Both the position numbers and the translations under genes were made by a program. Below, piece by piece: positions 1 to 64,000 of a stretch of DNA of 64,000 nt. This DNA is from Candidatus Heritagella gallinarum (GTDB lineage: Bacteria; Bacillota; Clostridia; Oscillospirales; Acutalibacteraceae): positions 1 to 64,000 of the forward strand of contig CAJFNK010000043.1 of the NCBI GenBank assembly GCA_904394685.1, in the 5' to 3' direction. The notes beneath the pieces were generated by a model, which had not been told where the DNA came from, searched no databases, and saw only the letters and a program-made list of their open reading frames with translations. How positions within the stretch are numbered: the stretch's first letter is position 1; every line of letters begins with the position of its first letter.

Positions 1-34
1 AAAAGATGGCCCCTGCCAAAGCAGAGACCATCTC
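1..34 (-). terminator. Intrinsic terminator of the VTC/DUF4956/DUF4353 operon
   Basis: Read on the minus strand, the arms AGATGG and CCATCT (with inner CTGC/GCAG pairing around a TTTG loop) form a hairpin followed by TTTT at the window edge. It lies about 100 bases downstream of the DUF4353 stop codon. The operon therefore probably ends here, with no further gene such as cotH. Confidence 0.6.
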
Positions 35-131
35 CAACAAAATATTCTTTTGTTTTTTCACTGTCTACTTGACAGGGGGCACCTCAGTTGATGCTCTGTA
101 CGCTGCTTTTGTTTATAGAAAGATTTATAAA

Positions 132-2192
132 TCACATGGTCGTGCCGCCGTTTTCTCTCTGACCGGGCATAGCGCCGCCGGGTTCCATGCCTTCAGGCAT
201 TTCGCCGGGCATCTCGCCGGGCATCTCGCCGGGGGTTCCATCAGGAGGAGTTCCTCCGTTGGGCCGTTGGCCGGGACGTCCCCCGCCCATGCCTCCCATA
301 CCGCCCATACCAGCGGAGGAACCGATGGTAATCACGGTTTCAGAGAGTGTACATTCTTCCAGAAGGGTTCCTCCCGAATAGGAGCCGCCGGTATATAGCC
401 CGCCCTGTTCTTCTCCGGAATTGGAGCCATCTGTATAAATGGAATAGCTTTTGCCCTGCTGGAGTTCCGGGCTGGAAACGATCAATGAGCGATATTGCTT
501 TTGCGGCGCAAAAGACAGAATGGTTTTCCCGTCAGCGTCCAGAATACTCACCAGAGATCCGGCTTCCCGGTTTTCAGAAAACGTAATGACCATCGAGGGC
601 TGGGAACCATTATCCGAAGGTATTTCCAACATTCCGGCGCTGCCTGCTGCCAACAGGATACCGCCGTTAATGCTGCAATCGGTTTCAAAATCCAGTGCGC
701 TGTTTCCATCGTTTTCGGGGCCGTTTACCAACACCGTTCCGCCTTCCATGGTGATCGTGCCATTGGAATCCAGTCCGTCACCATCGGCGTTAATGAGATA
801 GGTTCCTCCGGTAATTGTGAGGGTTGGAGAAGCAGAGGAAGTGCTTTGAGCAGCAGTAGCGGTTGCATCACCGGGCTGGGCGTTTTCAGGGGACGTGCCG
901 CCCATGCCGCCGCCAGGCCCCATGTTCCCGCCGGGTCCCATGGAAGAACCGCTGCCGTCAGAGGCGTTCACGCCATCATCAGAAGCCGTCACGGTGGCTT
1001 CACCGCCCGAAAGCAGAATAGAGGTGCTTTCCAGTCCCTCGTAGCTCTGCGTAATCTCCGTGTTTCCACCGGAAATAGTGAGTGTGGTGTCGGCGTGAAT
1101 TCCATCGTCGCCGCTGGCAAGCGTGAGTTTACCGCCGCTTACCGTAATACTGTTGTTGGAATGGAGGGCGTCGTCATAAGAATCAACGGTGATCGTTCCG
1201 CCTGATACCGTGAGATCCGATACCGCCTTGATTCCCTTGGTGCTTACCTCGTCGGTCGTTTCCTGCTGCATATCCCAGCCGCTGCCCCGATCTGGGAAAC
1301 TTTGTGCCACTTCTCCGGCTCCGTCTGCGGTGGTAATGGTATAGGTTCCGCCTTCAATCAGGATGGATGTTTCTGCTTGAATCCCGTCCATTTGGGCTGA
1401 AATGGTTACATTCCCACCTGAAAGAACCATAAAGCCTTTGGTGGCATCGGTATCGTTGGTGGATTTCATGCCGTCTCCCTGCGAGGTAATATCGATTTGA
1501 GCTTCTTTGAGTGCGAGCAGGTCACGCCCAATAATCCCATCGTCAGCCGAATTGACAGTAATATCGCCCGAAACCAGCTTGAGGTCATCTTTGCTGGTGA
1601 TACCGTCGTTGCTGTTTCCGGTGACCGAGAGGCTGCCGCTGCCGTTGATGGTGAGATCATCCTGCACATACAGAGCCGCAGTGGGGGCTTCTGCACTTTG
1701 ATCGGCATAGGTCTTGCCGTCAGACAGCGAGTTTTGTGTATTGGGCGCAAGGGTAACGACCACCTTTCCCGCCTGTGTTGAAAGGATGGCCGGACCGTCG
1801 CTGCACGAAATGGATGCGCCGTTTAAAACCAGATGGATTACGTCGTCTTTTCCGGCGGCGATGGTAATACAGCCGTCATCCAGTGTGCCCGAAAGGACAT
1901 ACGTGCCCGCAGACTGGATAACCACATTGCCGTCGCTGGCGGCGGCGCCGTTTCCGCTTATATCAGCGCTGTCCCCGTTTAGCGTAACCATGACCGCTGA
2001 ATCATCCCAATCGCTGTTCAAGTCATCGTCGTCATAGCTCACCTGGCTGGAGGATACCGCTCCGGCGTTGAGCTGTTGGGTGCTTACTGTTTCGGAAGAA
2101 GCAGCGCTGGTGCTTTCTTCGCCGCCAGAGTCACAGGCGGCAAGGTTCAGGCACAGGGCTGTTAGTAGTAAAAACAACAGGATTTTTTTCAT
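132..2192 (-). CDS. DUF4353 carbohydrate-binding-domain lipoprotein
   Basis: A 686-residue exported lipoprotein. Residues 1-20 are a type II signal peptide ending in the lipobox LAAC, with Cys20 as the lipid anchor. Residues ~60-600 are a long series of short Gly-rich strands ('SGG..T(I/V)' repeats) of the kind that build a right-handed beta-helix, matching the DUF4353 family. A Gly/Met/Pro-rich insert lies near residues 410-450. The last ~60 residues are low-complexity Gly, Met and Pro, including tandem PGEM repeats. It starts 16 bases after the DUF4956 gene with an AAGGAGG ribosome site. Families of this type are known to travel with VTC and DUF4956 genes, often with a CotH kinase. A cell-surface structural or matrix role is inferred; no enzyme activity is evident. 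Confidence 0.85.
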   Translation of the reverse strand: MKKILLFLLLTALCLNLAACDSGGEESTSAASSETVSTQQLNAGAVSSSQVSYDDDDLNSDWDDSAVMVTLNGDSADISGNGAAASDGNVVIQSAGTYVLSGTLDDGCITIAAGKDDVIHLVLNGASISCSDGPAILSTQAGKVVVTLAPNTQNSLSDGKTYADQSAEAPTAALYVQDDLTINGSGSLSVTGNSNDGITSKDDLKLVSGDITVNSADDGIIGRDLLALKEAQIDITSQGDGMKSTNDTDATKGFMVLSGGNVTISAQMDGIQAETSILIEGGTYTITTADGAGEVAQSFPDRGSGWDMQQETTDEVSTKGIKAVSDLTVSGGTITVDSYDDALHSNNSITVSGGKLTLASGDDGIHADTTLTISGGNTEITQSYEGLESTSILLSGGEATVTASDDGVNASDGSGSSMGPGGNMGPGGGMGGTSPENAQPGDATATAAQSTSSASPTLTITGGTYLINADGDGLDSNGTITMEGGTVLVNGPENDGNSALDFETDCSINGGILLAAGSAGMLEIPSDNGSQPSMVITFSENREAGSLVSILDADGKTILSFAPQKQYRSLIVSSPELQQGKSYSIYTDGSNSGEEQGGLYTGGSYSGGTLLEECTLSETVITIGSSAGMGGMGGMGGGRPGQRPNGGTPPDGTPGEMPGEMPGEMPEGMEPGGAMPGQRENGGTTM

Positions 2193-2208
2193 CCAAAAGC
2201 CTCCTTTC

Positions 2209-2883
2209 TTACAGTTCCTCGCTGATGGTAGACATCCGACCGCAGGAAATCGTCAGGTTACCGTTGCGGCAGCGGATGGCATCGAGAAATTCTTTTTCCT
2301 TTTTGGGGTCTTTCAGTTCGATGTGATAGGTAAGCTCAAACAAGCTGCCCAGATTGGTGGTCTTTACCTGATGAAGGCGAGCCGAGCGGGTATAGGTTTG
2401 AAACAGGTCGTCAAAAATATCGGAATAGTCCAAGGTTTCGGGAATGGTAACTTTCAAGGTCTTGCGCTTAGCCGGAGCCTCTCCAAACGGCGTTTTAAAG
2501 AGCAGCAGCAATACCAGACTGACGATCACAGTGATAAAGAATGCAAAGGTGAGATAGCCGGTGCCGGCGGTAAGCCCTACGACCATCGCAAAGAAGATGC
2601 AGCAGATTTCCCGTGAGCTTCCGGGGACAGAGCGGAAACGCACCAGGCTAAAGGCACCCAGAACTGCTACGCTGGTACCCAGATTGCCGTTGACCACCAG
2701 GATCACGGTTTCAATCAGCGGCGGCATCAATACCAGCGTGATGGCAAAGCTTTTGGAATACTGATGGCCGGTCATATAGACAAAGGCGATAATCAACCCC
2801 ATAATCAGGGCAGAGCCGGTACAGAGTAGGGCGGTCTGGATGGAAAAGTTTTGAACAGTTGAATTTAATACACTGGAAAACAT
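2209..2883 (-). CDS. DUF4956 family membrane protein
   Basis: A 224-residue protein. Four hydrophobic segments fill residues ~18-135, and a soluble C-terminal domain spans ~145-224. The segment LGAFSLVRFRSVPG between membrane helices is characteristic of DUF4956. The family is known as a membrane partner encoded next to VTC-type polyphosphate polymerase domains, but its biochemical role is not established. Here it sits between the VTC gene (43-base gap) and the DUF4353 lipoprotein (16-base gap), all on the minus strand, so the three are probably one transcript. Confidence 0.88.
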   Translation of the reverse strand: MFSSVLNSTVQNFSIQTALLCTGSALIMGLIIAFVYMTGHQYSKSFAITLVLMPPLIETVILVVNGNLGTSVAVLGAFSLVRFRSVPGSSREICCIFFAMVVGLTAGTGYLTFAFFITVIVSLVLLLLFKTPFGEAPAKRKTLKVTIPETLDYSDIFDDLFQTYTRSARLHQVKTTNLGSLFELTYHIELKDPKKEKEFLDAIRCRNGNLTISCGRMSTISEEL

Positions 2884-2925
2884 GGAAAACCCTCCTTTTT
2901 TATGGTTGCTAAGTAAAATCAGATG

Positions 2926-3645
2926 TCACACAGTGACAAGACTGGGAAGAATACGGGAGCGGTAAACATTTCCGTATTTGGAAAAAGAAGTGGGGAACAC
3001 CTCTGCCTGTGAAAGCAGGTGGGTTAGCCACAGAGGAAAGGCAGCCGCACATTTCACTTCCATTAAGTAAAACGGCTCGGAAAACAGTGGTTCTGCCTTA
3101 TCTCCCCAAGACAGGCATAAATGGTCGGTGCGGCTGCGAATGTTGGTGTCAAAGGTGATCCGAAGCCCCTCGCTTTCGGGCGTGCTTCCGCAAAGAGCTA
3201 CCCGATCATATGCCAGATAGACTTTGGGAACCGGATGATAGAACTGAAGAAAATAATCAATCTCCCGCAGGATCTGGGAATCCTTTTGAGGATAAATACC
3301 CTGTTCCAGATAGCGGCGTGCATCCAGGAGCGGGAGAACCTCCCGACGCTTGTAGACGATTTTTTTATACTTCTTTTTGATTTCCAAAAAAACCGGGCTG
3401 TTTTCGCTGGGAACCCCATAGCTGCGAACCCGGAATTTTTCCTTATAAGAAGGCTTTTCAATGGAACGACGAATCAGGTCATACTGCTCCGTGTCAAAAT
3501 AAACGCTGCACACAGTGCTTTCTCCATATTCATCCGGCTTCATATAGGGGGCGAGTGCTTCCTGCAAAAATTGATATTGGATAGGGGTTAAACCGTATTT
3601 TTTTTCAATCCGTTCAAATACGGTACAACAGGGTTTCATAGGCAT
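2926..3645 (-). CDS. VTC-domain polyphosphate polymerase-like protein
   Basis: A 239-residue protein covering a single VTC domain. The basic motifs expected to line the catalytic tunnel are present: ERIEKKYGL near the N-terminus, KEKFRVRSYG at ~70, and FLEIKKKYKKIVYKRR at ~86-102. An acidic metal-binding strand (FYLMEVKCA) lies near residue 190. In yeast Vtc4 this fold makes polyphosphate from ATP. For bacterial stand-alone members the activity is inferred from the fold. Two start codons are possible, MPMK at 3645 and MK at 3639; an AGGAAGAAGG ribosome site suits either. It is the first gene of the three-gene operon ending at position 1. Confidence 0.85.
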   Translation of the reverse strand: MPMKPCCTVFERIEKKYGLTPIQYQFLQEALAPYMKPDEYGESTVCSVYFDTEQYDLIRRSIEKPSYKEKFRVRSYGVPSENSPVFLEIKKKYKKIVYKRREVLPLLDARRYLEQGIYPQKDSQILREIDYFLQFYHPVPKVYLAYDRVALCGSTPESEGLRITFDTNIRSRTDHLCLSWGDKAEPLFSEPFYLMEVKCAAAFPLWLTHLLSQAEVFPTSFSKYGNVYRSRILPSLVTV

Positions 3646-3746
3646 CCTTCTTCCTCAAAAAATCTTATCACTCCTTTATTATCGGCCTGCTTTGTGTTCG
3701 CCGGGTGAAGAAAAGAGGAAAGGAATCTGAAAAATGAGATAAAAAA

Positions 3747-3785
3747 ATCCGATGTGAAATGAAAAAATATCCATTCACATCGGAT
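3747..3785. terminator. 12-bp hairpin, probable terminator
   Basis: ATCCGATGTGAA (3747-3758) pairs perfectly with TTCACATCGGAT (3774-3785) around an A/T-rich loop, with an A-run on the left side that reads as a T-run on the minus strand. It fits a terminator for the minus-strand phosphatase gene ending at 3967, now separated from that gene by the mobile element at 3806-3966. Confidence 0.55.
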
Positions 3786-3805
3786 TATATTAGATGGTTG
3801 TATTA

Positions 3806-3966
3806 GGGCTTGTTTGAAAAATCATAAACATCGTCTTTTTCCCCAATAGCGGCTGCTTCCTGTGTCAAAAATGCTCGGAATCCGGAAAGGATTCCGAGCA
3901 TTTTTTTCTTGGAAGCCCCTCGCTCTGGGAAAAAAATCCGGCATTTTCTCTATTTTCAAACAAGCC
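3806..3966. mobile_element. MITE-like palindromic element, copy 1 (161 bp)
   Basis: Terminal inverted repeats GGCTTGTTTGAAAA (from 3807) and TTTTCAAACAAGCC (3953-3966) are perfect. Outside them lies TTA on both sides (3803-3805, 3967-3969), perhaps a target duplication. The centre holds a perfect 13-bp hairpin, ATGCTCGGAATCC/GGATTCCGAGCAT (3871-3901), followed by seven Ts and preceded by an A-run, so it could terminate transcription in both directions. There is no open reading frame. Copies 2 and 3 share the ends, the segment 'TCGTCTTTT' and (copy 2) the central GGAATCC/GGATTCC hairpin. The right-hand TTA is the stop codon (TAA) of the phosphatase gene. With the hairpin at 3747 it explains all of the 3646-3966 intergenic region. 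Confidence 0.7.
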
Positions 3967-4683
3967 TTAGGAATCTTCCTCTTTGTTTTCGTGCTTTCCA
4001 TAAGCCCGGTCGGCCGCTTCTCTGGCAAGGTCGATCACCGTGTGATCCATCGGGGCCGGCTCCTCGCCACTGCGGGGGAGCGTTTCATAAACTTCGGCCA
4101 CCATTCCACGCATCCAAAGGCTGGGAGTGATTCGCAGGGAATAGCCGCAGCCCGGTTCACACATCCAGTCATAGAAGGGGGCTTTGGGAAGGCCATAGGC
4201 ACTGAGCAGCGTCATCATCACCCCGCCGGGCAGCACCAGGACGGAAGAATAGGTGTGGGAACGGATCAGCCCCTCCACAAATTTTTCAAAAGCGGCGCAA
4301 ACCCGGTGCATAAAAACAGCGCCGTCTTCGCCGTTTGGCGGGGAAACCTCCGGCCCGCCAGCCATCCACTGGGCAAAAGCAGGGTCAGTTTTTTGCAGTT
4401 CGGCAGCAGTTTTGTTTTCCCAGTCGCCAAAGTCACATTCCTCCATCCCATCGACTCCGATAGGGGTTTCGGCCGGATAGAGAATTTTAAGTGTATCCCG
4501 GCACCGGGAAGAAGGGCTGCAATAATAGGCGTCGGCTTTAGGGTATTCGTATTTGAATTTGAGGTCAGCCAACGCTTTGACCGATTCCATTGCAAGCGGG
4601 GAATCGGTTCGGCCAATATAGCGTCCCTGCAAATTTCCGGCAGATGCGCCGTGACGGATGAGATGAATGAGATAAGACTTCAT
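3967..4683 (-). CDS. Histidine phosphatase superfamily protein lacking the second catalytic His
   Basis: A 238-residue protein of the phosphoglycerate-mutase-like fold. The first catalytic motif is intact (LIRHGASAGN, Arg10-His11), as are the arginine of SSRCRDTL and the acid of EECDFGDWENKT. The usual second histidine motif near residue 150 ('vlvvtHGGv' in the family) reads VLVLPGGVMM, with Pro152 in the histidine position. Classical two-histidine catalysis may therefore be impaired or altered. The C-terminus is short and charged (HENKEEDS), and the stop codon lies in the flank of a mobile element, so the original end may have been longer or different. The substrate is unknown. The gene is monocistronic and divergent from the XRE regulator at 4921. 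Confidence 0.8.
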   Translation of the reverse strand: MKSYLIHLIRHGASAGNLQGRYIGRTDSPLAMESVKALADLKFKYEYPKADAYYCSPSSRCRDTLKILYPAETPIGVDGMEECDFGDWENKTAAELQKTDPAFAQWMAGGPEVSPPNGEDGAVFMHRVCAAFEKFVEGLIRSHTYSSVLVLPGGVMMTLLSAYGLPKAPFYDWMCEPGCGYSLRITPSLWMRGMVAEVYETLPRSGEEPAPMDHTVIDLAREAADRAYGKHENKEEDS

Positions 4684-4724
4684 AAAATGTGCTCCTGTTC
4701 GTGTTGATATACTATATCTAGCGC

Positions 4725-4753
4725 TTTACAAATTGTTGTAATTGCGGTATACT
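4725..4753 (+). promoter_or_regulatory. Sigma-A-type promoter for the XRE gene
   Basis: TTTACA (4725-4730), a 17-bp spacer, then TATACT (4748-4753). It leaves a leader of about 160 nt before the gene at 4921. Confidence 0.7.
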
Positions 4754-4781
4754 TTACTGTACGTTATTCGTTTTTTTTCGA

Positions 4782-4822
4782 CGGGTTTCCAGCGGAAGTG
4801 ACCATATTTCGCAGGAAACCCG
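4782..4822 (+). other. Leader hairpin upstream of the XRE gene
   Basis: CGGGTTTCC (4782-4790) and GGAAACCCG (4814-4822) are perfectly complementary and lie in the transcribed leader of the XRE gene, directly after an eight-T run. No known riboswitch is recognised. Confidence 0.4.
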
Positions 4823-4920
4823 ATGTGATCTCCAGGCTCTGAATGAGCAAAAGAATAAAGAGCAAAAGAAATGATGGCTATGATGGCTATGGGTAAAAAT
4901 AAAGTAGGGCGGAGGAAAGT

Positions 4921-5622
4921 ATGAACAACCATTTTCCGAGAATTCTGACTCTCTTGCGAAAAGAACGGGGACTGAGCCAGAAGAAGGCGGCAGAGGATCT
5001 GGGGGTATCTCAGGCACTGCTCTCCCATTATGAAAAGGGAATACGGGAATGTGGCCTTGAGTTTGTGGTTCGTGCTGCGGATTATTATCAGGTATCCTGT
5101 GATTATCTGCTGGGACGCTCCCCCGATAAGACCGGTGCCACCATCACGCTGGAGGATATTCCTGAACCGGACGCAGCCGGTAAAGAAAACCGGATGCGTG
5201 GCAGCCTGCTGCCGGTGCTGAACAAAAAGCTGCTGGCCAACTCTCTGAATGTGATTTTTGGCGAGCTGCAAAAATGTAATAACAAAAACCTCACCGGCGA
5301 GATCTCAGCCTATCTCAATGTTTCGGTGTATAAGGCATTCCGCCTGTTGTATTCGGCAAACAGCAAAAACCCGCAGGGGCTGTTTGCTGCCCCGCAAAAG
5401 CTGTATAACGGCCTTGCGGATGCTGCACAGAGCATTTCGGAAGCAAACGCCGCCTGTTTGGCAGAGGGCGAAAATGTGGGAGAGATGGAGGCGCTCGAAA
5501 AGGGGGCTGCCCCGGCTATGACGCCCGAATCGCTCACCGAAGATTACCCCTTGTTTGCGGCCTCTCTGATGAATCTGATCCAGAATGCCGAAAGCCGGAT
5601 GGGAATGAAGAAAAAGCCCTGA
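4921..5622 (+). CDS. XRE-family helix-turn-helix regulator
   Basis: A 233-residue protein. Residues ~6-62 form a Cro/C1-type DNA-binding domain (LRKERGLSQKKAAEDLGVSQALLSHYEKG, then DYLLGRSPDKTG). The rest, ~75-233, is a helical region without recognised motifs. HTH genes with a long helical tail of this kind are common in Clostridia and usually uncharacterised. A GGAGG ribosome site lies 6-10 bases before the ATG. The gene is divergent from the phosphatase-like gene and converges with tcdA, ending only 21 bases from it. Its target is unknown. Confidence 0.85.
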   Translation: MNNHFPRILTLLRKERGLSQKKAAEDLGVSQALLSHYEKGIRECGLEFVVRAADYYQVSCDYLLGRSPDKTGATITLEDIPEPDAAGKENRMRGSLLPVLNKKLLANSLNVIFGELQKCNNKNLTGEISAYLNVSVYKAFRLLYSANSKNPQGLFAAPQKLYNGLADAAQSISEANAACLAEGENVGEMEALEKGAAPAMTPESLTEDYPLFAASLMNLIQNAESRMGMKKKP

Positions 5623-5643
5623 CCGGAGTGTCTTTCCTGTTTA

Positions 5644-6405
5644 TTATACGACGTTTTCAGCGCCTTCGCAACTGCGGGGGCGCTGCTTTGTTGTATTTGC
5701 AAGCTCCCGAATCACTTCTCCAGCCAACACCAGCCCAGCGGCGGAGGGGACGAAAGCGATGCTGCCCGGAATTCCCCGCCGGCCGTTTTCTTCCCGGCTT
5801 TCTACCTTTTGGGGTTCTTCACGGGAATAAACCACTTTGAGTTTGCGGATTCCCCGTGCTTTCAGCTCCCGGCGCATCACTCTTGCCAGCGGGCAAACGC
5901 TGGTGCGATAGAGGTCGCAAACTTCAAATGCGGCGGGGTCCAGCTTGTTTCCGGCGCCCATGCTGCTGATTACAGGAGTCCCGGCCTGCTGTGCCTGCAC
6001 GGCGATCTGGATTTTGGCCGTTACCATGTCTACGGCGTCGATGATATAGTCATATTGAGTAAAATCAAACTCACCGGCATTTTCCGGCGTAAAAAAGCAA
6101 GGATAAAGGCGCAGCTGGATTTGCGGGTCAATGTCCCGGATACGCTCGGCCATCACATCGGTTTTGAGCCGCCCCACGGTGCTGTGCAGGGCGATGATCT
6201 GCCGGTTGAGATTCGAGAGGGAAACGGTATCGCCGTCAATGAGGTCAAGGGCGCCGATTCCGCTGCGTGCCAGCGCCTCGGCGGCAAACCCGCCGACTCC
6301 GCCAATCCCGAAAACAGCGACCCTTGCGTTGGCAAGCCGCTGCATGGCTTCTTCTCCCAACAGCAGGGCGGTTCGAGAAAGCTGTTCTTTGCGAAGGTCT
6401 GTCAT
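5644..6405 (-). CDS. tcdA: tRNA threonylcarbamoyladenosine dehydratase (TcdA)
   Basis: A 253-residue E1-like ThiF/MoeB/HesA-fold enzyme. It is expected to adenylate and cyclise N6-threonylcarbamoyladenosine at tRNA position 37 to the cyclic form. Visible motifs are the nucleotide-binding FGIGGVGGFAAEALARSG (~32-50), DGDTVSLSNLNRQ (~58-71) with the arginine used in ATP binding, and SSMGAGNKLDP plus IPGSIAFVPSAAGL toward the C-terminus. I chose the ATG at 6405 because AAAGGA lies eight bases upstream; a TTG two codons earlier (6411) is possible. The gene is monocistronic and convergent with the XRE gene. Confidence 0.93.
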   Translation of the reverse strand: MTDLRKEQLSRTALLLGEEAMQRLANARVAVFGIGGVGGFAAEALARSGIGALDLIDGDTVSLSNLNRQIIALHSTVGRLKTDVMAERIRDIDPQIQLRLYPCFFTPENAGEFDFTQYDYIIDAVDMVTAKIQIAVQAQQAGTPVISSMGAGNKLDPAAFEVCDLYRTSVCPLARVMRRELKARGIRKLKVVYSREEPQKVESREENGRRGIPGSIAFVPSAAGLVLAGEVIRELANTTKQRPRSCEGAENVV

Positions 6406-6488
6406 ATTCAAAATCCTTTCTGCGTTTGTAAGTGGAGTTTATTGATGAATCAAAAGGGATTGTTTGCAAAAATCACAGGAATAAAACC

Positions 6489-6520
6489 ACTGGGAGCTTC
6501 CCAAAAGGGAGGCTCCCAGT
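6489..6520. terminator. Hairpin, probable terminator of the lipoprotein gene
   Basis: ACTGGGAGC (6489-6497) pairs with GCTCCCAGT (6512-6520), with a further TTCCC/GGGA inside. On the minus strand it is followed by TGGTTTTATT. It lies downstream of the minus-strand gene ending at 6711, now separated from it by the element at 6531-6691. Confidence 0.5.
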
Positions 6521-6530
6521 AATCGTATTA

Positions 6531-6691
6531 GGGGCTATCTGAAAAGTCGAAATTATCGTCTTTTCTTACAATCAATGACATCTACTGCGTTAAAAATACT
6601 CGGAATCCATCAAGGATTCCTGCGTTTTTTGCCTTGTATCTGTCCATTGCTTGTAGAAAATTCTTCAATTTCTTTGTTTTCAGAAACGCCC
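6531..6691. mobile_element. MITE-like palindromic element, copy 2 (161 bp)
   Basis: Same length as copy 1. The left end is GGGGCTATCTGAAAAG, preceded by TTA (6528-6530). The right end is TTTTCAGAAACGCCC, followed by TAG. The central hairpin GGAATCC/GGATTCC (6602-6620) corresponds to that of copy 1 but has a shorter stem. The right half (GCGTTAAAAAT, TTGTATCTGTC, TTGCTTG) is shared closely with copy 3. No coding capacity. Together with the hairpin at 6489 it fills the 6406-6710 gap. Confidence 0.7.
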
Positions 6692-6710
6692 TAGAAAATC
6701 ACTCTTGCGG

Positions 6711-8018
6711 TCAGGCCGGATTGGCTGCATCGGAATAGAGCAGCGCCAACAGCTCCGGCTTTGCAATACCAGTTGTCAGATAGCCGTTATTCAGCTGGAA
6801 ATCCATCACAGCCTGCTCCGTACCGGCATCAAAAGTACCGTTGCACGGGGTGAACATATATCCCAGTTCATCCAGACGTTTCTGCATCTTCAAAACATCA
6901 TCGCCGCTATCGCCCTTTTGCAGCTGCTTATAAGAAGAACTGTCGGGAGTGGCAGTGGGCTTCGGGGTTGCGCTGGGCTTGGGAGTCGGTTTGGTGGTGG
7001 GTTTCGGAGTTGGCTTTTCGGTCGGCTTGGGGGTAGCTTCTGTGTTAGAGCTGGACGAATTATCATCGGACGAGGATTCATCGGATGAGGATTCGTCGGA
7101 CGGTTCGCTGCTTTCCCCAGAAGATTCCGCCAGTTCGGGATAGGCAAATCCGGCCATCTGAGAAACAGCCGAAATCACGCTGCGTCCCTGCCAGGTCATC
7201 AGTTCCGGCTCGATTTCACATACACGGCCTTCTGTAACGGCAGTCAAATCCTTAAACCCTTCGGTTTCCTTCATCTGGTCTTTCAATCCGGCTGCACAAA
7301 AGAGATAGGTGGGGTTGGCTTTGGCCAGGTCGGAAACCGCCACCTTGCCGCCGGTCATCCCCTTTACGCCGTTGATAAACCCGGCAGAGGAGAGCAGCAC
7401 GTCTACAAAGGTATCGCCGGTTGCGGCGCTGCCTTCCAAATCGGAAACATAAACCGCCGTAGCAGGAACGTCGGAGTTGGGAATAATACGGGTGATATCA
7501 TCGAGCGTGGTGAAAATATTTTTTGCGGTTTTTTCGCCCTTTTCATATCCGGTGCTGCCACCTTCCATGGCTGCGCCAACCTGTGCATAGAGTTTGGTAA
7601 ACTCCGAGCGGCTGGAAGCGGCTTTGAGCGTAACGACGGTAATTCCCTGTTCGCTCAGCGCCTTAGCCTCTCCCTCACTGGGTTTGGTATCGGTAAACAG
7701 CAGTGTTACGCCCAGTTCCTTCATTTTTTCTGCATCCTGAATCGTTACTTCCGGCAGGACTTTCAAGTCGGGCTGGGTACATTCAGCGCTGCGGGCTTTG
7801 AGGTCGATCTCATAGCCAATTGCCAGAATAATATCTGCCAGATTGGGAGAAAGCACCGCCACGCCCTCCGGCTTTGACTGGATGGTAACGCCGTTTACTT
7901 CCACCGGGAAATCCTGTTGTGCGGCGCCCGATTCTATGTTGGCACTTCCTCCGCATCCTGTCAGCAGTAAAGCGGTCATAGACAGACAGAGAAGAAATGC
8001 CAGTATTCTTTTTTTCAT
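6711..8018 (-). CDS. Periplasmic-binding-protein-like lipoprotein with C-terminal peptidoglycan-binding domain
   Basis: A 435-residue exported protein. Type II signal peptide with lipobox LLTGC near residue 22. Residues ~40-300 resemble the helical-backbone binding-protein family used for iron-siderophore or cobalamin uptake (LSPNLADIILAIGYEIDL, DAEKMKELGVTLLFTD, VYVSDLEGSAATGDTFVDVLL). A Ser/Glu/Asp-rich then Thr/Pro/Lys-rich linker spans ~305-365. Residues ~368-430 are a peptidoglycan-binding type 1 domain (QLQKGDSGDDVLKMQKRLDELGY, FDAGTEQAVMDFQ). The ATG at 8018 is chosen for its AAGGAG site and signal peptide. No permease or ATPase gene is adjacent, so a role in transport is not certain; a wall-associated ligand sensor or scavenger is an alternative. 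Confidence 0.82.
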   Translation of the reverse strand: MKKRILAFLLCLSMTALLLTGCGGSANIESGAAQQDFPVEVNGVTIQSKPEGVAVLSPNLADIILAIGYEIDLKARSAECTQPDLKVLPEVTIQDAEKMKELGVTLLFTDTKPSEGEAKALSEQGITVVTLKAASSRSEFTKLYAQVGAAMEGGSTGYEKGEKTAKNIFTTLDDITRIIPNSDVPATAVYVSDLEGSAATGDTFVDVLLSSAGFINGVKGMTGGKVAVSDLAKANPTYLFCAAGLKDQMKETEGFKDLTAVTEGRVCEIEPELMTWQGRSVISAVSQMAGFAYPELAESSGESSEPSDESSSDESSSDDNSSSSNTEATPKPTEKPTPKPTTKPTPKPSATPKPTATPDSSSYKQLQKGDSGDDVLKMQKRLDELGYMFTPCNGTFDAGTEQAVMDFQLNNGYLTTGIAKPELLALLYSDAANPA

Positions 8019-8167
8019 GAACCAATGCTCCTTTCTTTCTGACTCGGTTTTCATATTCAGAATCAATCGTGTTATCCACAAAATCAATGGGTATCAAATA
8101 TAGTGTACCATAAATCGACACAAAAACCCATAAACGAACCGTGAATTTCGCTGGAAAATCGAGGTTT

Positions 8168-9439
8168 TTAGCGCAAAGGTTTATTTTGGCGGATGGCTGC
8201 CTCGGCAAAGGAGATGTATTGCTGCGCCGCACGGGGAGAACGTCCGCCGTGAACCATGGCCCACTGCTCGGCGCCGAGTTCCAGTTCGGGAAGATGTTCC
8301 TCGATGCCTTTTTGTTCAGCCAGCTGCGCCACCAGTTCAAGGAAACGGGCCTTATCCGGCAGCATAAAATTGATGGCCAGCCCAAAACGGTCTGCCAAAG
8401 AAAGGGATTCCTGAATGGTGTCGTTGCGGTGCAAATCATCCCCGTTGCGGTCGGAGAAGTTTTCACGCAGCAGATGACGCCGGTTGGAAGTGGCATAAAT
8501 CAGGGCGTTTTGCGGTTTTGCGGCAAGACCGCCCTGCAAGACGGATTTCAGCGCCGCATAGGTGCTGTCCTGCTGGGAGAAAGAGAGGTCGTCGATAAAA
8601 ATAATAAATTTCATCGGGAGACCGGCAATCTGGTCTACCAGATAGGGGAAGTCCATCAGGTATTCCTTGGGCATCTCGATCATCCGCAGGCCCTGTGTAT
8701 AAAACTCATTGAGCAGCGCTTTGACCGTAGAGGATTTTCCGGTTCCACGGTCGCCATACAGCAGGCAGTTGTTGGCGGGAAGCCCCTTTAAAAAGGCTAC
8801 TGTATTGTCAACCGCCATCCCTCTGGGAACTTCATACCCCTTTAGCTCACAAAGGCGCTGCGGGTCTGGATGGGCAACCGGCAAAATCTTTTTGTCACGC
8901 CAGATAAAGGCACGATACCGGGCATACATGCCGCAGCCGCTGCACCGGTAATACTCCCACAGGCTGCGGAAACAGCTTTCCGGCTCGGCCTGGAACAATT
9001 CTACCGGCTTACCGGTTCCCCATTCGGGCAGGGAGAGGGAGAACTTATCCATGCGGCTTTCGGTGAGGAGAAACGAAGGGGTCAGCTGTGCAAGCTCCAG
9101 GATAATGGCGAGATCCCGTTCCACCGCTTTTTTCATGGTAGGCGGGATTTCGGATACTGTCCCGGCCGCCGCCAGCGAAAAGGCGTTTTCGTCAAACAGG
9201 GCGGTCTGGGTCAGGCTCCGGGAAAAGTTTTCGCTTTCTCCACGCTGGCAGAGCTCGGCAAAAAAGCAGCCCCAGGCTTCTAAAAATTCAATTCGGTTGC
9301 TGTCTTCACACGATGCGGCGCAGCGGCTGCCGGCCTGCAAAAGACGATAAAACGCCTGCGGCACCGTGCGCTTTAAAATCCCCTTATAAATCGAAAGAGA
9401 AGCCATTTTCAGGGCGGCTTCCTGAATGGTACGGATCAT
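8168..9439 (-). CDS. DUF815-family AAA ATPase
   Basis: A 423-residue cytoplasmic ATPase. The N-terminal ~200 residues are helical and specific to the family. The ATPase core starts near residue 205, with Walker A YGDRGTGKSSTVKA, Walker B FIIFIDDLSF, the sensor segment LIYATSNRRHL and a distal SLADRFGLAINF arginine-containing box. DUF815 proteins are widespread in Clostridia and Proteobacteria, and their biological role is not established. An AGGAG site lies upstream of the ATG. It is 150 bases upstream of the lipoprotein gene on the same strand, without evident operon coupling. Confidence 0.88.
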   Translation of the reverse strand: MIRTIQEAALKMASLSIYKGILKRTVPQAFYRLLQAGSRCAASCEDSNRIEFLEAWGCFFAELCQRGESENFSRSLTQTALFDENAFSLAAAGTVSEIPPTMKKAVERDLAIILELAQLTPSFLLTESRMDKFSLSLPEWGTGKPVELFQAEPESCFRSLWEYYRCSGCGMYARYRAFIWRDKKILPVAHPDPQRLCELKGYEVPRGMAVDNTVAFLKGLPANNCLLYGDRGTGKSSTVKALLNEFYTQGLRMIEMPKEYLMDFPYLVDQIAGLPMKFIIFIDDLSFSQQDSTYAALKSVLQGGLAAKPQNALIYATSNRRHLLRENFSDRNGDDLHRNDTIQESLSLADRFGLAINFMLPDKARFLELVAQLAEQKGIEEHLPELELGAEQWAMVHGGRSPRAAQQYISFAEAAIRQNKPLR

Positions 9440-9625
9440 AATGGATGCGCTCCTTTTTGATAAAAAGATGAGGGCTAAAAAACAGTTACAGCTGTTTTTA
9501 AAACATGTTGGCTCAAAGCCGCTTTAAGCAACCTTAGCCGGTTTGCACCACACACATATTTCTTTTATTGTACCGTTCACGGCGAAAAGTGTCAATAAAT
9601 TCAGAAAAGGAAATCTTTTGAGAAC

Positions 9626-9654
9626 TTGTGATCGAAATGGCGCTGCGCTATAAT
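9626..9654 (+). promoter_or_regulatory. Sigma-A-type promoter for the EEP-hydrolase gene
   Basis: TTGTGA (9626-9631), a 17-bp spacer, TATAAT (9649-9654). The ATG of the gene lies 85 bases downstream. Confidence 0.65.
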
Positions 9655-9738
9655 AGGTTCACGAGGAACCCGGATAAAGCAACTTACTCCAGTCTTTCAC
9701 AAGACAAATCAAAAACGCCGGGGGAAAGGAAAAAGAAA

Positions 9739-10491
9739 ATGAAACTGGTAACTTTTAACATCCGCTGTGACTGCGATCAGGGAACGCTCAATGTGTTGGA
9801 AAACCGCAAACCGTATATTCGAGCCAAAATCAACGAGGAGCAGCCCGATTTGATCGGATTTCAGGAGGTACAGCCTCATGTGGCGGCATGGCTCAGCCGG
9901 GCGCTGCCGGAATACACGGTGATTGGATGCGGACGGGATGCCGACCGTGGCGGGGAGGCCATGACGATTGCATTCCGGAAAGAGGCGCTGAGCCTGCTGG
10001 ATTTCCATACTTTCTGGCTTTCGGAAACGCCGGAAGTCCCGGCAAGCCGTTTCCCCGGCCAGAGCATCTTTCCCCGTATTTGCAGCCGGGCATTGTTCCG
10101 TGAAGAAGCGAGCGGGCGGGTGTTTGCCTTCTATAATACTCATCTCGACCATGAGCGGCGGGAAGCCCGTATTGCACAGCTGCGTCTGGTGCTGGAAAAA
10201 ATAAAGAGCGAATCACTTCCGGTTTTACTTACCGGCGATTTTAACACCACCGACCCGCAGGACTGCGTGGAAGCCCTTCAACCGGAGTGGCAGGAGCTCT
10301 TGCAGGAAGTAACCAGCGATGTTGGCATTACCTTCCACGGATACGGGCAGGATTCCATGAAGCTGGACTGCATTTTTATCAGCCCGGACTTTACCTGCCG
10401 TGGCGTGTGCAAATGGACAGATGTTCATAGCGGCGTGTATCTTTCCGACCATTATCCGGTGGCGGCCTGGCTGGACTGGAAACAGGATTGA
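9739..10491 (+). CDS. Endonuclease/exonuclease/phosphatase family hydrolase
   Basis: A 250-residue metal-dependent phosphoesterase of the EEP superfamily. All conserved blocks are visible: MKLVTFNIRCD at the N-terminus, the metal-binding glutamate in IGFQEVQP (~40), NTHLDHERREAR (~135), LLTGDFNTTDPQD (~162) and the terminal LSDHYPVAAWL with catalytic Asp-His. There is no signal peptide, so it is probably cytoplasmic. Members include sphingomyelinases, deadenylases and nucleases; the substrate cannot be read from sequence. The start at 9739 follows a GGGGAAAGG site; an upstream in-frame ATG lacks family homology. It is convergent with the zinc transporter operon. Confidence 0.9.
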   Translation: MKLVTFNIRCDCDQGTLNVLENRKPYIRAKINEEQPDLIGFQEVQPHVAAWLSRALPEYTVIGCGRDADRGGEAMTIAFRKEALSLLDFHTFWLSETPEVPASRFPGQSIFPRICSRALFREEASGRVFAFYNTHLDHERREARIAQLRLVLEKIKSESLPVLLTGDFNTTDPQDCVEALQPEWQELLQEVTSDVGITFHGYGQDSMKLDCIFISPDFTCRGVCKWTDVHSGVYLSDHYPVAAWLDWKQD

Positions 10492-10502
10492 TATTCCAAA
10501 CA

Positions 10503-10545
10503 AAATTCCCCTTGATGGTGCCTTGGGCAGCGTCAGGGGGAATTT
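10503..10545. terminator. Bidirectional terminator between convergent genes
   Basis: AAATTCCCCTTGA (10503-10515) pairs with TCAGGGGGAATTT (10533-10545) with one G-T wobble. It lies between the EEP-hydrolase gene and the end of the znu operon and could serve both. Confidence 0.65.
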
Positions 10546-10588
10546 GCATAAGGAGAATTTTGAATCGTGCTTTTGGTTTGTTCTTGCT

Positions 10589-11434
10589 TCAGCGCAGTGA
10601 GCGAATCCGTGCAAAAAGAAAAGTGGCAAAAAAGAGTACAGCAGCCATCAGCACAATAGTGCCGCCGGTGGCAATGCCCCAGTAATAGGAGAGAATCAGA
10701 CCCGAAACCCCGGAAAACAGGGAAATTCCCACCGAAAGTCCATGGTAGGCGGCGGTGTTGCGGGAAAGGTTGCGGGCGGCGGCAGCAGGCAGCACCAGCA
10801 GAGAGTTGATGATGAGCATGCCCACCCATTTGATTGAAACCGTTACGATTACAGCCAAAACAATCGCAAACAGGCGGTTGACGGTTTTTACCCGGATGTT
10901 TTTCCCAGCGGCCAGGTCTTCGTTCAGGCTAGTTAGGAGCAGGCGGTTGTAGCCGAAAATCCACACCAGTATCACCCCGATTAGGATGAACAGCAGGAGC
11001 AGCAGTTCCTGCGGCTGTACGGTGAGAATATCGCCGATGAGATAGGCGGAATATTTGGCAAATCCTCCGCTGGCAGAGAGCAGCACCACCCCAAGCGCCA
11101 GCCCGGTGGCGGAAAATACCCCGATAATGGTGTCGGCAGAGGAATTGCCGGATTCCAGCACCGCCGAGATTCCCAAAGCAAACAGCAAGGCAAATCCCAA
11201 CATGGAGAGTAGATAGTTGTCAATCCCCATCAGGACGCCGATGGCGATGCCGGTGAGGGCAGAATGACCCAGAGCATCGGAAAAAAATGACATCCGGTTG
11301 CTGACAACAGCGGTTCCCACCAGACCAAACAGAGGGGAAATCAATAGCACTGCCAGCAGAGCGTTTTTCATAAAGTCAAACTCCGTCCACTCAAAGGGAA
11401 GAAGGGTATCGATGATTCCATAGATTGCGTCCAT
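10589..11434 (-). CDS. znuB: Metal (zinc/manganese) ABC transporter permease
   Basis: A 281-residue integral membrane protein of the ABC-3 family with about eight to nine transmembrane helices. It contains the family's GLVGTAVVSNRMSFFSDALGHSALTGIAIG segment near residues 38-68, the stretch that contacts the ATPase. It forms the channel for metal taken up with the neighbouring ATPase and binding protein. Its ATG overlaps the stop of the ATPase gene (ATGA at 11434), which indicates translational coupling. It is the last gene of the operon. Confidence 0.92.
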   Translation of the reverse strand: MDAIYGIIDTLLPFEWTEFDFMKNALLAVLLISPLFGLVGTAVVSNRMSFFSDALGHSALTGIAIGVLMGIDNYLLSMLGFALLFALGISAVLESGNSSADTIIGVFSATGLALGVVLLSASGGFAKYSAYLIGDILTVQPQELLLLLFILIGVILVWIFGYNRLLLTSLNEDLAAGKNIRVKTVNRLFAIVLAVIVTVSIKWVGMLIINSLLVLPAAAARNLSRNTAAYHGLSVGISLFSGVSGLILSYYWGIATGGTIVLMAAVLFFATFLFARIRSLR

Positions 11435-12180
11435 CAGGCACCTCCAAGGCCAAAGATTTCCTGCACATCCGGCGAAGCCAGCACTTCATCCGGCGTGCCG
11501 GAAGAAAGGATGGTGCCATCCAGCACCGCAGCGCAAGTGGCATAGCGCCGCACATGGGAGAGATCGTGGGAAACCAGAATGATCGGCATGTGGTATTCGC
11601 TTCGCAGGGAGGTCACCAAATCATAAAACAGGCTGATTCCCTTGCGGTCAACCGCCGAAACCGGTTCGTCCAGCAACAAAAGGTCGGGCATAGGTTCCAG
11701 CGCAAAGGCCAGCAGTACCCGCTGCAATTCCCCGCCCGAAAGAGAGCCCAGCCTTTTGGAAAGGAGAGCGGGGTCTCCGCCCACCTTGCGGAGCATGGCG
11801 GCCGCCTTCTTTTTGGCAGAAGGGGAACATCCCAGCCATACGGGACGGCGGGACTGGTTGGCACAGAGCAGGTCGGCGGCAGTAATCGGGGCAGAGCGGT
11901 CAAAATCGAGCCGCTGGGGGACATAGCCGATGCGGGGCTTTTGAATCACCTGTCCCCGGTGGTTGTGATAGATAATCTCCCCGGTATAGGGGCAGCGTCC
12001 CAAAAGCGCCTTGAGCAGCGTGGTTTTTCCGGCTCCGTTGCGCCCGATAAGCGCCAGGATTTCGCCGTGGCGCACATCCAGGTCGATGTGGTCGAGAATC
12101 AGGCCGTCGTGTTTTTTTACAGTCAGCCCACGGATAGAAACACTGCACCGGCAGGTTTGAGGGGGTGTTTTATTCTCCAT
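11434..12180 (-). CDS. znuC: Metal (zinc/manganese) ABC transporter ATP-binding protein
   Basis: A 248-residue ABC ATPase. Walker A is GRNGAGKTTLL (~47), the Q-loop is IGYVPQRLDFD (~85), the signature is LSGGELQRVLLAFAL (~147), Walker B is LLLLDEPVSAVD (~168), and the switch histidine is in VSHDL. The Q-loop form and the neighbours place it in the zinc/manganese uptake subfamily. It lies between the binding-protein gene (59-base gap) and the permease gene (4-base overlap). It energises import of the metal delivered by the 12240 gene product. Confidence 0.92.
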   Translation of the reverse strand: MENKTPPQTCRCSVSIRGLTVKKHDGLILDHIDLDVRHGEILALIGRNGAGKTTLLKALLGRCPYTGEIIYHNHRGQVIQKPRIGYVPQRLDFDRSAPITAADLLCANQSRRPVWLGCSPSAKKKAAAMLRKVGGDPALLSKRLGSLSGGELQRVLLAFALEPMPDLLLLDEPVSAVDRKGISLFYDLVTSLRSEYHMPIILVSHDLSHVRRYATCAAVLDGTILSSGTPDEVLASPDVQEIFGLGGA

Positions 12181-12239
12181 AACAGAATCCTTTCTAAAAG
12201 TCAGGGCGTTCCCAAAGTCAGGCTGCCCTTTGGCAGGCT

Positions 12240-13193
12240 TCAGGCCAGTGCGGTCTTGAGCACTTCCAGATTATGCTTCATGGCGTTGAGATAGGAGTCG
12301 GCATCGTCCTCCCCGGTGACGACCGGGTCGAGGAAATACAGGGTTGCGCCGCTTTCATCCGAAATGATACGGGCAGCGGATTCCGAATATTGCGGCTCTG
12401 CAAATACCGCTGTTACCCCGGTGTCCCGAATCAGGCGGATGGTGTCGGCCAGCTCTCTGGCACTGGGCTGGCTGTCCGGCTCCCGGTTGACGACTTCTAC
12501 AATATGAAGGTCAAACTCCTCGGCAAAATATGGGAAAGCCTCGTGGAAGGTGACGATTTCCCGGTTGGGCAGCTCATCCAGCTCCCGGTGCATTTCGGAA
12601 CGCAGGCTGGAGAGCTTTGCGATATAGGCAGTCCCGTTTTCCCGATACTGGCTGCTATGTGCGGGGTCCAGCTCCATCAGGGCTTCGGTAACGGTTTCTA
12701 CCTGCTGGATACAATTCGTAATGCTCACCCATACATGAGGGTTGGCTTCTTCTTCATGTTCGTGCTCCTCGTCCCCGTGCTGGTGGCCGTGTTCTTCTCC
12801 GGCGGCGATCAGTTCGATGCCTTCGCTGGCGGTAACGATGGGAAGGTCGGGGAGCTGTTGCAGCACTTTATCGAGAAAGCTTTCCATTCCAGCGCCGTTG
12901 ACAATAAAAGCGTCGGCGGTTTCCAGATTTTTCATGTCCCGGTTTTGCAGCTGATAGTCATGCAGGCACCCGGTTTGCTGTCCCGCCATATTCACCACTT
13001 CTACGCCTTCGATTCCCTGTGCGATATTCAATGTGAGAATATACATGGGATAAAAGGAAGTAAGGATTCGAAAATCAACGGTTTCCTCTCTGCGTGGCGC
13101 ACAGCCCGAAAGGCTGAGAAGCAGCAAGGCAGGAAGAACCAGCAGTGCCAGCAGGCGGTTGAGCCTCTGACGGAAAAAGTTTTGGATATCCAT
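12240..13193 (-). CDS. znuA: Zinc-binding lipoprotein of the ABC transporter
   Basis: A 317-residue cluster A-I metal-binding protein. The signal peptide ends in LSLSGC with Cys31. A histidine/acid-rich loop (EEHGHQHGDEEHEHEEE, ~137-153) directly precedes NPHVWVS, whose His is a metal ligand. Further ligands are expected in TFHEAFPYFA (~215) and in the C-terminal half. The His-rich loop is a hallmark of zinc-specific members (ZnuA/AdcA) rather than manganese ones. A strong GGAGG site lies before the ATG. It is the first gene of the operon, preceded by the palindromic operator at 13205-13225, so it is probably repressed in high zinc. Confidence 0.9.
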   Translation of the reverse strand: MDIQNFFRQRLNRLLALLVLPALLLLSLSGCAPRREETVDFRILTSFYPMYILTLNIAQGIEGVEVVNMAGQQTGCLHDYQLQNRDMKNLETADAFIVNGAGMESFLDKVLQQLPDLPIVTASEGIELIAAGEEHGHQHGDEEHEHEEEANPHVWVSITNCIQQVETVTEALMELDPAHSSQYRENGTAYIAKLSSLRSEMHRELDELPNREIVTFHEAFPYFAEEFDLHIVEVVNREPDSQPSARELADTIRLIRDTGVTAVFAEPQYSESAARIISDESGATLYFLDPVVTGEDDADSYLNAMKHNLEVLKTALA

Positions 13194-13204
13194 GAAAGCC
13201 TCCT

Positions 13205-13225
13205 AAATGCAAACGATTTGCATTT
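13205..13225. promoter_or_regulatory. Perfect 9-3-9 palindrome, probable Zur/FUR-family operator
   Basis: AAATGCAAA-CGA-TTTGCATTT is fully palindromic. It lies just downstream of the -10 of the znu promoter and ends 11 bases before the znuA start codon, where a bound repressor would block initiation. Assignment to Zur rests on position, palindromic form and the zinc-uptake operon; the repressor gene is not in the window. Confidence 0.7.
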
Positions 13226-13228
13226 GTA

Positions 13229-13257
13229 ATGATACCGCCATTTTTTCATCCTGTCAA
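13229..13257 (-). promoter_or_regulatory. Sigma-A promoter of the znu operon
   Basis: On the minus strand: TTGACA (13257-13252), a 17-bp spacer and TATCAT (13234-13229), directly upstream of the operator at 13205-13225. Confidence 0.8.
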
Positions 13258-13384
13258 GGGCTGCCAAAAGGGAAAAACGGCGAAAAACAGAGCCTGAGGC
13301 AGAGAGCAAAAGAGAAAGGCGCAGGCAGTTTTATTTTTTAAGCAATTCGGGAGAAATTTGTGCACTGGAGAGGCGGCTTGATTC

Positions 13385-13413
13385 TTGACACTTTGCCTGA
13401 AAAACCGTACAAT
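13385..13413 (+). promoter_or_regulatory. Sigma-A promoter of xpaC-telA-lemA
   Basis: TTGACA (13385-13390), a 17-bp spacer, TACAAT (13408-13413), about 105 bases upstream of the first ATG. Confidence 0.78.
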
Positions 13414-13518
13414 GAAACTACGCTGGTTATGAAATCCAAACATTTCCGGCGGGGAGCCTAATGTATTTGAGATCAGCACAATAACAGCATTGAGAAAGTT
13501 GCAGAAAGGCAGGGAACC

Positions 13519-14688
13519 ATGTCTAAACATTCCCCTAACGATACATGGAAGGATGAGTTTTATTCCTCCAATCTTTACCGTATGCTCAATAAGGTAAAAG
13601 CGGACGATGTGGAAAAAACCGTAGGAAAGGTAATCGACATTGCCGGAAAAACCGTGCAGCAGGTGGAAAAAGTGGTAGATGATGCAGTTACCGGAAAAAA
13701 CGGTCGTCCTGTGCAGCAAACACCTCCAGACAATGGGGCGCACCATACAGGCGATGGGGCGTTTCATGCCGGGCAGAACTGGAATGGGCAGGCAAACCCT
13801 TCGCAAAATAATCCGGGACCTTCTCCCTTTGACACCCGGAACCGGAACCCGTATCAGCGCACCGGCCCTGGTGGGTATTCCTATACAAAGAATACAAGGC
13901 CGTCCGCTCCCCCAACCAACAAGAAGAAAAAATATAAGAAGAACGATACGCCTCCCGAAGGAATGCGCCTGGTTCACCATAAGAGTCTGGCAAAATATTA
14001 TATTTGTGCGGTGCTGTTCCTGATGTATGGACTTACCGCTGATTTTGACGGGGAATTTCTGGCGTATACCTGGCAGGGACTGATTCCGCTTTTGATTGTG
14101 TTTGCCATGCTTTTTGGGCTGTTCTCGTTGATTTTCCGGGGCAAATGGGTGCCGGAGCCGATTCCAGAGGAGCCAAAGCCCAAAGCAGAGCCAAAATCTT
14201 CCGGTAATCCAGAAGTAGACCGGATTGTGGCGGAAGGAACCGAGTATCTGCGCCGCCTGCGGAAAGCGGATGAAAATATTGAGGATGAAGAAATTTCCGA
14301 CGCAATTGTCCGCATGGAGGAAATTTCCTTCCGGATTTTCGCCTATATCTATGACCACCCCAACAAGGTGGGACAGACCCGAAAGTTTATGAACTATTAT
14401 CTTCCCACCACCCTCAAGCTGCTGGAGTCTTATGACCACATGAGCCGTCAGGATGTGAGCGGGGAGAATATCAGCCAGTCGATGCTGGAAATCGAACGGA
14501 TTATGCAGACCATTGTGCTGGCGTTTGAGAAGCAGCTGGATTCCCTGTTCCAGGATGAAGCCATGGATATCTCCACCGATATCACGGTTTTGGAAGGGAT
14601 GATGGCGCAGGAAGGGATTTCTGCGGATGATGAGTCTGCTGCTGATAAGGAAGAAAAAGAGGCGGAAAGTCCCAGCTTGAAATTCTAA
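13519..14688 (+). CDS. xpaC: XpaC-family membrane protein
   Basis: A 389-residue protein. Residues 1-135 are a low-complexity Gly/Pro/Asn/Gln-rich region after a short helical start. Two hydrophobic segments lie at ~158-172 and ~185-205. Residues ~230-360 are a helical domain (VDRIVAEGTEYLRRLRKADENI, KFMNYYLPTTLKLLESYD) characteristic of the XpaC family, historically linked to 5-bromo-4-chloroindolyl phosphate hydrolysis. The true function is unclear. It is followed 39 bases later by telA, the same order as xpaC-yaaN in Bacillus subtilis. The N-terminal low-complexity part is longer than in the Bacillus protein. Confidence 0.85.
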   Translation: MSKHSPNDTWKDEFYSSNLYRMLNKVKADDVEKTVGKVIDIAGKTVQQVEKVVDDAVTGKNGRPVQQTPPDNGAHHTGDGAFHAGQNWNGQANPSQNNPGPSPFDTRNRNPYQRTGPGGYSYTKNTRPSAPPTNKKKKYKKNDTPPEGMRLVHHKSLAKYYICAVLFLMYGLTADFDGEFLAYTWQGLIPLLIVFAMLFGLFSLIFRGKWVPEPIPEEPKPKAEPKSSGNPEVDRIVAEGTEYLRRLRKADENIEDEEISDAIVRMEEISFRIFAYIYDHPNKVGQTRKFMNYYLPTTLKLLESYDHMSRQDVSGENISQSMLEIERIMQTIVLAFEKQLDSLFQDEAMDISTDITVLEGMMAQEGISADDESAADKEEKEAESPSLKF

Positions 14689-14727
14689 AAAATACCTGAA
14701 TACTATTTATATTAGGAGGAGCTAACG

Positions 14728-15891
14728 ATGGACGAAATCAAATTGACTATGGAGCCAATGGAGGAAACCCCCGCAGCCCCTGCGCTGACGCTGGAAACCG
14801 AAGAAGAAAAGCCTGAGGTAGAGGCAGTGGTGCTGGAAGAAGCCTCTCTTTCTCCGGCAGAGCAAAAGGTTGTGGCAGATTTTGCCGAAAAGATCGATAT
14901 TACCAATACCACTCAAATCATGCAGTATGGTTCGGTTGCCCAGAAAAAGATCGCCGGTTTTTCGGAGTCTGCTCTTGCCAATGTCCGCACCAAGGATCTG
15001 GGTGAGGTGGGCGACGCTATCACCGGTCTGGTGACCGAGCTGAAAGGCTTTGAGACAGAAGAAGAAGAAAAGGGATTCCTGGGCTTCTTTAAAAAGACCG
15101 GCAATAAAATTGCCAGCCTCAAGGCCAAATATGATAAGGCCGAGGTAAATGTCGATAAGATCTGCACGGTGCTTGAAAATCATCAGGTACAGCTGCTCAA
15201 GGATATCGCCATGCTCGATAAAATGTATGAGATGAACTTGGCGTATTTCAAAGAGCTGTCGATGTATATCCTGGCCGGTAAGCGCAAGCTCAGAGATGTA
15301 GAAACCAATGTGCTGCCGCCGCTGGTTTCCAAAGCGAAAGCGTCCGGTCTGCCGGAGGACGCACAGGCTGCCAACGACATGGACGCCATGTGCCAGAGTT
15401 TTGAAAAGAAGCTGCACGACCTGGAACTCACCCGTATGGTTTCCATCCAGATGGGCCCGCAGATCCGGCTGGTGCAGAATAACGATAAGATCATGGCGGA
15501 AAAAATCCAGTCTACTCTGGTGAATACCATTCCGCTTTGGAAGAGCCAGATGGTGTTGGCGCTGGGTGTGGCTCATTCCACACAGGCTATCGAAGCACAG
15601 CGTGCCGTAACCGATATGACCAATGAACTGCTCCGGAAAAATGCCGATACCCTCAAAATGGGCTCCATTCAGGCTGCCAAAGAGTCGGAGCGTGGCATTG
15701 TGGATATGGAAACCCTGAAGCATACCAACGAGCAGTTGATTTCCACCCTGGACGAAGTGGCTCATATTCAGGAGGAAGGCCGTCAAAAGCGGCGTGACGC
15801 TGAGATGGAGCTGGGACGCATCGAAGGCGAGCTGAAACAGAAGCTGCTGGAAATCCGCAATTCTACTCCGGGATATGCTGCCCAGAAGTAA
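14728..15891 (+). CDS. telA: TelA-family toxic anion resistance protein
   Basis: A 387-residue, mostly helical cytoplasmic protein. It matches the TelA/YaaN/KlaA family throughout, from ADFAEKIDITNTTQIMQYG (~50) through KKTGNKIASLKAKYDKAEVNVDKI (~115-138) to VSIQMGPQIRLVQNNDKIMAEKIQ (~235-258). The family name comes from tellurite resistance, but the native role in Firmicutes is probably envelope stress. An AGGAGG site precedes the ATG. It is the middle gene of a three-gene operon with xpaC and a LemA-like protein. Confidence 0.92.
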   Translation: MDEIKLTMEPMEETPAAPALTLETEEEKPEVEAVVLEEASLSPAEQKVVADFAEKIDITNTTQIMQYGSVAQKKIAGFSESALANVRTKDLGEVGDAITGLVTELKGFETEEEEKGFLGFFKKTGNKIASLKAKYDKAEVNVDKICTVLENHQVQLLKDIAMLDKMYEMNLAYFKELSMYILAGKRKLRDVETNVLPPLVSKAKASGLPEDAQAANDMDAMCQSFEKKLHDLELTRMVSIQMGPQIRLVQNNDKIMAEKIQSTLVNTIPLWKSQMVLALGVAHSTQAIEAQRAVTDMTNELLRKNADTLKMGSIQAAKESERGIVDMETLKHTNEQLISTLDEVAHIQEEGRQKRRDAEMELGRIEGELKQKLLEIRNSTPGYAAQK

Positions 15892-15948
15892 AGCTCTTGT
15901 GTTTTTCGTGGGGAAGCATGGTGTTTTCCCGGCAAAGGAGGAAGCCTT

Positions 15949-16485
15949 TTGAAAGGACTGTTAAAAAACCGGAAATTTGCGTTTGCTGTTATGATTGCGG
16001 CGGCAGTCATTGCCCTTCTGGTGGGCATGAACCGTTCGGCTCATGCAGCACGAGCGCAGATTACCGATGAATACTACTATTCCAATACGGGTATCCAATC
16101 CCAGTTGAACGAGCGGATGAATTTGTCTACGGAATTGACAACTCTGGCCCAGACCACTGAAACTGGGAAAACCGGGAAGTTGGATTCTTTGATTCAGAAG
16201 GTAGAGGAAGATACCAAAGCCCTGCGAAAGGCAGATTCCCCTGCAAAACAGTTTGAAGCCAACAGTCAGCTGACTGCTTCGTTTGCTGTTTTGGCAAACG
16301 AAATGCAGCAAACCGCTTCTGTCAAAGAGGTTGTCGAAGAATTTGAAAAAGCGCAATCGTTGATTCAGGAAAAAGAGAACTGGTATAATCAGCGTGTAGC
16401 GGAATATAATTCTAATTTATCATCGCTGCCTGCCACCCTGTTTTCATGGGCAATTCAGGCACAGCCGCTGGAAGAATTCCGATAA
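15949..16485 (+). CDS. LemA-like membrane-anchored protein
   Basis: A 178-residue protein with an N-terminal transmembrane anchor (residues ~8-28) and an extracytoplasmic or peripheral helical domain. The ending WYNQRVAEYNSNLSSLPATL followed by an aromatic/Glu stretch is the LemA-family C-terminal pattern. The TTG start at 15949 is used because AAAGGAGGAAG precedes it. LemA proteins are widespread and lack a settled function. Position after xpaC-telA suggests a shared membrane role. Confidence 0.8.
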   Translation: MKGLLKNRKFAFAVMIAAAVIALLVGMNRSAHAARAQITDEYYYSNTGIQSQLNERMNLSTELTTLAQTTETGKTGKLDSLIQKVEEDTKALRKADSPAKQFEANSQLTASFAVLANEMQQTASVKEVVEEFEKAQSLIQEKENWYNQRVAEYNSNLSSLPATLFSWAIQAQPLEEFR

Positions 16486-16507
16486 ATAAGCTTCTCAAAA
16501 GAAAATG

Positions 16508-16551
16508 GCCGTTCCAAATTTGTGTTACCATACAAATTTGGAACGGCTTTT
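16508..16551 (+). terminator. Terminator of the xpaC-telA-lemA operon
   Basis: GCCGTTCCAAATTTGT (16508-16523) and ACAAATTTGGAACGGC (16532-16547) form a perfect 16-bp stem followed by TTTT. The A-rich left flank means it may also act on the minus strand. Confidence 0.85.
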
Positions 16552-16557
16552 ATAGTA

Positions 16558-16712
16558 GGAACCATCTGAACAGTTGAAATTTCCGTCTTTTGCTGCGGAC
16601 ATCATGAAATCATGTTGTACAATGACAACTATTGCGTTAAAAATCGTTTTTGCTTTGTATCTGTCTGTTGCTTGTTGAAAATCCGTCAATTTCTTAGTTT
16701 TCAGAAACGCCC
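16558..16712. mobile_element. MITE-like palindromic element, copy 3 (~155 bp)
   Basis: The left end, GGAACCATCTGAACAG, is diverged. The right end, TTTTCAGAAACGCCC, is identical to copy 2. The right half matches copy 2 closely (TTGTATCTGTCTGTTGCTTG against TTGTATCTGTCCATTGCTTG), but the central GGAATCC hairpin is absent. In the left half there is a different palindrome, ACATCATGAAATCATGT (around 16599). No coding capacity. It begins seven bases after the terminator at 16508-16551. Confidence 0.65.
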
Positions 16713-16731
16713 TGGTAGAAAGTATCTTGAC

Positions 16732-17565
16732 TCATAGATTTCTCAGATAAAAAGCGGGAGCACACCCGAAAAACTTTTTGAATTGTTTGGAAAAGGCATA
16801 AGCGTCGCTATATCCCAATGCTTTTGCAATGGATTGAACGGGTTCTCCTTCCATCAGCATCATTTGTGCAGTCGTCATCCGTTTTTCCTGCCGGTACTGT
16901 TCAGGCGACTTTTTCAGCTCTTTGCAAAACTGTTTTCGCAGGGTTTCGTATCCTATACATAACTGTCTTGATAACTGTTGTAGGGAAAGCTGTTTCGTAA
17001 GATCTTTTTCCAAAAGCAGGCAGGCTTGCGTCACTATAGAAGAAACAGGTTGAGTGGAACAGGCGCTTTGAAAGATTGTATAAAGGAGATGCTGCGCTTC
17101 CAAAAGGCAGGGGAGTAGTGAGGAATCAGGCGCAGAGGACATCTGCAAAAAAAGCTTGGAAAATGTTTGCAGATATAACGAAGGTTCCGCTATTTGCGTA
17201 ACAGGCAGTTCTTGTGTAAGGAATCCGAGAGAAACAAGAGAATCAAAAACACATTTTCCAAAACTGATATAAAACTCCAACCACTTTCCATCTCCGTTTA
17301 CACGGGTGGAGTGTATACGATTAGGAATCCGCTGCACCACACAACCGGGAAAAAGCATTTGATGGAATCCGGTTTCGTCCCAATACTCGCCGGAACCGTC
17401 TAATAAGACAAAACAGCTATAATAAGGGATCACAAAATCGATTTGTGATTTTTGAGAGGAAACTTTATGCATGAACCCGCAGGATAAGATTCCATCTTCC
17501 GGTTTTCCACCGAGAAATCGATAGGTTACCTGATGCTCAATATCGGCAAGAATGGCTTTTTTCAT
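16732..17565 (-). CDS. AraC-family transcriptional regulator
   Basis: A 277-residue protein with an N-terminal cupin-like sensing domain (~10-150) and a C-terminal pair of AraC helix-turn-helix motifs (~180-277), including LSLQQLSRQLCIGYETLRKQF and the family signature ALGYSDAYAFSKQFKKFFGCAP. The ATG at 17565 has AAAGGAG upstream; an in-frame ATG further upstream has none. It is divergent from the beta-galactosidase gene across a 128-base shared intergenic region, so it probably activates that gene in response to a sugar. The ligand is inferred only from context. Confidence 0.9.
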   Translation of the reverse strand: MKKAILADIEHQVTYRFLGGKPEDGILSCGFMHKVSSQKSQIDFVIPYYSCFVLLDGSGEYWDETGFHQMLFPGCVVQRIPNRIHSTRVNGDGKWLEFYISFGKCVFDSLVSLGFLTQELPVTQIAEPSLYLQTFSKLFLQMSSAPDSSLLPCLLEAQHLLYTIFQSACSTQPVSSIVTQACLLLEKDLTKQLSLQQLSRQLCIGYETLRKQFCKELKKSPEQYRQEKRMTTAQMMLMEGEPVQSIAKALGYSDAYAFSKQFKKFFGCAPAFYLRNL

Positions 17566-17693
17566 AGTTGCTCCTTTTTTACCAATCAGGACATCCTGAT
17601 TACCAGTTCCGCTATGTTGTTTTTGGCAAGAAAAGTTTATCATGGAAGAAAAGAAAAGTCAAAACTTGTGGTCTAAAAAAGGAGGAGTTTTGA

Positions 17694-20849
<3,156 letters not shown>

Positions 20850-21026
20850 GTATGGACGTATTCTGTGAGCCAATTCTTTATCACATGGATGCCTGATGGC
20901 TTCTCTTTTATCTGTCTGTTGTTTCTGTTTTAGGTGAATATATTTGGAGAGGATTCAACATGAGCGAGTTAAGAAAATTAGTGATTTTAAAATGACTGAT
21001 TCCTGAAATAGATTCCTCTGCTAAAG
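20850..21026. other. Intergenic stretch after the beta-galactosidase gene
   Basis: No convincing gene. An 11-codon ATG reading frame at 20960-20995 has a GGAGAGG sequence upstream but no recognisable product and may be chance. The fragment TTTTATCTGTCTGTTG (~20908-20923) resembles part of the right half of the MITE-like elements but lacks their ends. Confidence 0.3.
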
Positions 21027-21061
21027 AGCCAGCTTCTAAATTTTATTAGGGCTGGCTTTTT
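21027..21061 (+). terminator. Terminator downstream of the beta-galactosidase gene
   Basis: AGCCAGC (21027-21033) pairs with GCTGGCT (21051-21057), with CTAA/TTAG extending the stem inward, followed by six Ts. Confidence 0.7.
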
Positions 21062-21086
21062 TATTTGTAGATATTATGATAAAACA

Positions 21087-21115
21087 TTGATATTATTCGG
21101 GTTGGCTTGTATAAT
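21087..21115 (+). promoter_or_regulatory. Sigma-A promoter of the PP2C/FHA/kinase operon
   Basis: TTGATA (21087-21092), a 17-bp spacer and a consensus TATAAT (21110-21115). The leader to the first start codon (21322) is about 200 nt, with no recognised riboswitch. Confidence 0.78.
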
Positions 21116-21321
21116 TGAAATTAGGGTAAAACTTCAAGTTGCTTTTTTAAAGTCTGATGTATATCGATGTCTGATAACAGAATTGTTTTCTGGATTTGAA
21201 TCGTGGAATTGCAGGCAAAGTGCTGGTATGTATAAATGGTAAAAACTTATGTGAACAGGAAAATGTGGCTTTAAAACCGGCAATGAGAGAATTATTTTCA
21301 GGTAGTGTAGGAGGGAATAGC

Positions 21322-22056
21322 GTGACAGTTCGATATTCTTCAATCAGTAAACAAGGCGGCAGAGAAATCAATGAGGATTCCCTGTATTGCGGTCATAAAG
21401 GGGATTCTTACTGCTTTCTGGTGGCGGATGGATTGGGAGGCCATGGAAAAGGCGAGGTGGCTTCTCAACTGGCTGCCAGCTGCTTTGCAAAAACATTTTT
21501 AGAAACGCAGGAAGAAACCGAGCGTTTTTTATGTCAGGCGTTTACTGCGGCGCAAGAGGAAATCCTAAAGGAGCAGAAAGCAGCCGGCCTGATGAATGAT
21601 ATGAAAACCACTGGCGTTGCGCTGGCAATTATCCATGGAGTGGTACAGTGGGCGCATGTTGGCGATTCCCGTCTGTATGCTTTCAAAAAAAATAAGGTGG
21701 TTCAGCGCACATTGGATCACAGTGTGCCTCAGATGCTGGTATTGGCGGGCGATATCCGAGAAAAACAGATTCGTAACCATCCAGATCGGAACCGTCTTCT
21801 TCGTGTGATCGGAGTGGAATGGGAAGAACCCCGATATGTCCTATCGGACGAATATTCCATGGACGAATTTCAGGCATTTTTGCTGTGTTCCGATGGGTTT
21901 TGGGAGCTGATTGATGAAAAAAAGATGGGCTCTTTTCTGAAAAAAAGCAGTTCTCCGGAAGAATGGCTGGAAAAAATGTGTGGACTGGTGGAGAAAAACG
22001 GGAAAGGCCGTAATATGGATAACTATACTGCTGTTGCGGTCTGGCTGGAGGAATAG
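21322..22056 (+). CDS. PP2C-family protein phosphatase (first of two)
   Basis: A 244-residue PPM-type Ser/Thr phosphatase. The metal-binding motifs are intact: INEDS near the N-terminus, VADGLGGHGKG (~35), HVGDSRLY (~112), LLCSDGFWELI (~190) and DNYTAVAV near the end. I chose the GTG at 21322 because GTAGGAGGGAATAG precedes it and the PP2C fold begins there; the longer in-frame ATG at 21196 adds a sequence without homology. It is first in an operon with a second PP2C, an FHA protein and two Ser/Thr kinases. It is expected to reverse phosphorylation by those kinases. Confidence 0.92.
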   Translation: MTVRYSSISKQGGREINEDSLYCGHKGDSYCFLVADGLGGHGKGEVASQLAASCFAKTFLETQEETERFLCQAFTAAQEEILKEQKAAGLMNDMKTTGVALAIIHGVVQWAHVGDSRLYAFKKNKVVQRTLDHSVPQMLVLAGDIREKQIRNHPDRNRLLRVIGVEWEEPRYVLSDEYSMDEFQAFLLCSDGFWELIDEKKMGSFLKKSSSPEEWLEKMCGLVEKNGKGRNMDNYTAVAVWLEE

Positions 22057-22058
22057 GA

Positions 22059-22847
22059 TTGAAAAAGCTGGTACCACAGATGGCGGGGATGTCTTTACTT
22101 GGTACCCGCCAGGAGCAGCAGGACTCTTTTGGCATCATTCAGGAAAAGGACAGAGGAATTGCGGTGGTATGCGATGGGATGGGCGGCCTGAGCTTTGGGC
22201 AGCAGGCCAGCCAGGGCGCTGTTTCCATCCTTTTGGAGCGGTATCACAACAAACCAAAGGAATGTCCCTTTCCTGACTTTTTTCAGGAGTCGCTGGAATA
22301 TATGGATGAGTATGTATACAAGCTAGGACGCTCAGGGACACAAGGGCGTTCGGGAACAACGGTAGTGGCGGTTGCCATAGAGGAAGGGAAACTCTATTGG
22401 CTCTCTGTGGGGGACAGCCGTCTTTACCTGCTGCGTCAGGGCGCTTTGTTGTGTGCGACTCAAGATCACAATTACCGGCTGTTGCTGGATCAGCGTCGGG
22501 AGCAGGGAACGATTTCACCGCAGGAGTATGAGCGGGAGATGGAACGGGGAAACGCTCTGGTAAGTTATATAGGAATGAAAGGGATTTCTTTGATGGATGG
22601 TAACCCCTCTCCATTTCTGTTACAGGCACAGGATACGCTGCTGTTGATGAGCGATGGCGTATACCGTGTACTTTCACAAGATGCTATCCGGACCATCGTA
22701 GAAAGTTCTGGGAGTGCATCTGAACTGGCGAGGCATCTGTGTGAGCGGGTGGAGCAGGAAAGTCGCCCCAATCAGGACAATGCAACTGTAATTGCTATCA
22801 GGATCGAGGAGGAACAGGGAAATGAAGCTGACAAAATGCAGCAATAA
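22059..22847 (+). CDS. PP2C-family protein phosphatase (second of two)
   Basis: A 262-residue PPM-type phosphatase, clearly diverged from its neighbour. Motifs: GTRQEQQDSFG (~14), VVCDGMGGLSFGQQAS (~32), LSVGDSRLYLL (~122), LLMSDGVYRVL (~193) and NQDNATVIAI near the C-terminus. All metal ligands appear present. The TTG start at 22059 has GGAGGAATAGGA upstream and lies two bases after the previous stop. The 3' end overlaps the FHA gene by 26 bases. Two phosphatases for two kinases suggests a paired arrangement, which is inference. Confidence 0.92.
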   Translation: MKKLVPQMAGMSLLGTRQEQQDSFGIIQEKDRGIAVVCDGMGGLSFGQQASQGAVSILLERYHNKPKECPFPDFFQESLEYMDEYVYKLGRSGTQGRSGTTVVAVAIEEGKLYWLSVGDSRLYLLRQGALLCATQDHNYRLLLDQRREQGTISPQEYEREMERGNALVSYIGMKGISLMDGNPSPFLLQAQDTLLLMSDGVYRVLSQDAIRTIVESSGSASELARHLCERVEQESRPNQDNATVIAIRIEEEQGNEADKMQQ

Positions 22848-23643
22848 CCATTATTATGATGCGGATCAATATTTATCATGCCCCCACTGCCAAAAAGCGG
22901 GAATGACGGCGGAGCAACCGATGAATGAACAGCCACCGTTGCAGTCTGAGAGCAGGCGGGGATTTTTTTCTTCCATGTTTCATTCCCGGCGTGGAAAAAC
23001 CGAAGGAGGGGATTCGGATCAAACGGTTTACCTCCAGCCCTCGACGCCATTTGAGCCGGAACCGGTCAGTCAAACAGAATATATGCCGCAGCCAGGGGGA
23101 CTTGTGCAGCCGGGGATTCCTGTGCAGCCGGAGCCAGTTTCTCCGCCTTCGCCAGTCCCGGTGCAGCCTGCGGATGATGTAACCGTGTCGCTTCAGGATG
23201 CTTTCCGGGACGCTATGACCCCGGCCCAGGAAGAATATGCGGCAGAAAAAAAGGACGACCCGGATAAAACGCTGTCTTTTTATGATGCCGGAGGAACAGA
23301 ACCGGTGGTAGGCTGGCTGGTATGTGTGGAAGGCGCCTATCTGGGCGAGGGCTTCCCTCTCAAAGCTGGACGAAACCTGATTGGGCGTTCTATGAAAATG
23401 GATGTTCCGTTGGTAAAAGAGTCGGGAGTTTCCCGTGAACGTCATGCTTCTCTGATTTTTGAACCGAAAAAAAGGTTTTTTCTGGTGCAGCCGGGAGACA
23501 GCAGCGGATTAACCTATCTGAATGAGGAGTTGCTGCTGGTTCCTGCGGAAATTCACGACTTTGATCTTTTACAGCTTGGCGGCTGCAAGCTGGTTTTCCG
23601 GTCGCTTTGTGGCCCCTCTTTTAGTTGGGAAAAATATATTTGA
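22822..23643 (+). CDS. Zinc-ribbon FHA-domain protein
   Basis: A 273-residue soluble protein. Residues 1-25 are a short zinc ribbon (Cys6, His10, Cys20, Cys23). Residues ~30-165 are a Pro/Gln/Glu-rich linker. Residues ~170-265 are a forkhead-associated domain with RNLIGRS, VSRERHASL and a terminal FDLLQLGGCKLVF strand. FHA domains bind phosphothreonine peptides, so this protein probably reads the output of the adjacent kinases. The ATG at 22822 is preferred over 22792 because the zinc ribbon begins there and AGGAGGAACAGGG precedes it. Thr residues in the linker are possible phosphosites. Confidence 0.9.
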   Translation: MKLTKCSNNHYYDADQYLSCPHCQKAGMTAEQPMNEQPPLQSESRRGFFSSMFHSRRGKTEGGDSDQTVYLQPSTPFEPEPVSQTEYMPQPGGLVQPGIPVQPEPVSPPSPVPVQPADDVTVSLQDAFRDAMTPAQEEYAAEKKDDPDKTLSFYDAGGTEPVVGWLVCVEGAYLGEGFPLKAGRNLIGRSMKMDVPLVKESGVSRERHASLIFEPKKRFFLVQPGDSSGLTYLNEELLLVPAEIHDFDLLQLGGCKLVFRSLCGPSFSWEKYI

Positions 23644-23654
23644 GGCGGTAGAAT

Positions 23655-25631
23655 ATGAATAAACGATGTGTGAATTGTTTTGAAGAATATGATGATGGAT
23701 ATCAGAACTGTCCTCACTGCGGATATGTGGAAGGTTCTGCTCCATCAGAAATCTATCATCTGTTTCCGGGAACCGAGCTGGCAGGCCGGTATATCATCGG
23801 AATGGTGCTGGGATTTGGCGGTTTCGGTATTACCTATAAGGCGTGGGATAAAAAACTGGAAACAGTGGTGGCGATTAAGGAATATTATCCCAGCGGCCTC
23901 GTCAACCGTGTCCCGGGAACCAGGCAGGTGATCCTGTTTGCACGAAACAGGCTGAACGAATATCAGCATGGCCTGACAAGATTTCTTGACGAAGCCCGGA
24001 GCATGGCAAAATTTAATTCTCATTCCAATATTATCAATATCTTTGAATACTTTGAAGAAAACAGTACGGCTTATATTGTAATGGAGTTTCTGGACGGCAT
24101 TACGCTGAGTGCGTTTTTAAAAAGTAACCGTATGGACTGCGACTCTGCACTGGATGTGGCCCGGAAAATCTGTACTGCGCTGAAAACCATTCACAAAGCG
24201 GGTATTATTCACCGTGATATCAGCCCGGACAATATTTTCCTGTGTACCAATGGGGCGATAAAGCTGATCGATTTCGGCGCTGCCCGTTTTTCCCGTGACG
24301 AAGACCGTTTGATGACGATTATTCTCAAACCGGGATTTGCGCCGCCGGAGCAATATGAAAAAATCAACGCTCAAGGCCCCTGGACCGATATTTATGCTTT
24401 GGGCGCTACCCTCTACCTGATGGTTACAGGCGTGAAGCCGGAAGAATCCACCAACCGGAAAATATCGGATACACTTCCACCGCCTCACCAGCTGTGTCCG
24501 GAGATTCCGGAATATGTGAGCAATACCATTATGAAAGCTATGGCAGTGGATAAACATCTGCGGTTTTCTTCGGTGGAGGACTTTGAAAAGGCAATTGACC
24601 AGAAGAAAAAGGTGGTCCCGCTGAAAAAAGAAAAGCGCCGCCGGAAAGCCCGACGCTTTATAACGGTTTGCACCTCTTTGCTGGTAGTGCTCGGTGCGGT
24701 TACTGTATTTTTGTTCCAGTGGAACCAACAGAAGGAGGAGGAAACCTTGCCGGATTCCACCCTGCAAATCTGGTATGTCAAACAGGAGAGTTCCAGCGGT
24801 GAGGATGCAAAGGGCAAGGCGTTTCAGGAAATTATCGGGGAATTTACGCAAAGCTACCCCAATGTTACCATTACCGCATTGGGAGTAGAGGCAGATGAAT
24901 ATGCTTCCAGGCTGGAAGCAGCCGTTAAGAACGGGGAAGGCCCTCAGATTTTCGAAAATGCCGAAGGGGTGACGGTAGACACTGCGGATCTTTCGCCGGT
25001 GCTGTCTTCTGAGGAAGCAGGAGAGTGTTATTTTCTGAATCAATATGACCAGTATTTTTCCAGCAGGGAGGTTTTGCCGCTGGGATTTGTTGCGCCGGCG
25101 ATTTATGCCAACACCACATTGGCCTCTCCAAAAAGCGCAGAAGTGACAGAGCTGTCAGCGCTGCTGGGCTCAGATCAGAAAATAGCGGTGCGTCGGGATC
25201 TCCAAACCGTTTTTGAACAGGCGTTTGGCAGCGGGGCCTTACAGGATTCCCGTGTTTCGGTAGTAGATGATATCGAACCCTTTGCAAACGGCCAATTTGC
25301 ATTTTATTTTTCTGATTCCTCAGAATTTCTACAAGTGCAGAACCGGCTCCCGGCTCGGTATCAAGTGCTTCATCTGGCAGGAAAAAGCGTTCCGGCTTCC
25401 TTTAGGCACCTTTATCAGATTCGGAAGGATATCAGCGGCGATGAGGGAAAATCTGCGATTCGGTTTATGCAGTTTTTGCTCAGCGAAAGCGCACAGGATA
25501 CCTGGAATATCCGGAATATCCGGAATACGGCTCCACTAAACCGGAATGTGCTGGGAATTATAGGGGACATTTATCGGGAGCTGGAAGGGTTTTATGATAC
25601 CGTAGACAGCTACACTTTTGAAAAAAAGTAA
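23655..25631 (+). CDS. Zinc-ribbon Ser/Thr kinase with solute-binding-protein-like ectodomain
   Basis: A 658-residue receptor kinase. Residues 1-25: four-cysteine zinc ribbon (Cys5, Cys8, Cys19, Cys22). Residues ~40-310: Hanks-type kinase with glycine loop GFGGFG (~53), VAIK Lys75, catalytic loop HRDISPDN (186-193), DFG Asp206, and APPEQY at the end of the activation segment. The usual lysine two residues after the catalytic Asp is Ser190. One transmembrane helix spans ~335-357. Residues ~366-658 lie outside and look like a type 1 extracellular solute-binding protein: QIWYVKQE, GKAFQEIIGEFTQSYPNVTI, and a C-terminal SAIRFMQFLLSESAQDTW as in sugar-binding proteins. A sugar or peptide ligand is inferred. 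Eleven bases separate it from the FHA gene. Confidence 0.88.
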   Translation: MNKRCVNCFEEYDDGYQNCPHCGYVEGSAPSEIYHLFPGTELAGRYIIGMVLGFGGFGITYKAWDKKLETVVAIKEYYPSGLVNRVPGTRQVILFARNRLNEYQHGLTRFLDEARSMAKFNSHSNIINIFEYFEENSTAYIVMEFLDGITLSAFLKSNRMDCDSALDVARKICTALKTIHKAGIIHRDISPDNIFLCTNGAIKLIDFGAARFSRDEDRLMTIILKPGFAPPEQYEKINAQGPWTDIYALGATLYLMVTGVKPEESTNRKISDTLPPPHQLCPEIPEYVSNTIMKAMAVDKHLRFSSVEDFEKAIDQKKKVVPLKKEKRRRKARRFITVCTSLLVVLGAVTVFLFQWNQQKEEETLPDSTLQIWYVKQESSSGEDAKGKAFQEIIGEFTQSYPNVTITALGVEADEYASRLEAAVKNGEGPQIFENAEGVTVDTADLSPVLSSEEAGECYFLNQYDQYFSSREVLPLGFVAPAIYANTTLASPKSAEVTELSALLGSDQKIAVRRDLQTVFEQAFGSGALQDSRVSVVDDIEPFANGQFAFYFSDSSEFLQVQNRLPARYQVLHLAGKSVPASFRHLYQIRKDISGDEGKSAIRFMQFLLSESAQDTWNIRNIRNTAPLNRNVLGIIGDIYRELEGFYDTVDSYTFEKK

Positions 25632-25655
25632 AAACAAAAAAGAGAGGGTGATATC

Positions 25656-28600
25656 GTGGATATTTTTTGCATGGGCTGTATGGAAAAGTTCAGCGATGAA
25701 TATCAGGTTTGTCCCTATTGCGGCTATATTGTGGGGACAAAAGCGGCAGAAGCGCTTCATATTGAACCGGGAAGTGTTTTGCATGACCGTTATATTGTAG
25801 GGCGGGTTCTGGGTTTTGGCGGATTTGGGATTACCTATATCGGCTGGGATGCTCTGCTGGAGCAGAAAGTAGCCATTAAAGAATATCTTCCCAGTGAATT
25901 TTCTACCCGTATGCCCGGTGTGACGCAGGTAACTGTATTTAATGGCGACAAAAAAGAACAGTTCCGGGATGGGATGAAGCGGTTTGTTGACGAGGCCAAA
26001 CGTCTGGCACGATTCCATCAATGCGATGGCATCGTAAAAGTGTTCGACAGCTTTGAGGATAACAACACCGCCTATATCGTGATGGAATATTTGCAGGGAG
26101 AAACGTTGGCGGAGAGGCTGAAACGGGAAGGAACCATTCCGCCGGAGCAGGCGGTTGAAATGCTGATCCCAGTCATCCGTTCGCTAAAAGTCGTTCACGC
26201 AGAGGGGATTATTCACCGGGATATTGCCCCCGACAATATCTTTATCACGCTGGACGGCCAGGTAAAACTCATCGACTTTGGTGCTGCCCGGTATGCGACT
26301 ACTTCTCACAGCCGAAGCCTGACGGTGATTGTCAAGCCGGGGTATTCTCCAGAAGAACAATACCGGAGCCGTGGTGACCAGGGGAGCCATACCGATACCT
26401 ACGCCATTGGAGCGGTGTTGTATAAAATGATTACCGGGGTCACGCCGCCGGATGCGCTGGAACGGCGTGCGTTTTTTGAAACCAAGAAAAAAGATATTTT
26501 AAAGCCGATTTCCAAATACTGTAAGTCGATTGACAGCAATCTGGAAACGGCCATTCTCAATGCAATGAATGTGCGGATTGAGGACCGCACCCCAGATATG
26601 GAACAGCTGGAAAATGAGCTTTGTTCAGAGGAACCGGTTAAACGCCGGGAGGGGCGCATCAAAAAGATCGATATTTTAAAATGGCCTTTGTGGGCCAAAC
26701 TTTCGGTTCCGATTGCCGCCGCCGCTGTAATTACGCTGAGTGTCCTGTTTTCCATGGGGATTATCGGGTTTGATTCCGGACTGCGGAAAAGTATGTACAT
26801 ACCCGAAGGAATGTCCAGAGTCCCCTCGATTATCAGTGAGGAAATCAAGGCAGCAGAGGACAGACTGGAAGAAGCAAGCCTTTTATATACGATTGTAGGA
26901 AAAGAATATTCTTCCGTGATTCCGAAAGATCTGATTTTAAGCCAGGATGTTTCGGCTGGTACGGTGGTTTTGGAAAACACCAATGTGAATGTGAAAATCA
27001 GCGGCGGTGCTGAAATGTCCACGGTTCCCAGCGTTACTGGTCTGGAACAGGAAGACGCTGTTAAGCAGCTGGAGGAAGCCGGTTTTTCGGTTTCCATCCG
27101 GGAAGAGTATCACAATACGATTGCGGCCGGAGCCGTTATATCGCAGGGAAGCTCGGAGGGCGGCGAGTTGGCTTTGGGAGAAACTGTGGAGATTGTGATT
27201 TCCAAGGGGCGTGACCCGGATCAGAAGCAGGAAGAAAAAATGGTGAAGGTTCCTGAATTTGTGGGGATGAAATATAGTGAAGCCTTAAAGCAGGCGGAAA
27301 AGCTTGGAATCATTTTGGAGATATCTCAAAAAGAATACAGCACCCAGTATGCAAAAGACGAGGTCATTTCTCAAAGTGTAGAAAAAGGGCAGGAAATTTT
27401 GAACAGCAATGTAATCCAGCTGGTAGTTTCCCTTGGAAAAGAGGAACTGAAAGTCCCGGATGTACAGTACATGACGGAAGAACAGGCTCGTAAGCTGTTG
27501 GGAGAGCGTGGCTTGGGCGTAAAAGTGACCTATCAAACCAGTGAAACCGTTGCGGCACAGGTGGTCATGTCCCAGTCTCCGGAAGAAGGAGCCATGGCAG
27601 AGCCGGGAGACGAAGTCACACTGGTAATCAGCAAGGGTTCCGCTCCGTTTGATTTGCCCAATGTCGTGGGAAAAAGTGAAGACAGCGCCCGTACAACCCT
27701 TATAGGAAAAGGGCTGGCTGTATCGGTGAGCTATGAATACAGCGACGAAGTTGATTCAGGAAAAGTCCTTCGGCAAAGCCCAGGCGCAGGTTCTTCTGTT
27801 TATAAGGGCAGCCAGGTGAAACTGGTGGTCAGCAGCGGAAAAGAAATTAAAAAAGTTCCTAATGTGGTAGGCCAGGCCGAGGGAGATGCCCGGAGCAAAC
27901 TGGAAGGACAGGGATTTCGGGTAGAAATTAACGACGCATACAGCAATACCGTAGAACGCGGCAAGGTAATTTCACAGGTTCCCGGCGGCGGAAGCAGTCA
28001 GGAAAAGGGAGCTACGGTGATGCTGACCATCAGCGCAGGTAAGGAACCCATCTCTGTTCCCAAATTGACGGGAAGCACCCAGTCGGCAGCTTTGGAAACG
28101 TTGGAGCGTCTGGGACTGAAAGCCAGTTATTCAAGCCAGTACAGCGAAACCGTACCGAACGGTACTGTCATTTCTCAAAACCCATCGCCCGGAAGCACCC
28201 GGTATCAGGGAGACACCATCACTTTTGTGGTGAGTAAGGGACGGGAGCCGATCACGGTTCCCAGCGTAACCAGACAAAGCGAGTCGTCGGCCTCCAACGC
28301 CATCACCAGCAAGGGCCTGCGTGTCAGTGTCCGTCGGGAGTACAGCAGCAGCGTAGCATCAGGCTATGTAATTTCACAAAGCCCGTCCGGCGGCAGCATC
28401 CGCTATCGGAATGATACCGTCACGATTGTGGTCAGCAAAGGAAAGGCACCAAACCCGGTCACAAGTGTTGGCCTGAACAAAACCAGCGCCCGGCTGATTG
28501 CCGGAAAGACTTTGCAGCTGATTGCAACGGTGAATCCCTCTGACGCCGATAATACGGACGTTACCTGGAAATCGAGCAACACCAGCATAGCGACCGTGAG

Positions 28601-29687
28601 CAGCAACGGTTTGGTGACAGCCCGTGCCCAAGGAAGCACCACCATTACAGCCACAGCGGTAGATGGAGGAAAGAGCGCCTCCTGTACCATCACGGTTGAC
28701 CCGGTTTCCATTTCGAGAATTCAGGTTTCCAATCCTCCCAGCAAAACGACCTATTATGTGGGAGAAAGTCTGAACACCAGTGGTATGGTGCTTCGAATCG
28801 AGTACAATGATGGCAGCTCCAAAACCGTCAGCAGTGGCTTTACCTGTTCCCCCACAACCTTTAGCAGCAGCGGCAGCCAACAGGTGAAGGTCAGCTATCA
28901 GGGATTCAATGATTATTTTTATGTTACAGTTAGAAAAGACAGCATTTCCCTGAGCAAAAGCAGTGGGCATCTGGATATTACGGACAGTAGTGTACGAATT
29001 GTTGATTACGATTCCGTTTTGTATGTAGGCGACAACAGCAACGATAATGGCAGTTATCCTACTATGCAGACATTGACCTGTGCCCCTACTTATAAATCGA
29101 AAAGTCTTGAGTTTAAGGTTTATACCAATTCGTCCAGTTCCCAAATAGAAGTTTATTCAGAGAATACTTCTGTTGCTACCTGTAGTTCTTCTACCAGTGG
29201 CACGACAACCACAGTGACCGTAACAGCAAAGCCTGATTTGTCTGCGAATACAACTCATACTACACGAATCCGGATTAAACTGAATGGGGAGTTGCAGAGT
29301 ACCTACTTTACAATTTCATCTTACCGTCCCAAATCACTCACATTGTCATCCAGCAATTCTTCTATTTTGAAGGTAAATGGGGACCGGATCTATGCTGTGG
29401 ATAACGGAACGGCAACACTGACGGTGACGACTTCTGAAGGCCATACAGATAGTGTCCAAATCAGCTGCCGTATGCCCTCAACTTACAGGGTAAGCGCAAG
29501 TTCTGTTGGCAAAATTATGAGATTGGGACCAGGAACGGGGAATAGCAATCTGGGAAAAACAATCCCGACAAATGCGGTTGTATCGCTGCTGGATATCAGC
29601 TATAATGCCGGTGAAGATCGAATCTGGGGAAAATGTAGCTATGGCGGCGTTATCGGATGGTTTGAAATGTGGCATCCGGTTGGATAA
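25656..29687 (+). CDS. Zinc-ribbon Ser/Thr kinase with eight PASTA repeats, Ig-like domains and SH3-like end
   Basis: A 1343-residue receptor kinase, about twice the length of ordinary PrkC/Stk1. Residues 1-25: zinc ribbon (Cys5, Cys8, Cys19, Cys22). Residues ~40-310: kinase with GFGGFG, Lys75, HRDIAPDN (187-194) and DFG Asp207; the catalytic-loop lysine is Ala191. Transmembrane helix ~345-372. PASTA repeats fill ~387-931: one diverged, then seven clear ones each opening with 'VP.V.G' and closing with 'V(V/I)SKG'. A Big2 Ig-like domain (~933-1015) and a second Ig-like domain (~1016-1092) follow, then a beta-rich region and an SH3-like domain (~1277-1343, MRLGPGTGNSNLG...GWFEMW). PASTA repeats bind muropeptides or peptidoglycan in known kinases. 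It ends the operon. Confidence 0.92.
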   Translation: MDIFCMGCMEKFSDEYQVCPYCGYIVGTKAAEALHIEPGSVLHDRYIVGRVLGFGGFGITYIGWDALLEQKVAIKEYLPSEFSTRMPGVTQVTVFNGDKKEQFRDGMKRFVDEAKRLARFHQCDGIVKVFDSFEDNNTAYIVMEYLQGETLAERLKREGTIPPEQAVEMLIPVIRSLKVVHAEGIIHRDIAPDNIFITLDGQVKLIDFGAARYATTSHSRSLTVIVKPGYSPEEQYRSRGDQGSHTDTYAIGAVLYKMITGVTPPDALERRAFFETKKKDILKPISKYCKSIDSNLETAILNAMNVRIEDRTPDMEQLENELCSEEPVKRREGRIKKIDILKWPLWAKLSVPIAAAAVITLSVLFSMGIIGFDSGLRKSMYIPEGMSRVPSIISEEIKAAEDRLEEASLLYTIVGKEYSSVIPKDLILSQDVSAGTVVLENTNVNVKISGGAEMSTVPSVTGLEQEDAVKQLEEAGFSVSIREEYHNTIAAGAVISQGSSEGGELALGETVEIVISKGRDPDQKQEEKMVKVPEFVGMKYSEALKQAEKLGIILEISQKEYSTQYAKDEVISQSVEKGQEILNSNVIQLVVSLGKEELKVPDVQYMTEEQARKLLGERGLGVKVTYQTSETVAAQVVMSQSPEEGAMAEPGDEVTLVISKGSAPFDLPNVVGKSEDSARTTLIGKGLAVSVSYEYSDEVDSGKVLRQSPGAGSSVYKGSQVKLVVSSGKEIKKVPNVVGQAEGDARSKLEGQGFRVEINDAYSNTVERGKVISQVPGGGSSQEKGATVMLTISAGKEPISVPKLTGSTQSAALETLERLGLKASYSSQYSETVPNGTVISQNPSPGSTRYQGDTITFVVSKGREPITVPSVTRQSESSASNAITSKGLRVSVRREYSSSVASGYVISQSPSGGSIRYRNDTVTIVVSKGKAPNPVTSVGLNKTSARLIAGKTLQLIATVNPSDADNTDVTWKSSNTSIATVSSNGLVTARAQGSTTITATAVDGGKSASCTITVDPVSISRIQVSNPPSKTTYYVGESLNTSGMVLRIEYNDGSSKTVSSGFTCSPTTFSSSGSQQVKVSYQGFNDYFYVTVRKDSISLSKSSGHLDITDSSVRIVDYDSVLYVGDNSNDNGSYPTMQTLTCAPTYKSKSLEFKVYTNSSSSQIEVYSENTSVATCSSSTSGTTTTVTVTAKPDLSANTTHTTRIRIKLNGELQSTYFTISSYRPKSLTLSSSNSSILKVNGDRIYAVDNGTATLTVTTSEGHTDSVQISCRMPSTYRVSASSVGKIMRLGPGTGNSNLGKTIPTNAVVSLLDISYNAGEDRIWGKCSYGGVIGWFEMWHPVG

Positions 29688-29745
29688 TTTCTAGTCGGAA
29701 TCAGCTGTTAGACAATATTTTCGAAATAGAAATGTTCAAGCAGCC

Positions 29746-29789
29746 GAAAGGGCTTGTTGTCTGTGAGTAGCAGGCGGCAAGCCCTTTTC
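29746..29789 (+). terminator. Terminator of the PP2C/FHA/kinase operon
   Basis: GAAAGGGCTTG (29746-29756) pairs with CAAGCCCTTTTC (29778-29789), about 60 bases after the kinase stop codon. Confidence 0.65.
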
Positions 29790-29830
29790 GTTTTCTGTGA
29801 TACGATGGCTGATGCAGCAATCCAGGCCGT

Positions 29831-32800
29831 ATGTTCTATCAGGCTGTACAGATTTCTACCGATGGAGAGAACTGGACAACTCTGTTCAATACAGACGCCG
29901 AAGATAAAGGCGGAATTAAGCAGTTGGGAACAAATCCAGAGGGCAAATTTGATGAGATGTTTAACGAATCTGCCGATGGAAACAGCATTGTTTTTGAAAC
30001 CACACCGGTACGATATATCCGTTTCTGGTCAGGCGGATATATGTGGAGCGACGGCCGTGCTGGCGGCAATCAGCCATTGTGGGTACAGCTGGAAGCCTTT
30101 CATAATACCGAGGTGACTTTTGATCCCGGTTATGAAGGTGGAGAAAACTGGACGGTTTCCGTCCCTGTGGGTACTACCGTGCCGCAGCCGGAAATGCCTG
30201 TCCATCCCGAACAGGGGTATGTGTTTGAAGGCTGGATGCTTAATGGAGAGCCGTATGATTTTCAGCAGGAAGTGGACGGCCCTATTACGCTGACAGCAAG
30301 CTGGAAAAAGGTTTCAGTTTATGAGCTGACACTACAATATCACGATGGCGTTACAGAGCCGCAGGTCATTTATGTAACCGAGGGTTCAACTCCGGAGATG
30401 CCCGAAAACCCAGTCCAGGATGGCTACCATTTTGCCGGTTGGAAGCTGGATGGCGCTCCCTATAACCCAACTCTTCCGGTGACTGAAAATATGACGCTGG
30501 ATGCCTGCTGGGTAACCGCACAGGCCGACGATGCTGTGCGTATCAGTGCTGGGCAGGTAGATTATTATCTGAACTCCAAGGGACAAATTACCAATATTGT
30601 AAGCAAACAGGATGGTATTGATTATGCTCCCGAAGGACATCAGGATTCCAATCTGGTTTCTTTGATTGCCAACGGTGAGCACCATGTCCCAAGCCATATG
30701 AGCTATGAGGATGGCGTACTGTATTTTGAATTTGCCTCTATTAATGCACAAGTAGAGGTATGCTTGGAGCAGAAGGGTGCTTATACAACCTTTACAGTGG
30801 AGAATGTGATTGTTCCACCCAACGTAAGCTTGGAGACACTGCTGTGGGGACCCATTAAAACCACGATCTCTGAAGTAGTGGGAGAGTCTCTGGGCGTGGC
30901 CTATAATCATGAGTTTGCTTTGGGAATTCACGATTTGAACGACAAAACAATTGGCGGCTGGCCGCAGGAATGGACGGAAATTACCTATCCGCCCGGATAT
31001 CCCAACCAGGATAACACCTATTTGTCTGGTATGTCCTGGCAGTCTCAGGCTGCTGTGGTGGCTCCGGCTAAAACCGAGTCGAATCCCAATGCCAGCGGTT
31101 GGGGCGGAAGCTTTTTGCAGTCTTTTACCAATCAGTATACCCAACCTACCGAACATGTTGTTGCTGGTTATCCCTGGGTACGGAACGATAAAGTAGATCA
31201 ATCTAATCCATCTTTTGACTCTTATACAATTGTAGCAAATGAGCAGGTTCCTGCCCTGAAAAATTCTGCATATCCTGAGAATGCTTCAGTAGTAGGTTCT
31301 TCGATAGCACTGTTTGGATGTAAAGCACGGAATATCCTGAACACTGTAGAAGAGATTGAGCTTGGAGAAGATTTGCCGCATCCTACCATCAATGGCGAAT
31401 GGCAGAAAAAGGTACCAGCAGTCCTGTTTTCCGAAATTACAGCCAGTGGAATCAATACAGGAAGTGTTGAGAGAATCACCCAAGCGGCTTCGGAAGCTGG
31501 TATCCCTTATGTGTATGATATGGTTGGTGCAGTAGGTCCCTGGGATTCTAATGGTTCTTATCGGTTTAATTCTTCTTGGGGACATTCTGATTATAATGCG
31601 ATGACACAAATGTGCGAAGTAGCTGCTCAGTTTGGTGTAAATCTGGGCGTTCATTCCATGTCTGACTATGTTGCTAGTGGCTGGGGAAATGATCCTCTAT
31701 ATGTGACTAATTATGGTGCTCATCCTGATTTGGCCTATGCTCAGACAACGGTACTGACCCGTCCAGTATCCAAGAATGACACAACAATTTACATTGCCAA
31801 CGGAAGAAACTTCGACCGTATCAGCGATGCTCCAGGAACAAAATATGTACGGATCGGCTCAGAAATTATTGAATATTCTAGCGTAGAAAAAATCAGCAAT
31901 ACAGAATGGCGACTTAGCGGTTGTACCCGTGGTGTACGAGGAACCGGAAATTATATTTCCGACTATGAAGCCGGTGCTTCTGCTGCAAGATTGTGGCTTT
32001 CTGTGTATGGGGCATTTTTGGGCGGAATTAGCCTGCAAAAGGAGATTGCAGAACGTCAGGCACAGGCATTTAACAATAGTGGTGTCCACAGTATGTCCTG
32101 TGACGGTCTGGAAGATGCTTTTAAAAATGGCTATAACCAGTTAGCTATGAACGAATATGCTTCTACTCTGTATGAAAATTGTACGAGCCGAGATGGCTTT
32201 GTGTTTGTCAACAGTATGATGGCTGCTAATCAGTGGGATATGCTTTCCTATGAAAGCTGGAACCGTTCTGTTCGTGAAAATCTGCCGAACTTTAACAAAT
32301 CAGCTCCGTCTGACCAAGCTGACCCGGTAACGGATTCTCGTGCAGAGATGATGCAGCGCAATTTGTTCCCTTTGCTGTATAATGTCAGCACAGGCGATAT
32401 GCAGTCACTAAATACAGATTTGTCGTTGGTAGTTGCTCTGGACGGCGGCTTTAAGATGGGCGATGTGTCCGGCCTGTCATCAGAAGCCAGAGCCAGCATT
32501 AAGGCTTGGAAGGATGCTGCTACGGCTCATGCTTTCAGCGAACAGCAAAAACAAGACTTCCTCAATGCTTTTGACGCAGATAAGAATACCTCTTGGCGGA
32601 TTACTACGGTAATCGAAGGTGAGGAGTGGACCATTCAAAAGACCGACGCCAGCGGAAATCCGATTGGCGAACCTTTCACAGTAAAAGCTGGTGGAAAACT
32701 TCATGTGGCTGATTGTGAGAATGGTAATGTCGCTACCAGTGTTTCCATTGAAAATGTAACAGGGATTAACCCCGATTATACCAACAAAATCAAAATGGCG

Positions 32801-35143
32801 TTTGCAGGCAGCGTGGCCTTTGCCGCACAGCCGGATGAAACCGTGATTGTAAGCCCTCAAGCCGATGCAGGTTATACGCTGGCTTCCCTCAAGGTATTGG
32901 ACAGCCAAGGCAATGAAGTGGCCTTAACTGAGCGGGAAGAAAGATATGGCAACTATGAGTTTGTGATGCCCGAGGGCGATGTGACCATCCAGCCTGAATT
33001 TGTAAAGGACAGCAAGTATGCTGGTGACGTTACCATTATGGGAACCCCAGAGAAGGAGCCGGAAGGCGAGTTTGCCATTAGCGTTAGTGACAAGGTGGAA
33101 AACGGTACAGTAACGGTAGACAATATGGCAAAAGCCGGCAGTCTGGTTACTATAACAGCGGAACCGGCAGAAGGTTACCGCTTTATGCAGGCCAGCGTGA
33201 TTTGTGAAAATAATGAGGCCGTTATTGTGGAAAGCAAGGACGGAAAAGCACAGTTTATCATGCCGGAATGCCCCGTTACCATTATGGCATGGTTTGTTCC
33301 GCTGCACAGTATAACTGCTGTACAGGCAGAAAACGGCAGCTTGAAAGTGGATGTTTCCAATGCAGCAGCAGGGGACGCAGTGGTCGTTTCCTATCAGGCT
33401 GATTCTGGGTATAAGCTGGTTCCCGGCTCTCTGATTGTGCGGGATGAAGCTGGAAATGGAATCCCTATGACGGTGACCGCAGATACAAATCGGTATGAAT
33501 TTGTTATGCCAGACTCCAAAGTAGAGATTACCGCCAAATTTGAGCAGGCTGAAAGCCGGATGGTCAATACAAGAGGCGGCAGCAAGGGAACGGTGGAAGT
33601 ATCCTCACAATCAGCATATGTTGGAGATTTAGTCACCTTTACTGTGAATGCGGCTGAAGGATGCACGGTCAATTCGGTGTATGTACTGGATAACAGTGGA
33701 AACCAGGCTGCAAAAATGGTGGATAGCAGTGACTTTGCTTTTAACAGTAATCGTGTAGCCGAAGAAGGCTCCACTACTGTCAGCGGTTCATTTATTATGC
33801 CGGACGGTGATGTGACGGTATACGCTTATTTCGACGGTGAAACCGGAAGCGTACTGGAGCATGGACTGGAAATCGGCGAAATGACAGCTTCTACCACTCT
33901 TAATGATGCCAGTTCGGCGGAAAAAGCCCATGACCATGATGAAAATACTGCCTGGAAGTCAAATACAGTGCAGGGTGTCACATGGGACAGCAATATTCAT
34001 TTGGATGTACAGCTCAAAGAAATCGCTTGTGTATCAGAGATCAAATTGATTCCCTATGAGTTGTCCGGGGACGAAATGATTGTCAGCTGTATTTTGAAGG
34101 ATGCCGATGGGAATACATTGGCCGTCAGCGAAGAACAAAAAAAATATGCAGGCGAGATTTTTACATTTACTTTTGAAAACATTGAAAATGTTGCCAGTGT
34201 AGAGGTTCGGCCTCAGGAAATTAAAGGACATGCGCCTAACCATCTGGGAATCAGTGAAATAGAGATATACGGTACAACTGAGCCACCAGTACAGCCAGAC
34301 AAAACCCTGCTGCAAAAGACCTATGACTATGCACTGACTTTGAGCACGGATGGCGTGACCGACAGTGCAAAGGCATACTTTGAAAAAGTACTGTCCGAGG
34401 CCAAAGCTGTTTTAGAGAATTCGGCAGCCACTCAGGAAGAAGTGGATACAGCATTGGACAATCTGCTGGAAGGCATCTGGGGATTGGGATTTGTACAGGG
34501 CGATAAGACCATGCTGGAGCAGGAGATCGCCAAGGCGGAGGCTATGATTGTCAATCAGGACAAATATGTACAGGACAACTGGCAGCAGCTGGTGGATGCT
34601 CTTGAGGCGGCAAAGAAAGTGATGGCAGACGGGGACGCCATGGAAGAAGATGTACAGCCAGCAGCAGAAGCTTTGCTAGACGCAATTCTGGCGCAGCGGT
34701 ATAAGGCAGATAAGTCGATTCTGGAAGAGTTGATAAAGGAAGCAGAAGAAACCGAACTGAACGGCTATACAGCAGAAAGCGTCGCAGTATTTATGGCTGC
34801 TTTGCAAAATGCAAAGGCAGTTCTGGCAGACGAAGGATTAAGCGAAGATGACCAGGGAGTAGTGGATGAGGCAGTGAAAGATCTGAAAGCCGCAATCAAG
34901 AATTTGAGCGCTGAAGATGGAAATTCCGATTCTTCCAAACCCGATGATGACAAGGATGATGGAAACACTGACAACGGCACATCTTCCGGCAGTTCGGACA
35001 AGGACGACAGCAATAACAGCAGTACAGACAAAGCTCCCACTACTGGAGACAATACGGTTATCTGGATATGGGTAGTAACTGCGTCTGTTTCCCTGATACT
35101 GGCCGCACTGGTTATGAAACTGCGTAGAAGAGAAACCTTCTAA
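29831..35143 (+). CDS. 5'-truncated giant cell-wall-anchored surface protein
   Basis: An open frame of 1770 codons without internal stops but with no signal peptide and no ribosome site. The frame is closed by a stop at 29810, just past the upstream operon's terminator. It begins inside what looks like a discoidin-type domain (ISTDGENWTTLF, 1-93). Then come two InlB B-type repeats (~95-235), a large catalytic-like region of unknown family (~240-960), four diverged InlB-type repeats (~980-1335), an F5/8-C domain (~1343-1480) and three FIVAR-type helical repeats (~1490-1695). An Asp/Ser linker leads to a sortase-type tail: KAPTTGDN (~1734), a membrane helix, then RRRETF. The family suggests a secreted glycan-degrading adhesin. 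Without an export signal it is probably non-functional, a recent pseudogene, or rearranged. Confidence 0.75.
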   Translation: MFYQAVQISTDGENWTTLFNTDAEDKGGIKQLGTNPEGKFDEMFNESADGNSIVFETTPVRYIRFWSGGYMWSDGRAGGNQPLWVQLEAFHNTEVTFDPGYEGGENWTVSVPVGTTVPQPEMPVHPEQGYVFEGWMLNGEPYDFQQEVDGPITLTASWKKVSVYELTLQYHDGVTEPQVIYVTEGSTPEMPENPVQDGYHFAGWKLDGAPYNPTLPVTENMTLDACWVTAQADDAVRISAGQVDYYLNSKGQITNIVSKQDGIDYAPEGHQDSNLVSLIANGEHHVPSHMSYEDGVLYFEFASINAQVEVCLEQKGAYTTFTVENVIVPPNVSLETLLWGPIKTTISEVVGESLGVAYNHEFALGIHDLNDKTIGGWPQEWTEITYPPGYPNQDNTYLSGMSWQSQAAVVAPAKTESNPNASGWGGSFLQSFTNQYTQPTEHVVAGYPWVRNDKVDQSNPSFDSYTIVANEQVPALKNSAYPENASVVGSSIALFGCKARNILNTVEEIELGEDLPHPTINGEWQKKVPAVLFSEITASGINTGSVERITQAASEAGIPYVYDMVGAVGPWDSNGSYRFNSSWGHSDYNAMTQMCEVAAQFGVNLGVHSMSDYVASGWGNDPLYVTNYGAHPDLAYAQTTVLTRPVSKNDTTIYIANGRNFDRISDAPGTKYVRIGSEIIEYSSVEKISNTEWRLSGCTRGVRGTGNYISDYEAGASAARLWLSVYGAFLGGISLQKEIAERQAQAFNNSGVHSMSCDGLEDAFKNGYNQLAMNEYASTLYENCTSRDGFVFVNSMMAANQWDMLSYESWNRSVRENLPNFNKSAPSDQADPVTDSRAEMMQRNLFPLLYNVSTGDMQSLNTDLSLVVALDGGFKMGDVSGLSSEARASIKAWKDAATAHAFSEQQKQDFLNAFDADKNTSWRITTVIEGEEWTIQKTDASGNPIGEPFTVKAGGKLHVADCENGNVATSVSIENVTGINPDYTNKIKMAFAGSVAFAAQPDETVIVSPQADAGYTLASLKVLDSQGNEVALTEREERYGNYEFVMPEGDVTIQPEFVKDSKYAGDVTIMGTPEKEPEGEFAISVSDKVENGTVTVDNMAKAGSLVTITAEPAEGYRFMQASVICENNEAVIVESKDGKAQFIMPECPVTIMAWFVPLHSITAVQAENGSLKVDVSNAAAGDAVVVSYQADSGYKLVPGSLIVRDEAGNGIPMTVTADTNRYEFVMPDSKVEITAKFEQAESRMVNTRGGSKGTVEVSSQSAYVGDLVTFTVNAAEGCTVNSVYVLDNSGNQAAKMVDSSDFAFNSNRVAEEGSTTVSGSFIMPDGDVTVYAYFDGETGSVLEHGLEIGEMTASTTLNDASSAEKAHDHDENTAWKSNTVQGVTWDSNIHLDVQLKEIACVSEIKLIPYELSGDEMIVSCILKDADGNTLAVSEEQKKYAGEIFTFTFENIENVASVEVRPQEIKGHAPNHLGISEIEIYGTTEPPVQPDKTLLQKTYDYALTLSTDGVTDSAKAYFEKVLSEAKAVLENSAATQEEVDTALDNLLEGIWGLGFVQGDKTMLEQEIAKAEAMIVNQDKYVQDNWQQLVDALEAAKKVMADGDAMEEDVQPAAEALLDAILAQRYKADKSILEELIKEAEETELNGYTAESVAVFMAALQNAKAVLADEGLSEDDQGVVDEAVKDLKAAIKNLSAEDGNSDSSKPDDDKDDGNTDNGTSSGSSDKDDSNNSSTDKAPTTGDNTVIWIWVVTASVSLILAALVMKLRRRETF

Positions 35144-35178
35144 AGGATTATTCCTGTATTGGAAGAACAGTCCAATTG

Positions 35179-35222
35179 AAAACCGGCAGGCTGAATGAAA
35201 AACACAGCCTGCCGGTTTTAGC
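35179..35222 (+). terminator. Strong terminator after the surface-protein gene
   Basis: AAAACCGGCAGGCTG (35179-35193) and CAGCCTGCCGGTTTT (35205-35219) form a perfect 15-bp stem with T-rich flanks on both strands. Confidence 0.85.
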
Positions 35223-35275
35223 GTTTTTCTACGGTTTACTCGAGAAAAGCCAACCACCATATAGAAGAAATGAGG

Positions 35276-35304
35276 GTATACTTTTCTCTTGCCCCACATA
35301 CAAA
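35276..35304 (+). promoter_or_regulatory. Probable sigma-E promoter of spoIIID
   Basis: GTATACT (35276-35282), a 14-bp spacer and CATACAAA (35297-35304) match the sporulation sigma-E consensus (about GKATATT, N13-15, CATACAMT) with one difference in each box. It lies 30 bases before the spoIIID start, as expected for a mother-cell gene. Confidence 0.6.
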
Positions 35305-35334
35305 TGAAACAAAACGTATGTGGGGGGAATCAGT

Positions 35335-35583
35335 TTGAAGGGAATCGTGGAAGAACGGGCCGTTGAATTGGGAAACTATATTCTCGAAAATAAAACAACC
35401 GTACGGGGAGCTGCCAAAAAATTTGGAATTAGCAAGAGTACGGTACATAAAGACGTGTCGGAACGGTTGCAGCATTTGAATCCACAATTATATCGGGAAG
35501 TTCGGGGCGTTTTGGATTTTAACAAGGCGCAGCGTCATATTAGAGGCGGAATGGCCACTCGACGGAAATATTGCGGAAAATAA
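35335..35583 (+). CDS. spoIIID: Stage III sporulation transcriptional regulator SpoIIID
   Basis: An 82-residue DNA-binding protein expressed in the mother cell during sporulation. In Bacillus it activates or represses many sigma-E genes and helps turn on sigK. The sequence matches along its length: IVEERAVELGNYILENKTTV, the helix-turn-helix GAAKKFGISKSTVHKDVSERL, and the basic tail QRHIRGGMATRRKY. I chose the TTG at 35335 because GTGGGGGGAAT lies just upstream and it aligns with the family start; a GTG at 35320 would add five residues. The gene stands alone between two terminators, behind a sigma-E-like promoter. Confidence 0.95.
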   Translation: MKGIVEERAVELGNYILENKTTVRGAAKKFGISKSTVHKDVSERLQHLNPQLYREVRGVLDFNKAQRHIRGGMATRRKYCGK

Positions 35584-35596
35584 GCATATCTATTAT

Positions 35597-35665
35597 CAAA
35601 AGCCTTCTCTCGGTTCAAGAGCTGGACAAAAGCTCGGAGTAAACCTGGGAGAAGGCTTTTGGTTT
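35597..35665. terminator. Long hairpin terminator after spoIIID
   Basis: CAAAAGCCTTCTC (35597-35609) pairs with GAGAAGGCTTTTG (35649-35661). The 39-base loop contains a smaller GAGCT/AGCTC pairing. T-rich sequence follows. Confidence 0.65.
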
Positions 35666-35712
35666 TAGAAAAATTGGTGCTACTATCTATAAAATTCATA
35701 TGTTTTTTGAGC

Positions 35713-35742
35713 TTGTATCCAAATTTACAAATAGAGTACAAT
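35713..35742 (+). promoter_or_regulatory. Promoter of the GntR-kdgK-eda operon with nearby operator-like palindrome
   Basis: TTGTAT (35713-35718), an 18-bp spacer, TACAAT (35737-35742). Just downstream, TTGTGTAATACAA (35749-35761) is a TTGT...ACAA palindrome of the type bound by FadR-subfamily GntR regulators, so autoregulation is plausible. Confidence 0.5.
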
Positions 35743-35781
35743 CTGCTATTGTGTAATACAAAGGAAATTGGGAGGGATAGC

Positions 35782-36486
35782 GTGAGAGAAGGAAACAGCG
35801 AGGGCATTTATCATGTTCTCAAACGTGAGATTTTAACGCTGGCCTTAGAGCCGGGGCAGTCATTGAGTGAACATGGACTGTGCGAGCGTTTTTCAGTATC
35901 ACGCACCCCGGTTCGTACCGCCATGCAGCGGCTGCAATCAGAAGGATTGATTGAGGTAGTCCCCTATCGGGGGAGCCGGGTGGCACTGTTGGACTATGAT
36001 GAAATTCAGCAGACCTTATATCTGCGTGCGGCGGTGGAGTCGGCAGTGCTGCGGGACTTTATCCCGGTTTGTACGCCAATGGTGTTGGAAAAAATCCGGT
36101 ATCAGGTTCGCAAGCAGGCGGTATTGATCAAAGGGGATTTTCAACCCACACAATTCTATGAAATGGATACCCGGATGCATGGAATCTGGTTTCGGGAAAC
36201 GGGGAAAGAAAAACTTTGGAAAATGCTCCAGAAAGCACAGGTACACTATACCCGCTTTCGCATGCTGGATATTGTGGCAACTCCGGATTTTGTTGGATTG
36301 CTTCGAGAGCATGAGGAGTTTTCCCATCTGATTGAAGAAAAACAGGTGGAGAAAGTGCAGGAACTGGTCTACCGGCATCTTTATGGAGGTTTAGAACGGC
36401 TGGAGGAGCATATTGACAAAGAGCTTAGGCCGTATTTTGTATCGTCCAAAAGCGGAGAGTGGGAAATGGAGGAAGAAATGAGATGA
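35782..36486 (+). CDS. GntR-family (FadR/FCD) transcriptional regulator
   Basis: A 234-residue regulator. The N-terminal winged helix (~5-70) includes LCERFSVSRTPVRTAMQRLQSEGLIEVVPYRGSRV. The C-terminal FCD effector domain (~80-220) keeps histidine/acid metal-ligand positions (EMDTRMHGIWF, YRHLYGG). The GTG at 35782 is chosen for its GGGAGGG site. Its stop overlaps the ATG of the sugar kinase (ATGA), so regulator and pathway genes are translationally coupled. By context it should respond to a hexuronate or 2-keto-3-deoxygluconate-type ligand. Confidence 0.9.
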   Translation: MREGNSEGIYHVLKREILTLALEPGQSLSEHGLCERFSVSRTPVRTAMQRLQSEGLIEVVPYRGSRVALLDYDEIQQTLYLRAAVESAVLRDFIPVCTPMVLEKIRYQVRKQAVLIKGDFQPTQFYEMDTRMHGIWFRETGKEKLWKMLQKAQVHYTRFRMLDIVATPDFVGLLREHEEFSHLIEEKQVEKVQELVYRHLYGGLERLEEHIDKELRPYFVSSKSGEWEMEEEMR

Positions 36487-37445
36487 AACCAACGCATTTT
36501 TATCTGGTGGGAGAAGCGATGGCGCTGCTGATTGCACAGGAAGAGGGCCTGCTGGAAGAAGTGGAAACCTGGAAAACTGGTATTGCCGGAGCAGAACTGA
36601 ATGTGGCGATTGGGTTGACCCGGATGGGACATCAGGTTTCCTTTTTAACGGCAGTGGGAAATGATTCATTTGGGCGGCTGATTCTGCGCTTTCTGGAGAA
36701 AAATGGAATCGATACTTCATTGGTAACCATCGATGAGAGCCGCTCGACTGGATTTATGCTGAAGGGAAGGGTGTCGCAGGGGGACCCGCCGATTCAATAC
36801 TATCGCCGCAACTCGGCCGCCTCAGCACTGGGGGAGCAGCAGATTGAAAAATGCCTGTGTAAGATGCAGGATGGATTTTTGCACATGACCGGAATTTTTC
36901 CGGCGCTTTCCCAGAATACCTTTGCAGCCTCCTGTACCCTGATGGAATCGGCTCAAAAGGCGGGAATCCCAATTTCGTTTGACCCCAATCTGCGCCCACA
37001 GCTCTGGAAAGACCAGGACACCATGCGGGATTCTTTGAACCGGCTGGCTGGATATGCTCAAATCATTCTGCCTGGGGTGGGGGAAGGAAAGCTTTTGACC
37101 GGGCAGGACAAGCCGGAAGATATCGCCGGATATTATTTGGAGAAACAGGCCGAGCTGGTGGTGGTCAAAACCGGAGCGTCCGGCGCTTTTGCTGCCACAA
37201 AGCAGGAACAGATATCCCAAGCGCCATTTTTTGTCGAAAAGGTGGTGGATACCGTGGGTGCCGGAGATGGCTTTGCGGTAGGGGTCCTTTCTGGGCTGGC
37301 AGAGGGCCTTTCGGTGGGGGAAAGCCTTCGTCGGGGCAATGCCATCGGCGCTTTGCAGGTGATGAGTCCCGGCGATAACACCGGTTTGCCCATCAGGAAA
37401 CAACTGGAAGAATTTATGGCGGTTACGCCGCAGTTGGCTGTATAA
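36483..37445 (+). CDS. kdgK: 2-Keto-3-deoxygluconate kinase (PfkB family)
   Basis: A 320-residue ribokinase-fold sugar kinase. Conserved features: GEAMALL and GAELNVAIGLTRMG at the N-terminus, the sugar-binding SFDPNLRPQLW (~165) and the catalytic DTVGAGDGFAVGVLSGL (~255-270) with the anion-hole GAGD. It probably phosphorylates 2-keto-3-deoxygluconate to the 6-phosphate, which the next gene's aldolase would split to pyruvate and glyceraldehyde 3-phosphate. The PfkB fold alone would fit other sugars; the KDG assignment rests on the aldolase and GntR neighbours. Its start overlaps the regulator's stop. Confidence 0.88.
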   Translation: MKPTHFYLVGEAMALLIAQEEGLLEEVETWKTGIAGAELNVAIGLTRMGHQVSFLTAVGNDSFGRLILRFLEKNGIDTSLVTIDESRSTGFMLKGRVSQGDPPIQYYRRNSAASALGEQQIEKCLCKMQDGFLHMTGIFPALSQNTFAASCTLMESAQKAGIPISFDPNLRPQLWKDQDTMRDSLNRLAGYAQIILPGVGEGKLLTGQDKPEDIAGYYLEKQAELVVVKTGASGAFAATKQEQISQAPFFVEKVVDTVGAGDGFAVGVLSGLAEGLSVGESLRRGNAIGALQVMSPGDNTGLPIRKQLEEFMAVTPQLAV

Positions 37446-37475
37446 TAGGCGGTTGAATTACAGGAGGAATAAACA

Positions 37476-38114
37476 ATGGATATATGGATGCAAGAACTGG
37501 AACAGGCAAAGGTAATACCGGTAGTCAAGATCAGCAGTGCTGAAAAGGCTCCCCGATTGGCCAAGGCCCTGCTTCAAGGGGGCATGAAGATCATTGAGGT
37601 TACATTCCGCACCGATGCGGCCGCAGAGGCGATTCGGGCAATTGTTCGGGAGGTTCCCGAAATGTTGGTGTGTGCCGGAACGGTATTGACAGTGGAGCAG
37701 GCAAAAGAAGCCATCGCAGCGGGAGCCTGCGCCATCATCAGTCCTGGAACCAATCCCGAAGTGGTGACCTATTGCCAAGAGCAACAGGTTCCGGTGATTC
37801 CCGGCTGTGCCACCCCCACCGAGGTCGAAGCCTGTATGCGTATGGGGCTGGGATTGGTGAAGCTGTTTCCGGCAGAGGTAGTCGGCGGAGTTTCAATGCT
37901 CAAGGCACTGGCAGGCCCATATGCACAAATGCGGTTTATGCCGACCGGCGGAATCAGTTTGCAGAATCTTGCCTCTTATCTGGCACTGTCCAATGTAACC
38001 GCATGCGGCGGAAGCTGGATTGCGCCTGAATCGCTGATTGAGGAGGAAAAATTTTCTGAGATTACAGAGCGGGCACAGCAGTGCAGGGCACTTGTTTTTG
38101 AAAAGTACAATTGA
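37476..38114 (+). CDS. eda: KDPG / 4-hydroxy-2-oxoglutarate aldolase
   Basis: A 212-residue class I aldolase. The glutamate in IIEVTFRTDAA (~45), the GTVLTVEQAKEAIAAGACAIISPG segment (~67-90), the Schiff-base lysine in GLVKLFPAEVVGG (~130) and MPTGGISLQNL (~155) are all family hallmarks. It cleaves 2-keto-3-deoxy-6-phosphogluconate to pyruvate and glyceraldehyde 3-phosphate. An AGGAGG site lies before the ATG, 30 bases after the kinase gene. It ends the three-gene operon; I see no strong terminator before the htpG promoter. Confidence 0.93.
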   Translation: MDIWMQELEQAKVIPVVKISSAEKAPRLAKALLQGGMKIIEVTFRTDAAAEAIRAIVREVPEMLVCAGTVLTVEQAKEAIAAGACAIISPGTNPEVVTYCQEQQVPVIPGCATPTEVEACMRMGLGLVKLFPAEVVGGVSMLKALAGPYAQMRFMPTGGISLQNLASYLALSNVTACGGSWIAPESLIEEEKFSEITERAQQCRALVFEKYN

Positions 38115-38184
38115 TGTGGGCACAAACTGGCAGAAAGTTTACAATTTGGACAAGAATTCCATGGGCAGTTGCGCTACAATAGAT

Positions 38185-38211
38185 TTAGCACTTAAGCACC
38201 AAGAGTGCTAA
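38185..38211. promoter_or_regulatory. CIRCE element (HrcA operator) upstream of htpG
   Basis: TTAGCACTT-N9-GAGTGCTAA differs from the CIRCE consensus (TTAGCACTC-N9-GAGTGCTAA) at one position. A TACAAT -10 box lies just upstream (38175-38180), so HrcA binding would block early transcription. The htpG start is 27 bases downstream. Confidence 0.9.
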
Positions 38212-38237
38212 ATATAAAAACGTGAGGTTGATATTCC

Positions 38238-40142
38238 ATGGAAATGAAGCAGTTTCAGGCAGAATCCAAGCGCCTGCTGGACATGATGATCAATTCCATC
38301 TATACCCATAAGGAGATTTTTCTTCGTGAGCTGATCTCCAACGCCAGTGACGCTATCGACAAGCTCTATTACCGTGCCCTGAAGGATGGGGACACCGGTT
38401 TGAACCGGGATGATTTCTCCATCACCATTGCGGCCGATAAGGATAACCGTACCCTGACGATTACCGATAACGGCGTGGGTATGACCAAGGACGAGCTGGA
38501 TAACAATCTGGGTGTGATTGCCAAGAGCGGCTCGCTGAACTTTAAAAAGGAAAATGAGAAGCAGGAAGATATCGATATTATCGGACAGTTCGGTGTGGGC
38601 TTTTATTCCGCCTTTATGGTCAGCGATGACGTGACTGTGGAGAGCCGTGCGTTTGGCAGCGACGAGGCATGGCGCTGGCATTCCACCGGTGCCGAGGGCT
38701 ATACCATTGAGCCTTGTGAGAAAGCCGAGCGTGGCACTGTGATTACCCTGAAAATCAAGGATAATTCCGAAGAAGAAAACTACGACGAGTATCTCGACCA
38801 GTACCGCCTGCGCTCTATTGTAAAGAAATATTCCGACTATATCCGCTATCCGATTCGGATGGATGTGGAAAAGAGCCGTCCCAAGGAGAAGCCGGAGGGT
38901 GCCGACAAGGATGCTCCCATGGAGTTTGAAACTTATACCGAAACCGAAACCCTCAACAGCATGGTTCCTATCTGGCGCAAGAACAAGAGCGAAGTGACAG
39001 AGGAAGAATACCAGAACTTCTATAAAGATAAATTTATGGATTGGCAGAACCCGGCCAAAGTCATCCGCACCCATGCGGAAGGCGCTGCTACCTATGATGC
39101 TTTGCTGTTTGTCCCAGCCAAGGCACCCATGGACTTCTATACCCGTGAATATGAAAAGGGGCTTCAGCTGTATTCTAACGGCGTGATGATTATGGAAAAG
39201 TGCCCCGACCTGTTGCCGGATCATTTCAGCTTTGTCAAGGGTCTGGTGGATTCTCAGGATCTTTCCCTGAACATCAGCCGTGAAATGCTCCAGCACGACC
39301 GTCAGCTCAAGTTGATTGCAGGCCGTTTGGAGAAAAAGATCAAGTCTGAGCTGGAATCCATGCTCAACAACGACCGTGAAAAGTATGAGGAGTTCTATAA
39401 GGGATTTGGCCTCCAGCTGAAATATGGCATGTATGCCGATTATGGTATGCACAAAGACCTTTTAAAAGACTTGGTGCTGTTCTATTCCTCCAGCGAAGAA
39501 AAGCTGGTAACGCTCAAGGAGTATGTCAGCCGGATGAAGGAAGGCCAGGACAGCATTTATTATGCCTGCGGCGACGCTGTGGAGCGTATCGCCAAACTGC
39601 CCCAGACCGAAATGCTGAGGGATAAGGGCTATGAGATTCTGTATCTGACCGACAATGTGGACGAATTCGCCCTCAAAATCCTGGAAAAATACGACGACAA
39701 GGGCTTTAAGAATATTTCTTCCGACGACTTGGGACTGGAAACCGAGGAGGAGAAGAAGGAAGCCGAGAAGCAGGTGGAAGACAACAAAGAAATGTTGGAC
39801 TTCATGAAAGAAGCTCTGGACGGAAAGGTTAAGGCAGTAAGTCTTTCGCAGCGCCTGAAAAGCCATCCGGTGTGCATTTCTTCCGAAGGCGCTATTACGC
39901 TGGAAATGGAAAAAGTGCTCAACGCTATGCCCGCCACCGAAAAGGTACAGGCGCAGCGGGTGCTGGAACTCAACGCCAACCATCCGATTTTCCAAAAGCT
40001 GACCCAGCTGTATCATGACGACCAGGAGAAGCTAAAGACCTATGCCCAGCTTCTCTATACACAGGCCATGATGATCGAGGGCTTCCCAGTGGAAGACCCG
40101 GTGGCTTTCTGCAACCAGATTTGTGAACTGATGCAGGAATAA
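38238..40142 (+). CDS. htpG: Hsp90 chaperone HtpG
   Basis: A 634-residue cytosolic ATP-dependent chaperone of normal length. N-terminal GHKL ATPase motifs: [15 protein letters not shown] (~30), [11 protein letters not shown] (~75) and [15 protein letters not shown] (~112). The middle domain has [21 protein letters not shown] (~330), including the catalytic arginine region. The C-terminal dimerisation domain follows (~500-634). A GAGGT site precedes the ATG. Regulation is by HrcA through the CIRCE element. In Bacillus htpG is not HrcA-controlled, so this differs from that model. Confidence 0.97.
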
Positions 40143-40159
40143 AATCAGAATCAATCTAG

Positions 40160-40197
40160 AAAAAGCGTCCGTCTTGCCAGAAAGACGGGCGCTTTTT
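40160..40197 (+). terminator. Terminator of htpG
   Basis: AAAAAGCGTCCGTCTT (40160-40175) pairs with AAGACGGGCGCTTTTT (40182-40197) with one mismatch; the T-run is inside the right arm. Confidence 0.8.
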
Positions 40198-40270
40198 GCT
40201 GTTATACAGGGGTAGACAAACGGCAGAGGCTTAAAAATGAATCAGAGCCTTTTAAAAATTGCATTTTGGA

Positions 40271-40300
40271 TTGACGAAAGGGGATAGGGTTTGCTATAAT
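40271..40300 (+). promoter_or_regulatory. Sigma-A promoter of the alanine/sodium symporter gene
   Basis: TTGACG (40271-40276), an 18-bp spacer, TATAAT (40295-40300), about 70 bases before the GTG start. Confidence 0.75.
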
Positions 40301-40377
40301 ACATATATCTGTGTTGCGTACAGGTGTTTTTGTGTGGAAAACACAATCTTGAGAATCTCAGAATCGGAGGGTATTTT

Positions 40378-41763
40378 GTGGAAGGCATTTTGAACGGGAT
40401 CAAGGCGATCAACGACCAGATAAACGGGTTTGTTTGGGGGCCGGTTATGCTAGTGTTTCTGGTAAGTACCGGTATTTTTTTCAGTATCGGTACCGGTTTT
40501 TTTCAGGTGCGAAAATTTGGCCTGTGGATTTCAGAAACGCTGCTGGGGATCTTTCACAACAAACATGTTCATAACAAAAAGGAAAAAGGCTCGATTTCGC
40601 AGTTTCAGGCAATGACCACCGCCTTGGCGGGGACAATCGGCACAGGCAATATCGTGGGCGTTGCCACCGCCATGGTGGCCGGAGGCCCCGGAGCCGTTTT
40701 TTGGATGTGGGTTTCGGCTTTTTTTGGCATGATGACAGCATTTGCGGAAAACGTGCTGGGCTCCAAATTTCGGTATAAAAACGAAAAAGGCGAGTGGGTC
40801 GGCGGTGCCATGGTGTATATTGAGCGTGGACTGGGCTGGAAGCCGCTGGCCGTTGCCTTTTCGGTGTTCGCCATTCTGGCCTCTTTTGGACTAGGAAATA
40901 TGACACAGGCAAACGGCATCTCCTCGGCGCTCCATTCTTCCTTTGGAATCCCTACTTGGGCGGTGGGAATCGCATTGATGCTGATTATTGCACTGGTCAT
41001 TTTGGGCGGCATCAACCGGATTGCTGCGGTTACCGAAAAGCTGGTTCCTTTTATGGCGCTCTTGTATATCGTGGGCGGGCTTGTGATTATCGGAATGAAT
41101 TATCAGGCAGTTCCGGCTGCATTTTCTGCAATTTTCCAAAGCGCCTTTGATTTTCGCTCGGTGGGCGGCGGAATCATGGGGTATGGCATCGCACGAGCTA
41201 TGCGGTATGGAATTGCACGGGGTATTTTTTCAAATGAAGCCGGACTGGGTTCCAGCGTCATGGTGAACTCTGCATCAAACGTGAAAGAGCCGGTCAAACA
41301 GGGTATGTGGGGCGTATTCGAGGTGTTTACCGACACTTTGGTGGTATGTACGATTTCAGCCTTGAGCATTTTGACCACAGGCGCCATGAGCAGCGGAAAG
41401 GACGGGGCAGCGCTGGCAATGGAAGCCTTTACAGGCGGCTTTGGCTCCTTTGGCAGCATTTTTCTGAGCATTGCCATCACGCTGTTTGCGTTCTCCACCA
41501 TTCTGGGCTGGAGTTATTATGGAGAGCGGGCGTTTGAATATCTCTTTGGGCTGAAATATGTGGGGATTTATAAAGCGGTGTTCATTTGCCTCACGATTGT
41601 TGGCTGTGTGGCCGGCTTGGAACTGGTGTGGGATATTTCCGATACTTTTAACGGCTTGATGGCGATCCCCAACCTGATTGGAATCCTGTTTCTCTCTCCC
41701 CATGTGTTCCGGGAGAGCCGAAGCTATCTGGAACGCCGCAAACGGGGCGAAATCGAAGAATAA
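40378..41763 (+). CDS. Alanine/glycine:cation symporter (AGCS family)
   Basis: A 461-residue integral membrane carrier with about 11 hydrophobic segments. It should import alanine, glycine or related amino acids with sodium. Family landmarks: FFQVRKFG (~40), the long loop-helix FQAMTTALAGTIGTGNIVGVATAMVAGGPGAVFWMW (~78-113), and RGIFSNEAGLGSSVMVNSAS (~283-302), which forms the substrate and sodium site in characterised members. I chose the GTG at 40378 (AATCGGAGGG upstream) over an upstream ATG without a ribosome site. The gene is monocistronic. Confidence 0.93.
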   Translation: MEGILNGIKAINDQINGFVWGPVMLVFLVSTGIFFSIGTGFFQVRKFGLWISETLLGIFHNKHVHNKKEKGSISQFQAMTTALAGTIGTGNIVGVATAMVAGGPGAVFWMWVSAFFGMMTAFAENVLGSKFRYKNEKGEWVGGAMVYIERGLGWKPLAVAFSVFAILASFGLGNMTQANGISSALHSSFGIPTWAVGIALMLIIALVILGGINRIAAVTEKLVPFMALLYIVGGLVIIGMNYQAVPAAFSAIFQSAFDFRSVGGGIMGYGIARAMRYGIARGIFSNEAGLGSSVMVNSASNVKEPVKQGMWGVFEVFTDTLVVCTISALSILTTGAMSSGKDGAALAMEAFTGGFGSFGSIFLSIAITLFAFSTILGWSYYGERAFEYLFGLKYVGIYKAVFICLTIVGCVAGLELVWDISDTFNGLMAIPNLIGILFLSPHVFRESRSYLERRKRGEIEE

Positions 41764-41770
41764 AACCACC

Positions 41771-41806
41771 TGCCGGGAAGTTACAAAGCTTCCCGGCAAT
41801 TTTTTT
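41771..41806 (+). terminator. Terminator of the symporter gene
   Basis: TGCCGGGAAG (41771-41780) pairs with CTTCCCGGCA (41789-41798), followed by ATTTTTTT. Confidence 0.88.
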
Positions 41807-41817
41807 GAGAAAATTTC

Positions 41818-41846
41818 TTGACAACTGTATATAGTGTGTATATACT
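41818..41846 (+). promoter_or_regulatory. Promoter of the GntR/ABC operon with overlapping palindromic operator
   Basis: TTGACA (41818-41823), a 17-bp spacer and TATACT (41841-41846). The spacer and -10 are overlaid by the perfect 7-5-7 palindrome GTATATA-GTGTG-TATATAC (41827-41845). This is a good operator candidate for the YtrA-type regulator encoded directly downstream, giving autorepression. Confidence 0.8.
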
Positions 41847-41885
41847 GTGTATAGATGATAATAACAGTTAACTGTGAGGTGCTCC

Positions 41886-42257
41886 ATGGATATCATTATC
41901 AGCAACAGCAGCTCCAGCCCCATTTATGAGCAGATCACCCGGCAGATAAAAGATCATATTTTGCAGGGAGAGCTAAAGGCAGGGGACGCCCTGCCTTCGA
42001 TGCGGATGCTGGCAAAAGAGCTGCGAATCAGCCTCATCACCACCAAGCGGGCGTATGAGGATTTGGAAAAGGATGGCTTTATCGAAACCGTTCCGGGGAA
42101 GGGGTGTTTTGTCGCAGAAAAAAATATGGAGTTTCTGCGGGAGGAACGACTCCGACAGGTGGAGGGCCTTTTGCAGGCGGCAGTAGACGCCGCCGAGCGC
42201 TGTGGCCTTAGCCGTGAGGAACTGCGAGAAATGTTGGATGTCCTTTGTGAGGACTAA
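41886..42257 (+). CDS. YtrA-type GntR-family regulator
   Basis: A 123-residue small GntR regulator. The winged helix (~10-75) contains PIYEQITRQIKDHILQGELKAGDALP and LAKELRISLITTKRAYEDLEKDGFIETVPGKGCFV. The short helical C-terminal part (~78-123) is typical of the YtrA subfamily, which lacks a ligand domain and controls adjacent ABC transporters. The ATG at 41886 is preceded by GTGAGGTG. It is 29 bases upstream of the ABC ATPase gene and behind the palindromic promoter at 41818-41846. Confidence 0.93.
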   Translation: MDIIISNSSSSPIYEQITRQIKDHILQGELKAGDALPSMRMLAKELRISLITTKRAYEDLEKDGFIETVPGKGCFVAEKNMEFLREERLRQVEGLLQAAVDAAERCGLSREELREMLDVLCED

Positions 42258-42286
42258 GCCGGGAGAGCCGGCGGAAAGGAAAGTCT

Positions 42287-43150
42287 ATGAATACCATTCT
42301 CAGGTTAAAGGGCGTAACCCGCCGCTTTGACAGTTTTACACTACAACCGCTGGACTTGGAAGTTCCGGGCGGGGCGATTATGGGCTTGATTGGAGAAAAC
42401 GGGGCAGGCAAAACCACCACCCTGCGTCTGATTTTGGGGGCGATACACCGGGATGGCGGAAATATTACGGTTTTTGGAAAAGATCTGGATGCACAGCCGG
42501 CACATATCCGGGAGGAAATCGGCGTAGTATTTGACGAGTGCTGCTTTCACGAATCGATGACCCCAAAAAATCTGGATATGGTTTTTAAAGGGATTTATCA
42601 AAACTGGAGTTCCTCTGCTTTTGAGAGGTACTGTCATAGTTTAAAGCTACCCATGAAGAAAAAAATCAAGGACTTTTCACGGGGCATGAAAATGAAGCTG
42701 TCTATTGCCACAGCGCTTGCCCATGCCCCCCGGCTGTTGCTGCTGGACGAGGCCACCAGCGGGCTTGACCCGGTGGTGCGGGATGATGTGCTGGAACTGT
42801 TGCAGGAATTTGTTTCGGACGAAGAACATTCTGTGTTGTTTTCCAGCCATATCACAGAGGATTTGGAAAAGATTGCAGACTATGTGGCCTATCTTCATCG
42901 TGGCAGGTTGCAATTTGTGCGCTCTAAAGATGAGCTTTTGTATGAATATGGAATTGTAAAATGCGGGAAGTCCGAATTTGAGCGGATGGATGCCTCTGAC
43001 TTTGCCGCATGGCGTGAAAACGCATATGAGATACAGGCGCTCACCGAAAACCGGGAAGCAGCCCGGCGGAAATATCCCAACTGTGTGATTGACCGTGCCG
43101 GTCTGGAGGATATCATGCTGCTGTATTCCAAGGGCAATGTGAGAAGGTGA
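42287..43150 (+). CDS. ABC transporter ATP-binding protein (YtrB-like)
   Basis: A 287-residue ABC ATPase. Walker A GENGAGKTTTLRL (~37), Q-loop EIGVVFDEC (~75), signature FSRGMKMKLSIATAL (~128; SRG replaces the usual SGG, common in this subfamily), Walker B LLLLDEATSGLDP (~152) and switch FSSHI (~186). The ~80-residue C-terminal extension is typical of export-type ATPases. With the two membrane proteins downstream it should form an ABC-2 exporter. Related YtrA-controlled systems respond to cell-wall antibiotics; the substrate here is unknown. Confidence 0.93.
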   Translation: MNTILRLKGVTRRFDSFTLQPLDLEVPGGAIMGLIGENGAGKTTTLRLILGAIHRDGGNITVFGKDLDAQPAHIREEIGVVFDECCFHESMTPKNLDMVFKGIYQNWSSSAFERYCHSLKLPMKKKIKDFSRGMKMKLSIATALAHAPRLLLLDEATSGLDPVVRDDVLELLQEFVSDEEHSVLFSSHITEDLEKIADYVAYLHRGRLQFVRSKDELLYEYGIVKCGKSEFERMDASDFAAWRENAYEIQALTENREAARRKYPNCVIDRAGLEDIMLLYSKGNVRR

Positions 43151-43158
43151 GGACGTAT

Positions 43159-43791
43159 ATGAAAGGGCTGATTCGAAAAGATGTTATTCTAATTGTACAA
43201 AAATATAAAATTTACTTTTTGTTTCTTTTTATTGGAGGATTGCTATCTATTGAAAAGGGACGGGTAGATTTAATTCTCGGGGCATATTTGTTTGGCAGTA
43301 TGCTTGCAATTCAGTTAGATCTGATTACCATTGATAAAGAAAAAAACTGGAGGAAAATGGTTGAATCTTTTCCAGTTTCTCCAGGCAGAATAGTGTTGGA
43401 AAAATACATTGTAGCGCTATTGTTCCTGATAGCAGAGGGGATTGTATATCTGATTTTCTCCATGCTGGCAAAAGGGCTTGCTGGAAAAAGTTTTTTGGGA
43501 ACTCTTTCTACCTTTACTTTTTTGATAACTATCTGCTGTGTTTCCATTTCCCTGCAAATACCGGTATTTATCTGCTTTGGGCAGCGGGTGGGAATTTTTG
43601 TATTCTTGTTGTTAGGAGCTGCGGCATCTATTACAATCATAGGGATTCGCTGGTGGGGATGGAGAGATTCTATTATATTTTCAACGCTTTTCCATTCGCC
43701 AATCAATATTTTATTTATGTTTGCAACTATGGGATTACTGGCGCTTTCCTGGCTGATTTCTACCCAGATTTATTGTAATCAAGATAGATAA
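43159..43791 (+). CDS. ABC-2 type transporter membrane protein (first)
   Basis: A 210-residue membrane protein with about six hydrophobic segments. It opens with MKGLIRKDVILIVQKYK, the same start pattern as the next gene product, so the two are paralogous half-transporters. I chose the ATG at 43159 (AAGGTGAGG upstream); a GTG at 43147 would overlap the ATPase stop. Base composition is visibly more A+T-rich than in the neighbouring genes. It probably forms the membrane channel together with its paralogue. Confidence 0.85.
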   Translation: MKGLIRKDVILIVQKYKIYFLFLFIGGLLSIEKGRVDLILGAYLFGSMLAIQLDLITIDKEKNWRKMVESFPVSPGRIVLEKYIVALLFLIAEGIVYLIFSMLAKGLAGKSFLGTLSTFTFLITICCVSISLQIPVFICFGQRVGIFVFLLLGAAASITIIGIRWWGWRDSIIFSTLFHSPINILFMFATMGLLALSWLISTQIYCNQDR

Positions 43792-43810
43792 ATGAAAGGA
43801 CAGATTCTTG

Positions 43811-44455
43811 ATGAAAGGCTTGATTCGGAAAGACTTATTGCTTCTGGCAAAGGCGCTAAAAGCATTTCTGTTGTTTGCTGTGGTTTTTGGCGTGATTTCG
43901 TTATCCCAATCCAACAGTGAGGAAGTATCGTCGGCACTTGGAGGATACTTTTTTACGATGATCGTATTGATTCAGATATTTACCCTTTCTGCCGATGAAC
44001 AGGCCCGCTGGCTGCGGATGGAAAAAGCACTGCCGATCACTCCCTATCAGGCGGTACTTTCCAAATATCTGATGAGCCTGCTGGGAATTGTGATCGGGAT
44101 GGTGTTGTTTATTGCTTTTTGCTTGCGGGATATCCTGAAAACCGGAAATTTTTTGGAGCCGCTGTATATTGCCGCCGGACTGATAGGAGCAGCGCTGCTC
44201 CTTTCGGCCATTGAGTTCCCGCTTTCGTATCGGTTTGGAAGCAACTCTGGACGTTTTCTCTTTTTTGGCTTGGCCATTGTGGTGGTCGGCCTAGTATGGG
44301 CGGCGCAAACCGTAGGGCTTCCGTTGGAAAATATCGTCAACTGGCTGGTGCAAAACCAGAACCTTCTGATCGCTCTTGGGGTTAGCATCCCGGTTTTGGC
44401 AATTGTAGGTTCCTACTTTCTTTCTGTACACATTTACCGTCAAAAAGAGTGGTAA
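43811..44455 (+). CDS. ABC-2 type transporter membrane protein (second)
   Basis: A 214-residue membrane protein with about six hydrophobic segments. It begins MKGLIRKDLLLLAKALKAF and contains ADEQARWLRMEKALPITPYQAVLSKY (~60-85), a juxtamembrane pattern common to this ABC-2 subfamily and present in diverged form in the previous gene. The ATG at 43811 is preferred over the TTG just before it. It is the last gene of the GntR-ATPase-permease-permease operon. Confidence 0.87.
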   Translation: MKGLIRKDLLLLAKALKAFLLFAVVFGVISLSQSNSEEVSSALGGYFFTMIVLIQIFTLSADEQARWLRMEKALPITPYQAVLSKYLMSLLGIVIGMVLFIAFCLRDILKTGNFLEPLYIAAGLIGAALLLSAIEFPLSYRFGSNSGRFLFFGLAIVVVGLVWAAQTVGLPLENIVNWLVQNQNLLIALGVSIPVLAIVGSYFLSVHIYRQKEW

Positions 44456-44572
44456 AGATTACACAAAAGCCTGGCGTTTATGGCGGATATTTATTACAAT
44501 ATTGTAACTTTGTTTCAGTTTTAACAAAACCGCACGCAGGAACCAGCTTGACGAAACAGGGATGCGAGCGGA

Positions 44573-44593
44573 GAACCCCTTTGGGTTTCTTTT
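44573..44593 (+). terminator. Short terminator after the ABC-2 operon
   Basis: AACCC (44574-44578) pairs with GGGTT (44583-44587) around a CTTT loop, followed by TCTTTT. Immediately upstream, CGCACGCA (44531-44538) and TGCGAGCG (44563-44570) can pair with one mismatch, suggesting a larger folded 3' region. Confidence 0.5.
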
Positions 44594-44636
44594 CCCAAAA
44601 ACAGTGAAATCCGCCTTTTTTGACAAAAATTCATCG

Positions 44637-44665
44637 TTTCTATTTTTAGTAATTCATGGTATGAT
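44637..44665 (+). promoter_or_regulatory. Possible promoter of the NfeD-SPFH pair
   Basis: TTTCTA (44637-44642), a 17-bp spacer, TATGAT (44660-44665). The -35 is weak. Confidence 0.4.
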
Positions 44666-44712
44666 TAATGCAAGCCATTTGAAGTGGCAGCCTGGCAAGG
44701 AGGTGAAGCGTG

Positions 44713-45147
44713 ATGGCTGAATACATGATCTACATTTGGCTTGGCGTGATTCTGTTTGCATTGATCGTAGAGGGCATAACAGCCCAGCTGGTTTCCATCT
44801 GGTTTGTACCCGGCGGCCTGGCAGGACTGATTGCCGGTTTCTGCGGCGCAGGAGAATGGATACAGGTGCTGATCGGTGCAGTGGTCACGCTGGTATGTCT
44901 CATCGCTACCCGACCGCTGGTCAACCGGATCATGCGGTTCCGGAAGGAAGAAACCAATTCCGGCCGTCTGATCGGGGAAGAAGGCGTTGTGGTACAGGAA
45001 ATCCAGAATCTGGATGCGGTGGGACAGGTCAAAATCCAGGGGAATGTCTGGTCGGCCCGGTCAGAAAACGGGCAGGCGATCCCCGAAAACAGCCGGGTAA
45101 CGGTGGTGCGGATTGAAGGCGTAAAGCTGATCGTAAAGCCCCTGTAA
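44713..45147 (+). CDS. NfeD-family membrane protein
   Basis: A 144-residue protein. About three hydrophobic segments fill residues 1-70 (MAEYMIYIWLGVILFALIVE onward), and a C-terminal OB-fold spans ~80-144 (GEEGVVVQEI, GQVKIQGNVWSARSENGQAIP, VRIEGVKLIVKPL). NfeD proteins are encoded next to SPFH proteins and work with them in membrane microdomain organisation or membrane protein quality control. A GGAGGTGAAG site precedes the ATG; a GTG one codon earlier is possible. It lies 76 bases upstream of the SPFH gene. Confidence 0.92.
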   Translation: MAEYMIYIWLGVILFALIVEGITAQLVSIWFVPGGLAGLIAGFCGAGEWIQVLIGAVVTLVCLIATRPLVNRIMRFRKEETNSGRLIGEEGVVVQEIQNLDAVGQVKIQGNVWSARSENGQAIPENSRVTVVRIEGVKLIVKPL

Positions 45148-45223
45148 CGATGGCTAGGATTCCCGATGGAAATACCCTGTCAGAATGAAAACGGAGATTT
45201 TTTGGAAACAAGGAGGAAGAAGT

Positions 45224-46141
45224 ATGCCGAATATTGACATTGGATTAATTGTGTTCGTAATTTTATTAATCATCGCTATATTGGTGATTATCAGCAATAT
45301 CAAAGTGGTTCCGCAGGCGTATGCCTATGTCATCGAACGCTTTGGCGCCTATAAGGGTACCTGGGGAACGGGTCTTCATTTTAAGATTCCCTTTATCGAT
45401 AAGATTTCGAAAAAGGTGTCTTTAAAGGAACAGGTCATTGATTTCCCGCCCCAGCCGGTTATCACCAAGGATAACGTCACCATGCAGATCGACACCGTGG
45501 TTTATTTTGAGATTACCGACCCCAAGATGTACACCTATGGCGTGGAGCGCCCCATCTCTGCTATTGAGAACCTGAGCGCCACCACCCTGCGTAATATCAT
45601 CGGTGAGATGGAGTTGGATCATACCCTCACTTCCCGTGATGTTATCAACAGCAAAATCCGCATTATCCTCGATGAAGCTACCGACCCCTGGGGCATCAAG
45701 GTGAACCGTGTAGAGCTGAAAAACATCATCCCGCCCAGAGAGATTCAGGAAGCCATGGAGAAGCAGATGAAGGCAGAGCGTGAGCGCCGTGCCCGGATTC
45801 TGGACGCAGAGGGCGAGAAACGCAGCGCTATTCTGATTGCAGAAGGTAACAAAGAATCCGCAATCCTGAATGCAGAAGCCATTAAGGAGAGTAAGATTCG
45901 GGAAGCACAGGGCGAAGCAGAAGCTATCATTGCAGTGCAGAAGGCTGTGGCAGATGGTATCCGTATGCTGAACGAAGCCGATCCTTCCAAGTCTGTGATT
46001 GCGTTGAAGAGTCTGGAAGCCTTTGAGAAGGCGGCAGACGGCAAGGCTACCAAGCTGATTATCCCCTCTGAGATTCAGGGAATGGCTGGTCTGGCGGCTT
46101 CTCTCAAAGAGATGGTCACCGATGGAAATGTGAAAAAATAA
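45224..46141 (+). CDS. SPFH/band 7 (stomatin/prohibitin-like) protein
   Basis: A 305-residue membrane-anchored scaffold. One N-terminal transmembrane helix (~3-25) is followed by the SPFH domain (~28-190; VVPQAYAYVIERFGAYKGTW, VDTVVYFEITDP, NLSATTLRNIIGEMELD). A long Ala/Glu-rich coiled coil follows (~195-265, with repeated EGEK/AEGNKESA patterns) and then a short conserved tail (LIIPSEIQG, LAASLKEM). It matches the QmcA/stomatin branch found next to NfeD. The ATG at 45224 has CAAGGAGGAAG upstream. Role: membrane microdomain or protease-regulating scaffold, by family. Confidence 0.94.
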   Translation: MPNIDIGLIVFVILLIIAILVIISNIKVVPQAYAYVIERFGAYKGTWGTGLHFKIPFIDKISKKVSLKEQVIDFPPQPVITKDNVTMQIDTVVYFEITDPKMYTYGVERPISAIENLSATTLRNIIGEMELDHTLTSRDVINSKIRIILDEATDPWGIKVNRVELKNIIPPREIQEAMEKQMKAERERRARILDAEGEKRSAILIAEGNKESAILNAEAIKESKIREAQGEAEAIIAVQKAVADGIRMLNEADPSKSVIALKSLEAFEKAADGKATKLIIPSEIQGMAGLAASLKEMVTDGNVKK

Positions 46142-46150
46142 CTGGAAATA

Positions 46151-46182
46151 AAAAAGCGGGCAGCAGTTGCTGTCCGCTTTTT
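46151..46182 (+). terminator. Terminator of the NfeD-SPFH operon
   Basis: AAAAAGCGGGCAGCA and TGCTGTCCGCTTTTT form a stem with one G-T wobble and a tiny loop. It lies between convergent genes and can act on both strands. Confidence 0.85.
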
Positions 46183-46208
46183 GTATGCGTTTCTTTTGAC
46201 TGATGCGC

Positions 46209-47774
46209 TTATTTTGACTGGTGCATGAGCTTTACTTCAAAATAGGGGTCATCACGCCACAAAGCCCAGCCGTTTTCCACCTTGGCTTCGGGGGTGTCGC
46301 CCTGCGAGGTTTCGCCACGATAAATATTCTGCGGAGCGATGGGAGCACGGATTCCTGCAAAATAATCACGCAGCGATTCCAGACGGTTCTCAAAGTCTGC
46401 ATAGTCCTTGTTGGCCTCCGCTGTCCAGCCACATTCTGCAATGGCAATCAGACGGGCAAAGGTGTTCATGTCCAGCTTTTCCTCGTCCCGGATGTATTCG
46501 GTCCACTGCGGCGCTTCGATTCCCAACACATTGGTATCGTCTTGAATCCCCATGGTTTCGGGGCCAAAACCGTATGTTTTGGAGAGGGGACGTACTGCAT
46601 AGGGATGGTCCATATACACATAGTCGGTTTGTGAAATAATCAGCTTTCCGCCCTTTTCCAGCCATTCCAGTTCCCGGTTGGAGTCCTTCATCAGAATCCA
46701 CCACTGGGGAATGATGGCAGGATCAAGGTTGTCGCCTTCCAGAATCTCGTTCCAACCAACAGTATGCTTGCCTTTGGATTTGAGATAAGCCGAAATTTCG
46801 TTGTTAAAATAGCTTTGCAAAGCGTTTTCATCTTTCAGACCCAGCTCACGGATTTTGGCCTGACAGGCAGGGCATTTTTCCCAGTGTCCCTTGGGCACTT
46901 CGTCGCCGCCAATGTGGAAATAAGGATAGGGGAAAAGCTCGCACAGCTCGTCAATGATATTCTTGACAAAGCGATAAATGTTCTCTTTTCCGCAGCAGGC
47001 AATGTTATCCAGCACGCCCCAACGATCAGAAACCTCGGTGGGCTCGCCGGTGCAGGAGAGTTCGGGATAGCAGGCGATTGCCGCCACAAAATGGCCGGGC
47101 ATGTCGATTTCGGGAATAATATCGATTTGACGCTCTTTGGCATAGGCCACTACGTCACGAACCTGTTCCTGCGTATAGAACAGCCCACGTCCATACTCGG
47201 TAAAATCTCTGGGTTCCTGATGCTCCTCATAGCCGGTGATGGCGGTGGCGGTGCTTTTGCGGATAGAGCCCTTTTCGGTCAGCAGGGGGTATTTCTTGAT
47301 TTCAATGCGCCAGCCCTGATCTTCGGTGAGGTGCCAGTGGAAGATGTTCATTTTCAGCCGTGCCATCACATCCAGAATCTGCTTGATCTTATCAACCGTC
47401 CAGAAATGCCGGGCGCAATCCAGCATGAAGCCACGGTGATGATACCGGGGAGCGTCTTCAAGTGACACTGCTTCAAAGGAGTCGCCGCCCTTGCACAGCT
47501 GTAAGAGGGTCATCACCGCATAAAAAGCGCCAGCCGGGTCTGCTGCAAAAACAGAGATATCTCCGCCTTCACAGGTAATGCGGTAGCCTTCTTTTGTCAC
47601 AGAATCATCCTGCACAAAGGTGAGGGTATTCTGTGGGGCGGAGGTGTTGGCCAGCATAGGGGTCAACACCGAATAGATTTCTGCAAAAGCGCCGGTGAAT
47701 GTCGTGTTTTTAGAGAAAAATACGGTGCCGTTGAGAAGGGTGGCAGATATGGGGCGGGGAATCAGGTGAATCAT
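46209..47774 (-). CDS. GH20 beta-N-acetylhexosaminidase
   Basis: A 521-residue enzyme without a signal peptide, so cytoplasmic. An N-terminal GH20b alpha/beta domain (~5-90) precedes the catalytic barrel (~95-440). Motifs: HHRGFMLDCARHFW (~100), MNIFHWHLTEDQGWR (~136), and the catalytic Asp-Glu pair in HIGGDEVPKGHW (~293), which uses the substrate's N-acetyl group. The C-terminal ~40 residues are family-variable. It should release terminal GlcNAc/GalNAc from oligosaccharides, for example mucin or chitin fragments. It is monocistronic and converges with the SPFH gene. Confidence 0.94.
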   Translation of the reverse strand: MIHLIPRPISATLLNGTVFFSKNTTFTGAFAEIYSVLTPMLANTSAPQNTLTFVQDDSVTKEGYRITCEGGDISVFAADPAGAFYAVMTLLQLCKGGDSFEAVSLEDAPRYHHRGFMLDCARHFWTVDKIKQILDVMARLKMNIFHWHLTEDQGWRIEIKKYPLLTEKGSIRKSTATAITGYEEHQEPRDFTEYGRGLFYTQEQVRDVVAYAKERQIDIIPEIDMPGHFVAAIACYPELSCTGEPTEVSDRWGVLDNIACCGKENIYRFVKNIIDELCELFPYPYFHIGGDEVPKGHWEKCPACQAKIRELGLKDENALQSYFNNEISAYLKSKGKHTVGWNEILEGDNLDPAIIPQWWILMKDSNRELEWLEKGGKLIISQTDYVYMDHPYAVRPLSKTYGFGPETMGIQDDTNVLGIEAPQWTEYIRDEEKLDMNTFARLIAIAECGWTAEANKDYADFENRLESLRDYFAGIRAPIAPQNIYRGETSQGDTPEAKVENGWALWRDDPYFEVKLMHQSK

Positions 47775-47802
47775 TTTCCATTCTCCTTTTTTATTTCGTG
47801 AT

Positions 47803-47837
47803 AAAAGCCTTTCCGTCGAGTTGAGGGAAAGGCTTTT
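47803..47837 (-). terminator. Terminator of the small gene at 47844
   Basis: AAAAGCCTTTCC (47803-47814) pairs perfectly with GGAAAGGCTTTT (47826-47837). It lies directly after the stop on the minus strand. Confidence 0.8.
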
Positions 47838-47843
47838 GGTTTC

Positions 47844-48143
47844 TCAGGCTTCTTCAGAAAGCGCACGGGATAGCCAGGCATCGGCAATATCCAACGCCAG
47901 ATACAGGCCGGGCTTCTCGCTGGATTTGATAATCTGCTTGCGGTTGCGGATGGTGGGGTCTGTGTACATCAGCTGCACGGTAACCCGATCGGCAACTTCG
48001 AGATCACGGACTTTCCTTTTGCTCTTGATATCCATTTTAATGACGTATTTGTCCTTCATGCTTCCATAATAGATGGTATCCCCACAACGTACAAAGGGCT
48101 TACCCTTATAAGTGGGGAATTTAGCGGCCTTTTTTTCGCTCAT
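47844..48143 (-). CDS. Conserved hypothetical protein, 99 residues
   Basis: Not recognised. It is a small basic protein predicted to be soluble and mostly beta in the first 70 residues (YKGKPFVRCGDTIYYGSMKD, KVRDLEVADRVTVQLMYTD) with a helical end (LYLALDIADAWLSRALSEEA). A very good ribosome site (AAAGGAGGAA) and its own terminator support a real gene. The central strands resemble small nucleic-acid-binding or SH3-like barrels, but nothing firm can be said. It stands alone between GH20 and ireB on the minus strand. Confidence 0.75.
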   Translation of the reverse strand: MSEKKAAKFPTYKGKPFVRCGDTIYYGSMKDKYVIKMDIKSKRKVRDLEVADRVTVQLMYTDPTIRNRKQIIKSSEKPGLYLALDIADAWLSRALSEEA

Positions 48144-48299
48144 AGCCGGTTCCTCCTTTATATATCATAAATTACCAACTGGTAAATTGGCTCTCCATAT
48201 CATTTAGCTATCTGTATCTTACAAGTATACCACAAATTCACGAAAACTGCAAACAATGGATAAAACCATGCACATGTTTAGTTGATACACACAAAAAAA

Positions 48300-48333
48300 C
48301 CTGCCGTTCTTTGTTTCATAAAGCAACGGCAGG
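48300..48333 (-). terminator. Terminator of ireB
   Basis: CCTGCCGTT (48300-48308) pairs with AACGGCAGG (48325-48333). On the minus strand it is followed by seven Ts. Confidence 0.85.
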
Positions 48334-48356
48334 CTTTTACTTGTAAGAAGTAGGAA

Positions 48357-48602
48357 TTATTCTCCCAAATACGATTTTACCAGCACCTGTAACAGTTCGT
48401 CACGGTCAATCCGACGGATCAGGCTGCGGGCATTGTTATAGGTAGTGATATAGGTCGGGTCCTCTGAGAGAATATAGCCGACTATCTGATTGATAGGATT
48501 GTATCCCTTTTCTTTTAGTGCATCATAAACCGTTGTCAGAATTCTGCGTATATCGCTTTCACGGTCACGCTCTAATGTGAACGTCATGGTCTTATCAAAC
48601 AT
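48357..48602 (-). CDS. ireB: IreB family regulatory phosphoprotein
   Basis: An 81-residue protein matching IreB (UPF0297) along its length: [39 protein letters not shown] and [22 protein letters not shown]. In Enterococcus IreB is phosphorylated by the PASTA kinase IreK and modulates cephalosporin tolerance and peptidoglycan metabolism. Here it is monocistronic, whereas it often sits with ruvX and other genes. I chose the ATG at 48602 because GGAGGTG precedes it. The window also encodes an unusual PASTA kinase (25656-29687) as a candidate partner, but the ordinary PrkC/IreK homologue probably lies elsewhere. Confidence 0.95.
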
Positions 48603-48623
48603 GAAAACACCTCCGATGGAATA

Positions 48624-48652
48624 ATGATACACTAGTTTTTCTAAAATTACAA
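48624..48652 (-). promoter_or_regulatory. Sigma-A promoter of ireB
   Basis: On the minus strand: TTGTAA (48652-48647), a 17-bp spacer, TATCAT (48629-48624), about 20 bases before the ATG. Confidence 0.65.
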
Positions 48653-48743
48653 GGGATGAAGAATAATATTTACCGGTTTGTTACAATTTCGTAAGGCAAA
48701 TCCGGTTTTTGTAGTACGAATTGACATGCGAAAACGGGGAAAA

Positions 48744-51134
48744 TCAGGAGCGCAGCACAGCGCCTTCTTTTTCCAGCTCTTTCATCACTTTTTTAATCAC
48801 AGAAGCCGTCTGGTCATCTTTCAGGGTACCCTCGGCGGAGCGTAGCGTGATGCTGAAGGCAACGCTCTTTTTGCCGGTTTCGATCTGGGCTCCCTGATAC
48901 ACATCAAACAGCTGGATGTTTTCCAGCAGAGAACCGCCGCCACGCACAATGGCTTTTTCCAGCGTTCCAACCGGGATAGATTCGTCGCAGATCAGCGCCA
49001 GGTCACGGGTAACAGCCGGGAATTTGGGCAGGGGCTGATAGGTCTTTTCCGGCTCGGCCAGCTCAAACAAGGCGTCGGCATCCAGTGAGAAGGAATACAC
49101 ACGGCAGTCCATCCCGTAATTTTCGGCAACAACGGGATGCAGCTCACCCATCACGCCAAAGGTGCGGCCGTCTTTGGTGAGGACAGCGCAGCGACCCGGA
49201 TGATAGCTGGGGTTGTCACGGCAGGCAACAACGTCGTAACCATATACCGAGATTGCATTCAAAAGCTCCTCCACAATGCCCTTCATCTGGAAGAAGTCAG
49301 CGCCATCTCCATACATGCCGCCGATCAGGGTGTTCTTTTCGATGGGCAGCTCGTTGGGCGTAGTGGGGATATATTCCTTTGCCAGCTCATAGAGGGCAGC
49401 AGAAGCGTTGCGGTTGTTGTAGTTCTTTGCCAGAATCTCCATCATAGAGGGCAGGGCGATGGTGCGCATCACGCTGGTATCCTCGCCCAGCGGGTTGGAG
49501 ATGACGATGGAATTCCGCAGCTCGCTGTCGGCGGGCAGATTGATCTTATCATAATATCTGGGGCTGATGAAGGAATAGGTCATGATCTCGCTCAGACCCT
49601 GTGCCAGCATGGTTCTGTCGATCTTGGCCATAAACTTCTGCACAGGAGAGTATTTTCCCTGTGCGCCGCCGCTGATCGCCGTGCCGGGGATATTATTATA
49701 CCCATAGAAGCGGGCAATTTCCTCTGCAATATCGGCTTTATGCTCCAAATCGGGGCGGAAGGTGGGAACCAGCACATCGTCGCCGTCAAACTGGCAGTCC
49801 AGCGGTGTGAGGATCGCCTTCATCTCATCGACGCTCAGGTTGATATCCAAAAAGCGGTTGATCCAGTCATGCTCCAGCGGGATACGGCGGCGCTCACAGG
49901 AGGAGTGGTCATCTTTCAGCACACCATCCAGCACATCGCCGGCATCCAGCAGTTCCACCAGCTCGCAGGCACGTTCCAGAGCGGGCAGGCAGCTGTTGGG
50001 ATCAAGTCCCTTTTCAAAGCGGGAAGAAGCGTCGGTACGCATTCCCTGATCTCTTGCGGTTACACGGACAGAAGCGCCGTTGAAGCAAGCGGATTCAAAG
50101 ACGATGGTAGTGGTATCGTCCATAATGCCGCTGTATTCACCGCCCATTACACCGGCAATGGCAACGGGCTTTTTAGCGTCGGCAATCACCAGCTGCTTTT
50201 CGGTCAGGGTGCGCTCTACGCCGTCCAGAGTGGTGATGGTTTCGCCAGCTTTGGCCAGACGTACCCGGATTTTGCCTTCTTCAATAAAACGCAGGTCAAA
50301 GGCGTGCATGGGCTGGCCGTATTCCAGCATGACATAGTTGGTGATATCCACGATGTTGTTGATGGGGCGCACACCGAGGGCACGCAGGCGCTCCCGCATC
50401 CAGCGGGGAGAGGGCTTTACCCGGACATTTTTTACGATACGGGCGCTGTAAATGGGGCAAAGCTCCGGCGCTTCAATTTTCACATCGAGCATCCCCTCGC
50501 AGGAGCCGTGGCCGGCCTTGACTTCGGGGGTGTGCAGGTTCAGGGGCTTTTTAAAGGTTGCGGCGGCTTCTCTTGCCAGACCGATGACGGAGAAGCAGTC
50601 GGGACGGTTGGAGGTGATCTCAAACTCCACGCTGGTGTCATCTAGGCCGATCGCCTCGCAGATGGGCTTGCCCAGCGTCAGGTCGCAGCCGTCTGCTTCG
50701 GTGAGGACAAAGATGCCGTCTTCGATTGCAGAGGGGAAATCATGGGTGGTGAGGCCCAGCTCACCCAGGGAGCAGAGCATGCCGTTGCTGGCAACGCCAC
50801 GCAGCTTGCCTTTTTTGATTTTGATGCCGCCGGGGAGGGTAGAGCCGTGGAGGGCGGCGGGAACAACATCGCCGGGCGTCAGGTTCTGGGCGCCGGTTAC
50901 GATCTGGATCGTTTCATCTGTGCCGATGTTCACCTGGCAGATCCACAGGTGGTCGGAATCGGGGTGGCGTTCCATAGATTCCACCCGTGCGACAACCACA
51001 TTGCTGATTTCGCTGCCTTCGACTTCATAGCCTTCCACCTTGGAGCCGCTCATGGTCATGGCTTCCGTGAAGGAGCGCATGGGCATGTCGTCCAGAGTGA
51101 CAAATTCTTTCAGCCATTTCATAGAAAGGTTCAT
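48744..51134 (-). CDS. pheT: Phenylalanine--tRNA ligase beta subunit
   Basis: A 796-residue subunit of normal length. It has the tRNA-binding EMAP-type domain (~40-150), B3/B4 editing domain (~200-400), B5 domain (~405-475), a catalytic-like core (~480-690) and the C-terminal anticodon-binding FDX domain (~700-796, PKFPAVTRDLALICDE). It pairs with PheS to charge tRNA-Phe, and its editing site clears Tyr-tRNA-Phe. The start has a GGTGA site. It is transcribed after pheS but separated from it by 153 bases that contain a palindromic repeat. I see no clear terminator before the ireB promoter. Confidence 0.97.
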   Translation of the reverse strand: MNLSMKWLKEFVTLDDMPMRSFTEAMTMSGSKVEGYEVEGSEISNVVVARVESMERHPDSDHLWICQVNIGTDETIQIVTGAQNLTPGDVVPAALHGSTLPGGIKIKKGKLRGVASNGMLCSLGELGLTTHDFPSAIEDGIFVLTEADGCDLTLGKPICEAIGLDDTSVEFEITSNRPDCFSVIGLAREAAATFKKPLNLHTPEVKAGHGSCEGMLDVKIEAPELCPIYSARIVKNVRVKPSPRWMRERLRALGVRPINNIVDITNYVMLEYGQPMHAFDLRFIEEGKIRVRLAKAGETITTLDGVERTLTEKQLVIADAKKPVAIAGVMGGEYSGIMDDTTTIVFESACFNGASVRVTARDQGMRTDASSRFEKGLDPNSCLPALERACELVELLDAGDVLDGVLKDDHSSCERRRIPLEHDWINRFLDINLSVDEMKAILTPLDCQFDGDDVLVPTFRPDLEHKADIAEEIARFYGYNNIPGTAISGGAQGKYSPVQKFMAKIDRTMLAQGLSEIMTYSFISPRYYDKINLPADSELRNSIVISNPLGEDTSVMRTIALPSMMEILAKNYNNRNASAALYELAKEYIPTTPNELPIEKNTLIGGMYGDGADFFQMKGIVEELLNAISVYGYDVVACRDNPSYHPGRCAVLTKDGRTFGVMGELHPVVAENYGMDCRVYSFSLDADALFELAEPEKTYQPLPKFPAVTRDLALICDESIPVGTLEKAIVRGGGSLLENIQLFDVYQGAQIETGKKSVAFSITLRSAEGTLKDDQTASVIKKVMKELEKEGAVLRS

Positions 51135-51180
51135 TTATCATTCACCAAGCCTTTTTTGGATTTAGTAGTAGAAATTATAT

Positions 51181-51287
51181 TAGGGGCTGCGCTTCGCTTG
51201 CCGTTTGCAGGGGCTCCTCGCCCCCGCACCCCTCGCCAAAGGGACTAAGTCCCTTTGGAAACCGTATGGTCGCTCCGCACCGTATAA
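51181..51287. repeat. Palindromic intergenic repeat between pheS and pheT
   Basis: The pheS-pheT gap holds GGGGCTCCTCGCCCC-type pairing (51210-51225) and a near-perfect 23-base palindrome, CCAAAGGGACT-A-AGTCCCTTTGG (51236-51258). G+C-rich sequence flanks both. It has the look of a repetitive extragenic palindrome. No other copy is in this window, so its repeat status is inferred from its form. In the mRNA it would fold into stable hairpins between the two coding regions. Confidence 0.5.
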
Positions 51288-52313
51288 TTAACCCTGGAAC
51301 TGCTTCAGGAAACGCACGTCGTTCTCATAGAACAAACGCAGGTCGTCAATGTTATACCGGCGCATTACCACACGCTCCAGACCCATTCCCAGCGCAAATC
51401 CGCTGTATTCCTCCGGGTCAATTCCACAATTGCTCAATACCTTGGGATGCACCATGCCGCAGCCCAGAATCTCGATCCAGCCCTCGCCCTTGCAAAGACG
51501 GCAGCCTTCGCCATGGCAGTTGAAGCACTGCACGTCAACCTCGGCAGAAGGCTCGGTGAAGGGGAAGTGATGCGGGCGGAAACGAACCACGCTGTCTTCG
51601 CCGTACAGGCGCTTAACAAAGGTTTCCAGCGTGCCTTTCAGGTCGGCAAAGGTGATGCCCTTGTCCACAACCAGTCCCTCGATCTGATGGAACAGCGGGG
51701 AGTGTGTGGCGTCCACAGCGTCGCTGCGGTATACACGTCCGGGAGAAATCACACGAATCGGGGGCTTCTGCTTCTCCATGGTGCGAACCTGTACCGGGGA
51801 AGTCTGGGTGCGGAGAAGAATGTTTTCGTTAATGTAGAAGGTATCCTGGGTATCCCGTGCCGGGTGATCCTTGGGGATATTCAGAGCTTCAAAGTTATAG
51901 TAGTCGGTTTCCACTTCGGGGCCTTCCACAATCTCAAATCCCATGCCGATGAAAATCTCTTTGATTTCATCCAGACCAATGGAGAGGGGGTGCTTGGCGC
52001 CCATGTCACGGCGTTTGCCGGGCAGGGTAACATCCAGCTTTTCTTCTTCCAGGCGGCGAAGCTGGTCGGCTTTTTTCAGTTCGGCGGCACGGCGGGTCAG
52101 CTCTGCTTCAATGTCGCTGCGAACGCTGTTGGCCAGCTGCCCGATTACCGGGCGCTCCTCTGCGGAAAGCTTGCCCATCTGCTTGAGGATAGCAGTCAGC
52201 GCACCCTTTTTGCCCAAATACTTGATGCGGAGTTCCTCCAGCGCCTGCTGGCTGGCGGCGTTCTCCAGTTCGGTTTCCGCTTCCATGCGGATAGCTTCCA
52301 GTTGCTCCTTCAT
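51288..52313 (-). CDS. pheS: Phenylalanine--tRNA ligase alpha subunit
   Basis: A 341-residue class II synthetase subunit. The N-terminal coiled coil (~1-85) is followed by the catalytic domain. Motifs: [19 protein letters not shown] (~112), motif 2 around [20 protein letters not shown] (~205), [14 protein letters not shown] (~255) and motif 3 [18 protein letters not shown] (~310). The ATG at 52313 is chosen by family alignment. Transcription is controlled by the T-box leader at 52375-52636, so expression should rise when charged tRNA-Phe falls. Confidence 0.97.
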
Positions 52314-52374
52314 AACAGGAATCAATCCTTTCAAAAATAATGATTCTATGGTGCAGGAAGGCAGTGGGGGAAAA

Positions 52375-52636
52375 CAAAAAAACCTCCGCCCCGGCAAAGG
52401 GGCGAAGGCGTCAAGTCTCCACGGTACCACCCTTATTTTTTGTAAGAACAGAAGCCCTTACTCTCCTGCGGCAGATAACGGCGCCGTCCGTCAGCCCCTA
52501 ATAACCGGACGTATTCAGGGCTGCCGCTCCAAAGGGAACTTCACTTTTTTTCGTATGCAGGCGTGCTTTCAGCCGGGGACACACCCTCTCTGCTCATCGT
52601 AAAAAAAGCTACTTTCCTTTTTCATTGCGTTATACA
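52375..52636 (-). promoter_or_regulatory. T-box riboswitch of pheST (phenylalanine)
   Basis: On the minus strand the T-box sequence AGGGTGGTACCGTGG (52433-52419) is followed by the terminator CCTTCGCCCC/GGGGCGGAGG (52408-52383) and a T-run. Upstream sequence forms the stem I region. A TTC in AAGTTCCC (around 52538-52545) is the likely phenylalanine specifier. With the promoters at 52643 and 52786 it accounts for most of the 52314-52933 gap. Confidence 0.92.
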
Positions 52637-52642
52637 GGAAAT

Positions 52643-52671
52643 ATTTTATCACGGGATTCCCGGTTTTACAA
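52643..52671 (-). promoter_or_regulatory. Sigma-A promoter of the pheST T-box transcript
   Basis: On the minus strand: TTGTAA (52671-52666), a 17-bp spacer, TAAAAT (52648-52643). The predicted start (~52636) marks the 5' end of the T-box. Confidence 0.7.
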
Positions 52672-52785
52672 GCCTTTTTTCTGGATGAATAGAGATTTTT
52701 CGTGAAAGAGCGTGTCGAAATCAAAGTGTCCAAATTATTTTTATAAAAATTTACAATTTTACAAAGAAACTGAGCAAGTCTTTTA

Positions 52786-52814
52786 TTGTAAACAAATGAA
52801 AGCTATGATATAAT
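52786..52814 (+). promoter_or_regulatory. Sigma-A promoter of the DUF6106-acpS transcript
   Basis: TTGTAA (52786-52791), a 17-bp spacer, TATAAT (52809-52814), 120 bases before the ATG at 52934. Confidence 0.75.
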
Positions 52815-52933
52815 CACAAAAGAACGCTGACATGTACTTTTGATGGTATGGCCTGTTCAAAGCCTTATGATAGAGAGGTCTGGGCTGTTCAGCATTTGGT
52901 GATTTTTTCTTATTATTTTCAGGAGGGTCTTAC

Positions 52934-53464
52934 ATGGACATTTTTACCGAACAAATTGTGAAACGCAAATTTTCCGGAAAGGACTGGGCGATTGCCGCTG
53001 GCGCAGTACTGCTTGCCATGGTACTGATTTATATCGGAGTTTTTATCCTGCTTCCACTGACAATGATGCCGCTGATTGCGGTTTTGGTGATTGCAGGTTC
53101 GATTTATGGAGTTTATTGGGTGGTTTCTTCCCGTAACCTGGAGTTTGAATACAGCGTTACCAACGGTGATTTGACAGTGGACAAGATCATTAACAAGAAA
53201 AGAAGAAAGCGTGTGGTTTCCTTTGATGTGCATAACACCGAGGAAATGGGAAAATATGACGCAAACCGTATGGCACAGCGCCAGGTGGACAAACAGCTGA
53301 TGGCAGGCGAGAGCGAAACCGGCGAGGGCGACTGGTTTATTCTGGCTCGTACCCCCAAGTATGGACGTACCCTGCTGGTGTTCAGCCCCAACGAGAATGT
53401 GCTCAATGGCATCAAGGCCGGGCTGCCCCGTCAGATGAGAATCGATGTTTTCGGTCGGAATTGA
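52934..53464 (+). CDS. DUF6106-family membrane protein
   Basis: A 176-residue protein with two adjacent transmembrane helices (~18-65) and a cytoplasmic C-terminal beta-rich domain (LEFEYSVTNGDLTVDKIINKKRRKRVVSFDV, ~73-103). The latter looks like a PH-like fold, as in other small two-helix membrane proteins. It resembles the clostridial DUF6106 family, whose function is unknown. A CAGGAGGG site precedes the ATG. Its 3' end overlaps the acpS start by 20 bases, so the two are co-translated. Confidence 0.8.
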   Translation: MDIFTEQIVKRKFSGKDWAIAAGAVLLAMVLIYIGVFILLPLTMMPLIAVLVIAGSIYGVYWVVSSRNLEFEYSVTNGDLTVDKIINKKRRKRVVSFDVHNTEEMGKYDANRMAQRQVDKQLMAGESETGEGDWFILARTPKYGRTLLVFSPNENVLNGIKAGLPRQMRIDVFGRN

Positions 53465-53831
53465 CACGGTAGAGTGTGACAGGATTCAAAGGGCGATGCG
53501 AAACCCTCATTTTTGTGAGCGGGTATTTGGCTCCGGCGAGCGGGAATTGCTCAAACAGCGGGGATATCCTGAACCCGGCTGTCATCGGTGGATTGAAACC
53601 GCCGCTGCCGGGTTTTGCGCCAAAGAGGCTTTTGCAAAAGCAATGGGGACAGGTGTCCGTGGCTTCCTTCTGTCAGAGGTGGAGCTTCTGCGGGAAGAAA
53701 ACGGCCGCCCTTTCCTTCGTCTGACCGGCTCTGCTGCAAAGCTGGCGGCGGGCTGGGTGTTTTCTGTCAGTGTTACTCATACAAAAGAATATGCTTCTGC
53801 TGTGGTGTTGGCAGAAAAACAGGGTGTATAA
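53445..53831 (+). CDS. acpS: Holo-[acyl-carrier-protein] synthase
   Basis: A 128-residue phosphopantetheinyl transferase that loads coenzyme A's arm onto acyl carrier protein for fatty acid synthesis. Family motifs are present: VGIDTVECDRIQRAM at the N-terminus (metal-binding Asp) and WIETAAAGFCAKEAFAKAMGTG (~50-72, metal-binding Glu), then SVSVTHTKEYASAVVL. It overlaps the DUF6106 gene. The next gene is nnr. acpS next to nnr and near a mazF-type gene is a familiar Firmicute neighbourhood. Confidence 0.95.
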   Translation: MFSVGIDTVECDRIQRAMRNPHFCERVFGSGERELLKQRGYPEPGCHRWIETAAAGFCAKEAFAKAMGTGVRGFLLSEVELLREENGRPFLRLTGSAAKLAAGWVFSVSVTHTKEYASAVVLAEKQGV

Positions 53832-53855
53832 ATTTGTTTGTTTATACACCCTGTT
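53818..53855 (+). other. 15-bp hairpin overlapping the acpS stop codon
   Basis: AACAGGGTGTATAAA (53818-53832) pairs perfectly with TTTATACACCCTGTT (53841-53855). The acpS stop lies inside the left arm. No T-run follows, so it looks more like an mRNA-stability or attenuating hairpin than a full terminator. Confidence 0.55.
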
Positions 53856-53894
53856 GTCATATAAAGGAAGTTTGTTTTGTCAGGAGGGATTTCT

Positions 53895-55427
53895 GTGAGA
53901 TATTATAGCAAAAAACAGATGCAGGCAATGGAGGAGCAGGCGGTGGAACGTGGCGTTTCGATGGAGATGCTGATGGAATCTGCCGGAGCTGCCGCTGCCC
54001 ATGTGATACGGGAAAAATTTTCGCTGGACGGAAAACGGGTGACGATTCTTTGCGGCAAAGGGAATAACGGCGGAGATGGCTTTGTAGTGGCAAGGCTGCT
54101 GCGGGATACCGGCGCTTATCTCTCGGTGGTGCTGGCAGAAGGCTTTCCCGCTACCGATCTGGCTCGGAATGCCTATGGCCGGATGGGCCCCAATGTGATG
54201 GTGACCGACTGGAAGCGGGAGCCTAGAGCCGTGCGTCAGGCAATTTCGGCAGCAGATGTGCTGGTGGACGGGCTGTATGGATTTGGGTTTCGTGGCAGGA
54301 TGCCGGAGCATCTGGAGGTGTTGACAGAGCTGGCAAATCGAACCCGCATCCCCATTGTTTCGCTGGATATCCCCAGCGGGGTGGAATGTGATACCGGGGC
54401 CGTACATGGGATGTGCATCCGGGCACGCTATACGGTGGCGTTTACTGTCCCAAAGCCTGCCCATGCGCTGTATCCCGGCTGTGAATATTGCGGGGAGGTA
54501 ATCCCGGCGGCTGCTGGAATCGCCCCGGAGATTGTGTGCAGGACTGTTCCGGTGCTGGAAAGCATTGAAGGGGATTGGGTGAAGTCCCAGCTTCCCAAAC
54601 GCCATTCCCAAAGCAACAAAGGAGACTATGGAAAGCTGCTTTGCGTTTGCGGCAGCGAAGGCATGGCAGGAGCTGCCATGATGTGTGGGATGGCGGCGCT
54701 GCGGTGTGGGGCCGGTCTGGTAAATCTTGCTTTGCCCCGCACCATCTATCCGATTGCCGCCAGCCGTTTGTTAGAATCAGTCTATACGCTGCTGGACTGG
54801 CAGCATGGTTCCCTTTCCGTCAGCTCCTTAGAACAGCTAAGAAAGGCGTTGAGCGGGATTTCTGCCTGTGTGGCAGGCTGTGGATTGGGTTCAGCGCCGG
54901 GAATCAGATGGCTGGTAAAAGAGGTGCTGATGAATAGCACCTGCCCGCTTGTGCTGGATGCCGACGCTTTGAACAGCCTTTGTGGAAATCTGGACTGGCT
55001 GCATGCAGCAGACAAAAACAGGCCGATTGTCCTCACCCCTCATCCGGGAGAAATGGCACGGCTGGCAGGCATGACAGTATCAGAAGTGCAGTCAAACCGG
55101 CTGGCTGTGGCAACAGAGTTTGCCCAAAAATGGGGCGTGGTTCTTGTTCTCAAAGGCGCCGGGACGCTGGTGGCCCTTCCAGATGGCAGATGCTATTTGA
55201 ACCATACCGGCAATCCCGGCATGGCGAGAGGCGGCAGCGGCGATATCCTGGCAGGAATGGTCGGCTCGTTTATCGCACAGGGAATCGAGGCCTCGGCGGC
55301 GGCCAGAATGGCGGTCTATCTTCATGGGCTGGCAGGCGACCGGTGTGCCGAAAAATTTTCCATGCAGGGAATGTTGCCAACCGATATGCTCTCCCAGCTT
55401 CCATCGTTGTTTTTGGAAATGGAATAA
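53895..55427 (+). CDS. nnr: Bifunctional NAD(P)H-hydrate epimerase / ADP-dependent dehydratase
   Basis: A 510-residue repair enzyme for hydrated NAD(P)H. Residues ~1-210 are the YjeF_N epimerase domain, with LCGKGNNGGDGFVVARLL (~52) and SLDIPSGVECDTG (~155). Residues ~225-510 are the ribokinase-fold dehydratase, with GSEGMAGAAMMCGMAALRCGAG (~250), LTPHPGEMARL (~382) and NPGMARGGSGDILAGMVG (~440). The GTG at 53895 follows CAGGAGGG and is chosen over an upstream in-frame start. It is probably cotranscribed with acpS, subject to the hairpin at 53818-53855. Confidence 0.95.
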   Translation: MRYYSKKQMQAMEEQAVERGVSMEMLMESAGAAAAHVIREKFSLDGKRVTILCGKGNNGGDGFVVARLLRDTGAYLSVVLAEGFPATDLARNAYGRMGPNVMVTDWKREPRAVRQAISAADVLVDGLYGFGFRGRMPEHLEVLTELANRTRIPIVSLDIPSGVECDTGAVHGMCIRARYTVAFTVPKPAHALYPGCEYCGEVIPAAAGIAPEIVCRTVPVLESIEGDWVKSQLPKRHSQSNKGDYGKLLCVCGSEGMAGAAMMCGMAALRCGAGLVNLALPRTIYPIAASRLLESVYTLLDWQHGSLSVSSLEQLRKALSGISACVAGCGLGSAPGIRWLVKEVLMNSTCPLVLDADALNSLCGNLDWLHAADKNRPIVLTPHPGEMARLAGMTVSEVQSNRLAVATEFAQKWGVVLVLKGAGTLVALPDGRCYLNHTGNPGMARGGSGDILAGMVGSFIAQGIEASAAARMAVYLHGLAGDRCAEKFSMQGMLPTDMLSQLPSLFLEME

Positions 55428-55458
55428 AATCTGAAATCTTACCCATGAAAGAAAAGCA

Positions 55459-55497
55459 GGAAGTCCTTCGGAAAGCCATCCGGGGGACTTCCTTTTT
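55459..55497 (+). terminator. Terminator of nnr
   Basis: GGAAGTCC (55459-55466) pairs with GGACTTCC (55485-55492), followed by five Ts; inner TTCGGA/TCCGGG pairing adds stability. Confidence 0.8.
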
Positions 55498-55557
55498 CAT
55501 GGAAAGCCGGATTCCCTCATATAAATGGGGGAGAAACCAAAAGAGAGGGTGTGTATC

Positions 55558-56067
55558 ATGAAAGTGTGGTCAAAGGGGAAAAAATCCGTCGCTTTGCTGG
55601 CGGCGGTGATACTTATGGGAGCGTTTCCCGGATGCTCACAGGTTGTGCAGCCCCCGCCGGAGCCTGTATGGACACTGGAAGAAACGCCCTGTGTGGCGAT
55701 GATGTCCGGCGTGGAAATCCGGGGAGAGTGGAGGCGCAGTCTGGAGGGAATCCACGAGTTTGAGGTAGAAGCCCCAAAAGAAATGGCCGGTATGCAGGTG
55801 CAGTCTTTGCAGGGGAGCTATACACTCAGTCTGGAAGGGCTGACAGCTGAACGCAGCGGGAAAATCATGGAAAACAGCGTGTTTGGGCGGCTTTTTCTGG
55901 CCATGGACGGCGCCGCTGCTGGAAACCTGCTGTGGGAAAACGGCGTGTGGATGGGGCGGCTTCCCGGCGGGGAGGGCGTTAGCATCGAAGTGGACGACGA
56001 GGGAAAGCTGCTCACGCTGTCTGTTCCGGTCTGGCAGCTGACGGTCCGTTTTTCGCAGGAAGGATAA
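55558..56067 (+). CDS. Hypothetical lipoprotein
   Basis: A 169-residue exported protein. The signal peptide (~1-25) ends in a plausible lipobox, GAFPGC. The mature part is beta-rich and mildly acidic (VWTLEETPCVAMMSGVEIRG, GSYTLSLEGLTAERSGK, GVSIEVDDEGKLLTLSV), consistent with a small lipid- or protein-binding barrel. No family is recognised with confidence. In Bacillus subtilis the acpS-alr interval holds the lipoprotein gene ydcC; this gene occupies the comparable place but is much shorter. A GAGAGGGTG site lies before the ATG. Confidence 0.75.
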   Translation: MKVWSKGKKSVALLAAVILMGAFPGCSQVVQPPPEPVWTLEETPCVAMMSGVEIRGEWRRSLEGIHEFEVEAPKEMAGMQVQSLQGSYTLSLEGLTAERSGKIMENSVFGRLFLAMDGAAAGNLLWENGVWMGRLPGGEGVSIEVDDEGKLLTLSVPVWQLTVRFSQEG

Positions 56068-56222
56068 GGCCCTTTATCACCCCTTTGCCCGATTCCTAAT
56101 ATTATGGAATGGAACCTGCGGGCGGAAGTTTTAAACAATTTTCAATAGAATGTTTAAAACTCCAAAAACCCGGCAACAATACTGACAGGTTCCCACTACA
56201 AAAGGATTCGGAGTGTGAAAAG

Positions 56223-56582
56223 ATGATTCATCGGGGCGATATTTATTATGCTGACCTGAGTCCGGTCGTCGGCTCAGAGCAGGGAGGGATCAGGCCGGTA
56301 CTGATTGTACAGAACGATGTGGGCAACCGTTTCAGCCCCACGGTGATTGCAGCGGCGATTACCAGCCAGCGTTCCAAGGCCAATCTTCCCACCCACATTT
56401 TGCTTTCTGCGGAAAATACCGGATTATCAAGGGATTCCATCGTCCTGCTGGAGCAGGTGAGGACGCTGGATAAACACCGGCTGAAAGAAAAAATGGGGCG
56501 GCTCGGCCCAGAAGCCATGTCGAGAGTGGACCGAGCGCTTTCGGTAAGCTTTGGACTGGGAGATCGTACGGGGGCTACATAA
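56223..56582 (+). CDS. MazF/PemK-family endoribonuclease toxin, no antitoxin gene adjacent
   Basis: A 119-residue protein of the MazF/EndoA family, which cuts single-stranded mRNA at short motifs. It has MIHRGDIYYADLSPVVGSEQ at the N-terminus, RPVLIVQNDVGNRFSPTVI (active-site Arg and Gln loop), VIAAAITSQRSKANLPTH (catalytic Thr/Ser and Arg region) and EQVRTLDKHRL. In many Firmicutes the toxin follows alr and a small CopG-like antitoxin gene. Neither is present here: the upstream 155 bases have no open frame of suitable size. The ATG at 56223 has GGAGTG upstream. The antitoxin may lie elsewhere. Confidence 0.92.
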   Translation: MIHRGDIYYADLSPVVGSEQGGIRPVLIVQNDVGNRFSPTVIAAAITSQRSKANLPTHILLSAENTGLSRDSIVLLEQVRTLDKHRLKEKMGRLGPEAMSRVDRALSVSFGLGDRTGAT

Positions 56583-56642
56583 AGAAATTTACGGTAGCCT
56601 TCGAGAAAACAGCGGCTGATACAAATCAGGGGGAAGAAAAAC

Positions 56643-56846
56643 ATGGGGATGACCGAAAAAGAGCTGCTTTTGATTCAGGAGCAGTTTGAACTGGAAAAAA
56701 TCATGGAAGAAAAATGCCTTGCCTATGCCGGCTCGTGCGACGACCCTCAGCTTAGAATGAAGCTGGAAAGCCTGGCGGGACGTCACCGGCTGTTCGGGGA
56801 ACAGCTGGTTGGGCAGGTGGCGGGTGAATCAAATATCGGCAAGTAG
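56643..56846 (+). CDS. Small CotF-like spore coat-associated protein
   Basis: A 67-residue helical protein (MTEKELLLIQEQFELEKIMEEKC, DPQLRMKLESLAGRH). It resembles half of a ferritin-like helical bundle of the kind encoded beside CotF-type coat genes in Clostridia. A GGGGGAAG site precedes the ATG. The stop is 17 bases before the next coat-like gene, so the two are probably one transcript and their products may interact. A coat role is inferred from pattern and from the neighbouring sporulation genes. Confidence 0.7.
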   Translation: MGMTEKELLLIQEQFELEKIMEEKCLAYAGSCDDPQLRMKLESLAGRHRLFGEQLVGQVAGESNIGK

Positions 56847-56863
56847 AAAGCGGGGAAACCGGG

Positions 56864-57115
56864 ATGGAAGAACAGATGATTTTGTCAGACCTGCTGGCAA
56901 CACAAAACCTGTTGGCGCAGCATTGCGGCCTTTTGGCGCAGGGATGCACCACGGCCGGGCTGCGGGATCTGGTGTGGGGGATGCTGGATGAACAGTATCT
57001 CATACAGGGCGAACTGACCGATGAAATGGTCAAGCGCAAATGGCTTTGCCCGGCGGCGGCCTCTCAGGATATGACCGCCAGGGTGCTTCGATATCTGGAA
57101 AAAAATACGAACTGA
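56864..57115 (+). CDS. CotF-family spore coat protein (short)
   Basis: An 83-residue helical protein with the CotF pattern: ILSDLLATQNLLAQHCGLLAQGC at the N-terminus, then LRDLVWGMLDEQYLIQGELTDEMVKRKW. The family is a ferritin-like fold found in the spore coat. At 83 residues it is a single-domain version compared with Bacillus CotF. It lies directly upstream of spoIIGA-sigE and just after its small partner gene, with a terminator following. Confidence 0.82.
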   Translation: MEEQMILSDLLATQNLLAQHCGLLAQGCTTAGLRDLVWGMLDEQYLIQGELTDEMVKRKWLCPAAASQDMTARVLRYLEKNTN

Positions 57116-57135
57116 ATTCGTTTTATTTTGATGAA

Positions 57136-57167
57136 GAAGCTGTCTGGAGTCAGGCAGCTTCTTTTTT
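57136..57167 (+). terminator. Terminator of the coat-gene pair
   Basis: GAAGCTG (57136-57142) pairs with CAGCTTC (57155-57161), with CTG/CAG inside, followed by TTTTTT. Confidence 0.82.
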
Positions 57168-57180
57168 TGATGGGTGTTCG

Positions 57181-57216
57181 TTGTGACAGAAAAGGACAAA
57201 GCACAAGGCGTATACT
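57181..57216 (+). promoter_or_regulatory. Possible spoIIG-type promoter with wide spacing
   Basis: TATACT (57211-57216) lies 30 bases before the spoIIGA ATG. The nearest -35-like sequences are TTGTGA (57181) or TGACAG (57184), giving spacers of 24 or 21 bp. The Bacillus spoIIG promoter is known for a 22-bp spacer and dependence on Spo0A. No clean 0A box (TGTCGAA) is visible. Confidence 0.4.
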
Positions 57217-57246
57217 GGAAAGGCGGGATATGAAAGGGGGCGGTCT

Positions 57247-58092
57247 ATGAAACCAGTTGTCTATGTGGATATCCTGATTCTGGTAAACCTGCTGGTCAAC
57301 TATTTTTTGCTGCTGACCGTGCGGGGATTCCTGCATGTACCGGCCGGACGTGGCCGGGTGTTTTTGGGTGCGCTGGCGGGAGCGTTTGGCTCATTGGTGA
57401 TTTTTCTTCCACAGCCCCATTGGAGCATAGGGCTGCTATACCGGCTGGCAATCTCTGCCGTCATGGTGCTGGTGTGCTTTTTTCCGGTATCACGGCGATT
57501 GTTCCTCAAGCTGCTGGGGCTTTTATATCTCGCCAGCTTTGGGTTTGCCGGGTTTATGCTGGCGCTCTGGGCCATGGGGCAGTCTTCCGGGCTGCTCATG
57601 AACAACGGGATTCTCTATCTGCCGGTTTCCCCGCTGCTTTTGCTGATTCTGGCTGTGGCGGCCTATGTGGTAATGGCGATTTTGCGGCGCTTTACCGGCC
57701 CCAGAGAACCCAAAAACCGGTTTTGCACCCTGCACATCACCCATGGTGGAAAACAGGTGCAGCTATGCGGGAAAATCGACACGGGCAGCACCTTGCAAGA
57801 GCCGTTTTCCCACAAACCGGCGCTGGTGGTGGAAAAAACAGCCGTGCTTTCGCTGCTGCCGCAGTGCCTCCTTCGGGATGCGCCGCCGTCCGGGTGGGAT
57901 TCGGGCATCAGGATGATTCCGTACCATGCGGTATCGGGAGCGGGATATTTGCCCGGTTTTGTTCCCGACCAGCTGGAAATTACAGCTGACGGAGAGAGAA
58001 GGGAGGTGTCGGGCTGCTGGCTGGCCGTGTGTGGGCAACGGCTGGGCAGCGGAGAATTTCAGGCATTGGTGCCGCCCGCAATATTTGATTGA
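57247..58092 (+). CDS. spoIIGA: Sigma-E processing peptidase SpoIIGA
   Basis: A 281-residue membrane-embedded aspartic protease that cleaves pro-sigma-E in the mother cell on a signal from the forespore protein SpoIIR. Five hydrophobic segments fill residues ~1-150. The C-terminal protease domain contains [12 protein letters not shown], with catalytic Asp178. An AAAGGGGGCGG site precedes the ATG. sigE follows after 16 bases, the conserved spoIIG operon order. Confidence 0.94.
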
Positions 58093-58108
58093 AGGGAGGA
58101 AACAGGGG

Positions 58109-58852
58109 ATGAAACTCAGTTGGGAACGCTGGCGCAGCTGGCTGTATCGGCTTTATGCCAGATGGTTTCTCCGGTCAAAGCGTCTGGGGCAGACAGGCGG
58201 AGAAATTTATTACATCAACGGGGCAGACGCACTGCCGCCGCCCCTGAGCCATGAAGAAGAATCCGCCATTATGGAGGCGATTCGCCGGGGGGAGGAGCCT
58301 TCCCGGGAGCCGTTGATTACCCATAACCTGCGGCTGGTGGTATACATAGCCAGAAAGTTTGAATCCCCCGGAGCCGGGGTGGAGGATTTGATTTCGATTG
58401 GGACGATTGGGCTAATTAAAGCCGTAAACACCTTCCGGCCCGAAAAAAATATCAAGCTGGCAACTTATGCTTCCCGCTGCATTGAAAACGAAATCCTGAT
58501 GTATCTGCGGAAAAGCAGCCAGCTGAAAAACGAGGTTTCCATCGACGACCCGCTGAATGTAGACTGGGACGGCAACGAGCTGCTGCTCTCGGATATTTTG
58601 GGCAGCGACCAGGACACCGTCAACCGGGGGATTGAAAAAGAAACAGAGGAGGCGATGCTGCTGGAAGCGGTTTCCCGCCTGAATCCCCGTGAACAGACCA
58701 TTATGGAGCTTCGGTTTGGGCTGCATGCCCATAAGGAGCATACGCAAAAGGAGGTGGCAGACCGGCTGGGAATTTCACAATCCTATATTTCCCGCCTCGA
58801 AAAACGGATTATCCAGCGGCTAAAGCGGGAATTGGAACGGGCAGCAGGATAA
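58109..58852 (+). CDS. sigE: RNA polymerase sporulation sigma factor SigE
   Basis: A 247-residue sigma-70-family factor, made as an inactive precursor. The N-terminal pro-sequence (~1-34, aromatic and basic) ends at EIYYING; by analogy with Bacillus, SpoIIGA would cut within YY (Tyr34-Tyr35). Region 2 includes [31 protein letters not shown] and [18 protein letters not shown]. Region 4 includes IMELRFGL and [23 protein letters not shown]. It directs early mother-cell transcription, probably including spoIIID in this window. A GAAGGGAGG site precedes the ATG. Confidence 0.97.
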
Positions 58853-58870
58853 AAAATCAGACGATAAAAG

Positions 58871-58919
58871 AAAACCGGGATGCCGGAAAGCAGTGTGGGC
58901 TTTCCAGTATCCCGGTTTT
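58871..58919. terminator. Bidirectional terminator between sigE and the dehydratase gene
   Basis: AAAACCGGGAT (58871-58881) pairs with ATCCCGGTTTT (58909-58919), with GGAAAGC/GCTTTCC inside. It lies between convergent genes. Confidence 0.85.
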
Positions 58920-58944
58920 GCTATTTTATACAGAGAGCGTCCTG

Positions 58945-60234
58945 TTAGAGGGTATCTTCCCCGGCTTCCGCTTTCAGGTTCTCTTTTGCCACAGCCAGCA
59001 TCAGCTTGATGCGGTTTTCCTGATTGACACGGGTGGCGCTGGGGTCATAGTCGATAGGCACGATATTGGCCTTTTCGTTGATAGCCTTGATTTTGCGGAT
59101 CATGCCCTTGCCGCAGATGTGGTTGGGCAGGCAGCCAAAGGGCTGGGCGCAGACGATATTCTCAAAGCCGGCCTCAGCCAGCTCCAGCATCTCGGCGGTG
59201 AGCAGCCAGCCTTCGCCCATTTTGTCGCCATAGCCAATCACGCCGTCCACCAGCTTTTTCACATGGTCATAAGAAGCCGGAGGCTCAAAACAGGGCTGGG
59301 ATTTGATGGCCTCGATCAGCACCTTCTGCATCTTTTCCAGATAGTCATAAAAAACCTTGATAACGTGGAACTTTGCCTTGCTGCCGCCATAGATGCGGAT
59401 ATCGTCCAGCCGGTTGTCCACCTTGAACAGCACGAAATTAATCAACCCCGGCACATTGACTTCGCAGTCCTGCTCCGCCAGAAAATCTTCCAGATGGTTG
59501 TTAGCAAAGGGGGCGTATTTTACATAAATCTCGCCTACAATACCCACCTTGACTTTAGGAACCTTCTTTACAGGGATAGAGGCAAAGTCGGCGGTGAGCT
59601 TGTGCAGATATTCCTTTTGTTGCTTGATGGAGCAGGCGTCGCCCTTGTTGATTTTTTCAGAAAGATACTTTGTCCACTTCTTCACCATGGCATGGCTGTC
59701 GCCTTTGATAACCTCATAGGGCTTTACCTGATTTTCCAGCAGCATCAGGGCATCGCCATAAACGATGGCGGCAATCATTTTCCGCACCAACGGAATCGAC
59801 AGGGAGAAGCCGGGGTTCTTTTCGAGTCCGGAGAGGTTCAGCGAAATGACCGGCACATCGGCAAACCCCGCTTTCCGCAGCGCCTTGCGGAGCAGGTGGA
59901 TATAGTTGGAAGCACGGCAGCCGCCGCCGGTCTGGGTGATGATGAGGGCAGTTTTGCTCACATCATATTTGCCGCTTTTGAGTGCGTCGATAAACTGGCC
60001 GATGACCAGCAGGGCGGGGTAGCAGGTGTCGTTGTGGACATATTTCAGCCCTTCCTGCACAATGTTGGGGCCGCTGGTGGTGAGCAGCTCCGCTTTGTAG
60101 CCATAATGCCGGAAGATGCTCACAAATAGCTCAAAATGGATGCGGAGCATCATGGGGCACAGGATGGTGTATCCCTCCTTCATCTCCTTGGTAAAGAGAA
60201 GGCGGCCGGTCTTATCACGAATCAATTCTGCCAT
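58945..60234 (-). CDS. 2-Hydroxyacyl-CoA dehydratase-like subunit (C-terminal half of the usual large protein)
   Basis: A 429-residue protein resembling the 2-hydroxyacyl-CoA dehydratase D-type component, which carries an iron-sulfur cluster. Visible features: NDTCYPALLVIGQFIDAL (~66), TQTGGGCRASNYIHLLRKALRKAGF (~100-124), GEIYVKYAPFANNHLEDFL (~250) and IVCAQPFGCLPNHICGKGMIRKIK (~360). The cysteines in these blocks are plausible cluster ligands. In many Clostridia this sequence is the C-terminal third of a single ~1400-residue activase-dehydratase protein; here it is separate, 11 bases after the activase gene. The substrate is unknown. Confidence 0.85.
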   Translation of the reverse strand: MAELIRDKTGRLLFTKEMKEGYTILCPMMLRIHFELFVSIFRHYGYKAELLTTSGPNIVQEGLKYVHNDTCYPALLVIGQFIDALKSGKYDVSKTALIITQTGGGCRASNYIHLLRKALRKAGFADVPVISLNLSGLEKNPGFSLSIPLVRKMIAAIVYGDALMLLENQVKPYEVIKGDSHAMVKKWTKYLSEKINKGDACSIKQQKEYLHKLTADFASIPVKKVPKVKVGIVGEIYVKYAPFANNHLEDFLAEQDCEVNVPGLINFVLFKVDNRLDDIRIYGGSKAKFHVIKVFYDYLEKMQKVLIEAIKSQPCFEPPASYDHVKKLVDGVIGYGDKMGEGWLLTAEMLELAEAGFENIVCAQPFGCLPNHICGKGMIRKIKAINEKANIVPIDYDPSATRVNQENRIKLMLAVAKENLKAEAGEDTL

Positions 60235-60245
60235 AGCGGTTCACC

Positions 60246-63158
60246 TCATGCTTCCAGGGCGGCAAACAGGCTGCGAAGCCGGATTTTGACAGCGCCCAGA
60301 TTGGTAATTTCATCAATTTTAATCTGCGTATAAATTTTCTGCTCGCTTTCCAGAATCTCACGAACCTCGTCGGTGGTAATGGCGTCCACGCCGCAGCCAA
60401 AGGACACCAGCTGCACCAGATTCATGTCGGGCTGGTCGGCGATATATTTTGCGGCGGCATACAGGCGGGCATGATAGGTCCACTGGTTCAGCACGCCTGT
60501 ACGGAAGCGATGCTCATGAAAGCTCACCGAATCCTCCGAAATCACCGCAGCCCCCAGGCTGGTGATGAGCTTGTCGATACCGTGGTTGATTTCCGGGTCA
60601 AGATGATAGGGACGGCCGCTCAGCACGATAATGGGCAGCTTCTTTTCCCTTGCTTTTTCGATAATCACTTCGCCCTGATGCCGGACATCCTCCAGATAGC
60701 AGGAATAGGCGTCATAGGCGGCATCGGCGGCGGTTTTTACTTCCTTAAGGGAAATGCCCTCAAAATACTGGCTCAAAATTTCCGTCATCTTGCCGGGGAA
60801 ATCCTTTTTGCGGTGGATTCCCACATAGTCCTTGATAAACGTGGCGTTTTCCAGCTCCGGCATATTGGCGGAAATCACTTCGGGATAATAGGCTACCACC
60901 GGGCAGTTATAGTGGTTATCGCCCAAATCTTCATCGAAATTATAAGACATACAGGGGTAAAAGATATGGTCAACCCCTTTTTTCAACAGGGCAATCACAT
61001 GTCCGTGCATCAGCTTTGCGGGGAAGCACACCGTGTCAGAGGGGATGGTGTGCTGGCCTTCGATATACAGCTCCCTGCTGGAAACCGGGGAGGTTACCAC
61101 TTCAAACCCCAATCGGGTGAAGAAGGTGTGCCAGAAGGGGAGCAGCTCGTACATATTCAGCCCCATGGGGATTCCCAGCTTGCCACGCTTTCCCTGGCGG
61201 GGCTCATAGGAGCGGAGCTTCTGGAGCTTATAGGCATACAGGTCCATGTCATCCCCAGCGCCGGAACGGCGGGTGACCGGCTTTTCGCAGCGGTTACCGC
61301 CGATGAAGCGGCGGTTTCCACCAAAGAGGTTCACCGTCAGGCGGCAGTGGTTGCTGCAAAGGCCGCAGGAGGAAACCCGCACTTCGTGGACAAAGTTTTC
61401 CAGTTCCTCTCTGGAAATAATGCTCTTGCTGGAATCCGGAGCCTTCTTCCAGCGCCCCATGGCGTATACGGCAGCGCCATAAGCGCCCATCAGGCCAGAG
61501 ATATCCGGGCGGATCACGTCAACGCCCAGTTCCTTTTCAAACACCCGCAGAACAGCGTCATTGAGGAAGGTTCCGCCCTGCACCACAATGCGGCGGCCAA
61601 GCTCCTCGGCCGAGGCGGCACGGATGACTTTATAAATGGCATTTTTCACCACGCTCACCGAAAGGCCGGCAGAGATATCTTCGGTGGTGGCGCCGTCCTT
61701 CTGCGCCTGCTTCACGGAGGAGTTCATAAACACCGTGCAGCGGGAACCAAGGTCCACCGGGTGCTTGGCAAACAGACCCATTTTGGCAAACTCCGCAATA
61801 TCATAGCCCAGCGTGTTGGCAAAGGTTTGCAGGAAGGAGCCGCATCCGGAGGAACAGGCCTCGTTGAGGAAGATGTTGTCGATAGCGCCGTTTCGGATTT
61901 TGAAGCACTTCATATCCTGCCCGCCGATGTCGATTACAAAATCCACGTCGGGCATAAAGGTCTTGGCGGCGGTAAAGTGAGCCACCGTTTCTACAATGCC
62001 GTATTCAATGGCAAAGGCATTTTTCAGCAGTTCCTCGCCATAACCGGTCACAGCGCCGGTGACAATATGCAGGCCAGGATGCTCCTGATAGAGTTTGAGC
62101 AGATATTCCCGGATAATCGGAACCGGGTTTCCGGCGTTGCTCTGATAAATGGAATCCAGCAGCTTGCCGTTTTCGTCCAGCAGCACAGCCTTGACGGTAG
62201 TAGACCCGGCATCTACGCCCAAAAAGCAGTTGCCGGTATAGCCTTCCAGCTCTGCACGGGGAGCCTTGCACTGTTCGTGGCGGGTTTTAAATTCGTCGTA
62301 TTCTTCTTGATTGTTGAACAGGGGCGGGATAAAGAGGAAAGAAGCGTGGCCGCTGTATGCCGCCACATTTTTCAGAGCCGTGTTGAGGTCAACGGCGATT
62401 TCGCTGTTATAGGCAGCGCCCAGCGCCACAAAATAGAGGGAGTTTTCCGGGCAGAGGCCCTTGGTAGAAAGAGCGGTGTCAAAGGCTTCCCGCAGCTCAG
62501 AGAGGAAGGTGAGCGGGCCGCCCAGATACACAACTTTTCCGGTGATGGGGCGTCCCTGCGCCAAACCGGCAATCGTCTGGTTGGCAACCGCCGCAAAGAT
62601 ACTGGCGGCGACATCGCTTTTGCGAGCACCCTGGTTCAAAAGAGGCTGCACGTCGGTTTTGGCAAATACGCCGCACCGGGAAGCAATGGTATAAATTTTC
62701 TCATGCTCTTTGGAGAGCTCGTTCATTTCATCGGGTGTGATATTCAGCAGGGTAGCCATCTGGTCAATAAAAGCGCCGGTTCCGCCTGCACAGGAACCGT
62801 TCATGCGAACTTCCAGCCCACCGGTGAGGAACAGAATCTTGGCATCCTCACCGCCCAGCTCGATAATGGAATCCGCATCGGAAATGAGCCGCTGCATGGC
62901 AATGCGGGTGGCATATACTTCTTGGATAAAGGGCAGGGAGCAGCTCTCGGCAATTCCCATACCGGCGCTGCCGGAAACCGACACCATAGCGTCGGCACTT
63001 TTGACATAGTCTTTCTGGATTTTTGTCAACAGCTCGCCCATTTTCTCAGTGATCTGAGAGTAGTGACGCTCGTAAGATTGATAAATGATGTTTTCCTGCT
63101 CGTCCAATACCACACACTTAATCGTGGTAGAGCCAACATCCAGACCAATTTTCATCAT
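60246..63158 (-). CDS. Acyl-CoA dehydratase activase with two BadF/HgdC ATPase domains plus DUF2229
   Basis: A 970-residue protein. Two tandem ASKHA-fold ATPase domains span ~1-265 (KIGLDVGSTTIKCVVLDEQ; cluster cysteine in MNGSCAGGTGAFIDQ; SRCGVFAKTDVQPLLNQGA) and ~315-575 (LGVDAGSTTVKAVLLDENG; LNEACSSGCGSFLQT; GSRCTVFMNSSVKQAQ). The DUF2229 region (~635-850) starts after CGLCSNHCRL and includes SDTVCFPAKLMHGHV and YPCMSYNFDED. Such activators use ATP to inject an electron into the dehydratase. I chose the ATG at 63158; one codon later (63155) also fits. It forms an operon with the 58945 gene. Confidence 0.9.
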   Translation of the reverse strand: MMKIGLDVGSTTIKCVVLDEQENIIYQSYERHYSQITEKMGELLTKIQKDYVKSADAMVSVSGSAGMGIAESCSLPFIQEVYATRIAMQRLISDADSIIELGGEDAKILFLTGGLEVRMNGSCAGGTGAFIDQMATLLNITPDEMNELSKEHEKIYTIASRCGVFAKTDVQPLLNQGARKSDVAASIFAAVANQTIAGLAQGRPITGKVVYLGGPLTFLSELREAFDTALSTKGLCPENSLYFVALGAAYNSEIAVDLNTALKNVAAYSGHASFLFIPPLFNNQEEYDEFKTRHEQCKAPRAELEGYTGNCFLGVDAGSTTVKAVLLDENGKLLDSIYQSNAGNPVPIIREYLLKLYQEHPGLHIVTGAVTGYGEELLKNAFAIEYGIVETVAHFTAAKTFMPDVDFVIDIGGQDMKCFKIRNGAIDNIFLNEACSSGCGSFLQTFANTLGYDIAEFAKMGLFAKHPVDLGSRCTVFMNSSVKQAQKDGATTEDISAGLSVSVVKNAIYKVIRAASAEELGRRIVVQGGTFLNDAVLRVFEKELGVDVIRPDISGLMGAYGAAVYAMGRWKKAPDSSKSIISREELENFVHEVRVSSCGLCSNHCRLTVNLFGGNRRFIGGNRCEKPVTRRSGAGDDMDLYAYKLQKLRSYEPRQGKRGKLGIPMGLNMYELLPFWHTFFTRLGFEVVTSPVSSRELYIEGQHTIPSDTVCFPAKLMHGHVIALLKKGVDHIFYPCMSYNFDEDLGDNHYNCPVVAYYPEVISANMPELENATFIKDYVGIHRKKDFPGKMTEILSQYFEGISLKEVKTAADAAYDAYSCYLEDVRHQGEVIIEKAREKKLPIIVLSGRPYHLDPEINHGIDKLITSLGAAVISEDSVSFHEHRFRTGVLNQWTYHARLYAAAKYIADQPDMNLVQLVSFGCGVDAITTDEVREILESEQKIYTQIKIDEITNLGAVKIRLRSLFAALEA

Positions 63159-63267
63159 ATATTTCTCATTCCTCTCTATAAATCCCAATAGTATAAGGGC
63201 GTATTGGTGAGGTTGGGGCGGTACAGACAGGGTGTTCCGCCGTTTTTAGATGTATTTGATGTACAGT

Positions 63268-63690
63268 TCAGCTTTTTTGCCGGAGAATCTGATTGGACTT
63301 TTCAATCAGCTCCAAAAAATGCTCAAAAGATTCAGTTCCCAATCCAGACTCCAACAACTGCATGGTTTTGCAATATTCCTGATGAGCCACCGAGATAATC
63401 TGGCAGCCCTTATCAGTCAAAAGAAGGTTACAGCTACGTTTATCGTGCTGGCTTGGCTGGCGAAAGATATATCCATCATTCTCAAGTCGTTTCAGCATCA
63501 CAGTCGCACACGGTCGGGAGATTCCCATGAAATCACTGACGGCCATGGGGGTAACATCCTCTTTTGCACCATAAAGGAACAACAGAACGCCCAGCTCGCT
63601 GTGACGTATGGGGATTTCTATTTTTTGTTTGAGATTCAGGCGGCAAAACAGGGAAATTTCAGAAGCTGCCCGATACAGGGACGTATTCAT
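63268..63690 (-). CDS. MarR-family transcriptional regulator
   Basis: A 140-residue winged-helix regulator: RHSELGVLLFLYGA, the recognition region VSDFMGISRPCATVMLKRLENDGYIFRQPSQHDKRSCNLLLTDKG (with the DxR wing) and terminal dimerisation helices. It is 109 bases upstream of the activase gene on the same strand and may regulate it and itself. Typical MarR proteins sense phenolic or other small effectors; none is indicated here. A GAGGTG site precedes the ATG. Confidence 0.92.
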   Translation of the reverse strand: MNTSLYRAASEISLFCRLNLKQKIEIPIRHSELGVLLFLYGAKEDVTPMAVSDFMGISRPCATVMLKRLENDGYIFRQPSQHDKRSCNLLLTDKGCQIISVAHQEYCKTMQLLESGLGTESFEHFLELIEKSNQILRQKS

Positions 63691-64000
63691 ATGGTAAGTA
63701 ACACCTCAATATTTTATAAATGGCCGCCCTTATAGGGCAGGAGGTCAATAGTCCTGTACAGGAAAAAATAGTTAAAAAGGATAACTACTATCCAGCTCAT
63801 GATACGCCTTTTTTGACACCAATGTCAAGATACCGACAAAAAACAGTGCTTTTCGACAAAACCTTATCAAATCAAATAAAAATCCATGGCAATTTGAAGG
63901 GGAGAGAAAGTCGAGCTGTTTCAATCATACGAGAGAGAAATCAGCATTATCCCAAAGAAAAGAAAAAACCCTGTGGACTTTCTTTTTGAAAATCCACAGG
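63691..64000. promoter_or_regulatory. Gene-free region with several palindromes upstream of marR
   Basis: No gene is supported. Palindromes are frequent: GCCCT-TAT-AGGGC (63726-63738), TCCTGTACAGGA (63752-63763), TAGTTA-N7-TAACTA (63769-63787, similar in form to MarR operators) and TTGACA-CCAA-TGTCAA (63813-63828). At the window edge CCTGTGGA (63970-63977) pairs with TCCACAGG (63993-64000), a terminator-like hairpin for a gene beyond the edge. Which of these bind MarR is unknown. Confidence 0.4.

Follow-up and report, generated by a model that had tools for sequence, protein, structure and literature searches.

A conserved five-gene operon of phosphatases, an FHA protein and receptor kinases in Clostridia, with recurrent linkage to type VII secretion loci

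A compact operon in Candidatus Heritagella gallinarum encodes two PP2C phosphatases, an FHA protein and two receptor kinases, and versions of it are found in several genera of Clostridia. One of the kinases has a complete solute-binding protein (SBP) as its ectodomain. In relatives, the cassette is often located beside a protein-secretion machine, usually a type VII secretion system (T7SS), and therefore it probably tells this machine when to work. Every single part is of a known kind. However, no description of the five-part composition, of an SBP-kinase in one chain or of the T7SS linkage was found in the open-licence literature, although absence there is no proof. The window referred to below is the whole 64,000-nucleotide stretch of DNA that was analysed.

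Organization of the operon

The operon lies on the forward strand, between a promoter-like sequence (TTGATA-17-TATAAT, 21087..21115), which is a pattern match only, to 11 of 12 consensus positions, and an intrinsic terminator of 19 pairs followed by a T-rich stretch (29746..29788). No Rfam element was found in the leader of roughly 200 bases. The first gene (21322..22056) encodes PPa, a cytoplasmic PP2C phosphatase of 244 amino acids (PF13672, E 5.5e-15). Its start is a GTG with GGAGG about 8 nucleotides upstream; the mechanical open reading frame begins earlier, at a TTG. After a gap of 2 bases comes PPb (22059..22847), a second and distinct PP2C phosphatase of 262 amino acids (PF13672, E 6.5e-12), which overlaps by 26 bases the gene for a zinc-ribbon FHA protein of 273 amino acids (22822..23643; Pfam FHA, E 1e-5). 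Gaps of 11 and 24 bases, respectively, precede the genes for receptor kinases K1 (23655..25631; 658 amino acids) and K2 (25656..29687; 1343 amino acids), each with a Pfam Pkinase match (E about 1e-37). The first-pass annotation had proposed a five-gene operon with one promoter and one terminator, and its coordinates, gaps, overlap and single strand all hold.

The same annotation had described the products as two erasers, one reader and two writers. This agrees with the Pfam assignments (PP2C_2 twice, FHA, Pkinase twice) and with active-site residues in all of the enzymes, which can be read from the sequence and were counted in homologues. PPa and PPb each have the PP2C Asp motifs, and K1 and K2 each have the catalytic Lys, HRD and DFG. 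PPa matches the Stp1/IreP family model below its cut-off.

Genes next to the operon encode a beta-galactosidase and a surface protein of large size. The surface protein gene (29831-35143) follows directly after the terminator and encodes InlB-like repeats and FIVAR domains. It begins in the middle of an F5/8-C-like domain, so that its 5' part seems to be missing, and its C-terminal repeats recur in numerous further surface proteins from this genus. An orthologue of the N-terminal part, which would bear on whether the operon split this gene, was not found in the genus. The GC content of the operon (0.49) differs too little from that of the window (0.50) to prove transfer. Elsewhere in the window, a T-box leader (52395-52634, minus strand; 108 bits) precedes what appear, from position and sequence, to be phenylalanyl-tRNA synthetase genes. 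An IreB/ReoM regulatory phosphoprotein is encoded 19 kb from the operon (48357-48602, minus strand; PF06135, E 3e-39). IreB/ReoM is a known substrate of PASTA kinases.

The FHA protein

The FHA protein consists of a zinc ribbon (residues 6-23), a disordered linker, a putative phospho-acceptor at Thr150 and an FHA domain (about 160-262). In the predicted structure, the ribbon has a pLDDT of 93-95 and the FHA domain over 92, and the closest PDB structures to the FHA fold are GarA and OdhI. The codon for Thr150 (23269..23271, plus strand) is part of an acidic-Lys-Thr-hydrophobic motif ahead of the FHA core, in which the Thr is near-invariant (21 of 22 sequences). This Lys-Thr motif can be compared with the ETTS acceptor site in GarA and OdhI (PMC8546545). 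Subfamily similarity and the conserved Thr150 ahead of the domain thus place the protein with the GarA/OdhI FHA switches. The domain retains IGR, VSR and YxN, and has one extra residue between Ser and His relative to the canonical S-x-x-H. Because the His comes one residue later, phosphothreonine binding by the cassette FHA domain is not certain. According to Pfam, the protein is without DUF6382; DUF6382-FHA proteins are encoded by a separate gene in related loci.

The receptor kinases

K1 comprises a zinc ribbon (residues 5-22), a kinase domain (about 45-318), a transmembrane segment (about 335-353) and an ectodomain (354-658), where Pfam detects SBP_bac_1. A model of the ectodomain (24714..25628, plus strand) built from 42 orthologues has a pLDDT of 94.2 and a pTM of 0.91. 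By structural alignment this predicted structure is a complete two-lobed, sugar-type SBP fold, which matches UgpB (4mfi) with a Z score of 21.6 over 284 residues (rmsd 2.9), and many further sugar-binding proteins also align with it. Because the two-lobed fold extends across the whole ectodomain, K1 carries a family-1-type ABC solute-binding protein. Only two ectodomain positions are invariant among K1 orthologues (Y63 and Q261), and both look like parts of generic SBP structural motifs, so the ligand probably varies between species.

K2 consists of a zinc ribbon (5-22), a kinase domain (46-330), a transmembrane segment, eight PASTA domains, Big_2 and Big_3 domains and a C terminus whose sequence appears SH3-like. 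K2 scores 544 bits against the PASTA-kinase model NF033483 (cut-off 450), which identifies it as a PASTA-domain Ser/Thr kinase. The kinases therefore do have different ectodomains, as had been claimed, with an SBP fold in K1 that the earlier annotation had not named and PASTA and Ig-like domains in K2.

Among solved kinases, the kinase domains themselves are most similar to PpkA, the kinase of the type VI secretion system (T6SS) (PMC3953482, PMC6082577). PpkA is the best PDB match for both K1 (181 bits, next 115) and K2 (141 bits, next 110). As controls, PrkC of the same genome has its best matches in Stk1, StkP and PknB, at up to 229 bits, and the TPR kinase of the T7SS locus in this genome has its best in StkP and PknB, at 81 bits. 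Measured against these controls, K1 and K2 have PpkA-type kinase domains.

The zinc ribbons that were noted at the start of three of the five proteins are borne out by their Cys/His patterns, which are C6..H10..C20-C23 in the FHA protein and C5-C8-C19-C22 in K1 and K2. The ribbon is conserved in 54 of 57 FHA, 49 of 54 K1-type and 57 of 58 K2-type homologues. However, it is not specific to this operon. A ribbon is likewise found at the start of a PASTA kinase encoded next to yebC in this genome, and at the start of kinases in most genomes of the same family, where matches begin at residues 2-5. The ribbons are thus a feature of the clade and not a mark of the operon.

Conservation in Clostridia

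An alignment of K1 was scanned against one genome per species (84,980 species), which revealed 71 loci, about 54 with an SBP-kinase. Grouping the loci at 70% identity, with the window included, gave 41 clusters. The exact order PPa-PPb-FHA-SBP-kinase-PASTA-kinase is found in 15 of these, the PASTA kinase adjoins the SBP-kinase in 30, a PP2C is present in 38, and all genes are co-oriented in all 41. Conservation of the gene order across several genera had been named beforehand as support for a dedicated system. Because the exact order recurs among the non-redundant loci, always on one strand, we conclude that the cassette is a real, dedicated system. Its hosts belong to the Oscillospiraceae, Lachnospiraceae, Clostridiaceae and unplaced Clostridia, and many of them apparently come from animal guts.

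In Lachnospiraceae (L070, L072, L074, L075, L085, L101, L103 and L105) the cassette is expanded, and a single run of genes can encode three to five kinases and as many as three zinc-ribbon FHA proteins. A parallel operon in genomes of the same bacterial family as the window (L046, L048 and L051) is composed of a kinase, a zinc-ribbon FHA protein, a PP2C, a protein of about 465 amino acids with two transmembrane segments, and a second PP2C.

Linkage to secretion loci in relatives

The window itself yielded neither T7SS nor Tad genes. The earlier statement that no effector is adjacent and that the output is unknown is correct for the window alone. It does not extend to relatives, in which the cassette is tied to T7SS and, less frequently, Tad-pilus loci. 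Genes for WXG100 proteins, EssC, YukD or DUF4176 are located within 10 kb of the cassette in 11 of the 41 clusters, often contiguously; Tad genes are near it in 5, and 25 have neither within 10 kb. In one arrangement, T7SS genes run into the cassette in an order such as EssC-YukD-WXG100-WXG100-DUF6382/FHA, CHAP or lipase-like effectors, DUF4176, WXG100 pair, PP2C-FHA-SBP-kinase-PASTA-kinase (L142, L143, L141, L139, L140, L149 and L153). In a second arrangement, the cassette is upstream of EssC (L148, L151 and L079). A WXG100 pair directly precedes PPa, in the same direction, in several lineages. No other kinases were detected in the fetched EssC regions of cassette-linked T7SS loci. Some proteins in relatives that had been labelled EssB are DUF6382-FHA proteins according to Pfam, and the label was rejected.

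On a tree of K1, the T7SS label requires about 8 changes, which implies that the linkage recurs and is not a single frozen accident. One labelled locus (L073) owes its label to L145, another copy carried by the same genome, and removing L073 lowers the count by at most one. Gains and losses of the linkage cannot be told apart on this tree. At the level of genomes, EssC exceeds the cut-off in 22 of 47 cassette genomes versus 14 of 200 genomes of the same family (Fisher P 7.5e-10), two sets that differ in taxa and completeness. The other 25 cassette genomes are without EssC above the cut-off; many of these are metagenome-assembled and may be incomplete. Short EssC matches in L075, L096, L105 and others were taken as cross-matches to FHA domains and left out of the count.

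The genome that carries the window

The genome assembly (G000) is 2.2 Mb long and 99.9% complete, and has six kinase matches. A canonical prpC-prkC pair is located on contig C39, apart from the cassette, in accord with the earlier remark that the operon is not this usual pair. The PP2C genes of the genome lie within the cassette, beside PrkC and on contig C78. Contig C78 contains a separate pair (L005) of a kinase and an unusual 452-amino-acid PP2C, with another PP2C nearby.

The cassette and the T7SS of this genome are unlinked. The T7SS locus (L131, C9:8500-28400, and L132) encodes EssC with an FHA domain that retains IGR and S-x-x-H, an FHA protein and its own TPR kinase; no PP2C was found in this stretch of C9. 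It also encodes a zinc-ribbon membrane protein and a vWA protein, and resembles T7SSj. The YukD candidate of this genome, at L131:13024, is uncertain, being marked by a local profile but missed by the Pfam YukD model. Contig C67 (L128, 9696-13277) carries three WXG100 genes and a gene for an Mbeg1-like, lipase-type protein, which is a probable T7SS effector island. Four congeners lack both the SBP-kinase and EssC, so that of five genomes in the genus this is the sole one with either; the co-occurrence fits joint presence, but it is one event.

Possible functions

The PpkA-like kinases and the GarA/OdhI-like FHA protein with its Lys-Thr site suggest that the cassette works like the PpkA/PppA/Fha threonine-phosphorylation pathway of the T6SS, which serves as a precedent (PMC3953482). 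The operon might thus be an accessory, self-contained threonine-phosphorylation cassette that serves a cell-surface machine. K1 would sense a small ligand, probably sugar-like and differing between species, through its SBP domain, for which SBP control of PknG (PMC6069109) is a precedent, and K2 would sense the cell wall through its PASTA and Ig-like domains. Upon a signal, the kinases would phosphorylate the FHA protein at Thr150, and probably also themselves and envelope targets. The phosphothreonine might be read by the protein's own FHA domain, as in GarA and OdhI, or by that of a partner such as EssC or a neighbouring DUF6382-FHA protein. This binding would change the assembly or firing of the machine, and PPa and PPb would reset the phosphorylation state.

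The usual machine would be the T7SS, and here the cassette would work in trans, through the T7SS of contigs C9 and C67. We lean towards such control of T7SS. It is favored by the cassette order, the recurrent linkage, the EssC enrichment, the EssC, WXG100 and lipase-like proteins encoded by the window genome, the co-occurrence within the genus, the PpkA-like kinases and the GarA/OdhI-like FHA protein, whereas the unlinked T7SS with its own TPR kinase in the window genome, the many clusters with neither machine nearby, the few with Tad genes, the cassette genomes without EssC above the cut-off and the displaced His of the FHA motif weaken it. In addition, induction of T7SS expression by phage in E. 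faecalis depends on IreK, a PASTA kinase (PMC7790226), and kinases, phosphatases and FHA proteins are parts of several of the T7SSc-j subtypes (PMC11217815). More tentatively, the T7SS loci whose sole kinases are the SBP and PASTA receptor kinases, with no TsxD-type kinase, could represent an undescribed class of T7SS control in Clostridia, in which a dissolved ligand and the state of the cell wall gate effector secretion via a GarA-like FHA switch.

Alternatively, the cassette might be a general sensor of envelope and nutrient conditions that acts mainly on metabolism or on synthesis of the cell wall, as for PknG-GarA and PrkC/IreK, and its proximity to T7SS or Tad genes might reflect shared accessory islands. 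The clusters that lack both machines are consistent with this explanation, as are the similarity of the FHA domain to GarA/OdhI, the sugar-type ectodomain of K1, the adjoining beta-galactosidase and surface protein genes, and the presence of the PASTA-kinase target IreB in the window. We nevertheless consider it less likely, given that the T7SS arrangement is contiguous and co-directional, with the WXG100 pair right before PPa in several lineages, that EssC is enriched across whole genomes and that K1 and K2 resemble PpkA and not PknB.

It is improbable that the cassette is a controller of Tad/Flp pilus assembly acting through DUF6382-FHA proteins. In L056/L120, L082 and L086 the cassette comes after Tad genes (TadE-like, A24 peptidase), and the presence of a DUF6382-FHA protein was confirmed for L056 and L082. 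Tad genes are also near L061 and L081/L098, but these amount to few of the clusters. Moreover, no credible T2SSE/TadA pilus ATPase was found in the window genome, so the pilus is an unlikely output there, and the idea is nearly refuted for this organism if the completeness of the assembly is right. Finally, an anti-phage defence kinase system, as raised by PADLOC matches of the kinase domains to the PD-T4-6 and mad6 models, is very improbable, because these models respond to Ser/Thr kinase domains of any kind and no methylase, nuclease or other defence partner is present within the operon, and the assignment was rejected as generic.

The signal that triggers T7SS in Gram-positive bacteria is largely an open question, and a cassette located beside T7SS loci makes it directly testable. 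In many gut Clostridia, T7SS loci adjoin a conserved set of a nutrient-type and a wall-type receptor, a reader and two erasers.

Comparison with known systems

The T7SSe and T7SSj subtypes (PMC11217815) likewise have a kinase (TsxD), a PPM phosphatase and an FHA protein (TsxF and TsxJ being the other named components) at T7SS loci that also encode EssC, WXG100 proteins and a YukD-like protein. However, they have a single kinase, whose C terminus is helical or of TPR type, and a single phosphatase. Their FHA protein has an N-terminal DUF6382, which the cassette FHA protein lacks, and the text of PMC11217815 names no PASTA, solute-binding or zinc domain. The window cassette is not at a T7SS locus, unlike those of the T7SS-linked clusters.

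The T6SS PpkA-PppA-Fha pathway also combines a transmembrane PpkA-type kinase, a PP2C and an FHA reader in one secretion-tied cluster, and in the cassette a PP2C and an FHA protein are similarly encoded with the kinases. In contrast, the cassette has two kinases, two PP2Cs, zinc ribbons, and SBP and PASTA ectodomains. It occurs in Gram-positive hosts and is not located in a T6SS cluster, as no T6SS genes were seen within the window by review of open reading frames and Pfam; in relatives it is linked to T7SS or Tad genes instead.

K2 passes the PASTA-kinase model and in this respect resembles PrkC-PrpC, Stk1-Stp1 and IreK. It differs from them in its zinc ribbon, Ig-like domains and gene neighbors. 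The cassette is outside the cell-division/translation region where a PASTA kinase and PrpC are paired, and the genome has its own prpC-prkC.

In the PknG-GlnX-GlnH-GarA system of Actinobacteria, as in the cassette, a solute-binding sensor feeds a Ser/Thr kinase. The N terminus of PknG is a rubredoxin domain that binds metal, and the GarA-type FHA protein has its Thr site in front of the FHA domain (PMC6069109, PMC8546545). The cassette kinase is PpkA-like and has no TPR. Whereas Actinobacteria use three proteins, K1 unites the solute-binding receptor, the membrane anchor and the Ser/Thr kinase in one chain.
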